This document shows, piece after piece, positions 1 to 44,537 of a stretch of DNA of 44,537 nt. A model generated the notes under the pieces. The model made no database searches. It was not told the DNA's origin and saw only the letters and a program-made list of their open reading frames with translations. The position numbers and the translations under genes are program-made. Every line of letters begins with the position of its first letter. Position 1 is the stretch's first letter. The stretch is from Asticcacaulis aquaticus (GTDB taxonomy: Bacteria; Pseudomonadota; Alphaproteobacteria; Caulobacterales; Caulobacteraceae). The stretch lies in assembly GCF_028550415.1 (NCBI RefSeq), contig NZ_JAQQKX010000022.1:1-44537 (forward strand), written 5' to 3'.

Positions 1-1151
1 TGACGCCGCCGACATAGGCTAGACCCTTGGTGCGGGTGCCCGCATTCGAGTCGATCCAGGCATGACCGGCGCGGGTGCGCTTTTTCAGCGTGTAACCGTC
101 CGGCGTCAGCTGCGACAGGCTGAAATCGCCCCACTCCGGAATCCATTTCAGACCGTCCTGCACGGCCTTCGACAGGTCGGCCACGGCGACGGCCTTACCC
201 TCGATCTGAGCGGCCTTAGGCGCCTTGCCCGCATCGCGGCGCAGGCCGGTGATCGGACGCACAGCCTCACCCCAGACGCCGACACCATCGCCCGACAGGC
301 GGATATGACGGTTGTGTGTCTCTTCGGTCATCGGCGTCTTGGCCGTGACGCCCAGACCGCGGATGAAGTCCTTGGCCGGATCACCATCATAGATGAAGGA
401 GTGGACGATGCGGACGCTTTCCGAACCGGCATAGAAGTAGAGACGGACGCTGAAAGGCAGCCAGTCGCGGCCATTTCCACCCCCCTCTTTACTTGAGTGC
501 GTGCCTTCGACCTTGAGCACGGCACGGACCGGGCCGGTCTGTTCGACCGTGACCTTGGTCACCTTGCTGGTGAATTTCTGCTGGTTGACGCTGCCCGTAG
601 CGTCGAGATCCGGCTGATCCTGCCACAGGGCAACCAGTTTGGCTTCTTTCAGCGTCAGGCGGCCCGCCCGAGTCGCCGAGGCGATCAGATACTCGCCCGA
701 GGTCGGCACGACCCAGACGAGGTCGCCGGACGTCACGGTGACGGCGTCCGCCGCCTGTTTGACGCTCACGGCCTTGGCAGACGTGGCCGCCTTACCGGCG
801 GTCAGCGACAGGCCGTCGGTCGGTGCACCACCGGCCACAGCGTGGGCGGTCCATTTGAGTGAGCCGTCGGGCCAGTAGGCAATCGGCCACGACTGTACCG
901 GCACGTCACCCAGCTTGAACTCCGGCGTCTTGCCCTTGCTCAGCTTCACCGTGCCGCGCGGCCACGGCACGCCCAGCGTCCCGCCTTCGAACGCGTTCGG
1001 TTTACCATCCAGCCATTTGAGGTCGGTCGACGACACCGGCTTGGCGGCAACGGGCGCGGCCGCTTCGGCGACCCAGGGGACCGACGACAGGGCGCCAAAA
1101 GCGGTGGCCACCTGCAGGAGATGACGGCGCGAAAGCGAAAGGTTCGGCATG
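1..1151 (-). CDS. Tat-exported PL26-like exo-rhamnogalacturonan lyase family protein, C-terminus beyond window edge
   Basis: The minus frame is open from ATG at 1151 to the left edge, giving 383 visible codons, so the gene is partial. The N-terminus reads MPNLSLSRRHLLQVA: a twin-arginine motif (SRRHLL), then a hydrophobic stretch and an alanine-rich cleavage region, which suggests Tat export. The mature part begins with a beta-rich segment (GGTLGVPWPRGTVK, then SWPIAYWPDGSLKWTAHAV) that I recognise as the N-terminal RIFT-barrel style of PcRGLX/YetA-like proteins (PL26). A second barrel-like region follows (RLYFYAGSESVRIVHSFIY). Family members release unsaturated rhamnogalacturonan units from chain ends. 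The call rests on recalled family resemblance; the catalytic domain lies outside the window. Context supports it: a TonB receptor and a PL11 lyase are adjacent. Only a weak GGGAAA ribosome site precedes the start. Confidence 0.72.
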
Positions 1152-1170
1152 TTAGATTTCCCAGCCTGAT

Positions 1171-1188
1171 AAATTGGTCTGCCGGTTT
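1171..1188. promoter_or_regulatory. Imperfect GntR-like dyad upstream of the PL26-like gene
   Basis: AAATTGGTCTGCCGGTTT lies 20 bases upstream of the start at 1151. It resembles the TTGGT...ACCAA layout of UxuR/ExuR-type (GntR family) operators that control hexuronate genes, but only 5 of 9 positions are symmetric. This is a weak suggestion. Confidence 0.2.
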
Positions 1189-1303
1189 AACGGCACACAC
1201 AGGGGTTTCCGGCGCGTGGTTGACCATTTTAGCGCCATTTTGATCGTAAATGACGCCAATGCGCATTTCATGTCAACATCAATCGGCAGGAGCGATACGG
1301 CAT

Positions 1304-1336
1304 AAAAAAACCGCCGCCCGGAACCCCGGACGGCGG
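1304..1336 (-). terminator. Rho-independent terminator of the TonB-dependent receptor gene
   Basis: On the minus strand a GC-rich hairpin is followed by a seven-T tract. The stem pairs 1311-1316 with 1331-1336 and 1318-1321 with 1326-1329, with one mismatch and an AACC loop. It begins about 24 bases after the receptor stop codon. Confidence 0.9.
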
Positions 1337-1359
1337 CATTTGGTTGTTTGGCTTATCGA

Positions 1360-4300
1360 CTATTGCAGACGATAGGTCATACCGAAGGTCATCCGACGCC
1401 CGGCATAAACCGTCGACCAGGCATTCACTGTTCCATCCGAGAAGCCACGATCGGCAGAACCGATGCTGACCGCACCCTCGTTAAGCAGGTTACGACCTTC
1501 GACGTAGATTTCAACGCTTGGGCTCAACTTATGCGTAAGTTTGGCATCAAGATAACCGTACTTTTGCGCATAGACCGGTTCACCCGGGTTGTAGGGCAGA
1601 CGTACGCCATTGATCGGGTTGAGGATCGGGAAGTTATTGACCGAGTAGTTTTCAATATTGGTCGGGAACGAGGTCGAGTTGGAGTTCGCCGACACGCTGC
1701 CGTTACCCGAGACGAAGTTCAGGACCTCATCACGCGCTTGATATGCCACGCGAACATTAGTCTTGCCGTCATCGTACCACAGAACCAGATTGGCGTAGTA
1801 ATTGGGGCGACCCGTGACGCCGACGTTTTGCCCAGTGAGCGGATCGGTGTAGCCACCGGCGCCACTGGCCTTGTTCGTCGAGATGTTGAAATCAACACCC
1901 GTATAACGCAGGCGCCACGGCAGGAAGGTGAGCGCCGTCTTGGTCGCCAACTCCCAACCCGACATCACATAGCCGGGGCCGTTGATGTAGGTGTTGTAAG
2001 CGAAGGTGAAGTCCGAAATCGGACGACCGGTGGCCGGATCGATTTCATCCGTACCCGCAAACAGCGGCACATCCACAACGCGAACCACGACCGGTGCACC
2101 GATCTTCACCTTCTGGCGATAGTAGGCCAGAGACACGAAGGTGTCCTTGTTCGGATACCATTCGATCGAGGTGTTGTTTTTGGTGGCGGTATAGGGCTGC
2201 AGTTCCGGATTGCCGAAGGTAGTGCAGGTCATGTCCTCTTCAGCGCCCGCATCGACACGATCCTCGACGCGTTCGTCAACCGTACAGGTGCCGGCCGGCC
2301 ACAGGCGGCCAATCGGAGGACGAGCAACGGTCTTCGACCAGTTGTAACGGGCCACAAGCTTGTCGGGGATAACCCAAAGAGCCGCGTTATAGCTGGGCAG
2401 CCAGTCGGTATAGGAGCGGTCGATATTGATCGGCTTAGTAATCGTCGTCGTCGTAATATTAGCCGCCGGATTGGTATCAACCCAGTTGGCATTCTTACGA
2501 ATAGACGTCAAACCGACGAAGCCCGAGCCCTGAACGGAAGACTTGACATAGCGCACACCGAAGTTGCCGCTGAACTCCATCCCCAGCGGAAGCTGTTGCT
2601 CGAAGTCGAACATATAGTAGGCGGCGGTGACCTCTTCGTTCGACTTGCTGACCGGCTGGTCATACATGATGCCATCGCTACCCGCGCAGCGCTTGATACA
2701 GTCGAAGTTATAGTTCCTCGTGCTGGACAGCTGCGAGAAGGCTTTGTCGATATCGATGCTGTCCCACAGTTCGAGGCCATCGACACCTTCATAGCCGTTC
2801 ATGAAAGCACCGTCGTTGTATTCGATGCTATTTTGCAGGATCGACACGAGCTGCGCACGGGTTACGGTTTCCGTACCATAGAGGAAGGTCGTACCCGTTG
2901 TGGCGTTCGGCACATAACCATAGACGCAGGCATTGGCGGCCGTCGTCGTCGAGATATTCTCACACGCACGCACAGAGCTACGGCCCGCCAGGGTAGGAAC
3001 GAAAACGTTCGGCTTCGGCGAGAAGCCACCCGCACCCCAGTAATCGTTAAGAACCTGACGATAGCTGACGCCGGCCTTGAAACGCTTCAGGATCGGGAAG
3101 TCGTTCATGCTGTAAGTCGCATCGATCTTGGCGGCGTTTTCCGTCGTTTCGACCAGGCGCGGATTGTACTGCAACGTAATGCCGCCGGTATATTGCGGCA
3201 TGCCCACCGCCGAAGCGGCATTAAGCTGAACATAATTGTTCATGTCGTTGAAGTCGAAGTTGGACGGCAGAACGAAGTCCCAGATACCGCTCGGCAGGAC
3301 CTTCATCGTCGCCGTGCCGTAGTTCGTGCTACGCGACATGCGCTTGTCGTAACGCGTGTAGGTGGCTTCGGATTTGCTGCCCTGGAATTCAACCAGCAAC
3401 GGACCGTCCTTATAGGTACCGCCCGCCAGAACGTAGTTATTTTTCCAGATCTGCTCGTTGTGGATGTGGTCCACACCGTAGCTGGCATTGGTCAGATCGA
3501 ACTGCGTCAGGTGATGGTTGCTGTCCATCACAATGCTGGTCGGAACAATGTTCAGCGCCACACCATTCACCGGGAACGCCATATTGACGACCGAACCGGC
3601 CAGCGTCTGATCCAGAGTAGCCGCTTTGGTCGGCGTACCGGCATTATAGATATAATAGCCATTCCCAGCGACCGGCGTCAGAACAACTGGCGTACCCGTC
3701 GCAATATTGGTATTACTGACCAGATTCTGCGTGGTAATGCCGGTCACGCCGGCATAATAGGCGTTGATACTACCGCGTGTGCGCTGACGGTTATCTTCCG
3801 TCTGCAGACGATCCGCAACCTGATACTTGACGTAAACCGAGAGATGGTCATTGACCTTGTAATCGAAGCGAATATCCCAGTTGAGACGATCTTCATACTG
3901 GGTCAGGTTCTTGTCACGCACGAGGTTCGGAGCATAGTCGTTCCACTGATTCATGCAGGTGATCTGCTCTTGAATCCGCTGAGACTGAGCGGCGGCGCGG
4001 TTGGCGTTGCTGGTCCCCGCGACAATCGTGTTGAGCTGCGCATCCGTATAAAGCGGGAATTGCGTCAAGCATTCAGCTTTGGTCTTGGCCGCTGCCGAAC
4101 GCGTCAGGATTTCCACTGGCGTCAGCGAATTGAACTTGCCACCCGCAGTAAGATCCCATGTGGCGACGGGATCATTGGCACCTGCGCCATTGGCCAGAGA
4201 CGGATCAAAAGAGAAGGTCTTGTTGGGCGAATTGTCGAAGTCGAAGGCGCGCAGATATCCGTAAGCGTTATTCGTGCCGGCAACGTTGAGCTGATGGCTG

Positions 4301-5013
4301 TCATTCAAACGGCGTGTCTTGGTAACGTTAAAGATCACACCGAGACGGTTGTCGAAGAATTTGCGCGAGGCGACGATATTGACGTCAGGCGACCACTTCT
4401 GGCTCAGCGAATTCTGATCCAGACCCACCCGCATCGAGAGGTAGGGCTTTTTGAAATCCAGGCCCGAACGGGTCTTGATCTGTACCGTGCCGCCCAGACC
4501 GCCTTCGGTCTGATCCGGTGTTTGGCCCTTGACGACGTCGACGCTCTTGATCAGGTCGGCCGGAAGCTCGCGCAGGTCCGAACCGCGCCCCCCGCCATTG
4601 CCGCCGTTGACCGCCAGGTCAAAGCCCGACGAGTTGACCGACATGCCGTCCATTTCAACGCGCGTCAGGTCAGGGCCGTTACCGCGCAGCGTCAGGCCTT
4701 CGCCTTCACCGCCTTCACCGCGGTTCACTGACATACCGGCGATACGCGAAATGGCTTCATTGAGGTTACGGTCAGGGAAGGAGCCGACATCTTCAGCCAC
4801 GATCGAATCTGTTGCCGTCTTGGCCTTTTTCTTACGGTCAATAGCCGACTGCTGAGACGCACGCGTACCAACAATAATAACTTCGGTGACTTCGTCGCCC
4901 TTGGCAGCGACCGGCGCTTGCTGCGCGAAGGCCGGGGCCGAAACGGCCAGCATGGCCAGGCCGGTGCCGGTCATCAGATAACGGGCGAACGCGCCCTTGG
5001 GTGATTTGTGCAT
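1360..5013 (-). CDS. TonB-dependent receptor (Caulobacter/Xanthomonas type), probable pectin-oligosaccharide importer
   Basis: The protein has 1217 residues. A Sec signal peptide (about 1-30, ending AFA before QQ) precedes a TonB-box-like stretch (EVIIVGT, 44-50), a plug domain (about 65-185, with LTLRGNGPDLTRVEMDG and GGLGGTVQIKTRSG) and a very long beta-barrel. The length and plug motifs fit the TonB-Xanth-Caul receptors, which import plant or algal oligosaccharides across the outer membrane. The last residue is Gln (MTYRLQ), not the usual terminal aromatic. The start has a strong ribosome site (GGAGGAAT, 5018-5025). Substrate is inferred from the flanking rhamnogalacturonan lyases; nothing in the barrel shows it directly. 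A terminator follows the gene and an operator-rich gap of more than 900 bases precedes it. Confidence 0.95.
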   Translation of the reverse strand: MHKSPKGAFARYLMTGTGLAMLAVSAPAFAQQAPVAAKGDEVTEVIIVGTRASQQSAIDRKKKAKTATDSIVAEDVGSFPDRNLNEAISRIAGMSVNRGEGGEGEGLTLRGNGPDLTRVEMDGMSVNSSGFDLAVNGGNGGGRGSDLRELPADLIKSVDVVKGQTPDQTEGGLGGTVQIKTRSGLDFKKPYLSMRVGLDQNSLSQKWSPDVNIVASRKFFDNRLGVIFNVTKTRRLNDSHQLNVAGTNNAYGYLRAFDFDNSPNKTFSFDPSLANGAGANDPVATWDLTAGGKFNSLTPVEILTRSAAAKTKAECLTQFPLYTDAQLNTIVAGTSNANRAAAQSQRIQEQITCMNQWNDYAPNLVRDKNLTQYEDRLNWDIRFDYKVNDHLSVYVKYQVADRLQTEDNRQRTRGSINAYYAGVTGITTQNLVSNTNIATGTPVVLTPVAGNGYYIYNAGTPTKAATLDQTLAGSVVNMAFPVNGVALNIVPTSIVMDSNHHLTQFDLTNASYGVDHIHNEQIWKNNYVLAGGTYKDGPLLVEFQGSKSEATYTRYDKRMSRSTNYGTATMKVLPSGIWDFVLPSNFDFNDMNNYVQLNAASAVGMPQYTGGITLQYNPRLVETTENAAKIDATYSMNDFPILKRFKAGVSYRQVLNDYWGAGGFSPKPNVFVPTLAGRSSVRACENISTTTAANACVYGYVPNATTGTTFLYGTETVTRAQLVSILQNSIEYNDGAFMNGYEGVDGLELWDSIDIDKAFSQLSSTRNYNFDCIKRCAGSDGIMYDQPVSKSNEEVTAAYYMFDFEQQLPLGMEFSGNFGVRYVKSSVQGSGFVGLTSIRKNANWVDTNPAANITTTTITKPINIDRSYTDWLPSYNAALWVIPDKLVARYNWSKTVARPPIGRLWPAGTCTVDERVEDRVDAGAEEDMTCTTFGNPELQPYTATKNNTSIEWYPNKDTFVSLAYYRQKVKIGAPVVVRVVDVPLFAGTDEIDPATGRPISDFTFAYNTYINGPGYVMSGWELATKTALTFLPWRLRYTGVDFNISTNKASGAGGYTDPLTGQNVGVTGRPNYYANLVLWYDDGKTNVRVAYQARDEVLNFVSGNGSVSANSNSTSFPTNIENYSVNNFPILNPINGVRLPYNPGEPVYAQKYGYLDAKLTHKLSPSVEIYVEGRNLLNEGAVSIGSADRGFSDGTVNAWSTVYAGRRMTFGMTYRLQ

Positions 5014-5478
5014 TTATATTCCTCCGAATGCCGTGCAGACGGCATGCCCCTTAGCGATGGCGTTAGTCCTTAGACTGTACGAAGGAAAGCGACGGACCGG
5101 CGCGGGAAACGCCGAATCCATATGCCGGGATCGGATATCCGTTCCATTGACCGCCTAAGCGGTCGAACCACGTACCCTTCGTCTGTGCAAAGTGGCACTT
5201 AAATGGTGTTGGAAACGAACCTCGCGGTCCGGTTTTCACTCCCCTGCCAGGGTCCTGTTTTTGGTGGACCTCTGACCTAACAACCTGTTGGATGAGGTTG
5301 ACCTTTGATTGACCGATAGTGATAAGTCAAGCCACATTACGATCACATTCGGGCATTCATCAGACAATATTGCAATATTTGGTCGGCAAAGTTACCCAAA
5401 AACCACAATCCTCGCCATCCGCGCGCAAAATGCTGCATCTGCGTCCACCTCCACCAGTGTCGACAGAGATCACTTCCA

Positions 5479-5495
5479 TTGAAACGTGGTTCCAA
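5479..5495. promoter_or_regulatory. KdgR-like operator candidate
   Basis: TTGAAACGTGGTTCCAA is a 17-base dyad with 6 of 7 arm positions matching. It fits the TRAAAY-N3-RTTTYA pattern known for KdgR (IclR family) pectin operators, with one mismatch. It sits mid-way between two pectin genes. The match is from memory of a gammaproteobacterial motif, so the assignment is tentative. Confidence 0.3.
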
Positions 5496-5796
5496 AAAGA
5501 AGGATGAAATGGTTTCCTAAAAATAGATATAAATTAAATTCTCTTTATTTATCAAATAATTAATGAAAATTCACACATGCTGATTGCAGGTCACCCTCTG
5601 CGCGAATCGAGCTAGGCGCGACCCGTATGCAGCGCCCATATGTCCAAAACGATACAAGAGCGCCCCTCACAACCAATTGTAATATATAAATAAAATTATC
5701 AAGCCTTTTCAATTTCTTGCCAATTCCTTAACTTTAGGCGCAAATTGCGTCACCAGAGACAAATCATGTCCATCCTGCGATAAATATGTCGGACAT

Positions 5797-5810
5797 TGTT
5801 AGCGCTAACA
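5797..5810. promoter_or_regulatory. LacI-family operator candidate upstream of PL11 lyase
   Basis: TGTTAGCGCTAACA is a perfect 14-base palindrome centred on GC, the typical shape of LacI/GalR-family operators. It lies about 135 bases upstream of the lyase start. No LacI-type regulator gene is in the window, so the regulator would act from elsewhere. Confidence 0.55.
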
Positions 5811-5945
5811 GATCAACTTCAATCACGTTCGCGCACCTTCTGTACAGTCCTGAACATTTATGAGATAAAAAACCGACAGGTAGGGGCGCATTCTGCGTAG
5901 AACCGCCAGACGCGGGCATTCGGGACACCGCACGGAGGACACATA

Positions 5946-7922
5946 ATGACAATTCTGAAACGGCACCTGAGGCTGGGGGCCTGCGCCGTGGCACTGGCAG
6001 GAACCGGTATCGGCCTGGCCTTGCCCGCCAGCGCCCAGAACGCCAGCTCGACGAACATGCAGGTCGAATATCTCGACCGCGGTGCTGTCGCCGTGACGGC
6101 AGACAAGGGCGTGCTGGTCAGCTGGCGCGCGCTGACGACCGACGACGCGAAGCTCGGCTTCAACGTCTATCGCGACGGCAAGAAGCTCAATGCCAAGCCG
6201 ATCAGCGACCGCACCAACTTCACCGACGAAACCGGTACGGCCAAAAGCGCCTATGAGGTGCGCGAAGTCTCGGGTGGCAAGGAAGGCAAGGCCTCGAAAG
6301 CCCAGATCATCGATGGCTATCTGACCATCCCGCTGAACAAGCCCGCCGACGGCACGACACCCGACGGTCAGGTCTATGGCTATACCGCCAATGACGCCTC
6401 GGTCGGCGATGTCGATGGCGACGGCCAGTACGAGATCTTCCTCAAGTGGGACCCGACCAACTCGCACGATAACGCCCATACAGGCTATACCGGCCCGGTG
6501 CTGATCGACTGCTACCGCCTCGACGGCACGCAACTGTGGCGCATCAATCTGGGCCGCAATATCCGCGCGGGCGCTCACTATACGCAGTTTCAGGTCGAGG
6601 ATTACGACGGCGACGGCAAGGCCGAGCTGATCGTCAAGACCGCCGACGGCACGACCGACGGTCAGGGCAAGATCATCGGCGACGCCAATGCCAACTGGGT
6701 CGAAGGCGGCGGTGAGATCGAAAACAAGGACAAGACCGGGTCGCGTGTCGCCGCCGATGGCAAGCTGATGGCGGGCCTGACCGGGCGCATTGTCAAGGGG
6801 CCGGAGTATCTGAGCGTCTTCGAAGGCGCGACGGGCCGCGTCGTTGACACCATCGCCTATCCGTCGCCGCGCGGGCCGAACGGACCGGATGCGACGCCGG
6901 ACGAGCTGAAAGAGCGTTGGGGCGACGCCTATGCCAACCGCTCGGACCGCTATCTGGCCGGGACAGCGTGGCTGGACGGCGTACATCCGTCGGCGGTCTT
7001 CGCCCGCGGTTACTATGCGCGCACGACCATTGCCGCCGTCGACTATAAGGGCGGCAAGCTGGTCAATCGCTGGTACTTCGATTCCAAGGAAAATGGTCTG
7101 GCCGAAAAATATTCGGGTCAGGGCAACCACCAGTTCTCGGTCGCCGATGTCGATGGCGACGGCAAGCATGAGATCATCTACGGCTCGCTGGCACTTGACG
7201 ACAACGGCAAGCCGCTGTGGAGCACGGGCATGGGCCATGGCGATGCGCTCCACGTCTCCGACTTCGACCCCAGCCGTCCGGGTCTGGAGCGCTGGGGCGT
7301 CCACGAAAACATGAAGATGTCGGAAAACCACGGCTCGGCTCTGGTCGATGCCCGGACCGGCGAGATCATCTTCCGTATTCCGGCCGAAAAGGATACCGGT
7401 CGCGGCGTGGCGGGCGACATCGATCCGCGCCACCCGGGTGCCGAATTCTGGGGGTCGAACTCCGGCGATCTGTACGACGTCAAGGGCAAGGTGATCGGCA
7501 AGCGTCCGGGCCAGATGAACTTCATGATCTGGTGGGACGGTGACGCCCTGCGCGAACTGCTGGACGGCACGAAAATCTCCAAGTGGGACTGGGCAGCGGA
7601 AAAAGCCAATGTGCTGCTCGACGCGCAAGGCACTGACAAGAACAACGGCACCAAGTCGAACCCCGCCCTGTCGGCCGATCTGTTCGGTGACTGGCGCGAG
7701 GAGCTGATGCTGCGCAGCGCCGACAATACCGCCCTGCGTATCTATTCGACGGCAATCCCGACAGCGATCAAGCTGACCACCCTGATGCAGGATCCGCAAT
7801 ACCGCGCGGCGATCGCCTGGCAGAACACCGCCTACAACCAGCCGCCCTGGCCGTCCTACTTCATCGGCGACAAGATGAAAGCGCCGCCGAAGCCGAACGT
7901 CACGGTCGTGAAGAAACCCTGA
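5946..7922 (+). CDS. Rhamnogalacturonan lyase, family PL11
   Basis: The 658-residue protein has a Sec signal peptide (about 1-30, ending ASA before QN). The mature chain has a fibronectin-like N-terminal part (GVLVSWRALTTDDAKLGFNV) followed by the PL11 beta-propeller. Calcium-binding repeats are visible: DVDGDGQYE (about 155-163), DYDGDGKAE (219-227) and DVDGDGKHE further on, together with the family stretch FLKWDPTNSHDNAHTGYTG. PL11 enzymes (YesW/YesX type) cleave the rhamnose-galacturonate backbone of rhamnogalacturonan-I by beta-elimination. Full family length is present. GGAGG (5934-5938) lies 7 bases before the ATG. A terminator follows directly, so it is probably transcribed alone, controlled by the LacI-like palindrome upstream. 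Confidence 0.94.
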   Translation: MTILKRHLRLGACAVALAGTGIGLALPASAQNASSTNMQVEYLDRGAVAVTADKGVLVSWRALTTDDAKLGFNVYRDGKKLNAKPISDRTNFTDETGTAKSAYEVREVSGGKEGKASKAQIIDGYLTIPLNKPADGTTPDGQVYGYTANDASVGDVDGDGQYEIFLKWDPTNSHDNAHTGYTGPVLIDCYRLDGTQLWRINLGRNIRAGAHYTQFQVEDYDGDGKAELIVKTADGTTDGQGKIIGDANANWVEGGGEIENKDKTGSRVAADGKLMAGLTGRIVKGPEYLSVFEGATGRVVDTIAYPSPRGPNGPDATPDELKERWGDAYANRSDRYLAGTAWLDGVHPSAVFARGYYARTTIAAVDYKGGKLVNRWYFDSKENGLAEKYSGQGNHQFSVADVDGDGKHEIIYGSLALDDNGKPLWSTGMGHGDALHVSDFDPSRPGLERWGVHENMKMSENHGSALVDARTGEIIFRIPAEKDTGRGVAGDIDPRHPGAEFWGSNSGDLYDVKGKVIGKRPGQMNFMIWWDGDALRELLDGTKISKWDWAAEKANVLLDAQGTDKNNGTKSNPALSADLFGDWREELMLRSADNTALRIYSTAIPTAIKLTTLMQDPQYRAAIAWQNTAYNQPPWPSYFIGDKMKAPPKPNVTVVKKP

Positions 7923-7931
7923 TAACCCTCA

Positions 7932-7961
7932 CCCTCCGGAGCCTGCCTTCGGAGGGTTTTT
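7932..7961 (+). terminator. Terminator of the PL11 lyase gene
   Basis: The stem CCCTCCG (7932-7938) pairs with CGGAGGG (7950-7956) and is followed by TTTTT. It starts 10 bases after the stop codon. Confidence 0.9.
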
Positions 7962-8131
7962 ACATCTGAAACGGCACAACCCCCGGACGGATAAGCGAAA
8001 AATTCGTCCGATCAAATTTATGTGCTTTTAATTCCGCTTTGAATCCCTATAGATTCACGATTAAGTTGCGTTTCTGGCTGTATCATACCGCTCAGGTATC
8101 GACGTTACCAACTTCAGGACGAGGACAGAAC

Positions 8132-8854
8132 GTGCAGAAATATCAGATCAGGGGGATGACGGAGATGGACCCGGCCGAGGAGTTCAAGGACTTTGCCTAT
8201 ATCGTGTCCCATGATCTGGCCGGTCCCGTGCGTTCTCTGGTCGAGTTTTCGCGTCTGCTGGTCGAGCAGGCCCCCGTGCCGCAAACCGACGAAGCCAAGA
8301 CCAACCTGTCCATGGTGCTGGAAAGCGGTGAAAAGCTTCAGGAAATCCTGCAGGGCCTGCTGCAGTTTTCCCGGCTCAATACCGTGCCGCGCCTGAACCA
8401 GAAGGTCGATCTGGAAGAGGTCGTCGCCCGCGTGCACATGAACCGTCAGGAAGACCTCGACATGATCAAAGGCACGCTGAACCACAGCAAACTGCCGGAG
8501 GTCAGCGGCGACCCCAACCGCCTGTATCAGCTGTTTTACATGCTGATCGACAATGCCATCAAATTCCGCAGCCATGAACGCCCGTTGAGCATCGACATCG
8601 CCTGCGAAGACACCGAGCGCGATTACTGGATCTCCATCGCCGACAACGGTCTGGGCATCGACCCGATGTTCTATGACGACGTCTTCCGTCCGCTGCGCAA
8701 GCTGCACACGGACGAGCTCTATGACGGCTCCGGCATGGGGCTTACTCTAGCGCGCAAGATCGCCATCATGCACGGCGGTCAGATCGGCATCGGCTCATCG
8801 GAAACCGGAACGGTAATCTCGTTCAGCTTGCCGAAAAAGGGCGTGGCGGCCTAG
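8132..8854 (+). CDS. Histidine kinase with no sensor domain
   Basis: From the GTG at 8132 the protein has 240 residues. It starts almost at the HisKA domain: H-box FAYIVSHDLAGPVR with phospho-accepting His27. The ATPase domain shows an N box (LIDNAIKF, Asn141), G1 (ADNGLGID, Asp171) and G2 (GSGMGLTLARKI, from 199). No PAS, GAF or membrane segment precedes it, so input must come from a partner or from interaction with another kinase. I chose GTG because GAGGA lies about 6 bases upstream; the frame is open back to an ATG at 8039 with no ribosome site, and ATGs at 8156 and 8165 are alternatives. It converges on a response regulator 19 bases away, a likely partner. Confidence 0.82.
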   Translation: MQKYQIRGMTEMDPAEEFKDFAYIVSHDLAGPVRSLVEFSRLLVEQAPVPQTDEAKTNLSMVLESGEKLQEILQGLLQFSRLNTVPRLNQKVDLEEVVARVHMNRQEDLDMIKGTLNHSKLPEVSGDPNRLYQLFYMLIDNAIKFRSHERPLSIDIACEDTERDYWISIADNGLGIDPMFYDDVFRPLRKLHTDELYDGSGMGLTLARKIAIMHGGQIGIGSSETGTVISFSLPKKGVAA

Positions 8855-8873
8855 GGTCTTTACATCCACCCGC

Positions 8874-9338
8874 TCAGGTCTGACGGCCAGCGAAACGGTC
8901 CGGACCGCCCAGGATCGCCATGTCGAAAAAAAAATCGGTCACCGCGCTGACAAAGCGTTTGAACTGATCGAGGCTGCCCGGCTTGATGACGTAGCCCGAG
9001 GCGTGCAGACCGTAGCTGACCGTCACGTCGCGCTCGGCCCCCGATGACGACAGGATGATCACCGGAATATGCCTCAAGGCCGCATCGGCCTTGATCTGCG
9101 TCAGGACGTCGGTGCCGCTCATCTTCGGCAGGTTGAGATCGAGCAGGATCAGGTCCGGCAAGGGTGCATCGGCGTATTCCCCTTCACGCGCCAGAATGGC
9201 CAGCGCTTTTTCCCCCGTATCGGCCACCGTCAGGTTCGACTCCAGATCGGCGGCCTTGAAAGCGCGCGCGGCCAGGATCGCGTCGCCGCGATTGTCGTCG
9301 ACGACCAGTATTTCCGCCGGGCGGTTCAAACGGGTCAT
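8874..9338 (-). CDS. Single-domain response regulator, Rcp1-like
   Basis: The 154-residue protein is one receiver domain. It shows the acidic pair VVDDN (Asp14, Asp15), the phospho-acceptor in LILLDLNLPKMSG (Asp67), the Ser/Thr switch region (IILSSS) and the conserved Lys in YVIKPGS. LDLNLPKMSG, with its extended loop, is typical of the Rcp1 group that pairs with phytochrome-type kinases. There is no DNA-binding output, so it acts through protein interaction or phosphotransfer. Its ATG overlaps the end of the upstream kinase gene by 4 bases (ATGA), so the two are translationally coupled and very likely partners. Confidence 0.92.
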   Translation of the reverse strand: MTRLNRPAEILVVDDNRGDAILAARAFKAADLESNLTVADTGEKALAILAREGEYADAPLPDLILLDLNLPKMSGTDVLTQIKADAALRHIPVIILSSSGAERDVTVSYGLHASGYVIKPGSLDQFKRFVSAVTDFFFDMAILGGPDRFAGRQT

Positions 9339-10783
9339 GGATGGGCCTCCGTGGAATGAACTGGTTTTATCAGGGATTTCGCTATGGTGAAATAGAAGCG
9401 GCTGCCGTCACCGGGCGCCGAATCGAGCCAGATACGTCCGTCATGATTTTCGACGATCCGCCGGCAGATGGCCAGACCCAGACCGGAGCCCTGCACCTTT
9501 TCCCACTGCTGCAAGCGACGAAACGGCTCGAAGACGTCTTCGTGGAAGGCCACGTCGATGCCGACTCCGTTGTCGGCGACGCAAAACCGCCAGTGCGGGC
9601 CTTCGTCGCGCGCCGATACCGCCACATAGGGGACGTTGTCGTCGGGCTGATACTTGATGGCATTGGCGATCAGGTTCTGGAACAGGCGCAGCAGCTGCAC
9701 CGCATTGCCATGGACGCGCGGCATGGGCTCTATGCGCACCACCGCCCCGGATTCGCGGATCATTTCCCCCAGATTTTCGCGGACGTGGCCCAGCTGATCG
9801 TACAGGTCGATCTCGCCATAGGTCAGGCCTTCGCGCCCCAGTCGCGCATATTGCAGCAGATCGCGGATCATGGCCTGCAACCGCTCGGCCGACCCGGCAA
9901 GGATATCGAGATAGTCCCGGCCATCGGCGTCGAGCCGCTCGGCATAGTCCTCGCGCACGATCTGGCTGAAATTGGCGATCATGCGCACCGGCTCCTGCAT
10001 GTCGTGCGACGCGACATAGGCAAAGCGTTCCAACTCCGTATTGGAGTCGATCAGTCTGGCCAGAAGGGCCTCGCGCTGCCGCGCCTCGGCCTCGCTCGCC
10101 GTCATGTCGCGGACAATGCCGCAAAACCCGATCGCGTCATCAAGCGTGAACTGCCGGAACGACATCTCCATCGGAAAGGTCGTCCCGTCCTTGCGCCGCC
10201 CCTGAGGCGTCTCCGGCGCGTCGCCCGTGGCCGCCCGCGCCGCCTGACTCGCCTCGAAATAGCGGATGAAGCCGTCATGTCCCGAATGATAGGGTTCCGG
10301 CAGCAGGGTCTTCATATGCCGGCCGATGACCTCGGCAGCCGCATAGCCGAACATGGCCTCGCAGGCCGGGTTGAAGCTGTCGATCACCCCGTGCGCGTCC
10401 AGCGTCATAAGACCGTCGGGCACGTGGTCGAACACGGCTACGGCCCGCGTCCGCGCCGCCCGGGCCAGAGCCTCCGCGGCCTGCCGCTCACCCGCATCGC
10501 GCAGGATCAGGACCGCGCCGTCCGCATGAGTCGAGACAGAGACATCCAGAGGGACGGGCCGCCCCGAACGGTGTCGGGCGATGAGGTCGCCCCGGCTGAA
10601 ACCGGTCGCATCGAACCCCTGACTCAGCAACAGGGCCTGAAAACCGTGTCCGTGCAGTTTCTCCGGCCTGTAGCCCAGCAGGCGGCCCGCCGCCGGATTG
10701 ACGTAGCTGATCACGCCTCCGGTATCGAGGGTCATGAAACCATCGGGCGCCGCCTCGAAAAGAACCTTCACATCCACCGCCAT
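9335..10783 (-). CDS. PAS-PAS sensor histidine kinase
   Basis: The protein has 482 residues and no membrane segment, so it should be cytoplasmic. Two PAS domains are visible: about 5-95 (FMTLDTGGVISYVNPAAGRL) and 115-230 (LMTLDAHGVIDSFNPACEAM, ending GIVRDMTASE). HisKA follows (FAYVASHDMQEPVR, His260), then the ATPase domain with N box (LIANAIKY, Asn374), G1 (ADNGVGID, Asp404) and G2 (GSGLGLAI, 432-439). The SHDMQEPVR box is of the phytochrome-like type. The ligand of the PAS domains cannot be read from the sequence. It is the first gene of a two-gene operon with the receiver at 8874. Confidence 0.92.
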   Translation of the reverse strand: MAVDVKVLFEAAPDGFMTLDTGGVISYVNPAAGRLLGYRPEKLHGHGFQALLLSQGFDATGFSRGDLIARHRSGRPVPLDVSVSTHADGAVLILRDAGERQAAEALARAARTRAVAVFDHVPDGLMTLDAHGVIDSFNPACEAMFGYAAAEVIGRHMKTLLPEPYHSGHDGFIRYFEASQAARAATGDAPETPQGRRKDGTTFPMEMSFRQFTLDDAIGFCGIVRDMTASEAEARQREALLARLIDSNTELERFAYVASHDMQEPVRMIANFSQIVREDYAERLDADGRDYLDILAGSAERLQAMIRDLLQYARLGREGLTYGEIDLYDQLGHVRENLGEMIRESGAVVRIEPMPRVHGNAVQLLRLFQNLIANAIKYQPDDNVPYVAVSARDEGPHWRFCVADNGVGIDVAFHEDVFEPFRRLQQWEKVQGSGLGLAICRRIVENHDGRIWLDSAPGDGSRFYFTIAKSLIKPVHSTEAHP

Positions 10784-11056
10784 ACGGCAGCTTTCCCTTA
10801 CGCTTCGATGAACTGAACGGGTACGCGGACACTAACAACGGATTGGCAACACATTTCGCGACTCATTTCGCCACGCATTTCGCGACTCTGGCGCATCGCC
10901 GGACTATACGCCCTAAAGGCGAAATGCCGCCTCACAATTACGGGAAGTGCGTTTTTAATCAAGAGGCTTGATAAAGCACAAGGTAAGTGGTCGGTGGGCG
11001 TCGGGACTTGACGCTGCGCATCGTGTCTGAAATCGTCGCCTTTTGCGGAGAACCGG

Positions 11057-12283
11057 ATGCACCTGCCGCCGAAACAAGGCGCCGCCTTCGATCCCCTGAG
11101 CGAAGCCTTTGCGCGCGATCCCTATCCCGCCTATGCCGCCCTGCGCGCCACCGCTCAGCCGGTCTATTACGCCCCCTTCGATATCTGGCTGTTGTCGCGG
11201 TATGCCGACGTGCAGGCGGCGGCGTTGAACCCGCTGTCCCTGCGTTCGCTCGATCACCTGATGAGCGCGGACGAGATGGCCGAAGAGCGCCGTGCCCAGA
11301 ACTGGCACGACATGCCGTTTCACGCGCGCTTCGTGCAGTTTTCCATGCTCAATGCCGACGGCGAGGTCCATCAGCGCCTGCGCAAGCTGGTGTTTCGCGA
11401 ATTCACGCCGGGTCAGATCGAGCGTCTGAAAACGGGGGTCGCGACCTATGTCGGCGGGCTGTTCGATCGGCTGGGCGGGCCATTCGACTTCATCGAAGAC
11501 CTGGCGGCGCATGTGCCGGGACTGGCCATCGGGCGCTTTCTCGGCGTGCCGGACGAGGATTGTCCGCAGCTACGCGGCTGGTCCGACGACATCGTGCAAT
11601 ATTTCGATATCGATCGCACGGACGCCCGCAAGGCCCTGGCCGAACGCACGACGAAAACCTTTTACGACTACCTCACCGACCTGTCGAAACACCGGCGGCG
11701 ACACCCGAAAGACGACCTGATCTCGCGCCTGATCGCCCGCTGGGACACCGGTGAGCTGAGCGAGGACGAATATATTTCGACCTGCATGCTGATCCTCATG
11801 GCCGGGCACGGCTCAACGATCGATGCACTTGGCAATGGCCTGACGGCGCTGCTCCGTTTTCCGGATCAACGATTGATGTTAAGCGCCGATCGGACGCTGA
11901 TGCCGACCGCGATTCAGGAGATGTTCCGCTACGACGCGCCCCTGCCCTTCTTCCATCGGTACGCCTCGGAGGATATGGAAATCAACGGCTGGGAGCTGCC
12001 GAAAAGCACGAAGATCGGCCTGCTCTACGGTTCGGCCAATCGCGATCCGGAGGCCTTTGCCGACGCCGATACCTTCGACATTACGCGGACGCCGAACCGG
12101 CATCTGGCCTTTGCCGCCGGGCCGCATTTCTGCCTCGGCAACCATCTGGCGCGCCTGAATATGGAGGCGGTGTTTTCGCAACTCCTCGATCGCTACCCTC
12201 GGATCGAGCCCGTGACCGAACCCGTCTTCAAACCGGGCCTGTCGTTACGCGGGCCGAAATCCCTGCCGATCGCCGTGCGTTAA
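11057..12283 (+). CDS. Cytochrome P450 (bacterial soluble type)
   Basis: The 408-residue protein has full P450 length. The heme loop is FAAGPHFCLGNHLA (351-364; Cys359 is the axial ligand), with Ala in place of the usual second Gly of FGxGxHxC. The ExxR motif is EMFR (288-291). The oxygen-activation motif of helix I is AGHGST (249-254), with Gly where Glu or Asp is usual. A C-helix EVHQRLRKL (103-111) is present. No membrane anchor is seen. No ferredoxin or reductase gene is nearby, so electron partners must come from elsewhere. Substrate is unknown. GGAG lies 6 bases before the ATG. The gene stands alone, between a divergent kinase operon and a small doubtful ORF. Confidence 0.93.
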   Translation: MHLPPKQGAAFDPLSEAFARDPYPAYAALRATAQPVYYAPFDIWLLSRYADVQAAALNPLSLRSLDHLMSADEMAEERRAQNWHDMPFHARFVQFSMLNADGEVHQRLRKLVFREFTPGQIERLKTGVATYVGGLFDRLGGPFDFIEDLAAHVPGLAIGRFLGVPDEDCPQLRGWSDDIVQYFDIDRTDARKALAERTTKTFYDYLTDLSKHRRRHPKDDLISRLIARWDTGELSEDEYISTCMLILMAGHGSTIDALGNGLTALLRFPDQRLMLSADRTLMPTAIQEMFRYDAPLPFFHRYASEDMEINGWELPKSTKIGLLYGSANRDPEAFADADTFDITRTPNRHLAFAAGPHFCLGNHLARLNMEAVFSQLLDRYPRIEPVTEPVFKPGLSLRGPKSLPIAVR

Positions 12284-12339
12284 CCTTTCGTTAACCCTAA
12301 GCGTTCACGGTTTGTGCGAAAGCTTCCGTGAGAGTTCCC

Positions 12340-12564
12340 ATGCGTAAATCCCGTCCCCTCGGCCTTAGGCTGTACGACCGCGCCCTGGTCGAAATCCTCG
12401 GTCAGACCCGACCGCAAACCGCCGAACGCGATGAAACCCGAGCCGGCCTTTATCGTATCGGTGGCTTCGTTTACCGCGAAAACGGCACGCCCCTGCCGTC
12501 GAAGCCGCCCGCCCCGCCGGTCCTGCTTGTCTATTCCACGGGGTGTAGATTGGTGAGGGGATAA
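12340..12564 (+). CDS. Small hypothetical protein (uncertain)
   Basis: This ORF encodes 74 residues from ATG at 12340 (an upstream in-frame GTG at 12328 is an alternative). The product is basic, with YRIGGFVYRENG in the middle and a proline-rich tail. No signal peptide or known domain is visible. It fills the gap between the P450 and the secreted repeat protein on the same strand, and codon use looks ordinary for the region. I do not recognise it, and it could be a chance ORF. Confidence 0.4.
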   Translation: MRKSRPLGLRLYDRALVEILGQTRPQTAERDETRAGLYRIGGFVYRENGTPLPSKPPAPPVLLVYSTGCRLVRG

Positions 12565-12623
12565 GGGGCTGACAAACGGCCCGGCCCGTCTTACATAAGA
12601 ATCCAGGCCGGAGGGGGAATACC

Positions 12624-14192
12624 ATGACGATCAGACACGCTACAGGACGGGCGGGGGCGCTGGCTTTCGCACTCGTTTGTACTCTGGGAAGCACATTGGG
12701 CGGCACGCCCGCGGCGGCGGCACCCGCGGCACCGGCCCATCCGGCGACGGTCGAGACCGATTTCGCCTCCCTGACCCGCCTGATGACCCAGGCTTCCGAG
12801 CAGTTGGACAAGGGCGACACCGAAGGCGCCGCCGACACCCTTCTGGCGGTCATCCGTCACCCGCGCTTTGCCGACCTGCCGCCCGACGGCCACTACGCCA
12901 CCTTTGCCGCCCTGGCTCTAACCCTGTATGCCAACGGCCAGACTCAGGAGGCCTATGACCGGATGAAGCAGGCCGGTCTGGCCGCGCCCGCCCTGCGCGA
13001 CGCCGACTACTGGTTCGGCATGGCCGATATTTGCAGCGAACTGAACCGCGAGGAAGAGGCGCTCGACGCCATCATCATCGTGGCGCAGAAATGGCCCGAA
13101 CCGTTCAGGGCGCTGGAAAGCGAATATGTGTTCAGCCTGCTGACCCGAGCCAAGGCACTGGACGACGGCGGCGCGCGGCGACTGAAGCTGCTGGAGGCGA
13201 TGTACGCCGGAAAATATGTACCGGAAAATCCGTTCATGCTCGCCGAAGGCCTGTGGTTCGACCTGTTCGATATCTACGTCAACAAGGGCGAGACCGAAAA
13301 AGCCGCCGCTCTGGCCCGGACTTTCGTCGAATTCAGCAGTCTGGTCCGTATCCGCATCGACCACCGCTACGCCGCCTTCCGGGCCGCGGCGCCGCTCGAC
13401 CTGTCCGGGGCGGTAGCGCAGTCGGTGCAACGCGCCCGGGCCCGGACCGAGGCGCATCCCGACCTGATCGAAGGCGTCAATTTCTATGCGCTCGAACTGC
13501 TCGACGCCAATCGCCCTGCCGAGGCGCTGAAGGTGATCGACGCGGCACTGAAAAAGGCGCAAGGTGCCAAACCGCCCTTCACCGATCTCGATGAGCATCT
13601 GAACTGGGCGCTGGACGCGCGCAACTCGATCCTCGGCAAGCTGGGCCGCTGGAAGGAGGCCGAGGCGGCGCAGGTCAAGGCCCGCGACCACGCCCTGGCC
13701 AAGGGCGAGGATATCGTCAGCCAGAAGATCAATCTGGGTGGCTTCTATTATCTTCAGGGCAAGCCCGATCTGGCGCTGGAAGAGGTCGCGGGCGTCGACC
13801 TGACCCAGACCAGCCCCTACGGCATCATGGCCGCCGAAGAGGTCCGCGCCTGCGCCTACGCGCAAAAGGGCGAGCCGGACAAGTTGAAAGCCTCGCTCGA
13901 TTTCATGAAGGGACAGGCGAAGGACGGCTATGGCCCGCTCCGCTCGGCGCTTCTGTGCGCCAACGATCAGGACGCTCTGGCGGCGCTGATCGTGGCGAAG
14001 CTGGACGATCCGGATACGCGCGCCGATACCCTGATCGACGTGCAGACCTACCTGCCGGAACCGGCACCGACGCCGATCATGGCCGAACTGGACGCCCGGC
14101 GCGCTCACGTCATCGCCCGCCCGGACGTACAGGCGGCGGTGGCCAAGTACGGCATCATCCTGTCACTGCCGACGTTCCGTCCGACGAATTAA
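12624..14192 (+). CDS. Secreted TPR-like protein of unknown function
   Basis: The 522-residue protein has a Sec signal peptide (about 1-35, with an alanine-rich cleavage region GGTPAAAAPAAPA). The mature part is largely helical and rich in Ala, Leu and Glu, with degenerate tetratricopeptide-like units, for example EQLDKGDTEGAADTLLAVI, LYANGQTQEAYDRMKQAG and LNREEEALDAII. TPR proteins are usually scaffolds, here probably periplasmic. No enzyme motif was seen. The start has a strong purine-rich ribosome site (GGAGGGGG). The stop codon overlaps the end of the convergent lipoprotein gene by 4 bases. Confidence 0.8.
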   Translation: MTIRHATGRAGALAFALVCTLGSTLGGTPAAAAPAAPAHPATVETDFASLTRLMTQASEQLDKGDTEGAADTLLAVIRHPRFADLPPDGHYATFAALALTLYANGQTQEAYDRMKQAGLAAPALRDADYWFGMADICSELNREEEALDAIIIVAQKWPEPFRALESEYVFSLLTRAKALDDGGARRLKLLEAMYAGKYVPENPFMLAEGLWFDLFDIYVNKGETEKAAALARTFVEFSSLVRIRIDHRYAAFRAAAPLDLSGAVAQSVQRARARTEAHPDLIEGVNFYALELLDANRPAEALKVIDAALKKAQGAKPPFTDLDEHLNWALDARNSILGKLGRWKEAEAAQVKARDHALAKGEDIVSQKINLGGFYYLQGKPDLALEEVAGVDLTQTSPYGIMAAEEVRACAYAQKGEPDKLKASLDFMKGQAKDGYGPLRSALLCANDQDALAALIVAKLDDPDTRADTLIDVQTYLPEPAPTPIMAELDARRAHVIARPDVQAAVAKYGIILSLPTFRPTN

Positions 14193-15247
14193 CGCGGTTC
14201 CGGGGGTGCACGCGGAATGAGCCTGAAGCCATATCCTTTAGACGTGCCGTAATTTGGCAGGGTATCGATTAGAATATAATCCGGGTCACCGAAATTTACC
14301 GAAATGCCGCTAATGGCCTCCAGCTTTGGATATGGGGTTCGCGAGACAAGTTTGCCGTCCTTGAATTGGTAGACCCCATTCTCGCCCAGAGCCACGAGCC
14401 GATCCCCCACTGCCAGCAGGTCGTAGAAGCGCATGTACCGCTCCGGTTCATATCCCGGACGTTCATACAGCACACTGCCTTGACGACCACATAATTTGAG
14501 TATGCCCGCTTCGGGCATCATGGGCATCGAAGCCGCCAAGGCAAAACACTCTCGCTGCCAAGGCACATAGGTCATGGCATAGATGTTATGGCACATAATG
14601 GAATTGATATTGGAACAGCTATCATCACGTTCGGCCATACCCATAGCTATGGTTTGAGCCGTCTTGCGGTTGATTAAATATAGCCCGGTAGCAAATTCAC
14701 CGGCATTCAGCCCCGCATACAGATAGTCAGCGTTTTTGAACAAGGCCGTGTTTAATTCACTGGAATCATCTTGAATCTGGATGGGCTTTTCAAGAGTCTG
14801 AACCTTCACTTCGCCCTTATGAATTTCGGCGATCCGCTGACGGGTTAAAACCGTTATGGCATCGCCGGTACAGTCCATTCCAACCAAGGGTGCCGGATCA
14901 TCCGGCAAGTTAGCCTCCGTGCGCCACTCTGAACCTACCTTGCGCCTGAGCACACGCCGGGGACTGTCAGTGACCCCTGTCAGCATCCAAAGCGCGCCGT
15001 CCCGCAGACACATATCGCGCCCGCGTTCAGGCAGGGCCTGATCGACACGCACCCCCTTTTCCCGATTGAGGGTCGCAAGCCGTCCCTCATTATCGAGAAT
15101 CCATACCTGTCCTTCATAATAAAAGGCTCGCTGGATACCGGGCGATTCCGGCGCACTTTGCCGTACAGGCGTATCCGACGGTTCGGCATAATCTGGCGAA
15201 CATCCAATCAGACCCAACGCCCCCAAAACGCACAGCATGCGCTTCAT
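14189..15247 (-). CDS. Hypothetical lipoprotein
   Basis: The 352-residue protein begins with a lipoprotein signal peptide (MKRMLCVLGALGLIGC; lipobox LIGC, Cys16). The mature part has repeated strand-rich segments such as QVWILDNEGRLATLNREKG, ALWMLTGV and VGDRLVALGENGVYQFKDG, which suggest a beta-propeller-like fold. Several cysteines occur in the middle (SCSNINSIMCHNIY). I recognise no enzyme family. GGAGG lies 5 bases before the ATG. The gene overlaps the convergent TPR gene end by 4 bases. Base composition is somewhat less GC-rich than the neighbours. Confidence 0.8.
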   Translation of the reverse strand: MKRMLCVLGALGLIGCSPDYAEPSDTPVRQSAPESPGIQRAFYYEGQVWILDNEGRLATLNREKGVRVDQALPERGRDMCLRDGALWMLTGVTDSPRRVLRRKVGSEWRTEANLPDDPAPLVGMDCTGDAITVLTRQRIAEIHKGEVKVQTLEKPIQIQDDSSELNTALFKNADYLYAGLNAGEFATGLYLINRKTAQTIAMGMAERDDSCSNINSIMCHNIYAMTYVPWQRECFALAASMPMMPEAGILKLCGRQGSVLYERPGYEPERYMRFYDLLAVGDRLVALGENGVYQFKDGKLVSRTPYPKLEAISGISVNFGDPDYILIDTLPNYGTSKGYGFRLIPRAPPEPR

Positions 15248-15554
15248 TCATCCCTCCCCTAAGTCCCGGCAAGTTAGCACGGATGGGTTGACAGCACCAC
15301 ATAACTTGACAATCCGGCCCCTGGCGCTAGGGTCCGGCGCATGGCTATTCGCGCGCTTTTGCACCTCACCGGTTCGCTCAAGGGATATCCCGTCACGGGA
15401 TCATAGCCCGAAGCCCGGCTGCGCGCTTTCCGGGTTTTGGGACCATCATCGCTGACGGCGGGTGTCCACCCGCCCTTGGCGCGTTTCAGGCGCTCACCCT
15501 ACCCCTCAAATCCTTCCGCCCGGTGCGCCGCATCCGGGCCTATCGTGGTGTGCC
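15248..15554. other. Intergenic region, no gene seen
   Basis: About 300 bases between the lipoprotein start and rnk. It holds small dyads: GGGATATCCC (15382-15391), CCCGTCACGGG (15389-15399) and a 7-bp stem GGCGGGT/ACCCGCC (15457-15474) with no T tract. Promoters for both flanking genes should be here, but I could not place them. Confidence 0.5.
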
Positions 15555-15947
15555 ATGACCGCTCAAAAAACCAGACTTCCCGCCATTCAGATCGGCGATG
15601 ACGACTTCCGCGCACTTGAAGCCCTGACCGGCAGCGTGTCCGGTCCGCTCGCTGCCGCTGCCGAACGGTTGCTCACCGAACTGGAGCGCGCCCGCCGCAA
15701 GCCTCAGCATCAAATCCCCGCCACCGTGGTTTCTATGGGCGATCGTATCACGTTCGACCGCAATGGCGTCGAGACCACCGGCACCCTCGTCTTACCGCAT
15801 GAGGCGGATATCAGCGCCGGACGCCTGTCGGTGCTGACGCCCGTCGGCGCAGCCCTGATAGGTCTGTCGCTCGGGCAGTCGATCGCCTACCGCACGCCCG
15901 GTGGCGACAGTCACACCCTGACGGTGCAGGCGATCGACAGGTCTTGA
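15555..15947 (+). CDS. rnk: Nucleoside diphosphate kinase regulator, Rnk-type (GreA/GreB C-terminal fold)
   Basis: From ATG at 15555 the protein has 130 residues, close to the usual length of Rnk (about 136). The N-terminal part is a short helical region (DDFRALEALTGS...AERLLTELERA). The C-terminal half is the GreA/GreB-type FKBP-like domain: VVSMGDRITFDRNGV, LVLPHEADISAGRLSVLTPVGAALIGLSLGQ. Rnk binds RNA polymerase near the secondary channel and was first described as affecting nucleoside diphosphate kinase levels. The reading frame extends upstream to 15462 with no family similarity, so I use the internal ATG. It converges with the PL22 lyase, with no gap. Confidence 0.88.
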   Translation: MTAQKTRLPAIQIGDDDFRALEALTGSVSGPLAAAAERLLTELERARRKPQHQIPATVVSMGDRITFDRNGVETTGTLVLPHEADISAGRLSVLTPVGAALIGLSLGQSIAYRTPGGDSHTLTVQAIDRS

Positions 15948-17270
15948 TCAGGCCTTGGCCACCTCGACGGCGTAGACGTGGATCGGGCCGTGCATATTGG
16001 AGCGGAAGACCAGCCATTTACCGTCCGGCGTGAATTGCAGGTTCGGCTCGGTCGTGTAGGCGTGCTTGCTGAGATTGACGAGCTTCGTCGCCCGCAGCAC
16101 GCCCGGCCGGACCAGATCGGCGGCATCGGGGGCCGAGACGCCGAGGTCTTCGATGATTTCCGGCGTGAACAGGTACATCCACTTGCCGTCGGGGGCCCTA
16201 GCGACCATGTCGGCATCACCGCCGTCACCGGCAAACAGCGTACCATCGCGCGTCACCTGAAAATGCACCGACCATTCGTTGCGTTGCAGGTGATACCAGA
16301 CGCGCTTGTGCGTCGTCAGGTCGTAGCTGGCCAGCCAGAAGTCCTCGCCGCGCGGGGTTTGCAGGTCGTAGAGGATGCGGTTGCCGTCATAGGCAAAGAA
16401 CTCGTGCCCGGCGATTTCCATGTTCATGGCGCGTTTGTGGACGTTTTCCTTGCCCGTGCCGTCGGTCTTGATCGTCCAGATACGGTCGACCCCGTGCCAC
16501 GGCCCTTCGTGACAATACATCAGGCGGTGCGGATCGGCGGGCGAAAACTGCACGTGGTTGAGCCAGTCGGTCGAGGCGGTGACCACCTTGCGCTCACCGG
16601 TTTTGATATCGAGCGTGAAGATTTCCATCGGGATGTTCTGCTTGAGCCGCTCGGCCATGCGCACTTCCTTGGCCGCCTGAAAACTCAGCGGCTTGCCGTC
16701 CGGGCCGATGGCATTATAGCCGCCGTCGGTGCCGCCGACCTTCGGCCCTGGCTGGAGCTGATATTCGCGCTCGGCCCAGGTCCCGGCCAGAAGCGTATCG
16801 TCGGCATTGACCGAGGTGACGTAGCCCTTGATGTCCTTGGCGATGGTGCGGATCTTGCCCGTCGTCATGTCGATGGCGACGATCTCGATACCGGCGCGGC
16901 CGGCATCATCGGCGGTCTTGATCACGCCGCCGGGATATTTGCGCGCATAGCAGATGTTTTTGGTGCGCGACACCATCAGCGTGCCATACCCCGCCGGGGT
17001 CAGATGACGCAGCTTGCGCGTCGCCAGCTCGACCATCTGGATGCCCGACGGGCTATCGAAGACCAGCCACTTGCCGTCCGCCGTAAAGGCATTGTCGTGG
17101 AAATAGAGCGATTTCGAGCCGTCTTCCTCGGACAGGCGCACGATGCGGTGCCCGGTGTCGGGATCGATCCAATCGCGCGGAATGTCCGCCTTAGCCGGAG
17201 GCGTTTGCGCCAGAACGGGCGTCGCGAAAGCCGCGGCGGCGGCCCCTAATAAAAACTGTCGCTTATCCAC
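15948..17270 (-). CDS. ogl: Oligogalacturonate lyase, family PL22
   Basis: From GTG at 17270 the protein has 440 residues and begins MDKRQFLLGAAAAAF with a signal peptide ending VLAQ. AGGGAG (17278-17283) lies 7 bases upstream; the frame is open to an ATG at 17339 that lacks a ribosome site and would bury the signal peptide. The signature NHVQFSPADPHRLMYCHEG followed by PWHGVDRIW is diagnostic of the seven-bladed PL22 propeller. The histidines here (about 239, 254 and 259), plus later WSVHFQ, match the catalytic and metal-binding set. The enzyme cleaves unsaturated and saturated digalacturonate to 5-keto-4-deoxyuronate in pectin catabolism. Export to the periplasm is inferred. It is divergent from a lipoprotein hydrolase. 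Confidence 0.93.
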   Translation of the reverse strand: MDKRQFLLGAAAAAFATPVLAQTPPAKADIPRDWIDPDTGHRIVRLSEEDGSKSLYFHDNAFTADGKWLVFDSPSGIQMVELATRKLRHLTPAGYGTLMVSRTKNICYARKYPGGVIKTADDAGRAGIEIVAIDMTTGKIRTIAKDIKGYVTSVNADDTLLAGTWAEREYQLQPGPKVGGTDGGYNAIGPDGKPLSFQAAKEVRMAERLKQNIPMEIFTLDIKTGERKVVTASTDWLNHVQFSPADPHRLMYCHEGPWHGVDRIWTIKTDGTGKENVHKRAMNMEIAGHEFFAYDGNRILYDLQTPRGEDFWLASYDLTTHKRVWYHLQRNEWSVHFQVTRDGTLFAGDGGDADMVARAPDGKWMYLFTPEIIEDLGVSAPDAADLVRPGVLRATKLVNLSKHAYTTEPNLQFTPDGKWLVFRSNMHGPIHVYAVEVAKA

Positions 17271-17383
17271 GTCCGGCACTCCCTGAATTACGTATGGTTT
17301 CTTGAGAGGCGATAGTATGGGATTATCGTCGCAATTCAATCATGTTCACGCAAAAATGCGCAACACCGCCAATGGGGACCGGC

Positions 17384-18268
17384 ATGACCACACTCGATAA
17401 ACGTCATCTGCTGGGGGGACTGATCCTCGGCACAGGCATCGGTCTGGTTCTGTCGGGCTGTTCGACGCTAACGGCGTTCAATAATATGACGCCGAAAGAT
17501 AGCGGGTCGAAGCGCGTGGCGCAGGACGTGGCCTATGGCGATCATCCGCGCCACAGATACGACGTTTACGCCCCGACCGGGAGCAAGCCGGTCAAAGGTT
17601 GGCCGGTGCTGATCTTCTTTTTCGGAGGCGGCTGGGAGTCCGGCGACAAGAAGGACTATGCGTGGATGGGTCGGTCGCTGGCGGCGCTCGGCTATCTGGT
17701 CGCCGTGCCGAACTATCGTCTCTATCCGGAGGTGGTCTATCCGCGCTTTATGGAGGACGCCGCCAGCGCGGTCCGTCATATCCAGCGCGAAGCCTCGACC
17801 TATGGTGGCGATGCCAAGCGACTGGGCGTCATGGGACATTCCGCCGGTGCCTATATCGCCGTCACCCTGGCTCTGGAGGAAAGCTTCCTCAAATTCGATC
17901 CCATGGCGTCGAACCCGTTCAGGGTCTGTGTCGGCATCGCCGGCCCCTATGACTTCTATCCCTTCGACGTAAAGGCGGCCATCCAGACCTTCGGCACCTA
18001 TCCCCGACCGCAGGAAACCCAGCCGCTCAACCACGCCACTCAATCGACGACGAAGTTCCTGCTGCAACACAGCCGCGCCGACACGGTGTGCGGTGTGCAC
18101 AATTCGGTCAATCTGGATAAGGCGCTGAAAAAGGTCGGCACCTCGTCGACCCTGCAACTCTATGACGGTCTGAGCCATCAGGACTGCGCCGCCGTCTATT
18201 CGGTGCCGTTCCGTGGCAAGGCGCCGTTGCGCGCCGATGCGGCCGCGTTTTTGAAGGCGAATCTGTAA
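17384..18268 (+). CDS. Alpha/beta hydrolase lipoprotein (carboxylesterase-like)
   Basis: From ATG at 17384 (GGGGA upstream) the protein has 294 residues. It begins with a lipoprotein signal peptide (lipobox LSGC, Cys26). The hydrolase domain shows an oxyanion-type loop FFFGGGWESGDK, the region VPNYRLYPE, a nucleophile elbow GHSAG (Ser153), an acid in HSRADTVCG and a C-terminal His in GLSHQD. The order fits the BD-FAE / hormone-sensitive-lipase-like esterases. Such enzymes remove acyl or aromatic esters from polysaccharides; being 113 bases from a divergent PL22 lyase, a pectin-deacylating role is possible but not shown. Two upstream starts in frame (17342, 17372) are less likely. Confidence 0.85.
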   Translation: MTTLDKRHLLGGLILGTGIGLVLSGCSTLTAFNNMTPKDSGSKRVAQDVAYGDHPRHRYDVYAPTGSKPVKGWPVLIFFFGGGWESGDKKDYAWMGRSLAALGYLVAVPNYRLYPEVVYPRFMEDAASAVRHIQREASTYGGDAKRLGVMGHSAGAYIAVTLALEESFLKFDPMASNPFRVCVGIAGPYDFYPFDVKAAIQTFGTYPRPQETQPLNHATQSTTKFLLQHSRADTVCGVHNSVNLDKALKKVGTSSTLQLYDGLSHQDCAAVYSVPFRGKAPLRADAAAFLKANL

Positions 18269-18317
18269 TTTTGCGCCGCACCCTTTTCAGGCGCGAATTT
18301 CCGTGGCACAATATTTC

Positions 18318-19847
18318 ATGACAAATGAAAGCAAAGCGGCACGTCATGCCGAAAATGACGCACACCTCGAAACCCTGACCGCAGGCGAGGCCATCCAGAA
18401 GCTCAAAGAGATCTACTCTGCCGCCGTAAAGGCCTTGCAGTCCGATCTTCAGGCCTATCTTTCTGACCGCACCAAACCGTCGAAAACCGCACGCGAAGCG
18501 GGCCGGTACTGCTATCCGCGCCTGATCGTGGTGTGGAAGGGCGTCGATGTCGACGAAGACGACGAAGCCCCCCTGACCCACCGCCATCCGGTCGTCAACC
18601 GCGCCTTCGCTCGCTTCTCGCGCCCCGGCACCTATTCGTCCTCGATCACCCGCCCCGACCTGTTCGGCGACTCGGTCGAGGAGCAGCTCGAATTGCTGCA
18701 AAAAGACTATAATGCCACGATCAGCGTCGGCGTCTCGGATCAGGAAATCCCCTATCCCTACGTGCTCGACGGCGCAGGCCTCGATCTCAACAGCGTCTCG
18801 GCCTTCGATCTGGCGCGGCACTTCCCGACGACCGAACTGGCCCTGATCGGCAACGAAGTCGCCGACGGCATGGACCTGCTCGACCCGTCGGGCCATCGGC
18901 CTCTGGCCCTGTTCGACGGTCTGCGCACCGACTTCTCGCTGGCCCGCCTCAAGCACTATACCGGCACCCCGGCCGAGCATATCCAGTCCTATATCCTGAT
19001 GACCAACTATCATCGCTATGTCGATGTGTTCGTCACCTACGCGCTTGAGCAACTCAAGAAACCCGACAGCCCCTATACGGCCCTGTCGTGCTGCGGCGGT
19101 ATTGTGATTACCAAGGATACGCCGAATCCGCTGGAGCTGATCGCCAATTCGCCCTGGCGCAAGTTCCAGATGCCGTCCTATCATCTGCTGTCCGCCGACC
19201 GTCAGGGAATCAGCCTCGTCAATATCGGCGTCGGCCCGTCCAACGCCAAGAACATCACCGACCACCTCGCGGTCATGCGCCCGCATGTGTGGCTGATGAT
19301 CGGCCACTGCGGCGGTCTGCGTCCCTCGCAAAGCATCGGCGACTATGTGCTGGCCCACGCGTACTTGCGCGACGATCACGTGATGGACAACGTCCTGCCG
19401 CGCGAGATTCCGATCCCGCCGATCGCCGAAGTCCAGCAGGCCCTGCAACAGGCCGCCGTCAACATCACCGGTCAGGACGGCGACGCCCTGAAAAAGCGCC
19501 TGCGCACCGGGACCGTCGTCACCACCGACGACCGCAACTGGGAGCTTCGTTACTCCTCCTCGGCGCTGCTGTTCTCGCAAAGCCGCGCCGTCGCCATCGA
19601 CATGGAATCGGCGACTCTGGCCGCGCAGGGGTATCGTTTCCGCGTCCCGTATGGCACCTTGCTCTGCGTGTCGGACAAGCCGCTGCACGGTGAACTGAAG
19701 CTGCCGGGTCAGGCCAACCACTTCTATGAGCGTGCCATTGCCGAACATATCGATATCGGCTTTGAGACGATCAACCTGCTACGCAAGGCCGGTGAACGCC
19801 TGCACTCACGCAAGCTGCGCGCCTTCGACGAGCCACCGTTCCGCTGA
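18318..19847 (+). CDS. amn: AMP nucleosidase
   Basis: From ATG at 18318 the protein has 509 residues (an in-frame GTG at 18303 is an alternative; E. coli Amn has 484). The N-terminal region carries the AMP-nucleosidase domain (AGEAIQKLKEIYSAAVKAL, YPRLIVVWKG). The C-terminal part is a nucleoside-phosphorylase fold, with HVWLMIGHCGGLRPSQSIGDYVLAHAYLRDDHVMD and the purine/ribose-binding AIDMESATLAAQGYRFRVPYGTLLCVSDKPLHGELK. It hydrolyses AMP to adenine and ribose 5-phosphate, balancing adenylate pools. It is cytoplasmic and probably monocistronic. A foldback repeat begins 6 bases after the stop. Confidence 0.95.
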   Translation: MTNESKAARHAENDAHLETLTAGEAIQKLKEIYSAAVKALQSDLQAYLSDRTKPSKTAREAGRYCYPRLIVVWKGVDVDEDDEAPLTHRHPVVNRAFARFSRPGTYSSSITRPDLFGDSVEEQLELLQKDYNATISVGVSDQEIPYPYVLDGAGLDLNSVSAFDLARHFPTTELALIGNEVADGMDLLDPSGHRPLALFDGLRTDFSLARLKHYTGTPAEHIQSYILMTNYHRYVDVFVTYALEQLKKPDSPYTALSCCGGIVITKDTPNPLELIANSPWRKFQMPSYHLLSADRQGISLVNIGVGPSNAKNITDHLAVMRPHVWLMIGHCGGLRPSQSIGDYVLAHAYLRDDHVMDNVLPREIPIPPIAEVQQALQQAAVNITGQDGDALKKRLRTGTVVTTDDRNWELRYSSSALLFSQSRAVAIDMESATLAAQGYRFRVPYGTLLCVSDKPLHGELKLPGQANHFYERAIAEHIDIGFETINLLRKAGERLHSRKLRAFDEPPFR

Positions 19848-19852
19848 TAATA

Positions 19853-20055
19853 TACCTCCCCAACTTGTTGGGGTATAGCGCAGGCGAAAGTATAGCTTTC
19901 GCCAAGCGATGGGACCGCACGAACCACGAAGTGGTGAGATGTGGTGGTGGGGGTTCTTGCTTACTTACGACCGCAGATGTGGGAATAAAGTAAGATACCC
20001 CACCACCCCTTTGCTGCGCAAAGCGGTCCCCCTCCCCGGCATAGCCAGGGAGGTA
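19853..20055. repeat. Foldback (MITE/REP-like) intergenic repeat
   Basis: A roughly 200-base element whose ends are inverted: TACCTCCC (19853-19860) with GGGAGGTA (20048-20055). Inner arms also pair: GGGACCGC (19911-19918) with GCGGTCCC (20023-20030), and GGTGGTGGGG (19944-19953) with CCCCACCACC (19998-20007). Small hairpins lie within it (CCCCAACTTGTTGGGG, GCGAAAGTATAGCTTTCGC, TTTGCTGCGCAAA). It has no coding capacity. The style resembles dispersed CTCCCC-type repeats of Caulobacter and Sphingomonas genomes. Whether it is multicopy cannot be seen from one window. Confidence 0.7.
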
Positions 20056-20068
20056 TAAGTATAGGCAT

Positions 20069-20113
20069 AAAAAAACGCCCAAACCGCGGGACACTCCCGC
20101 CGGGTTGGGCGTT
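20069..20113 (-). terminator. Rho-independent terminator of a minus-strand transcript
   Basis: On the minus strand AACGCCCAA (20113-20105) pairs with TTGGGCGTT (20082-20074), enclosing a further CCCG/CGGG stem. Seven Ts follow. No minus-strand protein gene precedes it, which points to a non-coding RNA. Confidence 0.85.
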
Positions 20114-20245
20114 CAAGGATACATCTCATGGACCTCCATCCATAGGCCGTTCCCGTCGGACCTGCCATCGATTGCCTAAAGGGTTACATCGACAGCTGGG
20201 CCTCGGGGAGAACCTGAGATCAGTATGAGCCTCAACGGCTTAACT
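20069..20245 (-). ncRNA. Candidate structured small RNA ending in the terminator at 20069
   Basis: About 110 bases just upstream of the terminator can fold into one rod on the minus strand. The outer stem pairs 20119-20131 with 20213-20226 (12 pairs, small bulges). A middle stem pairs 20149-20154 with 20207-20213. An upper stem pairs 20161-20165 with 20195-20199 and 20168-20172 with 20188-20192. Internal loops separate these stems. No ORF on either strand explains the region. A rod with internal loops next to a terminator is reminiscent of 6S RNA, but I recognise no diagnostic sequence, so the family is open. The 5' end is a guess. The region is also the leader of pabB on the other strand. 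Confidence 0.45.
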
Positions 20246-20311
20246 AACGAATCAAGTTGTTGTGAGCGTTAAGGCCTTGTTCGTGAAGCCATTTCTCGTT
20301 ACCCGGAAGCA

Positions 20312-21718
20312 ATGACCGCCCCCGCCCTCACCCATCTGCACGTCCTCAAGCTGCCCTTCATGCCGGCGGATAATCTGTATGAGGCCTTCTTCGAGCAGGA
20401 TCATGCCGTGGGCTTCCTTTCGGATGGCGGTAAGCTGGGGCGCTGGTCGTGGCTGTGCGCCCATGCCGACGCCATCAGCGTGCTGGAATTCACCGACAAG
20501 CGCACGCCCGAGACCGTCCTGCGGGCGTCGATGGCGGTCACCCACTATCAAACCACCGAGATCGCGGGCGATGGCGGCGACCTGCCGCCTTTCACCGGCG
20601 GCTTGGTCGGGCTGGCGGCGTTCGAGTTGGGGATGCGGCTGGAGAACCTGCCCCAGCGCCCGTTCCGCATCGAAGGCCGCAATCCGTGGCCGGAGCTGAT
20701 CTGCCTGCGGTTTCCCGCCCTGCTCGCTTTCGACCATAAACAACGCCGCCTGCTGGCGCTTGGTCGGGGGCGCGACGGCGTCGAAGCCTATAATCGCGCG
20801 GTCGGGATGCAGAAACTGCTGCATCAGTGTCTGGCGAAGACGCAACACACCTCGCCCCAGCCGATCATGCGCGGCCCCCTGACGCTGGAAACCGCCGATC
20901 AGGTGCATGAAGACAAGGTCGCCAGCCTTGTCCAGCAGATCCACGCCGGCGACCTGTTTCAGGCCAATCTGGCGCGCGGCTGGCAAGGACAACTCAGCGA
21001 CGGCATGACCATCGGACGCGTGACAAAAGCGCTCGGGCGGCAAGGGGCCAGCCCGTTCGGCGCGGTCTTCCGGCTGCAAAAGCGCGCCATTATTTCCAAC
21101 AGCCCGGAGCGGTTCATTCGCCTCGATGCCGACGGAAAGCTGGAAACCCGGCCGATCAAGGGCACCCGCCCGCGCGGAAAAACGACCGCCGCCGATGCAG
21201 CCTTCGCCAAGGCCCTGATCGCCAGCGAAAAGGACCGCGCCGAAAACCTGATGATCGTCGATCTGATGCGACACGACCTGTCGAAGGTCGCCGAGGTCGG
21301 ATCCGTGAAGGTCGAGGCGCTGAACGCGCTGGAAACCTATCCCAATGTGCACCATCTGGTGTCGACCGTGACGGCACACCTGCGTCCGGAATGCGACGCG
21401 GCGGACGTGCTGCTGAACACCTTCCCGCCCGGCTCGATTTCCGGCGCTCCCAAGGTACAGGCGCTCAAGGTCATTCAGGCGCTGGAAGCCCCGCGCGGAC
21501 CCTATTGCGGCTCACTGTTCTGGGTCGATGTCGGCGGCGCGATGGATTCGAGCGTGCTGATCCGCACGGCGGTGTGCGAACAGGACGATCAGAACCGCTG
21601 GCAGGTGCGCCTGTGCGCCGGGGGCGGCATTGTCGCCGACTCCGAGCCGAAGGAGGAACGGCGCGAGACCGAAACCAAGATGTCGCTGTTGAAGGCCGTC
21701 TTTGAGGGGACGGGCTGA
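20312..21718 (+). CDS. pabB: Aminodeoxychorismate synthase component I
   Basis: The 468-residue protein is a chorismate-utilising enzyme of full length. Motifs include the active-site PIKGTRPRG (281-289; the Lys is typical of PabB, where TrpE has Ala), DRAENLMIVDLMRHDLS (308-324), GSISGAPK (374-381) and a C-terminal LCAGGGIVADSEPKEERRET. With a glutamine amidotransferase (PabA, not in this window) it converts chorismate to 4-amino-4-deoxychorismate for folate synthesis. The N-terminal part carries the usual tryptophan-pocket remnant. Only a weak GGAAG precedes the ATG. The gene ends 31 bases from the convergent toxin gene. The leader contains the antisense RNA candidate. Confidence 0.93.
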   Translation: MTAPALTHLHVLKLPFMPADNLYEAFFEQDHAVGFLSDGGKLGRWSWLCAHADAISVLEFTDKRTPETVLRASMAVTHYQTTEIAGDGGDLPPFTGGLVGLAAFELGMRLENLPQRPFRIEGRNPWPELICLRFPALLAFDHKQRRLLALGRGRDGVEAYNRAVGMQKLLHQCLAKTQHTSPQPIMRGPLTLETADQVHEDKVASLVQQIHAGDLFQANLARGWQGQLSDGMTIGRVTKALGRQGASPFGAVFRLQKRAIISNSPERFIRLDADGKLETRPIKGTRPRGKTTAADAAFAKALIASEKDRAENLMIVDLMRHDLSKVAEVGSVKVEALNALETYPNVHHLVSTVTAHLRPECDAADVLLNTFPPGSISGAPKVQALKVIQALEAPRGPYCGSLFWVDVGGAMDSSVLIRTAVCEQDDQNRWQVRLCAGGGIVADSEPKEERRETETKMSLLKAVFEGTG

Positions 21719-21749
21719 ACCGTTCGTGATGCCATCCCTCGACAGTCGG

Positions 21750-22055
21750 CTATTCCAGTCGGCTGCCAATTTTAACGAGCATATCCATACGTTCGTGAAG
21801 TATGGCCACGATCAGCATCGGTTGATTTTCCCGGACCAAGCCGAAGATGAAATGATGTTCGCAACGCATGACCCGCAGGCCATCGATCATATCGGAAACG
21901 TCTCTGAACCGTCCCCGGCCATCGGCCAGCCGCTCGATAGCCTGTTTCAGTTTTGCCGCATAACGCCGGGCCTGATCGTCACCCCACCTGTCGCGCGAAT
22001 AACTGACGATAGACCTCAGATCTTCGGCGGCTGACGTCCCAAGAATGAAGGACAT
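21750..22055 (-). CDS. ParE/RelE-superfamily toxin
   Basis: The 101-residue protein has the ParE/RelE shape: SAAEDLRSIVSYSRDRWGDDQARRYAAKLKQAIERL, then VRVMRCEHHFIFGLV-like strands (actual stretch RVMRCEHHFIFGL) and a C-terminal IVAILHERMDMLVKI. The last motif, ILHxRMD, is characteristic of ParE toxins, which poison DNA gyrase. The ATG shares one base with the antitoxin stop (TGATG), so the two are translationally coupled. An in-frame GTG one codon upstream is a less likely start. It is the second gene of a two-gene toxin-antitoxin operon. Confidence 0.9.
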   Translation of the reverse strand: MSFILGTSAAEDLRSIVSYSRDRWGDDQARRYAAKLKQAIERLADGRGRFRDVSDMIDGLRVMRCEHHFIFGLVRENQPMLIVAILHERMDMLVKIGSRLE

Positions 22056-22312
22056 CACTCGCCGTGGGGCCTTTTGGCCATCTCTTCCGCTACGATTTCA
22101 TCGAAGGTATCCGACGTAACGTCGCCGGAAACACCAGCGTCAATCCGCGTCTGGAGGAATGTTTTCAGCTCCGCCCAGGCCTGCGTTTCCTCGTCGAATG
22201 AGGGAAGCAGCCGTTCAAGCGCATATTGACGAAGCGTCTTACCCTCAAGTGCCGCCATGGCTTCGAGGGTCTGATGCTGTTGCTCTGAGATATTGATCGT
22301 GAGACGACTCAT
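22055..22312 (-). CDS. Ribbon-helix-helix antitoxin, ParD-like
   Basis: From ATG at 22312 (AAAGGG about 8 bases upstream) the protein has 85 residues. The N-terminus RLTINISEQQHQTLEAMAALEGKTLRQYALERLL is a ribbon-helix-helix DNA-binding domain. The acidic C-terminus (TFDEIVAEEMAKRPHGE) would wrap the toxin. ParD-type antitoxins neutralise ParE and repress their own operon. The frame continues upstream to 22369 without family features. It lies immediately before the toxin, sharing one base. Confidence 0.88.
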   Translation of the reverse strand: MSRLTINISEQQHQTLEAMAALEGKTLRQYALERLLPSFDEETQAWAELKTFLQTRIDAGVSGDVTSDTFDEIVAEEMAKRPHGE

Positions 22313-22377
22313 AACCGTGCCCTTTGCCATACCCCACAGTATCACAGATGCGGGCCGCCAGCCATGCACATAACGTA

Positions 22378-22956
22378 TTACGACGCCTTGCGCGTCACCG
22401 TCGTGCCCGTGCGTGGGTGGTGGTAATAGGTGTCCTTGAACGTCGAAATGCTCGGCAGGAACTGCGTGAAGGGCGACGTATAGGCATATTCGACTTCGGT
22501 CACGATCAGGCTTTCGCCCTGCGGCAACTGGGTCGTCGTAATATTGGTCAATACGTAGTTGTTGGCGTATTTAGTCAGGTTGCGACCGTCGCTCCACTGG
22601 ACTTCGGCCTTGTTGGCCGTGCTCATCTTGACGCAGCTCAGACGAATCTTGAGCACCGTACCCGTGGTCGTAAACGGCTGCAACATGCTGGTGCCGATGT
22701 CGAAGATATCGCTGACATTGGCGTCGGTCAGGCTTTCGGACTGCGCCGCCAGATCGCCGACGGTCGCCGCCAGGTGCGACGTCCGGCGCGAGGCCATCAT
22801 GCCCAGGGTCAGTTCGGCCAGCCCCAGATACAGCACGATCAGGATCGGCGCGATCAGGGCGAATTCCACCGCCGCGGCCCCGCCCCGAGCCTCCGAGAAT
22901 GCCTGCGTGAATGTTTTTAGTTTCAGGCGGTTCGCCAGACGTGACAGGCTGATCAT
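22378..22956 (-). CDS. TadE-like pseudopilin of the Tad pilus system (second of two)
   Basis: From ATG at 22956 the protein has 192 residues. Near the N-terminus GGAAAVEFALIAPILIVLYLGLAEL is a TadE/TadG-type motif: a Gly, then a short segment ending in Glu-Phe, then a hydrophobic helix. These pseudopilins are processed by the prepilin peptidase and are needed for pilus assembly. The remainder is a beta-rich periplasmic domain with VTEVEYAYTSPF. The start overlaps the stop of the previous TadE-like gene by one base (TGATG), so they are co-translated. A longer frame to 23247 runs through the neighbour and is not real. Confidence 0.88.
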   Translation of the reverse strand: MISLSRLANRLKLKTFTQAFSEARGGAAAVEFALIAPILIVLYLGLAELTLGMMASRRTSHLAATVGDLAAQSESLTDANVSDIFDIGTSMLQPFTTTGTVLKIRLSCVKMSTANKAEVQWSDGRNLTKYANNYVLTNITTTQLPQGESLIVTEVEYAYTSPFTQFLPSISTFKDTYYHHPRTGTTVTRKAS

Positions 22957-23513
22957 CAGAAGGGCTCGTTCCTGAACACGACCTTGCTCGACAAAACGGC
23001 GTTGCCGTTCGACAGGGTCGTCATGCCGGTCTTGAGGAACGGCGTGAACATCTTCCACTGATAATAGGCCCGCACCAGCTGGATCTTGCTGCCGCCACCG
23101 ATGGCATAGCTCATCTTGGTCGAATCGTAGGCGCCGTCCTTGATCGGGGTGGTCGCCTGCGCCGCGAGGGCGAAATTGTCGTAGGTGCGGACATCGACCT
23201 GAAGATTGCCGACGCAGCTTGAGCCCAGCCAGCTGATATTGTTGCATATCTTGGTCTTGAAATCGGACAGGGAGGTCGAACTGGTCGTGACGCCCGTGCG
23301 GATTTCCCGGGCCGCCTTTTCCGTGGCGATATCGAGCGACACCGACACCAGCACGATCAGGGCCAGTTCGAAACAGGCCATGATCATCATGATAAACGGC
23401 ATGGCGACCATGGCGAATTCGAGCGCGGTCGCGCCCCGGCGGTCACGCCACAGGGCTTTCAGGCCCCTTAAGGGCTTGCCTGCGTTTGCCGCGCGTGAAA
23501 TCGAAAGTGCCAT
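22956..23513 (-). CDS. TadE-like pseudopilin of the Tad pilus system (first of two)
   Basis: The 185-residue protein begins with a basic leader and then RRGATALEFAMVAMPFIMMIMACFEL: the Gly/Ala-Thr-Ala-Leu-Glu-Phe processing site followed by a hydrophobic helix, as in TadE. The rest is a periplasmic domain with two cysteines (KICNNISWLGSSCVG) that could form a disulphide. It is the middle gene of a leftward operon (secretin N-domain protein, then this, then a second TadE-like gene), separated by 115 bases from the first. The operon is divergent from the flp pilins. Confidence 0.9.
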   Translation of the reverse strand: MALSISRAANAGKPLRGLKALWRDRRGATALEFAMVAMPFIMMIMACFELALIVLVSVSLDIATEKAAREIRTGVTTSSTSLSDFKTKICNNISWLGSSCVGNLQVDVRTYDNFALAAQATTPIKDGAYDSTKMSYAIGGGSKIQLVRAYYQWKMFTPFLKTGMTTLSNGNAVLSSKVVFRNEPF

Positions 23514-23628
23514 GCCGTGCCAGGGTATCCGGTATTATCGGGTAGGTCGGGGCACGAAGGCCCCTTTGGCACCAGCCTAACCGGATCGGGTCAATAGTCC
23601 GTTAAGACCCTGATCGTTTCTATATTTT

Positions 23629-24057
23629 TTAACCTGCCGGCGCCGGGGCGGGCTGGACCACGGCCTCGGATGACGTCCCGGGCGCGGCCTCGCCCTGCTC
23701 GACGCAGACGCGCGAACACACCATATTGGTCGGCTTGAGCCCCTTATAGATGGTCACCCCCCCCGTCGCCGGCGAACCGACGGTCACTTCGCCGTCCCAG
23801 ATCGTGCGCCCGGCCGCATCGGTCACCGTCACCGACGAACGCCCGAACCCGCGACCCACTATATATATAGTCCGCGAGTCGACGACGCTGACGTCGGCGA
23901 TGGCCGGATTGCCAACGATGACCGAACCGGCCGCCGCGGACAGATTGACACGCGCCGTATGATCCTTTTCGACGATGAGCTTCTGACCGGCCTGGGCCGC
24001 GCCCGCCATCATCATTACAGCCCCGATCAGTGGCACTAAAATCTTTGTCGTCTTCAT
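23629..24057 (-). CDS. Stand-alone secretin N-domain (CpaC/RcpA N-terminal-like) pilus protein
   Basis: From ATG at 24057 the protein has 142 residues with a Sec signal peptide (MKTTKILVPLIGAVMMMAG, ending AQA). The mature part (about 25-105) is the pilus-assembly N-terminal domain: RVNLSAAAGSVIVGNPAIAD, then TIYIVGRGFGRSSVTVTDAAGRTIW. The same pattern (VDLPVDAADVFVSNPAAAD-like) occurs in the N-terminus of CpaC in this window. It has no secretin pore domain. The C-terminal tail has two cysteines (MVCSRVCVEQ) and is Pro/Ala-rich. It probably helps the secretin assemble or gates it. An in-frame GTG at 24069 is an alternative start. Confidence 0.87.
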   Translation of the reverse strand: MKTTKILVPLIGAVMMMAGAAQAGQKLIVEKDHTARVNLSAAAGSVIVGNPAIADVSVVDSRTIYIVGRGFGRSSVTVTDAAGRTIWDGEVTVGSPATGGVTIYKGLKPTNMVCSRVCVEQGEAAPGTSSEAVVQPAPAPAG

Positions 24058-24072
24058 GGTCGGACTCACTTT

Positions 24073-24088
24073 GTTAAAGCGCTTTAAC
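24073..24088. promoter_or_regulatory. 16-base perfect palindrome before the leftward Tad operon
   Basis: GTTAAAGCGCTTTAAC lies 16 bases upstream of the start at 24057. It contains TTAA-N6-TTAA, close to but one base shorter than the Caulobacter CtrA box (TTAA-N7-TTAA). It could also be an operator for another dimeric repressor. Confidence 0.4.
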
Positions 24089-24439
24089 GCGAACGGTTTC
24101 GGCGTCGCCCCTTACATAGCCCGGGACTCATAAGCGTCCGGTTAGGATTAAAGGTAAACAGTAAGTGTTTAAAAATGCTAAACACAGTATTAACGAAAAA
24201 ATTTTCCTTTATGAATCAATTTTCGACATGATTAATAAAGAGTAAGGTTAATTGAAATTTACAGTAAATCATTGTTAACTATAGAAAAAATTCAAAAAAA
24301 TATAAAAATTTACTCCGAATTAATCACGACGAACTATTCTGGATACGTGTTCGGGAGCAAGTGAGACGAGTTACTCACCCTCTGAGCTCAAATATACAAC
24401 TCACTTGCTTATATTAATCCAAGTAACAGGAAACTTCTC
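24089..24439 (+). promoter_or_regulatory. AT-rich promoter and leader of the flp pilin cluster
   Basis: About 350 bases without a gene, much richer in A+T than the flanks. TTAA-N7-TTAC (24248-24262) is a near match to a CtrA box; in Caulobacter CtrA activates pilA. In the leader, AGCAAGTGAG (24356-24365) is perfectly complementary to CTCACTTGCT (24400-24409). GTGAG (24361-24365) can alternatively pair with CTCAC (24374-24378). The two folds exclude each other. The ribosome site AGGAAA lies 5-6 bases before the first flp ATG. Confidence 0.5.
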
Positions 24440-24616
24440 ATGACCAACCTCATCAAGAACTTCGCCCAAGACGAGTCCGGCGCCACGGCCATCGAATACG
24501 GCCTGATCGCTGCCCTGATCGCTGTGGCCCTGATCACCGTGCTCGGCACACTGAAGGGCAGCCTGGTCACGACCTTCACCAAGGTCTCGACCACCCTCGA
24601 CACCGCCTCGAAGTAA
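24440..24616 (+). CDS. Flp/Fap-type major prepilin, copy 1
   Basis: The 58-residue prepilin starts MTNLIKNFAQDESG, followed by the processing site: cleavage after Gly14 leaves ATAIEYGLIAALIAVALI, with the invariant Glu-Tyr at mature positions 5-6 typical of Flp pilins. The C-terminal part is a short polar tail. The prepilin peptidase encoded at 25626 would cut it, and the subunit would polymerise into a thin bundle-forming pilus. The protein is identical to copy 3 (24892); their genes differ at only 4 silent positions. A 9-bp hairpin (24641-24671) separates it from the next pilin gene. Confidence 0.95.
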   Translation: MTNLIKNFAQDESGATAIEYGLIAALIAVALITVLGTLKGSLVTTFTKVSTTLDTASK

Positions 24617-24640
24617 GAGCCTTCGGGTCGACCGGTAAAG

Positions 24641-24671
24641 GTCGGCGGGCGGCACTTCGCTTCCCGCCGAC
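24641..24671 (+). other. Intercistronic hairpin between pilin genes 1 and 2
   Basis: GTCGGCGGG (24641-24649) pairs perfectly with CCCGCCGAC (24663-24671) across a 13-base loop. There is no T tract, so it may stabilise the upstream pilin mRNA or attenuate transcription rather than terminate fully. Confidence 0.6.
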
Positions 24672-24692
24672 ACCCCCGCAAAAGGTACGGAC

Positions 24693-24860
24693 ATGCTGAA
24701 GAAGTTTTTCCGCGACCAGAGCGGCGCCACCGCCATCGAGTACGGCCTGATCATCGCCCTGGTGTTTCTCGGCATTTCAACGGCCCTGTTTACCTACGGC
24801 GAGCATGTCCAGGGCATGTACACCTATCTCTCCAATTCCGTGGCCGCCGCCAGTAAATAA
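24693..24860 (+). CDS. Flp/Fap-type prepilin, divergent copy 2
   Basis: The 55-residue prepilin starts MLKKFFRDQSG, with cleavage expected after Gly11 to leave ATAIEYGLIIALVFLGIST. The Glu-Tyr pair is kept. The C-terminal half (FTYGEHVQGMYTYLSNSVAAASK) differs completely from the other three copies and carries aromatic residues, so it may be a minor or specialised pilin. It lies 76 bases after copy 1 and 31 bases before copy 3, on the same strand. Confidence 0.93.
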   Translation: MLKKFFRDQSGATAIEYGLIIALVFLGISTALFTYGEHVQGMYTYLSNSVAAASK

Positions 24861-24891
24861 GCGCCGTCCTGCATATAAAGGAAATCTCCTC

Positions 24892-25068
24892 ATGACCAAC
24901 CTCATCAAGAACTTCGCCCAAGACGAGTCCGGCGCCACGGCCATCGAATACGGCCTGATCGCTGCCCTGATCGCTGTCGCCCTGATCACCGTGCTCGGCA
25001 CGCTGAAGGGCAGCCTGGTCACGACCTTCACCAAGGTCTCGACCACGCTCGACACCGCTTCGAAGTAA
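24892..25068 (+). CDS. Flp/Fap-type major prepilin, copy 3 (protein identical to copy 1)
   Basis: The 58-residue product is identical to that of copy 1. The genes differ at four third-codon positions over 177 bases, all silent, which points to a recent duplication or gene conversion. The processing site is again after Gly14 before ATAIEY. AAAGGAAA lies upstream of the ATG. A strong terminator follows (25107-25139), so copies 1-3 may form one transcript. A longer frame open to 24805 is not used. Confidence 0.95.
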   Translation: MTNLIKNFAQDESGATAIEYGLIAALIAVALITVLGTLKGSLVTTFTKVSTTLDTASK

Positions 25069-25106
25069 GCTGCGGCAACGCAAGGCACGGCGTCAGCCGA
25101 TGCACG

Positions 25107-25139
25107 AAGGGCCGCAGGTGATCGCACCTGTGGCCCTTT
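25107..25139 (+). terminator. Terminator after flp copy 3
   Basis: GGGCCGCAGGTG (25109-25120) pairs with CACCTGTGGCCC (25125-25136), with one G-U pair, a four-base loop (ATCG) and a following TTT. Confidence 0.85.
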
Positions 25140-25287
25140 GTCGTCCGCCTGACGGGTTCCGGGCACGCCCAGTAAATAGACCCAGTAAAAGCGTTCGGAA
25201 GAGACCGGCCACCGGCCTTTTTCATCCCTTTATCCAGTACGCGTAGCATTCCACTTCCGGGTTTACTGTCTAAAAAGGACATTCAAG

Positions 25288-25464
25288 ATGAAAACGTTTC
25301 TCCAGTCTTTCGCCAAGGATGAATCGGGCGCCACGGCTATCGAATACGGCCTGATCGCCGCCCTGATCGCCGTCGCCCTGATCACGGTTCTGGGTACGAT
25401 GAAAGACAGTCTGGTCACGACCTTCACCAAGGTTTCGACGACGCTGGACACCGCTTCGAAGTAA
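25288..25464 (+). CDS. Flp/Fap-type prepilin, copy 4
   Basis: The 58-residue prepilin (MKTFLQSFAKDESG, then ATAIEYGLIAALIAVALI) is a close paralogue of copies 1 and 3, with changes in the leader and a Met-Lys-Asp for Leu-Lys-Gly change in the tail (GTMKDSLVTTFTK). It has its own upstream region of 150 bases after the previous terminator and its own terminator, so it is probably a separate transcription unit with independent control. Confidence 0.94.
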   Translation: MKTFLQSFAKDESGATAIEYGLIAALIAVALITVLGTMKDSLVTTFTKVSTTLDTASK

Positions 25465-25484
25465 GACGGCGCCCAAACCGCAAA

Positions 25485-25516
25485 AGAAGGGTCACGGTTC
25501 ACGCCGTGGCCCTTTT
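25485..25516 (+). terminator. Terminator after flp copy 4
   Basis: GGGTCACGG (25489-25497) pairs with CCGTGGCCC (25504-25512), with one wobble and a following TTTT. Flanking A and T runs extend the stem. Confidence 0.85.
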
Positions 25517-25625
25517 GCGTGCGCGGCAGTCGGCTCCCACCGACGCCAATGTTAACCAAAAAACAGCTTTCTACCCTTAGAACTCAGGGTCTGTTCACCG
25601 GCGCGCGGCGCCTTCGAAAGCTCTC

Positions 25626-26141
25626 ATGTCTCCGATCCTCATCCCGCTTTTGTTCGCCCTGACCTTTCCGGCCTGCCTGATCTGGGCCGCGCTGAGCGAT
25701 CTCAAAAGCATGACCATCCCCAACCGGCTCTCGATCACCCTGGCTCTGGCCTTTCTCCCGGCGGCGTTGCTGCTGGGCCTGCCGCCGATGATCATTCTGC
25801 AGCATCTTGGCATCGGTGCAGCCGGGCTGGCGCTGGGCATCCTCGCCTTCGCTTTCCGGGTCATGGGCGGCGGCGACGCCAAGCTGATCGCGGCGACGGC
25901 CCTGTGGTTCCATCCGCAAGGCGTCCTCGCTTTCGGGCTCTATACGGCTCTGGCGGGCGGTGCACTGTCGCTGGTGCTGCTGCTGGGGCGTCAGTTCCTG
26001 CAAATCTATACCCCGACCCTGCCGAAGTGGCTGCAAACCCTGCTCAAGCCGAACGGCGACATTCCCTATGGGCTGGCCATCTGCGCGGGCGGGCTTCTGG
26101 CCATGCCGCACAGCGATCTTTACCCCTTGTTAGGGTTCTAA
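25626..26141 (+). CDS. cpaA: Prepilin peptidase CpaA/TadV (A24 family)
   Basis: The 171-residue membrane protein has several hydrophobic helices and the two catalytic aspartates of the type IV prepilin peptidases: SDLKSMTIPN (Asp25) and GGGDAK (Asp84). Short A24 peptidases of this size lack the N-methylase domain and serve Tad systems, cutting the Flp and TadE-like leaders at Gly. It follows the four pilin genes, the same order as in Caulobacter. The ribosome site is weak. A gap of about 200 bases separates it from cpaB. Confidence 0.93.
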   Translation: MSPILIPLLFALTFPACLIWAALSDLKSMTIPNRLSITLALAFLPAALLLGLPPMIILQHLGIGAAGLALGILAFAFRVMGGGDAKLIAATALWFHPQGVLAFGLYTALAGGALSLVLLLGRQFLQIYTPTLPKWLQTLLKPNGDIPYGLAICAGGLLAMPHSDLYPLLGF

Positions 26142-26253
26142 AAACCCAGGCGCCAGAACAGCGCAACTTTCGTGCCAGAGAAATCAATCTGAACGCGAAA
26201 TTCGACTCGTTTTTTAATTAATTCGCCGGTGCGGCGGTTTCTTTAGCCTAACG

Positions 26254-26267
26254 TTAACCAACGTTAA
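26254..26267. promoter_or_regulatory. TTAA-N6-TTAA motif upstream of cpaB
   Basis: TTAACCAACGTTAA lies 77 bases before the cpaB start, embedded in a direct repeat of AACGTTAA. The spacing is one base shorter than the CtrA consensus. It resembles the palindrome at 24073. A cpaB promoter is likely in this 200-base gap. Confidence 0.3.
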
Positions 26268-26343
26268 GCGAAGATTCCCCGCAATTATGAATTGACCTGT
26301 CTCACGTTTCCGACCGCGCACGGAAAACTCAAGGGGAACACGC

Positions 26344-27270
26344 ATGAAGGCGTCACGTTACGTCGTAATCGGGATCGCAGCCATCGCCGCCCTGCTGCTG
26401 GCCTTTCTGGTCCGTGGCATGATCGGCGGCAATGGCAGCCAGCCGGCCGCCGCCACGCCCGTCGCCGCCGAAGTCCCTCAGGTCAAGGTGCTGGTCGCCG
26501 CGCGCGATCTCAAGGTCGGCGAACGCCTGACCGAGGCCGACCTGACGTGGAAGGACTGGCCCGAAAGCGCCGTCACCGCCGCCTATCTCACCGACCGCCC
26601 CGTCACCCCGGCGGCCGCCACGGCGGTCAAGTCGCCCGAGGAAACGCCGCAAAAGGTCGAGGCCAAGACGACCGACGCCGCCGGTAAGGCGGTCGAGGCC
26701 GCCGACAAGATGCTCAACCCCACCAAGGGCATGGATGCCGTGCTGGGCGGCGTCGTCCGCGAGGAAATTCTGGCCAACGAGCCGATCATCATGCGCAAGG
26801 TCGTCCGCGCCGACGAAGGCGGCTTCATGGCCGTCATGCTGGCACCGGGCATGCGCGCCATGGCCGTGCCGGTCAGCGTCGAAAACACGGCAGGCGGTTT
26901 CATCCTGCCCGGCGACCGCGTCGATATCCTCGTGTCCGCCGAGGTGCGCAAATCCGACGGGCAGTCGAACTTCGTCGCCCGCCCCGTCCTGCGCAACGTC
27001 AAGGTCCTCGCGATCGATCAGGCGGTTCAGGCCAAGGCCGACCAGCCGTCGGTCATCGGCGCCACCGCCACACTGGAACTGACCCCCGAAGACGGTCAGG
27101 CTCTGGCGCAGGCCAAGGCGCAGGGCACCCTGTCGCTGATGCTGCGCTCCTATGCCGATGTCGGCGGGCCGTCGGGCCGCGTCGCCGCCCTGCCGCAAAA
27201 CGCGCCCGCCGACCGCAAGGTCACCGTGATCCGCAACGGCCAGTCGTCGGAGGTTCCGGTTTCCCGATGA
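26344..27270 (+). CDS. cpaB: Flp pilus assembly protein CpaB/RcpC
   Basis: The 308-residue protein has an N-terminal membrane anchor (about 5-27, YVVIGIAAIAALLLAFLV). A SAF domain follows (about 46-80: VPQVKVLVAARDLKVGERLTEADL), then the CpaB C-terminal domain with MRAMAVPVSVENTAGGFILPGDRVDILV and ATLELTPEDGQALAQAKAQGTLSL. RcpC/CpaB acts in the periplasm and is thought to help guide or gate the secretin and bind peptidoglycan through the SAF fold. A longer-than-usual Lys/Ala/Glu-rich linker (about 95-125) interrupts the SAF region. AGGGGA precedes the ATG. Its end overlaps cpaC by 4 bases. Confidence 0.94.
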   Translation: MKASRYVVIGIAAIAALLLAFLVRGMIGGNGSQPAAATPVAAEVPQVKVLVAARDLKVGERLTEADLTWKDWPESAVTAAYLTDRPVTPAAATAVKSPEETPQKVEAKTTDAAGKAVEAADKMLNPTKGMDAVLGGVVREEILANEPIIMRKVVRADEGGFMAVMLAPGMRAMAVPVSVENTAGGFILPGDRVDILVSAEVRKSDGQSNFVARPVLRNVKVLAIDQAVQAKADQPSVIGATATLELTPEDGQALAQAKAQGTLSLMLRSYADVGGPSGRVAALPQNAPADRKVTVIRNGQSSEVPVSR

Positions 27271-29084
27271 CCCACGCCCCTATCCGCGACTCCCAAAAAC
27301 GCGACTTCCAAAAACGCGACTTCATGAGAACGCTTATGACCGCTTCCCCTGCCCGTCGCCGGACGCCCGGCCTGACCGGCCTGCTGATCGGCGCGACCGC
27401 CATGATCGCCGGCTCCGTCGTCGCCGAGCCCGTGCCTTACAAACCCGGTGCGGGCGGACACGGCAACCTGTCCGTTCAGACCCAGAACGCCCCGGTGCGT
27501 ACTCAGGTGCTGAACCTGCCCAAGGGCCGCTCCGCCGTCATCGACCTTCCGGTCGACGCGGCGGATGTTTTCGTCTCGAACCCCGCCGCCGCCGACGCGG
27601 TGCTGCGCACGCCGCGCCGCATCTTCGTGCTGGGTGTCGCGCCGGGTCAGTCGGACGCCATCTTCTTCGACGGCACCGGCCGTCAGATCCTCAACCTGTC
27701 GATCCGCGTCGATGCCTCCACCGACCAGCTGACCGACACCATCCACCGCCTCTATCCGCAGTCCAAGGTCGAGGCCCAGAGCGTTAACGGCTTCATCATC
27801 CTGTCGGGCGTCGTGGCCAATGCCGCCGAAGCCGACGCGATCACGCGTCTGGCCTCGGCCTTCGCGGGCAAGCCGGAAAACGTCGTCAATACGCTGGCCA
27901 TCGCCGGTAAGGATCAGGTGGCCCTCAAGGTGCGCATCGTCGAGGTCGAACGTTCGACGATCAAGCAGCTGGGCATGTCCGCCGACGTGACCTACAACAG
28001 CGGTACGCGCTCCTACTCCTTCGGTCGCGCCAACACCTTCGGCACCAATGGCTCCTATATGGGCGGCACTGGCCTGTGCTACGGCCAGAAGGGTGCCCGG
28101 ACGACCAACTATTCGACCGGCAGCAATGCCTCGGACAGCACCACCGTCGTCAACGGCGTCAATAACAGCGTCACCAACAGCCTGAGCAATAATAATGTTC
28201 AGACGACCCTCAGCGGTTCGGGCGTCAACTACACCAATTCGCTGAACGGCCAGTTCGTCCAGAGCGGCGGCACCAACACGACGACCGTGACCAGCGATTC
28301 CACTATCACGGACGGCACCACCAGTTCCAACACCAATACGGTGACCAATGCCGTGACGGCAGCCGCCTCCACCGCCTGGTCGACCATCACCGGCAACAAT
28401 ATCGGCGGCTGTCTTCAGGCCTTCGAGCGCGTCGGTCTGGTCCGCACCCTGGCCGAGCCGAACCTGACCGCCGTGTCGGGCGAAGCCGCCAAGTTCCTGG
28501 CCGGCGGCGAGTTCCCGATCCCGGTCTCGCAGGACTCCACGGGCCGCATCACGGTCGAATACAAGCCTTTCGGCGTCGGCCTCGGCTTCACACCGGTCGT
28601 CCTGTCGGGCGGTCGCATCTCGATCAAGCTGTCGACCGAAGTGTCTGAGCTGACCAATAACGGCGCCTTCACCTCGGGCACCCTGACCATGTCGGCGCTG
28701 AGCGTGCGCCGCGCCGAAACGACCGTCGAGATGCAGTCGGGCTCGTCGCTGATGATCGCAGGCCTGCTGAAATCCGACTATCGTCAGTCGATCGACTCCC
28801 TGCCCGGCCTGACCAACCTGCCGGTGCTGGGTTCGCTGTTCCGCTCGCGCGACTTCCAGAACGAAGACAGCGAGCTGGTCATCATCATCACGCCGTACAT
28901 CGTCAGCCCGACCGATCCGAACGCGTTCCAGACGCCCGCCGACAACCTTCAGATCGCGTCGGACCCGGAGACCATCTTCCTCGGCCGCCTGAACAAGTCT
29001 TACAAGCAGAAGCGTGGCGACACGCGCCCGGATCAGGTGGCCGCCGCCCCCTATCAGGCCCCCATCGGCTACGTCATCGAGTAG
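27267..29084 (+). CDS. cpaC: Tad pilus secretin CpaC/RcpA
   Basis: The 605-residue outer-membrane secretin starts within the end of cpaB (ATGA overlap; GGAGG 13 bases upstream). A signal peptide follows only after MRTLMTAS, so ATG at 27324 is an alternative start. Domains in order: pilus N-domain (about 75-150, VFVSNPAAADAVLRTP), a BON-like repeat (VNGFIILSGVVANAAEADAI) and the secretin pore (LRTLAEPNLTAVSGEA-like region VRTLAEPNLTAVSGEAAKF, with GGEFPIPV, then LPGLTNLPVLGSLFRS and ELVIIITPYIV). Between the N-part and the pore, about residues 245-370, lies an Asn/Ser/Thr/Gly-rich low-complexity insert that ordinary CpaC proteins lack or have shorter. It forms the channel for the pilus. Confidence 0.95.
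   Translation: MTHAPIRDSQKRDFQKRDFMRTLMTASPARRRTPGLTGLLIGATAMIAGSVVAEPVPYKPGAGGHGNLSVQTQNAPVRTQVLNLPKGRSAVIDLPVDAADVFVSNPAAADAVLRTPRRIFVLGVAPGQSDAIFFDGTGRQILNLSIRVDASTDQLTDTIHRLYPQSKVEAQSVNGFIILSGVVANAAEADAITRLASAFAGKPENVVNTLAIAGKDQVALKVRIVEVERSTIKQLGMSADVTYNSGTRSYSFGRANTFGTNGSYMGGTGLCYGQKGARTTNYSTGSNASDSTTVVNGVNNSVTNSLSNNNVQTTLSGSGVNYTNSLNGQFVQSGGTNTTTVTSDSTITDGTTSSNTNTVTNAVTAAASTAWSTITGNNIGGCLQAFERVGLVRTLAEPNLTAVSGEAAKFLAGGEFPIPVSQDSTGRITVEYKPFGVGLGFTPVVLSGGRISIKLSTEVSELTNNGAFTSGTLTMSALSVRRAETTVEMQSGSSLMIAGLLKSDYRQSIDSLPGLTNLPVLGSLFRSRDFQNEDSELVIIITPYIVSPTDPNAFQTPADNLQIASDPETIFLGRLNKSYKQKRGDTRPDQVAAAPYQAPIGYVIE
27285..27323 (+). repeat. In-frame 15-base tandem repeat at the 5' end of cpaC
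   Basis: Copies of CGCGACTTCCAAAAA begin at 27285, 27300 and 27315 (the third is partial, the first has one change). They encode a repeated Arg-Asp-Ser/Phe-Gln-Lys, directly before the alternative start at 27324. Copy number could vary by slippage. Confidence 0.8.
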
Positions 29085-29093
29085 GTACAGATC

Positions 29094-29771
29094 ATGTCGA
29101 ACCTTACCCCCGTTCTGCGTCTCGCCGCTCTCGCCCTCACCGGCCTGCCGCTGCTCGCCGCCTGCGCCAGCGACAACAGCGCGAAGCTGGAAGCGCCCCT
29201 GCCGACCGAGGCCTACACCCTTCAGGCCCAGTCGCGCAGCGAAGCCATCCACCTCAAGATCAATCCGAAGGGCTTTTCGGAAAATCAGCGCCGCGCGCTG
29301 GATCAGATCGCCCGCCGCGCCAGCTGGGACAGCGGCGAAGCCGTCGATGTCCGCATCGTGACCGCCAACGGCCCCGACGCCGTGCGCGCGGGATATGCCG
29401 TGCGCGACTACCTGATGCAGCATCAGGTCGAGGCCCACGTCATCGGCTATTCGACCGCCGAGGCCCAGCCCGCCGACGTCGTCAGCATCAGCCTGGTCGA
29501 ATACCGCGCCGACATTCCGCAATGCGGGCAGAGCTGGGAAAATCTGGGTCGCACCGGCGGCAACAAGGCCTACAAGAATTTCGGCTGCTCCATCACCGCC
29601 AATCTGGCGGCGCAGGTCGCCGATCCGCGCGACCTGGCCGGACCGCAAACCGCCACCCCGGCGGATGCCGGACGCCGCGCCGTCGTCATCGACAAGTACC
29701 GCAAGGGTGAAGTGACCTCGGCCGCCGACAACGAAGCGGCCAAGGGCACCATCTCCGACGCCATCAAGTGA
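29094..29771 (+). CDS. cpaD: Pilus assembly lipoprotein CpaD
   Basis: The 225-residue protein has a lipoprotein signal peptide (lipobox LAAC, Cys24). The mature domain has the CpaD features: LKINPKGFSENQRRALDQIA, HVIGYSTAEAQPADVVSISLVEYRA and the CxxxW...NFGCSITANLAAQVADPRDL segment (CGQSWENL, then NFGCSI). CpaD is an outer-membrane-associated partner of the secretin in Caulobacter-type Tad systems. It is nine bases after cpaC and eight before cpaE, inside one operon. Confidence 0.94.
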   Translation: MSNLTPVLRLAALALTGLPLLAACASDNSAKLEAPLPTEAYTLQAQSRSEAIHLKINPKGFSENQRRALDQIARRASWDSGEAVDVRIVTANGPDAVRAGYAVRDYLMQHQVEAHVIGYSTAEAQPADVVSISLVEYRADIPQCGQSWENLGRTGGNKAYKNFGCSITANLAAQVADPRDLAGPQTATPADAGRRAVVIDKYRKGEVTSAADNEAAKGTISDAIK

Positions 29772-29779
29772 GCCATAGC

Positions 29780-31213
29780 ATGTCCTCCATCGCTACCCAG
29801 CACGATCCTTTCGACAGTTTCGACGACGCGGACGACGGCTTCACGCAGGACTATGGTCCGGTGGGCGGCGATCCCCTCGATCTCGACGATCCGTTCAGCG
29901 ACCTTGAGCCGCTCAACGCGCGCGACGGCACCGCGCGTCAGGCCCTGACGCCCGCAGCTCTGGTCCATAACGAGCCGCCGGCCCTGCCGGACGGCTTCGG
30001 CGGCGACACACTGGGCTCGGTCTCGATCCCGCGCATCGCCATCCACTTCTTCCCCAACGGCGACAGCACGCTGCAGGCCTGCGATACCGCGGCGCTGGAT
30101 CGCCGCATGGCCCGCGCCCAGTCGCTGGTTCGCCGCGGCGGCATCGAAGAGGCCATCACCGTCTATCGTCAGGAACCGACGCCGTCGCTTATCCTCGTCG
30201 AGAGCGATGCGCGTGGCCGCGACCTGCTCGACCAGCTGGGACAACTGGCCGAGGTCTGCGACGCCAATACCAAGGTCGTCGTCATCGGTCAGCACAACGA
30301 CATCTCGCTGTTCCGCGAACTGATGCGACAGGGCGTGTCCGACTACATGGTCGCCCCGGTGCAGCCCCTGCAACTGATCAAGGTCATCTCGACCCTGTTC
30401 AACGATCCGGAAACCCCGTTCGTCGGTCGCGCCATCGCCTTCATCGGCGCGCGCGGCGGCGCAGGCTCCTCGGTTCTGGCGCACAATTTCGCCCACGCCC
30501 TGTCCGAAACCATGCAGGCCAATACGGTCATCGCCGACTACGACCTGCCCTTCGGCACCGCCGGGCTCGACTTCAATCAGGACCCGATGCAGGGCATGGC
30601 CGACGCGCTCAACGAGCCCGACCGTCTCGACCCGGTCCTGCTCGACCGTATGCTGACGCGCTGCACGGAGCGCCTGTCGCTGTTCTCGGCCCCGGCCTCG
30701 CTCGATCAGGACTATCTGGCCGACGACGACGCCTTCGAGGAAGTGACGCGCAAGGTGCGTTCGGTCGCGCCGTTCATCGTCATGGACCTGCCGCACGTCT
30801 GGACACCGTGGCTGAAAAAGTGCCTGATCGCCGCCGACGAGGTGGTCATCGTGGCGACGCCGGACCTCGCCTCCCTGCGCAACGCCAAGAACATGATCGA
30901 GCTGCTGAAGTCGTTCCGCCCGAACGACACGCCGCCGCGCATCGTGCTGAACCAGACCGACATGCCGGGCCGCCCGGAAATCCCGCTCAAGGACTTCACC
31001 GCCGCCCTGGGCATGGAGCCCGTCTGCGCCATCGGTTTCGACCCGAAAACCTTCGGTCAGGCCGCCAATAACGGTCAGATGCTGGCCGAATGCGCCCCGG
31101 CGTCGAAGGCGCACGAGGCCCTGATGACCCTGACAGCGGCGATCACCGGTCGCGTCGCGGAGCCGTCCAAAAAACAGTCGAAATCGCTGCTCGGTAAACT
31201 TTTCAAGAAGTGA
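29780..31213 (+). CDS. cpaE: Tad pilus localisation ATPase-like protein CpaE/TadZ
   Basis: From ATG at 29780 the protein has 477 residues (a GTG at 29768 overlapping cpaD is an alternative). An acidic N-terminal stretch (DDADDGF) is followed by a receiver-like domain (about 90-205; LILVESDARG, then DYMVAPVQP) and a MinD/ParA-like domain from about 215. The P-loop region reads GARGGAGSSVLAHN (223-236): both lysines of the ParA deviant Walker A motif (KGGxGKS/T) are missing. TadZ/CpaE proteins are known to have atypical P-loops and position the pilus machine at the cell pole. The end has a basic tail. Confidence 0.94.
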   Translation: MSSIATQHDPFDSFDDADDGFTQDYGPVGGDPLDLDDPFSDLEPLNARDGTARQALTPAALVHNEPPALPDGFGGDTLGSVSIPRIAIHFFPNGDSTLQACDTAALDRRMARAQSLVRRGGIEEAITVYRQEPTPSLILVESDARGRDLLDQLGQLAEVCDANTKVVVIGQHNDISLFRELMRQGVSDYMVAPVQPLQLIKVISTLFNDPETPFVGRAIAFIGARGGAGSSVLAHNFAHALSETMQANTVIADYDLPFGTAGLDFNQDPMQGMADALNEPDRLDPVLLDRMLTRCTERLSLFSAPASLDQDYLADDDAFEEVTRKVRSVAPFIVMDLPHVWTPWLKKCLIAADEVVIVATPDLASLRNAKNMIELLKSFRPNDTPPRIVLNQTDMPGRPEIPLKDFTAALGMEPVCAIGFDPKTFGQAANNGQMLAECAPASKAHEALMTLTAAITGRVAEPSKKQSKSLLGKLFKK

Positions 31214-31221
31214 GACCCTAA

Positions 31222-32862
31222 GTGTTCGGAAAGCGCCCTACGGATTCCAGCGGCAAGCCCATCGGTCTTGCCGACGCCCCCCGCCCCGCCCCCACGGCGG
31301 GTGCGCAGGCGGCCGCTCAGGTGCGCCCGCAGGCCCTCAGCGGTGCCACGCCCGCCGCTTCGGCAAAACCGCAACAGCTCAAAGGGGCCCCGCCGCCCGC
31401 AGCCAAGCCGAACGCCGACATCGCGACTCGCCCTCAGGGGCAGTCTCTGGGCATGGGGCACGACGCCAAGGCCGAGCCCGCGGTCGAACGCCGCACCGAT
31501 AAGGGCGCAGCCAAGGGTAATGGCAAGCTGTCGTCCGGCATCGACCAGATGCACAAGGCGCAGGCCGTCACCGAGATCGTCCGCGAACAGTCCGACTACT
31601 ACCACGCCACCAAGACCGCGATCTTCAACGCGTTGCTGAACACCATCGACCTGTCGCAACTGGCCCAGCTGGACCAGAAGGCGGCGTCGGAGGAAATCCG
31701 CGACATCGTCGCCGAACTGGTGACGATCAAGAACGTGTCCATGTCGGTCGTCGAACAGGACGCCCTGGTTCAGGACATCATCAACGACGTCCTCGGCTAC
31801 GGCCCGCTGGAGCCGCTGCTGGCCCGCGACGACATCGCCGACATCATGGTCAACGGCGCGGGCCGCGTCTTCATCGAAGTCGGCGGCAAGGTGCAGCTGA
31901 CCAATGTCCGTTTCCGCGACAACGGCCAGCTGATGAACATCTGTCAGCGCATCGTGTCGCAGGTCGGCCGCCGCGTCGACGAAAGCTCACCGATCTGCGA
32001 CGCCCGTCTGCCCGACGGGTCGCGCGTCAACGTCATCGCGCCGCCGCTGGCGCTGGACGGCCCGACGCTCACCATCCGTAAGTTCAAAAAGGACAAGCTG
32101 ACCATGCGCAATCTGGTGGAGTTCAACTCCATCAGCCCGGAAGGGGCGCGCGTCCTCGGCGTCATCGGCGCCTCGCGCTGCAACGTCCTGATCTCCGGCG
32201 GTACGGGTTCGGGCAAGACGACCCTGCTCAACACCCTGACCGCCTTCATCGACCCGACCGAGCGCGTCATCACCTGCGAAGACGCCGCCGAACTGCAATT
32301 GCAGCAGCCGCACGTCGTGCGTCTGGAAACCCGTCCGCCGAATCTGGAAGGACAAGGCGCGATCACCATGCGCGATCTCGTCAAGAACTGTCTGCGGATG
32401 CGTCCCGAGCGCATCATCGTCGGCGAAGTCCGCGGCCCGGAGGCCTTCGACCTCCTTCAGGCCATGAACACCGGCCACGACGGCTCGATGGGCACGTTGC
32501 ACGCCAACTCGCCGCGCGAAGCCGTGTCGCGTCTGGAATCGATGATCACCATGGGCGGCTACGGCCTGCCGTCGCGCACCATCCGCGAAATGATCGTCGG
32601 CTCGATCGACATCATCGTTCAGGCAGCGCGTCTGCGCGACGGTTCACGCCGCATCACCCACATCACCGAAGTCCTCGGCCTCGAAGGCGACGTCATCATC
32701 ACGCAGGACCTGTTCCTGTACGAGATCGAAGGCGAAAGCAAGGACGGCAAGATCATCGGCCGTCACCGCTCGACCGGCATCGGTCGTCCGCGCTTCTGGG
32801 ACCGCGCCAAATATTACGGCCTTGAGCGTGAGCTGGCCGAAGCGCTCGACGCGTCGGAGTAG
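31222..32862 (+). CDS. cpaF: Tad pilus assembly/secretion ATPase CpaF/TadA
   Basis: The 546-residue protein begins with GTG nine bases after cpaE. Residues 1-115 are a Pro/Ala-rich disordered leader. The secretion ATPase core follows: [22 protein letters not shown], then Walker [10 protein letters not shown] (326-334), an Asp box ([12 protein letters not shown]), the His-box region [17 protein letters not shown] and a Walker B-type [13 protein letters not shown]. This hexameric cytoplasmic ATPase powers pilus polymerisation, and in Tad systems may also drive retraction, with TadB and TadC as its membrane platform. Confidence 0.96.
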
Positions 32863-32868
32863 TTCCAT

Positions 32869-33849
32869 ATGACCTTCGTTCTTATCGCGTTTCTGAGCTT
32901 CGTCATCATCGCCTCGATCGGCTTTGTCCTGACCAGCGGTAACAGCGCGTCCGACGTCGCTGCCAAGCGCGCCCAGGCCATCGTCGTCAGTACGCCCAAT
33001 GCCCGCCGCAAGGGCGGCAAGGCCCAGACCGCCAAGACCCCCGAAGAACGCCGCAAGCAGATCCTGCTGCAACTGAAGGAATCCGAACGCCGCGACCGCA
33101 AGGCGCGTCTGTCTCTGGCCGCCCGCATGCTGCACGCCGGTCTGAGCCCCGACGTCAAGAAGTTCTGGATCATCTCGATCGCCATGGGCGTCTTCGCGGC
33201 CCTGATCGGGTTTCTGGTCAGCCAGAATCCGTTCATCGCATTGGGAGCCGCCTTCGTCTTCGCCTACGGCATACCGCGCTGGTTCCTCGGCACCCTGGCC
33301 AAGGGCCGTATCAACAAGTTCACCGCCCTGTTTCCCGACGCCATGGATATTCTGGTGCGCGGCATCAAGTCGGGCCTGCCGGTCAATGACGGGCTGAAGA
33401 TCATCGCGCGCGAAATGGGCAAGCCACTGGGGCCGGAGTTCCAGCGCCTCAATGAGAACGTCGCCATCGGCATGGCGCTGGACGGCGCATTGGAAAAGAT
33501 GTGCGAGCGCATGCCAACGTCCGAACTGCGCTTTTTCACCATCGTCATCGCCATTCAGGCCAAGACGGGCGGCAACCTGGCCGAAGCGCTGGGCAACCTG
33601 TCGAACGTCCTGCGCGCCCGCCGGATGATGCGCGAAAAGATCAAGGCCCTGTCGTCCGAAGCCATTGCCTCGGCCTCGATCATCGGCGTCCTGCCGCCGG
33701 GCGTCGGCACCATGATCTCGCTGGTCAATCCCGGCTATATCGGCCCGATGTTCACCGACCCGCGCGGCAATTTCATGCTGATGGGCGGCGCGATATGGAT
33801 GCTGCTCGGCATCCTGATGATGCGCAAGATGATCAACTTCAAGTTCTAG
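32869..33849 (+). CDS. tadB: Tad pilus inner-membrane platform protein TadB (CpaG)
   Basis: The 326-residue protein has an N-terminal membrane segment (about 3-22), a basic cytoplasmic stretch (RRKGGKAQTAKTPEERRKQ), two further helices (about 105-150) and a type II secretion F domain: FPDAMDILVRGIKSGLPVNDGL, then FTIVIAIQAKTGGNLAEALGNL. It ends with membrane helices. TadB and TadC together form the platform that couples the ATPase to the pilus. It lies six bases after cpaF and 12 before tadC. Confidence 0.94.
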   Translation: MTFVLIAFLSFVIIASIGFVLTSGNSASDVAAKRAQAIVVSTPNARRKGGKAQTAKTPEERRKQILLQLKESERRDRKARLSLAARMLHAGLSPDVKKFWIISIAMGVFAALIGFLVSQNPFIALGAAFVFAYGIPRWFLGTLAKGRINKFTALFPDAMDILVRGIKSGLPVNDGLKIIAREMGKPLGPEFQRLNENVAIGMALDGALEKMCERMPTSELRFFTIVIAIQAKTGGNLAEALGNLSNVLRARRMMREKIKALSSEAIASASIIGVLPPGVGTMISLVNPGYIGPMFTDPRGNFMLMGGAIWMLLGILMMRKMINFKF

Positions 33850-33861
33850 GGTGATATCCAG

Positions 33862-34839
33862 ATGAGAGACCTCGCCCTGTTCATTCTCGATCCGGTCAAT
33901 CTGATGACGGGTCTCGTGGCCCTGTTCGTCTTCTTCACGGCCATGACGCTGATGAAGTCGGTGACCTCCGGCGACCAGCTCGACAAGCGCATGAAGGCCG
34001 TGGCCGCCCGCCGCGACGAACTGCGCCGCCAGTCGCGTCAGGGCATCGTCCAGCCCGGCGCCAACAGCGGGCTGCGTCACACCGACGAAGGCCTGTACAA
34101 GCGTATCGTCGAAAAACTGAACCTGAAAACCCTGCTCGAAGACCCCAAGGTCGTCGACAAGCTGGCCATGGCCGGTTACCGCGGCCCCAAGCCCGTCTCG
34201 ACCTTCTACTTCTTCCGCTTCCTGATGCCCTTCGTGCTGGGGGCCTTCACCACCTTCTACATCTTCGTGGTCAACGATTTCGGTCAGCCGACCAATATCA
34301 AGATCCTGATCTGCGTCGGCATGTTCGTGGCCGGTTACTACGCGCCGAACCTCTATATCTCCAACATGGCATCGAAGCGCCGCGCCTCGATCATCGCCGC
34401 CTTCCCCGATGCGCTCGACCTGCTGCTGATCTGCGTGGAATCGGGCATGTCGATCGAAGCCGCCATCAACAAGGTGTCGCAGGAAATCGGCTCGGCCTCG
34501 ATCGAGCTGGCCGAGGAAATGTCGCTGCTGGTCGCCGAACTGTCCTATCTGCCCGAACGCCGCATGGCCTACGAAGGTCTGGCGCGCCGGACCAATCACC
34601 CCGGCATCAAGGCCGTCTGCACGGCCATGATTCAGGCCGAAAAGTACGGTACGCCGCTTGGTACGGCGCTACGCGTCATGGCCAAGGAAAACCGCGAACT
34701 GCGCCTGTCCGCCGCCGAAAAGAAGGCCGCCGCCCTGCCGGCGCAGCTCACCGTGCCGATGATCGTCTTCTTCCTGCCGGTGCTGTTCGTCGTCATCCTC
34801 GGCCCGGCGATCCTCAATGTGATGGACATGAAGAAGTAG
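33862..34839 (+). CDS. tadC: Tad pilus inner-membrane platform protein TadC (CpaH)
   Basis: The 325-residue protein has N-terminal (about 10-30) and central helix pairs (about 115-165) and a type II secretion F domain: FPDALDLLLICVESGMSIEAAI, then HPGIKAVCTAMIQAEKYGTPLGTAL, and a C-terminal helix (PMIVFFLPVLFVVILGPAIL). It is the last gene of the cpa/tad operon. The next gene begins 97 bases later and is unrelated. Confidence 0.94.
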   Translation: MRDLALFILDPVNLMTGLVALFVFFTAMTLMKSVTSGDQLDKRMKAVAARRDELRRQSRQGIVQPGANSGLRHTDEGLYKRIVEKLNLKTLLEDPKVVDKLAMAGYRGPKPVSTFYFFRFLMPFVLGAFTTFYIFVVNDFGQPTNIKILICVGMFVAGYYAPNLYISNMASKRRASIIAAFPDALDLLLICVESGMSIEAAINKVSQEIGSASIELAEEMSLLVAELSYLPERRMAYEGLARRTNHPGIKAVCTAMIQAEKYGTPLGTALRVMAKENRELRLSAAEKKAAALPAQLTVPMIVFFLPVLFVVILGPAILNVMDMKK

Positions 34840-34936
34840 GCCGCTCCGCCTCCCGTCAGGTGGGGTAGCTTGCCTCAACGAAAAAGAACATATATAGAAC
34901 TTAAGCCCGGTTTGTCCGTTCCGAGGTTTTCAGTAT

Positions 34937-37072
34937 ATGCGTCCTTTTCCCGTCCTGCCGCCCACCTATTATCATTCCCATTTCATGGAAATGCTGACCT
35001 TTGTGCGCGAGGTCTACGGCGCTCTGCTCGGCGACGCGGAAACAGCGTTTCTGAGCGCGTTCGAGGCCCTGAGTCCGGAAGCGCAGTGCGTCTATATCCG
35101 CATGTCGAACCGCAAGCGCGCCATCTTTACGCGCGCCGATCTCGACTACAGCGAAATCCATCATATCGATCTCAGCCTGCAGGAGCTGCACGAACAGGGT
35201 TTCGTGCGCGGCCTCAGTCCCGACGACTATCGCACCTGCCTTGACGGCCTGACCCGCCCGGCACTGACCGATCTGGCACGTGCCTACGAGATAGAGGTGA
35301 AATCGACCTGGCCCAAGGCGCGCCTGTGCGATCACCTGCACGGGCAACTGAGCTTTGAGGATTTTCTCGCGGCGCTCGCCGATACCCCACGCTTTTTGCC
35401 CGCGCATCGCGAGACGGTCGGCTTTCTGCTCTACCTCTATTTCGGCAAGCTGAGCGGCAATCTGCTCGGCTTCACCCTGCGCGACCTCGGCGTGGTGCAG
35501 GTGCGCCAGAAGGACAGCTATCAGGCGCGGTTCATCAGCCGCGAAGAGGCGCTGGGCGGCTATGCCTATACGCGGCAACTGAGGGCGCTGAAAGGCGCAA
35601 CGCCAAAGGCCTATCTGGCGGCTGCCGATGTCGTAACCGACCTGCCCCCGGCGACGACCGAGTTTACGCAAGGCCTGCGCGACAAGTTGCTGCACGATCT
35701 GGGGCGCTTTTTCGAACGGCAGAAAGACAACGAACGGGCGGTGGAATTCTACGCGCAGTCGGGGCTGTTCGAAAGCCAGGAACGCGTGGTGCGGATGCTC
35801 TATGCCCAGGACGATCACGACCGCGCCCGGACCCTGCTGGAGGCCATGCTCGACGCCCCGGTCCACGACGAAGCCTTCATCTTCGCCGACGACTTCTACC
35901 GCCGTAAGTTCAACGGCAAGCGCACCAGCGTCTTCACCGACCTGCTGCGTGACGGGCCCCTGATCGAGGCCGACGATCTTTATCGCGGCCTGCCGGAACT
36001 GGCCGCCGCCCGCCATTACGAAGCGCAGGGTTTTGACGTCCACCACGTCGAGAACGGCCTGTGGCCCGCCCTGTTCGGCCTGTTGTTCTGGGATGAACTG
36101 TTCGAATCCGAAGGCGCTTTATCGTCAGGCTTCGACCGCCTGCCCGTTGCCCTGCGCGACCGGACCTTTCAGCATAAATTCGCCGAGGCCATCACGCAAA
36201 AACTGGCCCTCATAGAACGCGGTGACGCGACTGAGATAATTCTGGATAAATGGAATCGTCACGGAGCCGAGGAAAATGGCGTCTTCTACGGCTGGCCCGG
36301 GCTGGGCGACCTGATCGCCGCCTTCCTGTCCGTGGCCCCGCCCCTATCGGTGCGGCAGGTGCTGGAGGCCATGACGCAGGATTTCCATGGCTTGCGCGAC
36401 GGCTTCCCCGACCTGCTCCTGATGGGGCCGGATGGCGTGCACTTCGTCGAGGTCAAGGGCGACGGGGATCAGGTTCGTCGCCATCAGCTCGCGCGTCTGA
36501 ACCTGCTGAAAACCGCCGGGTTCGCCGTCGATATCGCGCGGGTCACCTTCGTGCCCGACCCCGATCAGATCTATGTCGTGGTCGACATCGAGACCACCGG
36601 CGGGCGGTCGCAGTCCGAACGCGTGACCGAGATCGGCGCGGTGAAGATTCAGCGCGGCGAAATCATCGACACCTGGCAAACCCTGATCAATCCTGAACGC
36701 CGCATCCCGGCCTTCATTACCGAGTTGACTGGCATCACCAATGCCATGGTCAGGGACGCACCGGTCTTCGCCGATATCGCCGACGATTTTGCCGCCTTCA
36801 TGAAGGGCGGCGTCTTCGTCGCGCACAACGTCAATTTCGACTACGGGTTTCTGTCGCAGGAATTCAGGGGGCTGGAGCGCCCGTTCCGCTATCCGAAACT
36901 GTGCACGGTCGCTTCGATGCGGAAACATTTCCCCGGTCTTGCCGCCTATGGGCTGAAGCCGCTATCGCGCGAATTCAATATCGATCTGAGAAATCACCAC
37001 CGGGCGATGTCGGATGCTTTAGCTGCGGCAGAGCTACTCAGGATGGTGAATGCAAAAAGGGCCGGGAACTAA
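34937..37072 (+). CDS. FAN1-like VRR-NUC nuclease fused to a DnaQ-like DEDDh exonuclease
   Basis: The 711-residue protein joins two nucleases. Residues 1-540 resemble FAN1: a SAP-like segment (LTRPALTDLARAY, about 105-117), a helical TPR-like middle (250-345), and a VRR-NUC domain with HHVENGLWPALFGLLFWDELF (Glu372), GFPDLLLM (Asp492) and FVEVKG (Glu505, Lys507), the PD-(D/E)XK set. Residues 545-705 are an epsilon-type 3'-5' exonuclease: DIETTG (Asp550, Glu552), HNVNFDYGFL (Asp635), NHHRAMSDALAA (His688, Asp693). FAN1 enzymes are structure-specific nucleases of interstrand-crosslink repair. The fusion would add a proofreading-type exonuclease. All catalytic residues look intact. GAGG precedes the ATG. 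The stop codon lies in the loop of the terminator. Confidence 0.9.
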   Translation: MRPFPVLPPTYYHSHFMEMLTFVREVYGALLGDAETAFLSAFEALSPEAQCVYIRMSNRKRAIFTRADLDYSEIHHIDLSLQELHEQGFVRGLSPDDYRTCLDGLTRPALTDLARAYEIEVKSTWPKARLCDHLHGQLSFEDFLAALADTPRFLPAHRETVGFLLYLYFGKLSGNLLGFTLRDLGVVQVRQKDSYQARFISREEALGGYAYTRQLRALKGATPKAYLAAADVVTDLPPATTEFTQGLRDKLLHDLGRFFERQKDNERAVEFYAQSGLFESQERVVRMLYAQDDHDRARTLLEAMLDAPVHDEAFIFADDFYRRKFNGKRTSVFTDLLRDGPLIEADDLYRGLPELAAARHYEAQGFDVHHVENGLWPALFGLLFWDELFESEGALSSGFDRLPVALRDRTFQHKFAEAITQKLALIERGDATEIILDKWNRHGAEENGVFYGWPGLGDLIAAFLSVAPPLSVRQVLEAMTQDFHGLRDGFPDLLLMGPDGVHFVEVKGDGDQVRRHQLARLNLLKTAGFAVDIARVTFVPDPDQIYVVVDIETTGGRSQSERVTEIGAVKIQRGEIIDTWQTLINPERRIPAFITELTGITNAMVRDAPVFADIADDFAAFMKGGVFVAHNVNFDYGFLSQEFRGLERPFRYPKLCTVASMRKHFPGLAAYGLKPLSREFNIDLRNHHRAMSDALAAAELLRMVNAKRAGN

Positions 37073-37085
37073 TCCCGGCCCTTTT
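37054..37085. terminator. Bidirectional terminator between the nuclease fusion and the M3 peptidase
   Basis: The stem AAAAGGGCCGGGA (37055-37067) pairs with TCCCGGCCCTTTT (37073-37085), with A and T runs on both sides, so it can work on either strand. The loop contains the TAA stop (37070-37072) of the plus-strand gene. Confidence 0.92.
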
Positions 37086-37106
37086 CATCCTTATTGCGCT
37101 ATAGAT

Positions 37107-39221
37107 TTACGCAAACCCGCGCGAGCGCATCAGGGCTTTCGGATCGGCGTCGCGACCGCGGAAATTGCGGTAGGCGATCGCGGGATCGATCGTATTGCCG
37201 ACGCTGAGGATGTTTTTCATCATCTTGCCCGCCACCGTCTGATCGTAGAAGCCGCCCGGCGCCTCGGCAAAAGCTTCGGAGCAGTCCGCCGCGACGACAT
37301 CGGCCCACAGATAGCTGTAATACCCTGCCGAATAACCGTCCGAAGAGAAGACGTGCGCGAATTGCGGCGTGCGATGGCGCATGACGATTTCCTTCGGCAT
37401 ACCCAGTTTCGCCAGTTCCTCGCGCTCGAAGGCGTCCGGATCGATGTCGGCGTCACCGGCCAGATGCAGCTTCATGTCGATCAGGGCCGAGGACAGATAT
37501 TCCACCGTGGCGAAGCCCTGATTGAAGGTATCGGCCTTCTTGATCTTGGCCAGCAGTTCGGCGGGCATCGGCTTACCCGTCTTGTAATGCAGAGCGAAGC
37601 GGCTGAGGACTTCCGGCGTCGACAGCCAGCGCTCGTTGACCTGCGACGGGAACTCGACATAGTCGCGCGCCACCGAAGTGCCCGACAGGGTCTGGTAGGT
37701 GACGTTCGACGACAGGCCGTGGATGGCATGGCCGAATTCGTGGAACAGGGTCGAAGCGTCGTCCCACGAGATCAGAACCGGTTCGCCCACCGCCCCCTTG
37801 ATGAAGTTCGAGTTGTTCGACACGATCGGGATGATCGCCTTGCCGCCCTCTTTCGACTGGCTGCGATAGGCGTTCATCCAGGCCCCCGAGCGCTTGCCCT
37901 TGCGCGCATAGGGGTCGAGATAGTGGACGCCGATGACCTTGCCATCGCGCAGGACTTCGTAGGTCGTCACGTCCGGATGGAAGACCGGCAGGCCCTCGAC
38001 CTTACGGAAACCGAAACCGTAGGTCTGCGACGCCGCCCAGAACATGCCTTCGATCAGCTTGTCCAGTTGCAGGTACGGCTTGATCTCGTTCTCATCGAGG
38101 TCGTAACGCGCCTTGCGCACCTTTTCGGCGTAGAAGCGGTAGTCCCACGGTTCGATGGTAATGTTGGCCTTCTCGGAATCGGCGACCTTCTGCATGTCGG
38201 CGACCTCTTCGTGGACGCGCTTGACCGCCGCCGGCCACACCGACTCCATCAGCCCCATCGCCGCTTCCGGCGTCTTGGCCATGGCGGTCTCGACGCGCCA
38301 GTGGGCATGGGTCTTGTAACCGCGCAGATTCGCGCGCTCGACCCGCAGCTTGAGGATCTTTTTGATGATGGCGTTATTGTCCGACGCGTCGCCATTGTCG
38401 CCGCGATTGACGTAGAAGCGCCACACCTTTTCACGCGTCGCCCGATTGGTAGCGAAGGTCGTCACCGGCTCCATGGCCGAGCGCGTATTGGCGACCGCAT
38501 ACTGACCGTCCTTGCCCGCCGCCTTGGCCGAGGCCGCCGCCGAGGCGAGGAACCCGTCGGACAGACCGGCCAGCTCGTCCTTGCTGAAATAGAGGGTCTG
38601 CTCTTCGTCGTGGAGCAGGTTGTCGGAGAACTGATTGAACAGGACGGACAGCTCTTTGTTGATCGCCGCAACGCGCGTCTTGGCCTCCGGCGACAGGGCG
38701 GCGCCCGACCGGACGAAGCCGTTATGCGTCACCCACAACAGGCGATCCTGCTCCGGCGTCAGCTTGAACGCGGCCTTGCCCTCGTAAACAGTTCTTATTT
38801 TTTGGAACAAAACTTCATTCTGATTGATTTCATCGCCAAAGGCCGCCAGTTTCGGCGACAGACGCTTCGATATTTCCTGAAGCGTTGGCGTAGATAGTCC
38901 GCTGGACCATACGCCATAGACGGTGGAAACGCGTTCCATCTCGGCCCCGGCGGTTTCCAGCGCGACGATGGTGTTCTCAAAGGTCGGCGCCGCCGTATTG
39001 GCGGTAATCGCGGCGATTTCTTTGCGTTGGGCGTTCATCGCCGTATCGAAGGCCGCTTCGAAGTCTTCGACCTTCACCTTGTCGAACGGCGGCACGCCGC
39101 CATAGGGACCAGTCCAGGCCTGGGTCAGCACGGGGTCGCCTTCGGCGGCGAACGCCGTCGCGGGCAAGAGGCTGGCCGAGGCCATCAGGCCCATAATCGT
39201 GCGGCGATCCATTTCCATCAT
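37107..39221 (-). CDS. dcp: M3-family zinc metallopeptidase, peptidyl-dipeptidase Dcp-like
   Basis: From ATG at 39221 the protein has 704 residues. AGGAG lies 5 bases before this ATG, which is followed at once by a second ATG; the upstream frame to 39335 has no signal. It begins MMEMDRRTIMGLMASASLL, an export signal with a possible twin-arginine pair and an AFA cleavage site. The catalytic domain has TLFHEFGHAIHGL (HExxH, about 494-498) and the following GTSVARDYVEFPSQVNERW that supplies the third zinc ligand and substrate contacts. Dcp removes dipeptides from peptide C-termini, here in the periplasm. It is a full-length member and appears to be monocistronic. Confidence 0.93.
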   Translation of the reverse strand: MMEMDRRTIMGLMASASLLPATAFAAEGDPVLTQAWTGPYGGVPPFDKVKVEDFEAAFDTAMNAQRKEIAAITANTAAPTFENTIVALETAGAEMERVSTVYGVWSSGLSTPTLQEISKRLSPKLAAFGDEINQNEVLFQKIRTVYEGKAAFKLTPEQDRLLWVTHNGFVRSGAALSPEAKTRVAAINKELSVLFNQFSDNLLHDEEQTLYFSKDELAGLSDGFLASAAASAKAAGKDGQYAVANTRSAMEPVTTFATNRATREKVWRFYVNRGDNGDASDNNAIIKKILKLRVERANLRGYKTHAHWRVETAMAKTPEAAMGLMESVWPAAVKRVHEEVADMQKVADSEKANITIEPWDYRFYAEKVRKARYDLDENEIKPYLQLDKLIEGMFWAASQTYGFGFRKVEGLPVFHPDVTTYEVLRDGKVIGVHYLDPYARKGKRSGAWMNAYRSQSKEGGKAIIPIVSNNSNFIKGAVGEPVLISWDDASTLFHEFGHAIHGLSSNVTYQTLSGTSVARDYVEFPSQVNERWLSTPEVLSRFALHYKTGKPMPAELLAKIKKADTFNQGFATVEYLSSALIDMKLHLAGDADIDPDAFEREELAKLGMPKEIVMRHRTPQFAHVFSSDGYSAGYYSYLWADVVAADCSEAFAEAPGGFYDQTVAGKMMKNILSVGNTIDPAIAYRNFRGRDADPKALMRSRGFA

Positions 39222-39386
39222 TACTACTCCTGACAGGCGCGTCGGACATGACGTAGTCCGCTGCAAAAATTTTGTCTCTCTTGTAACCACGCGGTTCCAC
39301 TCAAGGCAAGAGCGGACCCTATGGACGAGAAGCACACACCATCCTATGTAGGAGCATCAGCCTGTCCAATTAAGGAAAGTTCATAA

Positions 39387-40238
39387 ATGGCCATTGGTGT
39401 TTTCGATTCCGGCGTCGGCGGCCTGAGCATTCACCGGGCGCTGGTCGACCGGATGCCTGAGGCCGATTTCATCTATCTCGGCGATCAGAAACACGCCCCC
39501 TATGGCGAGCGGTCCGGCGAAGAGATCGTCGAACTGACGCGACAGGGCTGCGAAACCCTGTTCGCGGCGGGCGCGTCTCTGGTCGTTCTGGCCTGTAATA
39601 CCGCCTCGGCCGTGGCGCTGCGCCGCCTGCAATCGACCTGGCTGGCCGGGGTGCGCAAGACCTATAGCCGCCCCGTCAATGTGCTGGGCATCATCGTGCC
39701 GACCATCGAAGCCGCCACCGGCCTGCCGTGGGAGCACGAGGCCGAACGCCGCGGCCCCAAGATCGAGAACCTCGACATCCTCGGTATCTTCTGCACCACG
39801 GCGACGGCGCGGTCGCGTGTCTATGAGATCGAGATCGACAAGCGCCGTCAGGATCTGGCGGTGTTTTCCGAACCCTGCGTCGGCCTGGCCGGCATGATCG
39901 AGGCCGGGGAATCCGAAGAGACGCTGAAAGCCGTGGTGGAAAGCCGCGTTCAGGCCCTGAAAACGCGGATCGGGCGCTATCCCGACCGGGCGATCCTCGG
40001 CTGCACGCATTATGAGATCATCGGCGACCTGTTCAAGGCCGCCCTGCCGCCCGGCACGCCCCTGATCCACCAGCCGTCCTCGGTCGCCGACTCGCTGGGG
40101 CGCTATATCGAGCGTCATCCGGAATACGATATCGGCACCGCAGGGCTGCGACGTTTTCTCACGACGGGCACCGCAGCGCAGCAATCGGCTCTGGTCGAAC
40201 GTTTCTGGGGTGCGCCGATAGGGTTTGAAAACCTATAG
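39387..40238 (+). CDS. murI: Glutamate racemase
   Basis: The 283-residue protein has the family start GVFDSGVGGLSI, the first catalytic cysteine in VVLACNTAS (Cys70) and the second in ILGCTHYE (Cys206). It interconverts L- and D-glutamate to supply D-Glu for peptidoglycan, in the cytoplasm. A charged insertion near residues 113-130 (EHEAERRGPKIENLD) is longer than in many homologues. AAGGAA lies about 10 bases before the ATG. It is divergent from the M3 peptidase and probably transcribed alone. Confidence 0.95.
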   Translation: MAIGVFDSGVGGLSIHRALVDRMPEADFIYLGDQKHAPYGERSGEEIVELTRQGCETLFAAGASLVVLACNTASAVALRRLQSTWLAGVRKTYSRPVNVLGIIVPTIEAATGLPWEHEAERRGPKIENLDILGIFCTTATARSRVYEIEIDKRRQDLAVFSEPCVGLAGMIEAGESEETLKAVVESRVQALKTRIGRYPDRAILGCTHYEIIGDLFKAALPPGTPLIHQPSSVADSLGRYIERHPEYDIGTAGLRRFLTTGTAAQQSALVERFWGAPIGFENL

Positions 40239-40526
40239 ATGCCAGATCGCAAAAGGTTGTCAGGCCTGCGATAGAGCCGCAGCGTTATGATAACAGCGAT
40301 ATAATTGACGCACTTATCATTTTGTGCAGCGCAACTATGGATTTTTTATTTTTTGCGCCGCACACTTAGGTCGCGGGCGTTATAGGCCCGTGCCTGTAGT
40401 TTTTGCCCTACACCATTTCAGTAAGACGTGCGCCGCGCCTTTATGCGCCTCCAATCGGCCAGCCGCGCACCGATAGTGTACCGCTCAGGAAAATCCCGAT
40501 CACTATCTCATTTCTGGAGGCCAAAA

Positions 40527-40730
40527 ATGGCACAACACGACACCACAGAAACATCGACCTCGATCCAGAGCCGCGTCTTCTGGTTAACCCTGTCGCTGCT
40601 TATTGCCGCCCTGTTCTTCTACGCCGCCTCGACCACGACCGGTGAAGCCTATGCGCAGGGCATGGGCGAAGGCGCCGCCTCCGCTTCGGACTGGAGCGGT
40701 TCGGCATCGAGCGAAGACGCTTCGATGTAA
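40527..40730 (+). CDS. Small single-span membrane protein
   Basis: The 67-residue protein starts at ATG 40527 with a strong ribosome site (GGAGG, 8 bases upstream). It has one hydrophobic helix (FWLTLSLLIAALFFYAAS, about 17-34), then a short Gly/Ser/Ala-rich acidic tail. The N-terminus is polar and Thr-rich. It is flanked by a 288-base leader and a clean terminator, so it is a stand-alone transcript. I do not recognise the family. The strong expression signals argue that it is real. The longer frame to 40428 has no support. Confidence 0.75.
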   Translation: MAQHDTTETSTSIQSRVFWLTLSLLIAALFFYAASTTTGEAYAQGMGEGAASASDWSGSASSEDASM

Positions 40731-40736
40731 GTCTGT

Positions 40737-40770
40737 AGCCCCTGCCGTATTCCCCCGGCAGGGGCTTTTT
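40737..40770 (+). terminator. Terminator after the small membrane protein
   Basis: AGCCCCTGCCG (40737-40747) pairs with CGGCAGGGGCT (40756-40766), followed by five Ts (the first is the last stem base). It separates the small gene from the glycosyltransferase. Confidence 0.92.
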
Positions 40771-40809
40771 ATCTCGACTAAGACGGCGGATCGCGCGATA
40801 AAACGTTCT

Positions 40810-42153
40810 ATGCCCGCTGTGATATCTGCCGACGTTTTCATTCCTGATCCAGCCCCCGATCTTACCGGGGATTTTCATAGCGTGGAAACAGACCCGGCAA
40901 GCCAGGTGCCAGGATCCCGTGTTTTTACACTAGGCGGACTTTATTGCCTGAGTACGACAACACCGCTTGAGGTAGAGTTTACCGAAATTCTCACGAAGCG
41001 CCGGACGGTGCTTTATGTCCAGGTCAAAAATGACACTTTTCTGTTTTTGCCCGCCGGTCATTACGGCGCGCACTACCGATTGATCGCCGCACCGATGTCG
41101 GACATCCGCATCGACATGCGGCGCCTCAACCGCTTCCAGAAACTCGGCCTCTATGCTGCCAAGGCCTTGCGTCTCTTGCAACATCCCGGTCGCTGGATTT
41201 CAGTTGCTCACGGCCTGTTACGCCGCCGCGCCAATACGGCTGTCGGCATGCGTCTTGCCACCCCGAAGGCTCACGCCGTGCCGACACCCGTCACCACGCG
41301 ACCGATAGAACGCCCTGTCGCGCTACCGGAGCATCGATCCGTTTCCATCATCATCCCCACCAAGGTGCGGCACGACCTGCTCAGGGCATGCCTGGATTCT
41401 TTGCGCAGGCTTGAAGGCGTGGCCTTCGAGATGATCATTGTCGATAATGGGGCAACGAACCCCGACATGTGTGATCTGCTGACCGGGGCCGCGCTGCGCC
41501 TGAACGTCAGGGTGATCCGCCACGATATTCCCTTCAACTTTTCACGTCTGTGCAATCTAGGCGCGGCCGAGGCCCGGCACCCGTATCTCTTGTTTCTCAA
41601 TGATGATATCGAAGCTGTTGACGGAACCTGGCTAAACGCCATGCTTGGATTTGCCGCACGAAAAGACGTCGGGGTGGTCGGGGCGCGCCTGCTCTATGCA
41701 TCAGGCGATCTGCAACACGCCGGCGTCGCGACCAACCTTATCCCCGGCCCCGGCCATCCCTGGCGCAACGCTCCCGAAAACGTTTGGCGTACGCACCCTT
41801 TATTGGCTGAAGCTGGTGAGGTCGATGCCGTGACGGGGGCCTGCCTGTTGATCAGGCATGACCTTTTCGAAGAACTGGAAGGGTTCGATGAGGTACGCTT
41901 CCCGATCACCCTTAACGATATTGACCTCTGCCTCAAGGCACGCCGCAAAGGACTGAAAGTAATCTATACGCCCGACGCTACCCTCCTGCACAAAGAGGGG
42001 CAGTCACGGCGGACTGAAGACCGTCCCGAAGAACAGACCCGATGGGAGGCCGAACTCAAAGCCTTCGTCGAAGCCTGGCCCGATTACGCCCGTCAATCGG
42101 TGTTTTATCCGCTGCACTTGCGCCGCGACACCGATACAGGTACCGCGATCTAA
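40810..42153 (+). CDS. Glycosyltransferase family 2
   Basis: From ATG at 40810 the protein has 447 residues; the frame is open to 40603 but that part overlaps the small gene and terminator. Residues 1-170 are an uncharacterised N-terminal region with strands (FTLGGLYCLSTTTPLEVEF, VLYVQVKNDTFLFLPAGHY). The GT2 domain starts at about 178: SVSIIIPTKVRHDLLRACLDSL, then MIIVDNGATNPDM, FLNDDIEAVDGTWL (metal-binding Asp pair), a GARLLYASGDLQHAG stretch and ITLNDIDLCLKARRKG. This resembles rhamnosyl- or other sugar transferases of O-antigen and exopolysaccharide synthesis. No membrane span is seen. The sugar substrate is unknown. The ribosome site is weak. Confidence 0.88.
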   Translation: MPAVISADVFIPDPAPDLTGDFHSVETDPASQVPGSRVFTLGGLYCLSTTTPLEVEFTEILTKRRTVLYVQVKNDTFLFLPAGHYGAHYRLIAAPMSDIRIDMRRLNRFQKLGLYAAKALRLLQHPGRWISVAHGLLRRRANTAVGMRLATPKAHAVPTPVTTRPIERPVALPEHRSVSIIIPTKVRHDLLRACLDSLRRLEGVAFEMIIVDNGATNPDMCDLLTGAALRLNVRVIRHDIPFNFSRLCNLGAAEARHPYLLFLNDDIEAVDGTWLNAMLGFAARKDVGVVGARLLYASGDLQHAGVATNLIPGPGHPWRNAPENVWRTHPLLAEAGEVDAVTGACLLIRHDLFEELEGFDEVRFPITLNDIDLCLKARRKGLKVIYTPDATLLHKEGQSRRTEDRPEEQTRWEAELKAFVEAWPDYARQSVFYPLHLRRDTDTGTAI

Positions 42154-42563
42154 CTGCCGTCGCGTATCAATCCCGCCCTTAAAACATTTTTCCTACATAT
42201 TGGATCGTAGCCGCAACGGGTGACGTCATTTCTACATTCGTTTGGAAGGCCGCACTGCGGGTTTGACTAGCCAAGTCAATATCGGTCCAGTTCTGGCAGG
42301 CGACACGCCCGACGTTCACTTAGGCCATGGTCAGACTTAATCGACTGCGCAGTTCGCCGTTTTATGTCGAGCATCAGTCGCTTTTATCGCCAGATCCTTC
42401 GACGCTGCATGTCCAGTATCGCTTCGATCAGAAACCCCTTCAATCGGCCGTCATCCTCCTCATTGAGGGCTCTGCAAATTACTGGTCGGAAATCAGGGGA
42501 CCGGCTCAAGAGCAATCGGAGTAGCGGTGGACAGGTAGTTTATCGCCTTATAAACTAAGCGAT
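42154..42563. other. Intergenic region, no convincing gene
   Basis: About 410 bases. Two overlapping ORFs (42327-42524 and 42364-42558) are short, arginine/serine-rich, lack ribosome sites and match nothing I recognise. Base composition is intermediate between the GC-rich left and AT-rich right. Confidence 0.5.
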
Positions 42564-42584
42564 ATGACTGGAGCGAAGAGATTT

Positions 42585-43688
42585 ATGAAAAATACAGCGA
42601 TTATCGTTTTGGGAATGCACCGTAGTGGCACTTCAGCATTGGCGGGTGCCTTGAGCATCCTCGGCGCCCATCTACCGAAGAACCTCATGGAGGCAAACGA
42701 CGATAATAAAAAGGGTTTTTTTGAGTCCGTGCCGATTATGCACTTGAATGACCGCATCTTGCAAAGTTACGGCTCCAAATGGGATTGCTGGAAAGAGCTT
42801 GAGGTTGATGAACGCAACCCGGCAGGAAAGGCCGCCGTCAAACGCATTCAAAAAGTCATAGAGTCTGAATTTAGCGGGCAGAGCCTTCTCTTGATAAAGG
42901 ACCCCAGGGTATGCAGAATCGTTCCCCTATGGACCGCCGCATTGGATGAAATGGGCTATGGTGTAAAATTTATTCTCCCCATTCGAAATCCACTTGAAGT
43001 TGCCGCATCACTTAACAAGCGCAATGGAATTTCCGCTACAAAGGGGCAATTACTATGGCTTCGCCACGTTCTAGATGCAGAGCGTTATACGCGAAGTTTA
43101 CCCCGCAAATTTCTTCTTTGGGACGATGTTTGTCAAAATTGGCGGCGTGAAATTCTAAGCGTGGGAAACGAACTTTCCATAAAGTGGCCAAACTGGACAA
43201 AACGCACTGAGAAAAAGGTAGACGATTTTATTACTCCAGATATGGTAAATCATCATTTTCAAATGAATTATGATAATAATGAAAATTCAAGACACTTAAT
43301 TTACCAAGCTTATAATTCTTTTAAAAACATCACAAAATACGCAGACAAAAAGCAAGAGATAGAATTATTAGAGGATATATCTCTTGTTTTTAGAAATTCC
43401 ACCTCTTTATTATTGCAGTCAATGGGGGAATTTGATGCAATATTGAATAAAACTCATTCACTGTCTCGAGAATTGCAAAATTTAGAGCGCGAAAATATCG
43501 CCTTGAAGAAATCATTAGACAAAGCGCTAAACATAGTTGGAAATCCTCAAAAAGTTTTAGAGGAAATTCAAAATACCGTCTCATCCCTTGAGTCTATTGA
43601 GCCCATTTTGAAAGAGATTTTATATAAAAATGGCAGCAGCGTTAAGAATATAAAAAAGTCATTAGCGTCAATTTCAAAATTAGTTTAA
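42585..43688 (+). CDS. Sulfotransferase-like protein with coiled-coil C-terminus
   Basis: From ATG at 42585 (AGAG a few bases upstream) the protein has 367 residues; an ATG at 42564 is an alternative. The start IIVLGMHRSGTSALAGAL (10-16 is GMHRSGT) is the PAPS 5'-phosphosulfate-binding loop of the sulfotransferase P-loop group. LLIKDPRVCRIVPLW is the usual second motif and FILPIRNPLEVAASLNKRNG the 3'-phosphate-binding region. The last 110 residues look like a coiled coil (ELQNLERENIALKKSLDKAL). Such proteins modify cell-surface glycans. AT content rises sharply along the gene, unlike the neighbours on the left, suggesting acquisition by transfer. Confidence 0.85.
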   Translation: MKNTAIIVLGMHRSGTSALAGALSILGAHLPKNLMEANDDNKKGFFESVPIMHLNDRILQSYGSKWDCWKELEVDERNPAGKAAVKRIQKVIESEFSGQSLLLIKDPRVCRIVPLWTAALDEMGYGVKFILPIRNPLEVAASLNKRNGISATKGQLLWLRHVLDAERYTRSLPRKFLLWDDVCQNWRREILSVGNELSIKWPNWTKRTEKKVDDFITPDMVNHHFQMNYDNNENSRHLIYQAYNSFKNITKYADKKQEIELLEDISLVFRNSTSLLLQSMGEFDAILNKTHSLSRELQNLERENIALKKSLDKALNIVGNPQKVLEEIQNTVSSLESIEPILKEILYKNGSSVKNIKKSLASISKLV

Positions 43689-43699
43689 GGAGCTGATTG

Positions 43700-44146
43700 A
43701 TGTATAAAGGAAATTTTGATTGCATTGCCGAGGGCCTTGCAAAGGGTTGGATTGCATTAGATGGAAGCACCGACCCGGTCGAGGTTTTACTTATCGTTGA
43801 TAAAAAAATTAAAGATAAAAAAATTGCAAAAGAATTTAGAATTGATCTTTTAGAGGCGGGAATTAACCAGGGATACCATGCCTTTTCTCTCATTATTCCT
43901 GATGAGTGCTATGATAATGGAGAGCATTTATTTGAAATTGCCGTTATGAAATCAAAAAAACAATTAACGATATTCTCTTTAAAAGAATCATTATCAGAAC
44001 ATGATCGAGTTGATGCGCTAGAACGTCAGTATATTGAATTGAAATCGAAAGATTTAAATGAAGAAATTCAGGCGTTCGATTTATTACAATATCGGAACTT
44101 AAAAAAGAGAACTATAAAGCAGGCCAATAAATCGAAGCCGGGATAA
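43700..44146 (+). CDS. Small beta-sandwich protein, glycan-modification associated
   Basis: From ATG at 43700 (AAGGAG, 8 bases upstream; an in-frame TTG at 43697 is less likely) the protein has 148 residues. The first 95 residues show a pattern I have seen attached to alphaproteobacterial glycosyl- and sulfotransferases: AEGLAKGWIALDGSTDPVEV, then FRIDLLEAGINQGYHAFSLI. It is probably a beta-sandwich module. The tail is charged and helical (DALERQYIELKSK). It follows the sulfotransferase by 11 bases in the same AT-rich segment, so they are one operon. Function is unknown. Confidence 0.75.
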   Translation: MYKGNFDCIAEGLAKGWIALDGSTDPVEVLLIVDKKIKDKKIAKEFRIDLLEAGINQGYHAFSLIIPDECYDNGEHLFEIAVMKSKKQLTIFSLKESLSEHDRVDALERQYIELKSKDLNEEIQAFDLLQYRNLKKRTIKQANKSKPG

Positions 44147-44210
44147 AACCGGGTTCCTCGACATTACCTGCTCATCCTGAGCTTGCTCGGATGTTTTAAG
44201 TTGGTCCCAC

Positions 44211-44420
44211 TGACGTGCTCCCCGTTTCTTGGCCACCCGGTGCTCGAATTTTGCCGGGTTAAGGCTCATGGCGCCGCGGGAACGGCTGAGCCGGATATGA
44301 GCGATATCGGGGGTTGGTTGCCGATGGCGCTGTGAGGGCGAACCTCATTGTAGTCTCTACGCCAAGCCTCCATCTTTTCTCTCGCGTCGTCAAGACTCAT
44401 GAACCAGTGTGCGTTCAGAC
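44211..44420 (-). mobile_element. IS3-family element A, interrupted 3' part
   Basis: On the minus strand the frame from 44418 to the stop at 44266 reads LNAHWFMSLDDAREKMEAWR, continuing through RDYNEVRPHSAIGNQPP. This is the C-terminus of an IS3-family OrfB (DDE) transposase with the typical HSAIGxxPP motif. The upstream part is missing because element B is inserted at 44420/44421. The element end is probably near 44211, where TGACGTGCTCCCCG resembles the terminal repeats of this group. The fragment cannot make a complete transposase. Confidence 0.85.
44266..44418 (-). pseudogene. Truncated IS3 OrfB transposase (element A)
   Basis: Only the last 50 codons remain, ending SGSAVPAAP then TGA (44268-44266). 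The break coincides exactly with the terminal inverted repeat of element B. The remainder may lie past the right edge on the far side of element B. Confidence 0.82.
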
Positions 44421-44537
44421 TGAACCGCCCCGGCTTTGCCGGAGGCTCATTGGTTTAAGTTACGCGGCCAATTCTAAAGTGTCGAGGGCAGCGTAGTAGA
44501 GTTGTTCGGCCTCGGCTGGTGGGATGTTGCCAATGGG
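44421..44537 (-). mobile_element. IS3-family element B, terminal part, running off the right edge
   Basis: The terminal repeat TGAACCGCCCCGGCTTTGCC begins at 44421 and continues to about 44449. On the minus strand 44537-44460 encodes PIGNIPPAEAEQLYYAALDT and ends LELAA, the typical C-terminus of another IS3-group OrfB. It differs from element A and is inserted inside it. Confidence 0.82.
44460..44537 (-). CDS. IS3-family OrfB transposase, C-terminal end only (element B)
   Basis: Twenty-five codons and a TAA are visible at the window edge. The motif IGNIPPAEAEQLYY is characteristic of the extreme C-terminus of IS3-family (DDE) transposases, which catalyse strand transfer. The rest of the gene lies beyond the window, so intactness is unknown. 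Confidence 0.8.
   Translation of the reverse strand, partial: PIGNIPPAEAEQLYYAALDTLELAA

Follow-up and report, generated by a model that had tools for sequence, protein, structure and literature searches.

A predicted LexA-controlled fusion of a FAN1 nuclease and a DEDDh exonuclease in Asticcacaulis and other bacteria

Introduction

Why should a structure-specific 5' nuclease and a 3'-5' exonuclease be joined in a single polypeptide? The question is raised by an open reading frame in a 44,537-nucleotide stretch of Asticcacaulis aquaticus DNA (the window), which a first-pass annotation, made from the letters alone, had read as a FAN1-type nuclease fused to a DEDDh exonuclease. In the available portions of the sources, human FAN1 is linked to crosslink repair, kidney disease and the onset of Huntington's disease; on 5' flaps, FAN1 is reported to cleave a few bases beyond the branch and, after this first cut, to act as a 5'-3' exonuclease (PMC4103454, in part); and the metal ligands of Pseudomonas aeruginosa FAN1 (PaFAN1), like the corresponding human residues, comprise one Glu together with those of a PD...ExK motif (PMC4348246, in part).

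Results

The Reading Frame Is a Genuine Fusion

The frame runs through its 711 codons with no internal stop. Its product consists of a complete FAN1 nuclease (residues ~5-537) followed, after a link of about five residues, by a DEDDh exonuclease (545-706; Table 1). The FAN1_HTH, VRR_NUC (51.5 bits against a cut-off of 23.8) and RNase_T matches all exceed their curated Pfam cut-offs. In the AlphaFold2 model (mean pLDDT 91.4, pTM 0.81) the junction lies between the last FAN1 strand, residues 530-539, and the first exonuclease strand, residues 545-553, and the FAN1 fold is matched over the whole chain. No Pfam SAP match was obtained at E <= 1; the fold alignment nonetheless covers the SAP region. 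The FAN1 center has the same ligand set as the PaFAN1 and human enzymes (PMC4348246, in part), and these E...PD...ExK residues, E372, D492, E505 and K507, are common to 49/49 fused and 14/14 exonuclease-less FAN1 rows. The exonuclease part carries the D, E, D, H and D of its family, with the His a few residues ahead of the last Asp. Indeed, all nine residues that had been named in describing one chain with intact VRR-NUC and DnaQ centers are in place.

Table 1. Features of the fusion locus in the window, and dinB genes beside related loci
Feature	Position or locus	Strand	Details
LexA (SOS) box GAACATATATAGAAC	34886..34900	+	GAAC-N7-GAAC; ends 36 bp before ATG; predicted
FAN1-DEDDh fusion gene	34937..37072	+	711 aa, ATG start
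FAN1_HTH, residues 11-91	34967..35209	+	Pfam PF21315, 5e-18; 65.2 bits vs cut-off 27
E372, FAN1-center Glu ahead of PD...ExK motif	36050..36052	+	in 49/49 fused and 14/14 exonuclease-less FAN1 rows
VRR-NUC, residues 428-537, with D492, E505, K507	36218..36547	+	Pfam PF08774, 1.3e-13; invariant residues
Junction PDPDQ, residues 540-544	36554..36568	+	AlphaFold2 secondary structure
DEDDh 3'-5' exonuclease domain, residues 547-701	36575..37039	+	D550, E552, D635, H688, D693; RNase_T 7.2e-37
Terminator-like palindromic hairpin	37055..37085		13 pairs; overlaps stop codon, precedes convergent gene
dinB, convergent	L110, L146, L149		23-44 bp
dinB, divergent	L152, L153, L161		across LexA box
dinB, downstream	L111		partial; same record as L148
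dinB, directly upstream	L150	same strand	

The first-pass annotation had also allowed that a sequencing error or frameshift near codon 543 might have joined two genes. We looked for one and found none, and the idea of a false join is excluded, because relatives down to 36% identity have the identical junction. All three Pfam domains are present in 120 of 120 listed homologues, out of 430 homologous proteins found. The nine catalytic residues are invariant in 20/20 and in 70/70 aligned fusions, the larger alignment holding selected fusions at 36-86% identity to the window protein; in all 70 of its rows residues 535-549 amount to exactly 15 residues, so that the length of the junction is constant. 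These observations imply that the fusion is no sequencing accident. GC3 is also similar on the two sides of the junction (0.783 and 0.754). We conclude that the window frame is confirmed as a genuine FAN1-DEDDh fusion with both centers intact.

Across 80 named loci, the catalytic residues are kept wherever the position is present, and gaps occur only where contig ends cut the gene (L144 and L145). One locus outside the aligned sets, L110 (genome G537), has Gly at the position equivalent to 552, which suggests that the exonuclease may be dispensable in places; its first DEDDh motif reads DIGTSGG against DIETTGG, lacking the Glu, in a frame that is otherwise open. Two further copies look damaged: an Asticcacaulis copy (G018, L098) consists of two overlapping frames near residue 60, and the match of a gammaproteobacterial copy (G454) starts only at residue 105.

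The Fusion Is Widespread yet Patchy

The fusion occurs in 23 of 25 Asticcacaulis genomes, including the window's own (one copy is split over contig ends and one has a broken frame). Beyond the genus, it was found in 0/12 other genomes of the family, 3/24 other genomes of the order, 4/385 genomes of a class sample, 11/398 of a phylum sample and 2/194 from the phylum of a Verrucomicrobiales record (G795). These counts show it to be widespread yet patchy. The bearers are named Asticcacaulis, Bradyrhizobium, Mesorhizobium, Rhodomicrobium, Hellea, Woeseiaceae, Alteromonas, Glaciecola, Pseudoalteromonas, Verrucomicrobiales and Opitutia, and they are scattered over the Alphaproteobacteria, Gammaproteobacteria and Verrucomicrobiota. 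The gene is dispensable, being missing from 2 of the 25 genomes of the genus and from all 12 others of the family.

The statement in the first-pass annotation that described bacterial FAN1 proteins lack the second domain agrees with the available parts of PMC4103454 and PMC4348246, and with our detection of exonuclease-less FAN1 in 34 of the 398 phylum-sample genomes, where the FAN1 match stops somewhere within residues 517-548. No exonuclease-less FAN1 was detected in the class sample (385 genomes, E <= 1e-25) or in the sample of the G795 phylum (194 genomes, E <= 1e-24). In an unrooted tree of the FAN1 part, one branch (100/100) separates 49 fusions from 14 exonuclease-less proteins, a split that is compatible with a single fusion event. 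Within the same tree the Woeseiaceae, a gammaproteobacterial family, stand next to Hellea relatives of the Alphaproteobacteria (97/89), and this pairing suggests that the fusion gene may have been transferred between classes. Genome G419 has the fusion twice, at sites far apart (L108 and L109); the two copies are closely related, and each has its own LexA box.

The Exonuclease Is Related to That of DnaQ-Cho Proteins

Where might the exonuclease have come from? Its best NCBIfam match is the DEDD exonuclease group PRK07883, whose models cover only residues 543-704, with scores far under their cut-offs; no GIY-YIG domain was matched in the window protein by Pfam at E <= 1. Among the loci matched by the exonuclease part alone, thirteen have long frames, of 403-534 aa, that extend 213-347 aa beyond the exonuclease. 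Seven of these were scanned, and RNase_T was found in 7/7 and GIY-YIG in 5/7 (once below cut-off); excinuclease Cho was matched in two of the three long-frame proteins scanned against NCBIfam, and the six remaining proteins were assigned to the Cho type by length and tree position. A tree built from 48 exonuclease domains places 27 fused and 13 Cho-type sequences together on one branch (96/82). Related DEDDh modules therefore appear to have been placed on two repair endonucleases of unrelated type, and at a different end in each. Support is weak (77/82) for a group made up of the fused exonucleases alone. PolC and DinG also fall apart from the fused and Cho-type branch, on long branches whose position is uncertain.

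We had considered whether the module could be a replicative Pol III epsilon subunit. This identity is excluded, because a separate branch (100/98) unites the six epsilon-like rows and the fused exonucleases join the Cho type. The window's genome has a separate epsilon-like frame at C4:219488 (L002), which falls among the epsilon-like rows. PHROGs gave only partial matches, to either domain.

Might the exonuclease act on RNA, resolving R-loops or removing RNA primers at stalled forks? DEDDh folds do include RNase T and ERI1, and Bacillus subtilis DinG is termed an exo(ribo)nuclease in the available part of PMC12525004. However, in structure the exonuclease part best matches the DNA enzymes DinG, PolC and epsilon, and the predicted LexA control described below suggests a DNA-damage setting. 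We regard an RNA substrate as very unlikely.

Predicted LexA Boxes Precede the Gene in Three Lineages

The box upstream of the gene is the sole exact match to GAAC-N7-GAAC in the window, and one match in 44.5 kb is unremarkable (1.83 expected). The case for LexA control therefore rests on position and conservation. The alphaproteobacterial LexA motif is given as GTTC-N7-GTTC in the available part of PMC8565304. Removal of six repeated records leaves 60 distinct alphaproteobacterial fusion loci, of which 57 have a box between -200 and +20, whereas control spacers of 3-6 and 8-12 gave 0-3/60, and control windows upstream of other frames at the same loci gave 6/373. The three loci that lack a box are L145, L205, for which only 17 bp of upstream sequence is present, and L150, where the box stands before dinB in a dinB-fusion pair. 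Only exact matches were informative, since about 12% of control windows match this motif with one mismatch. Across the window's genome there are 101 sites in 4.0 Mb, compared with 49 for the reversed control; two stand just upstream of lexA (219587 and 219613, with the lexA match running from C1:219691), and a third precedes the recA match by 137 bp.

Other lineages use other motifs. The verrucomicrobial LexA motif is TGTTC-N4-GAACA, and it is present upstream in 5/8 verrucomicrobial fusion loci, compared with 0/269 control windows; 3/8 are without it. In G795 there are seven sites in ~7 Mb, as against two for the reversed control; one of the seven starts 26 bp ahead of the lexA match, another 57 bp ahead of the match to the fusion, and the site before lexA supports the motif itself. 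In Gammaproteobacteria, where the motif is CTGT-N8-ACAG, an exact box was found at 7 of 45 fusions (0-1/45 for other spacers) and was missing from 38, and with up to one mismatch the count was 25/45 (1-6/45 for other spacers). Exact boxes precede 3/14 exonuclease-less FAN1 loci. The gene thus has a predicted, clade-specific LexA box near its start, as do members of the SOS regulon, and the simplest reading is that it may have come under LexA separately in each group. A promoter scan found no sigma-70-type site.

The same evidence bears on the idea of an anti-phage defense effector. PADLOC models do match the protein, and a patchy distribution would suit such a gene. However, the fusion is stable within one genus (23/25) and has LexA boxes. 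A defense role seems to us extremely improbable; the identification as a defense gene itself was set aside, because the PADLOC matches are confined to the exonuclease part.

The Gene Seems to Stand Alone, with dinB Nearby in Some Genomes

The upstream gene on the same strand, which we take from its translation to be TadC-like, ends 97 bp before the fusion gene, and the convergent gene downstream presumably encodes an M3-peptidase-like protein, again judged by its translation. From this layout the fusion gene seems to stand alone in the window. Scans of the window with tRNA and Rfam models gave no matches. The hairpin at the end of the gene is not significant by count alone (1 in the region, against 2.3 expected from shuffled sequence); it is flanked by A and T runs and would be suited to terminate both convergent genes. 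Further upstream (29768-34839, + strand), the genes resemble a Tad/Flp pilus cluster, with CpaE-, CpaF-, TadB- and TadC-like translations.

In relatives, a single-query tblastn search placed dinB near the fusion at nine loci, which reduce to eight distinct ones among the 60 alphaproteobacterial loci. Four of these eight neighbors are IMS-family proteins by Pfam, the one at L111 over its C-terminal domains only. Five of the eight loci are named Bradyrhizobium, so that the adjacencies probably reflect few independent events. Other neighbors recur within sets of related loci.

The proximity of dinB raises the possibility that the fusion serves an SOS polymerase, with the exonuclease proofreading or cleaning the 3' termini that Pol IV leaves, and FAN1 serving mainly to bring the protein to gaps or flaps. 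The adjacencies, including the head-to-tail pair at L150 with its only LexA box before dinB, and the DnaQ fold speak for such a partnership. The FAN1 catalytic residues, however, are invariant in 70/70 fusions, which makes a role in targeting alone unlikely; clamp-binding-like patterns are shared by at most 4/70 fusions in any one column; and the exonuclease branches apart from epsilon. We therefore consider the polymerase-partner explanation improbable.

Exonuclease-less FAN1 genes have a different neighbor. A helicase gene follows at 0-24 bp in 8/14 such loci, compared with 0/119 fusion loci, repeats included, and the one that was scanned contains DEAD_2 and Helicase_C_2. At these loci (L123, L125-L128 and L130-L132) the DinG/XPD-like helicase gene lies directly 3' of FAN1, in what is likely an operon.

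Discussion

How does the fusion compare with known enzymes? The chain of PaFAN1 (PDB 4r89, 4r8a, 5y7g and 5y7q) stops at VRR-NUC, whereas the fusion adds an exonuclease, and exonuclease-less FAN1 proteins lie on the opposite side of one strongly supported tree branch. Human FAN1 carries a UBZ domain (PMC9635880, in part), and its matched PDB chains likewise stop behind VRR-NUC and have no exonuclease domain. The nearest kin that we found for the exonuclease, the DnaQ-Cho proteins, also couple an exonuclease to an incising endonuclease, and an incise-then-resect role has been proposed for them (PMC1564403, in part). However, their endonuclease is of the GIY-YIG type and their exonuclease N-terminal; in the fusion, the endonuclease is PD-(D/E)XK and the exonuclease C-terminal. 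Staphylococcus aureus DinG (PDB 8zef and 9ii8) joins an N-terminal DEDDh exonuclease to a helicase rather than a nuclease. MrfB of B. subtilis has a DEDDh exonuclease and a TPR region; unlike the fusion, it is a separate protein partnering the helicase MrfA, and VRR-NUC goes unmentioned in the available part of its description (PMC10889028). Both MrfB (same source) and DinG (PMC12345164, in part) act in mitomycin C repair.

On balance, we think the fusion is probably an SOS-induced, two-step DNA repair nuclease. At an interstrand crosslink or bulky lesion where replication or excision has stalled, the FAN1 part would bind a 5' flap, gap or branch and, by analogy with PaFAN1 and human FAN1, cut the flap-bearing strand a few nucleotides 3' of the branch. 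The DEDDh part, kept near by the five-residue junction, would then take the new 3' end or a neighboring primer end and degrade it 3' to 5' up to or through the damage, so that a gap bounded by a usable 3'-OH remains. A polymerase, either of the SOS type or replicative, would fill this gap, perhaps in places Pol IV (DinB), whose gene is a neighbor in some genomes. Homology points to incision and resection, the short junction of constant length to their coupling, and the LexA boxes to a DNA-damage setting. The repair machine envisaged in the first-pass annotation thus gains from the boxes before the gene and from the adjoining dinB genes in some genomes; its crosslink- or flap-processing part is one that we infer.

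A related possibility is branch trimming during recombination or fork restart, with no special link to crosslinks: both parts would work at one branch, FAN1 clearing 5' flaps while 3' flaps or displaced 3' ends fall to the exonuclease. FAN1 favors 5' flaps and leaves Holliday junctions uncut (PMC4103454, in part), opposite polarities in a single chain match a two-armed branch, and LexA control would be equally apt for recombination genes. Nevertheless, the exonuclease kin are excision-type nucleases, and a polymerase gene, dinB, recurs next to the fusion, though at only 8/60 loci. We hold this explanation to be unlikely, if worth keeping in mind.

The two-step repair reading can be carried further, more tentatively. 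Related DEDDh modules are attached to FAN1, Cho and DinG, and DinG-type helicase genes follow exonuclease-less FAN1 genes, which suggests exchangeable parts of one incise-unwind-resect pathway. It is possible, though less likely than not, that the fusion is a one-chain unhook-and-resect enzyme, controlled by SOS through each group's own LexA motif, which hands its 3'-OH to an SOS polymerase, and that FAN1, DEDDh and DinG-type helicase are such parts; the FAN1 module would incise beside the crosslink or bulky lesion and the rigidly attached DEDDh module would resect from the cut.

In the open-access literature, searched through titles and the starts of abstracts and thus with most subscription papers outside its reach, we found no description of the fusion or of LexA control of a FAN1 gene, which is not proof of absence; in the available part of PMC12796719, FAN1 is named solely in the reference list. 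To the extent of that literature, neither the architecture nor its regulation seems to have been described, while the component families are known. The fusion is a FAN1 family member with a new architecture, and no new kind of system.

What does this mean for FAN1? The cellular role of the bacterial enzyme is scarcely described in the available portions of the literature examined, and a LexA-boxed fusion in named genera such as Asticcacaulis, Bradyrhizobium and Alteromonas makes that role directly testable. The work also adds a candidate SOS gene; several sources label its listed relatives simply "exonuclease" or "DNA polymerase III subunit epsilon". Finally, to judge by the fusion, FAN1 incision and 3' resection may be steps of one reaction.
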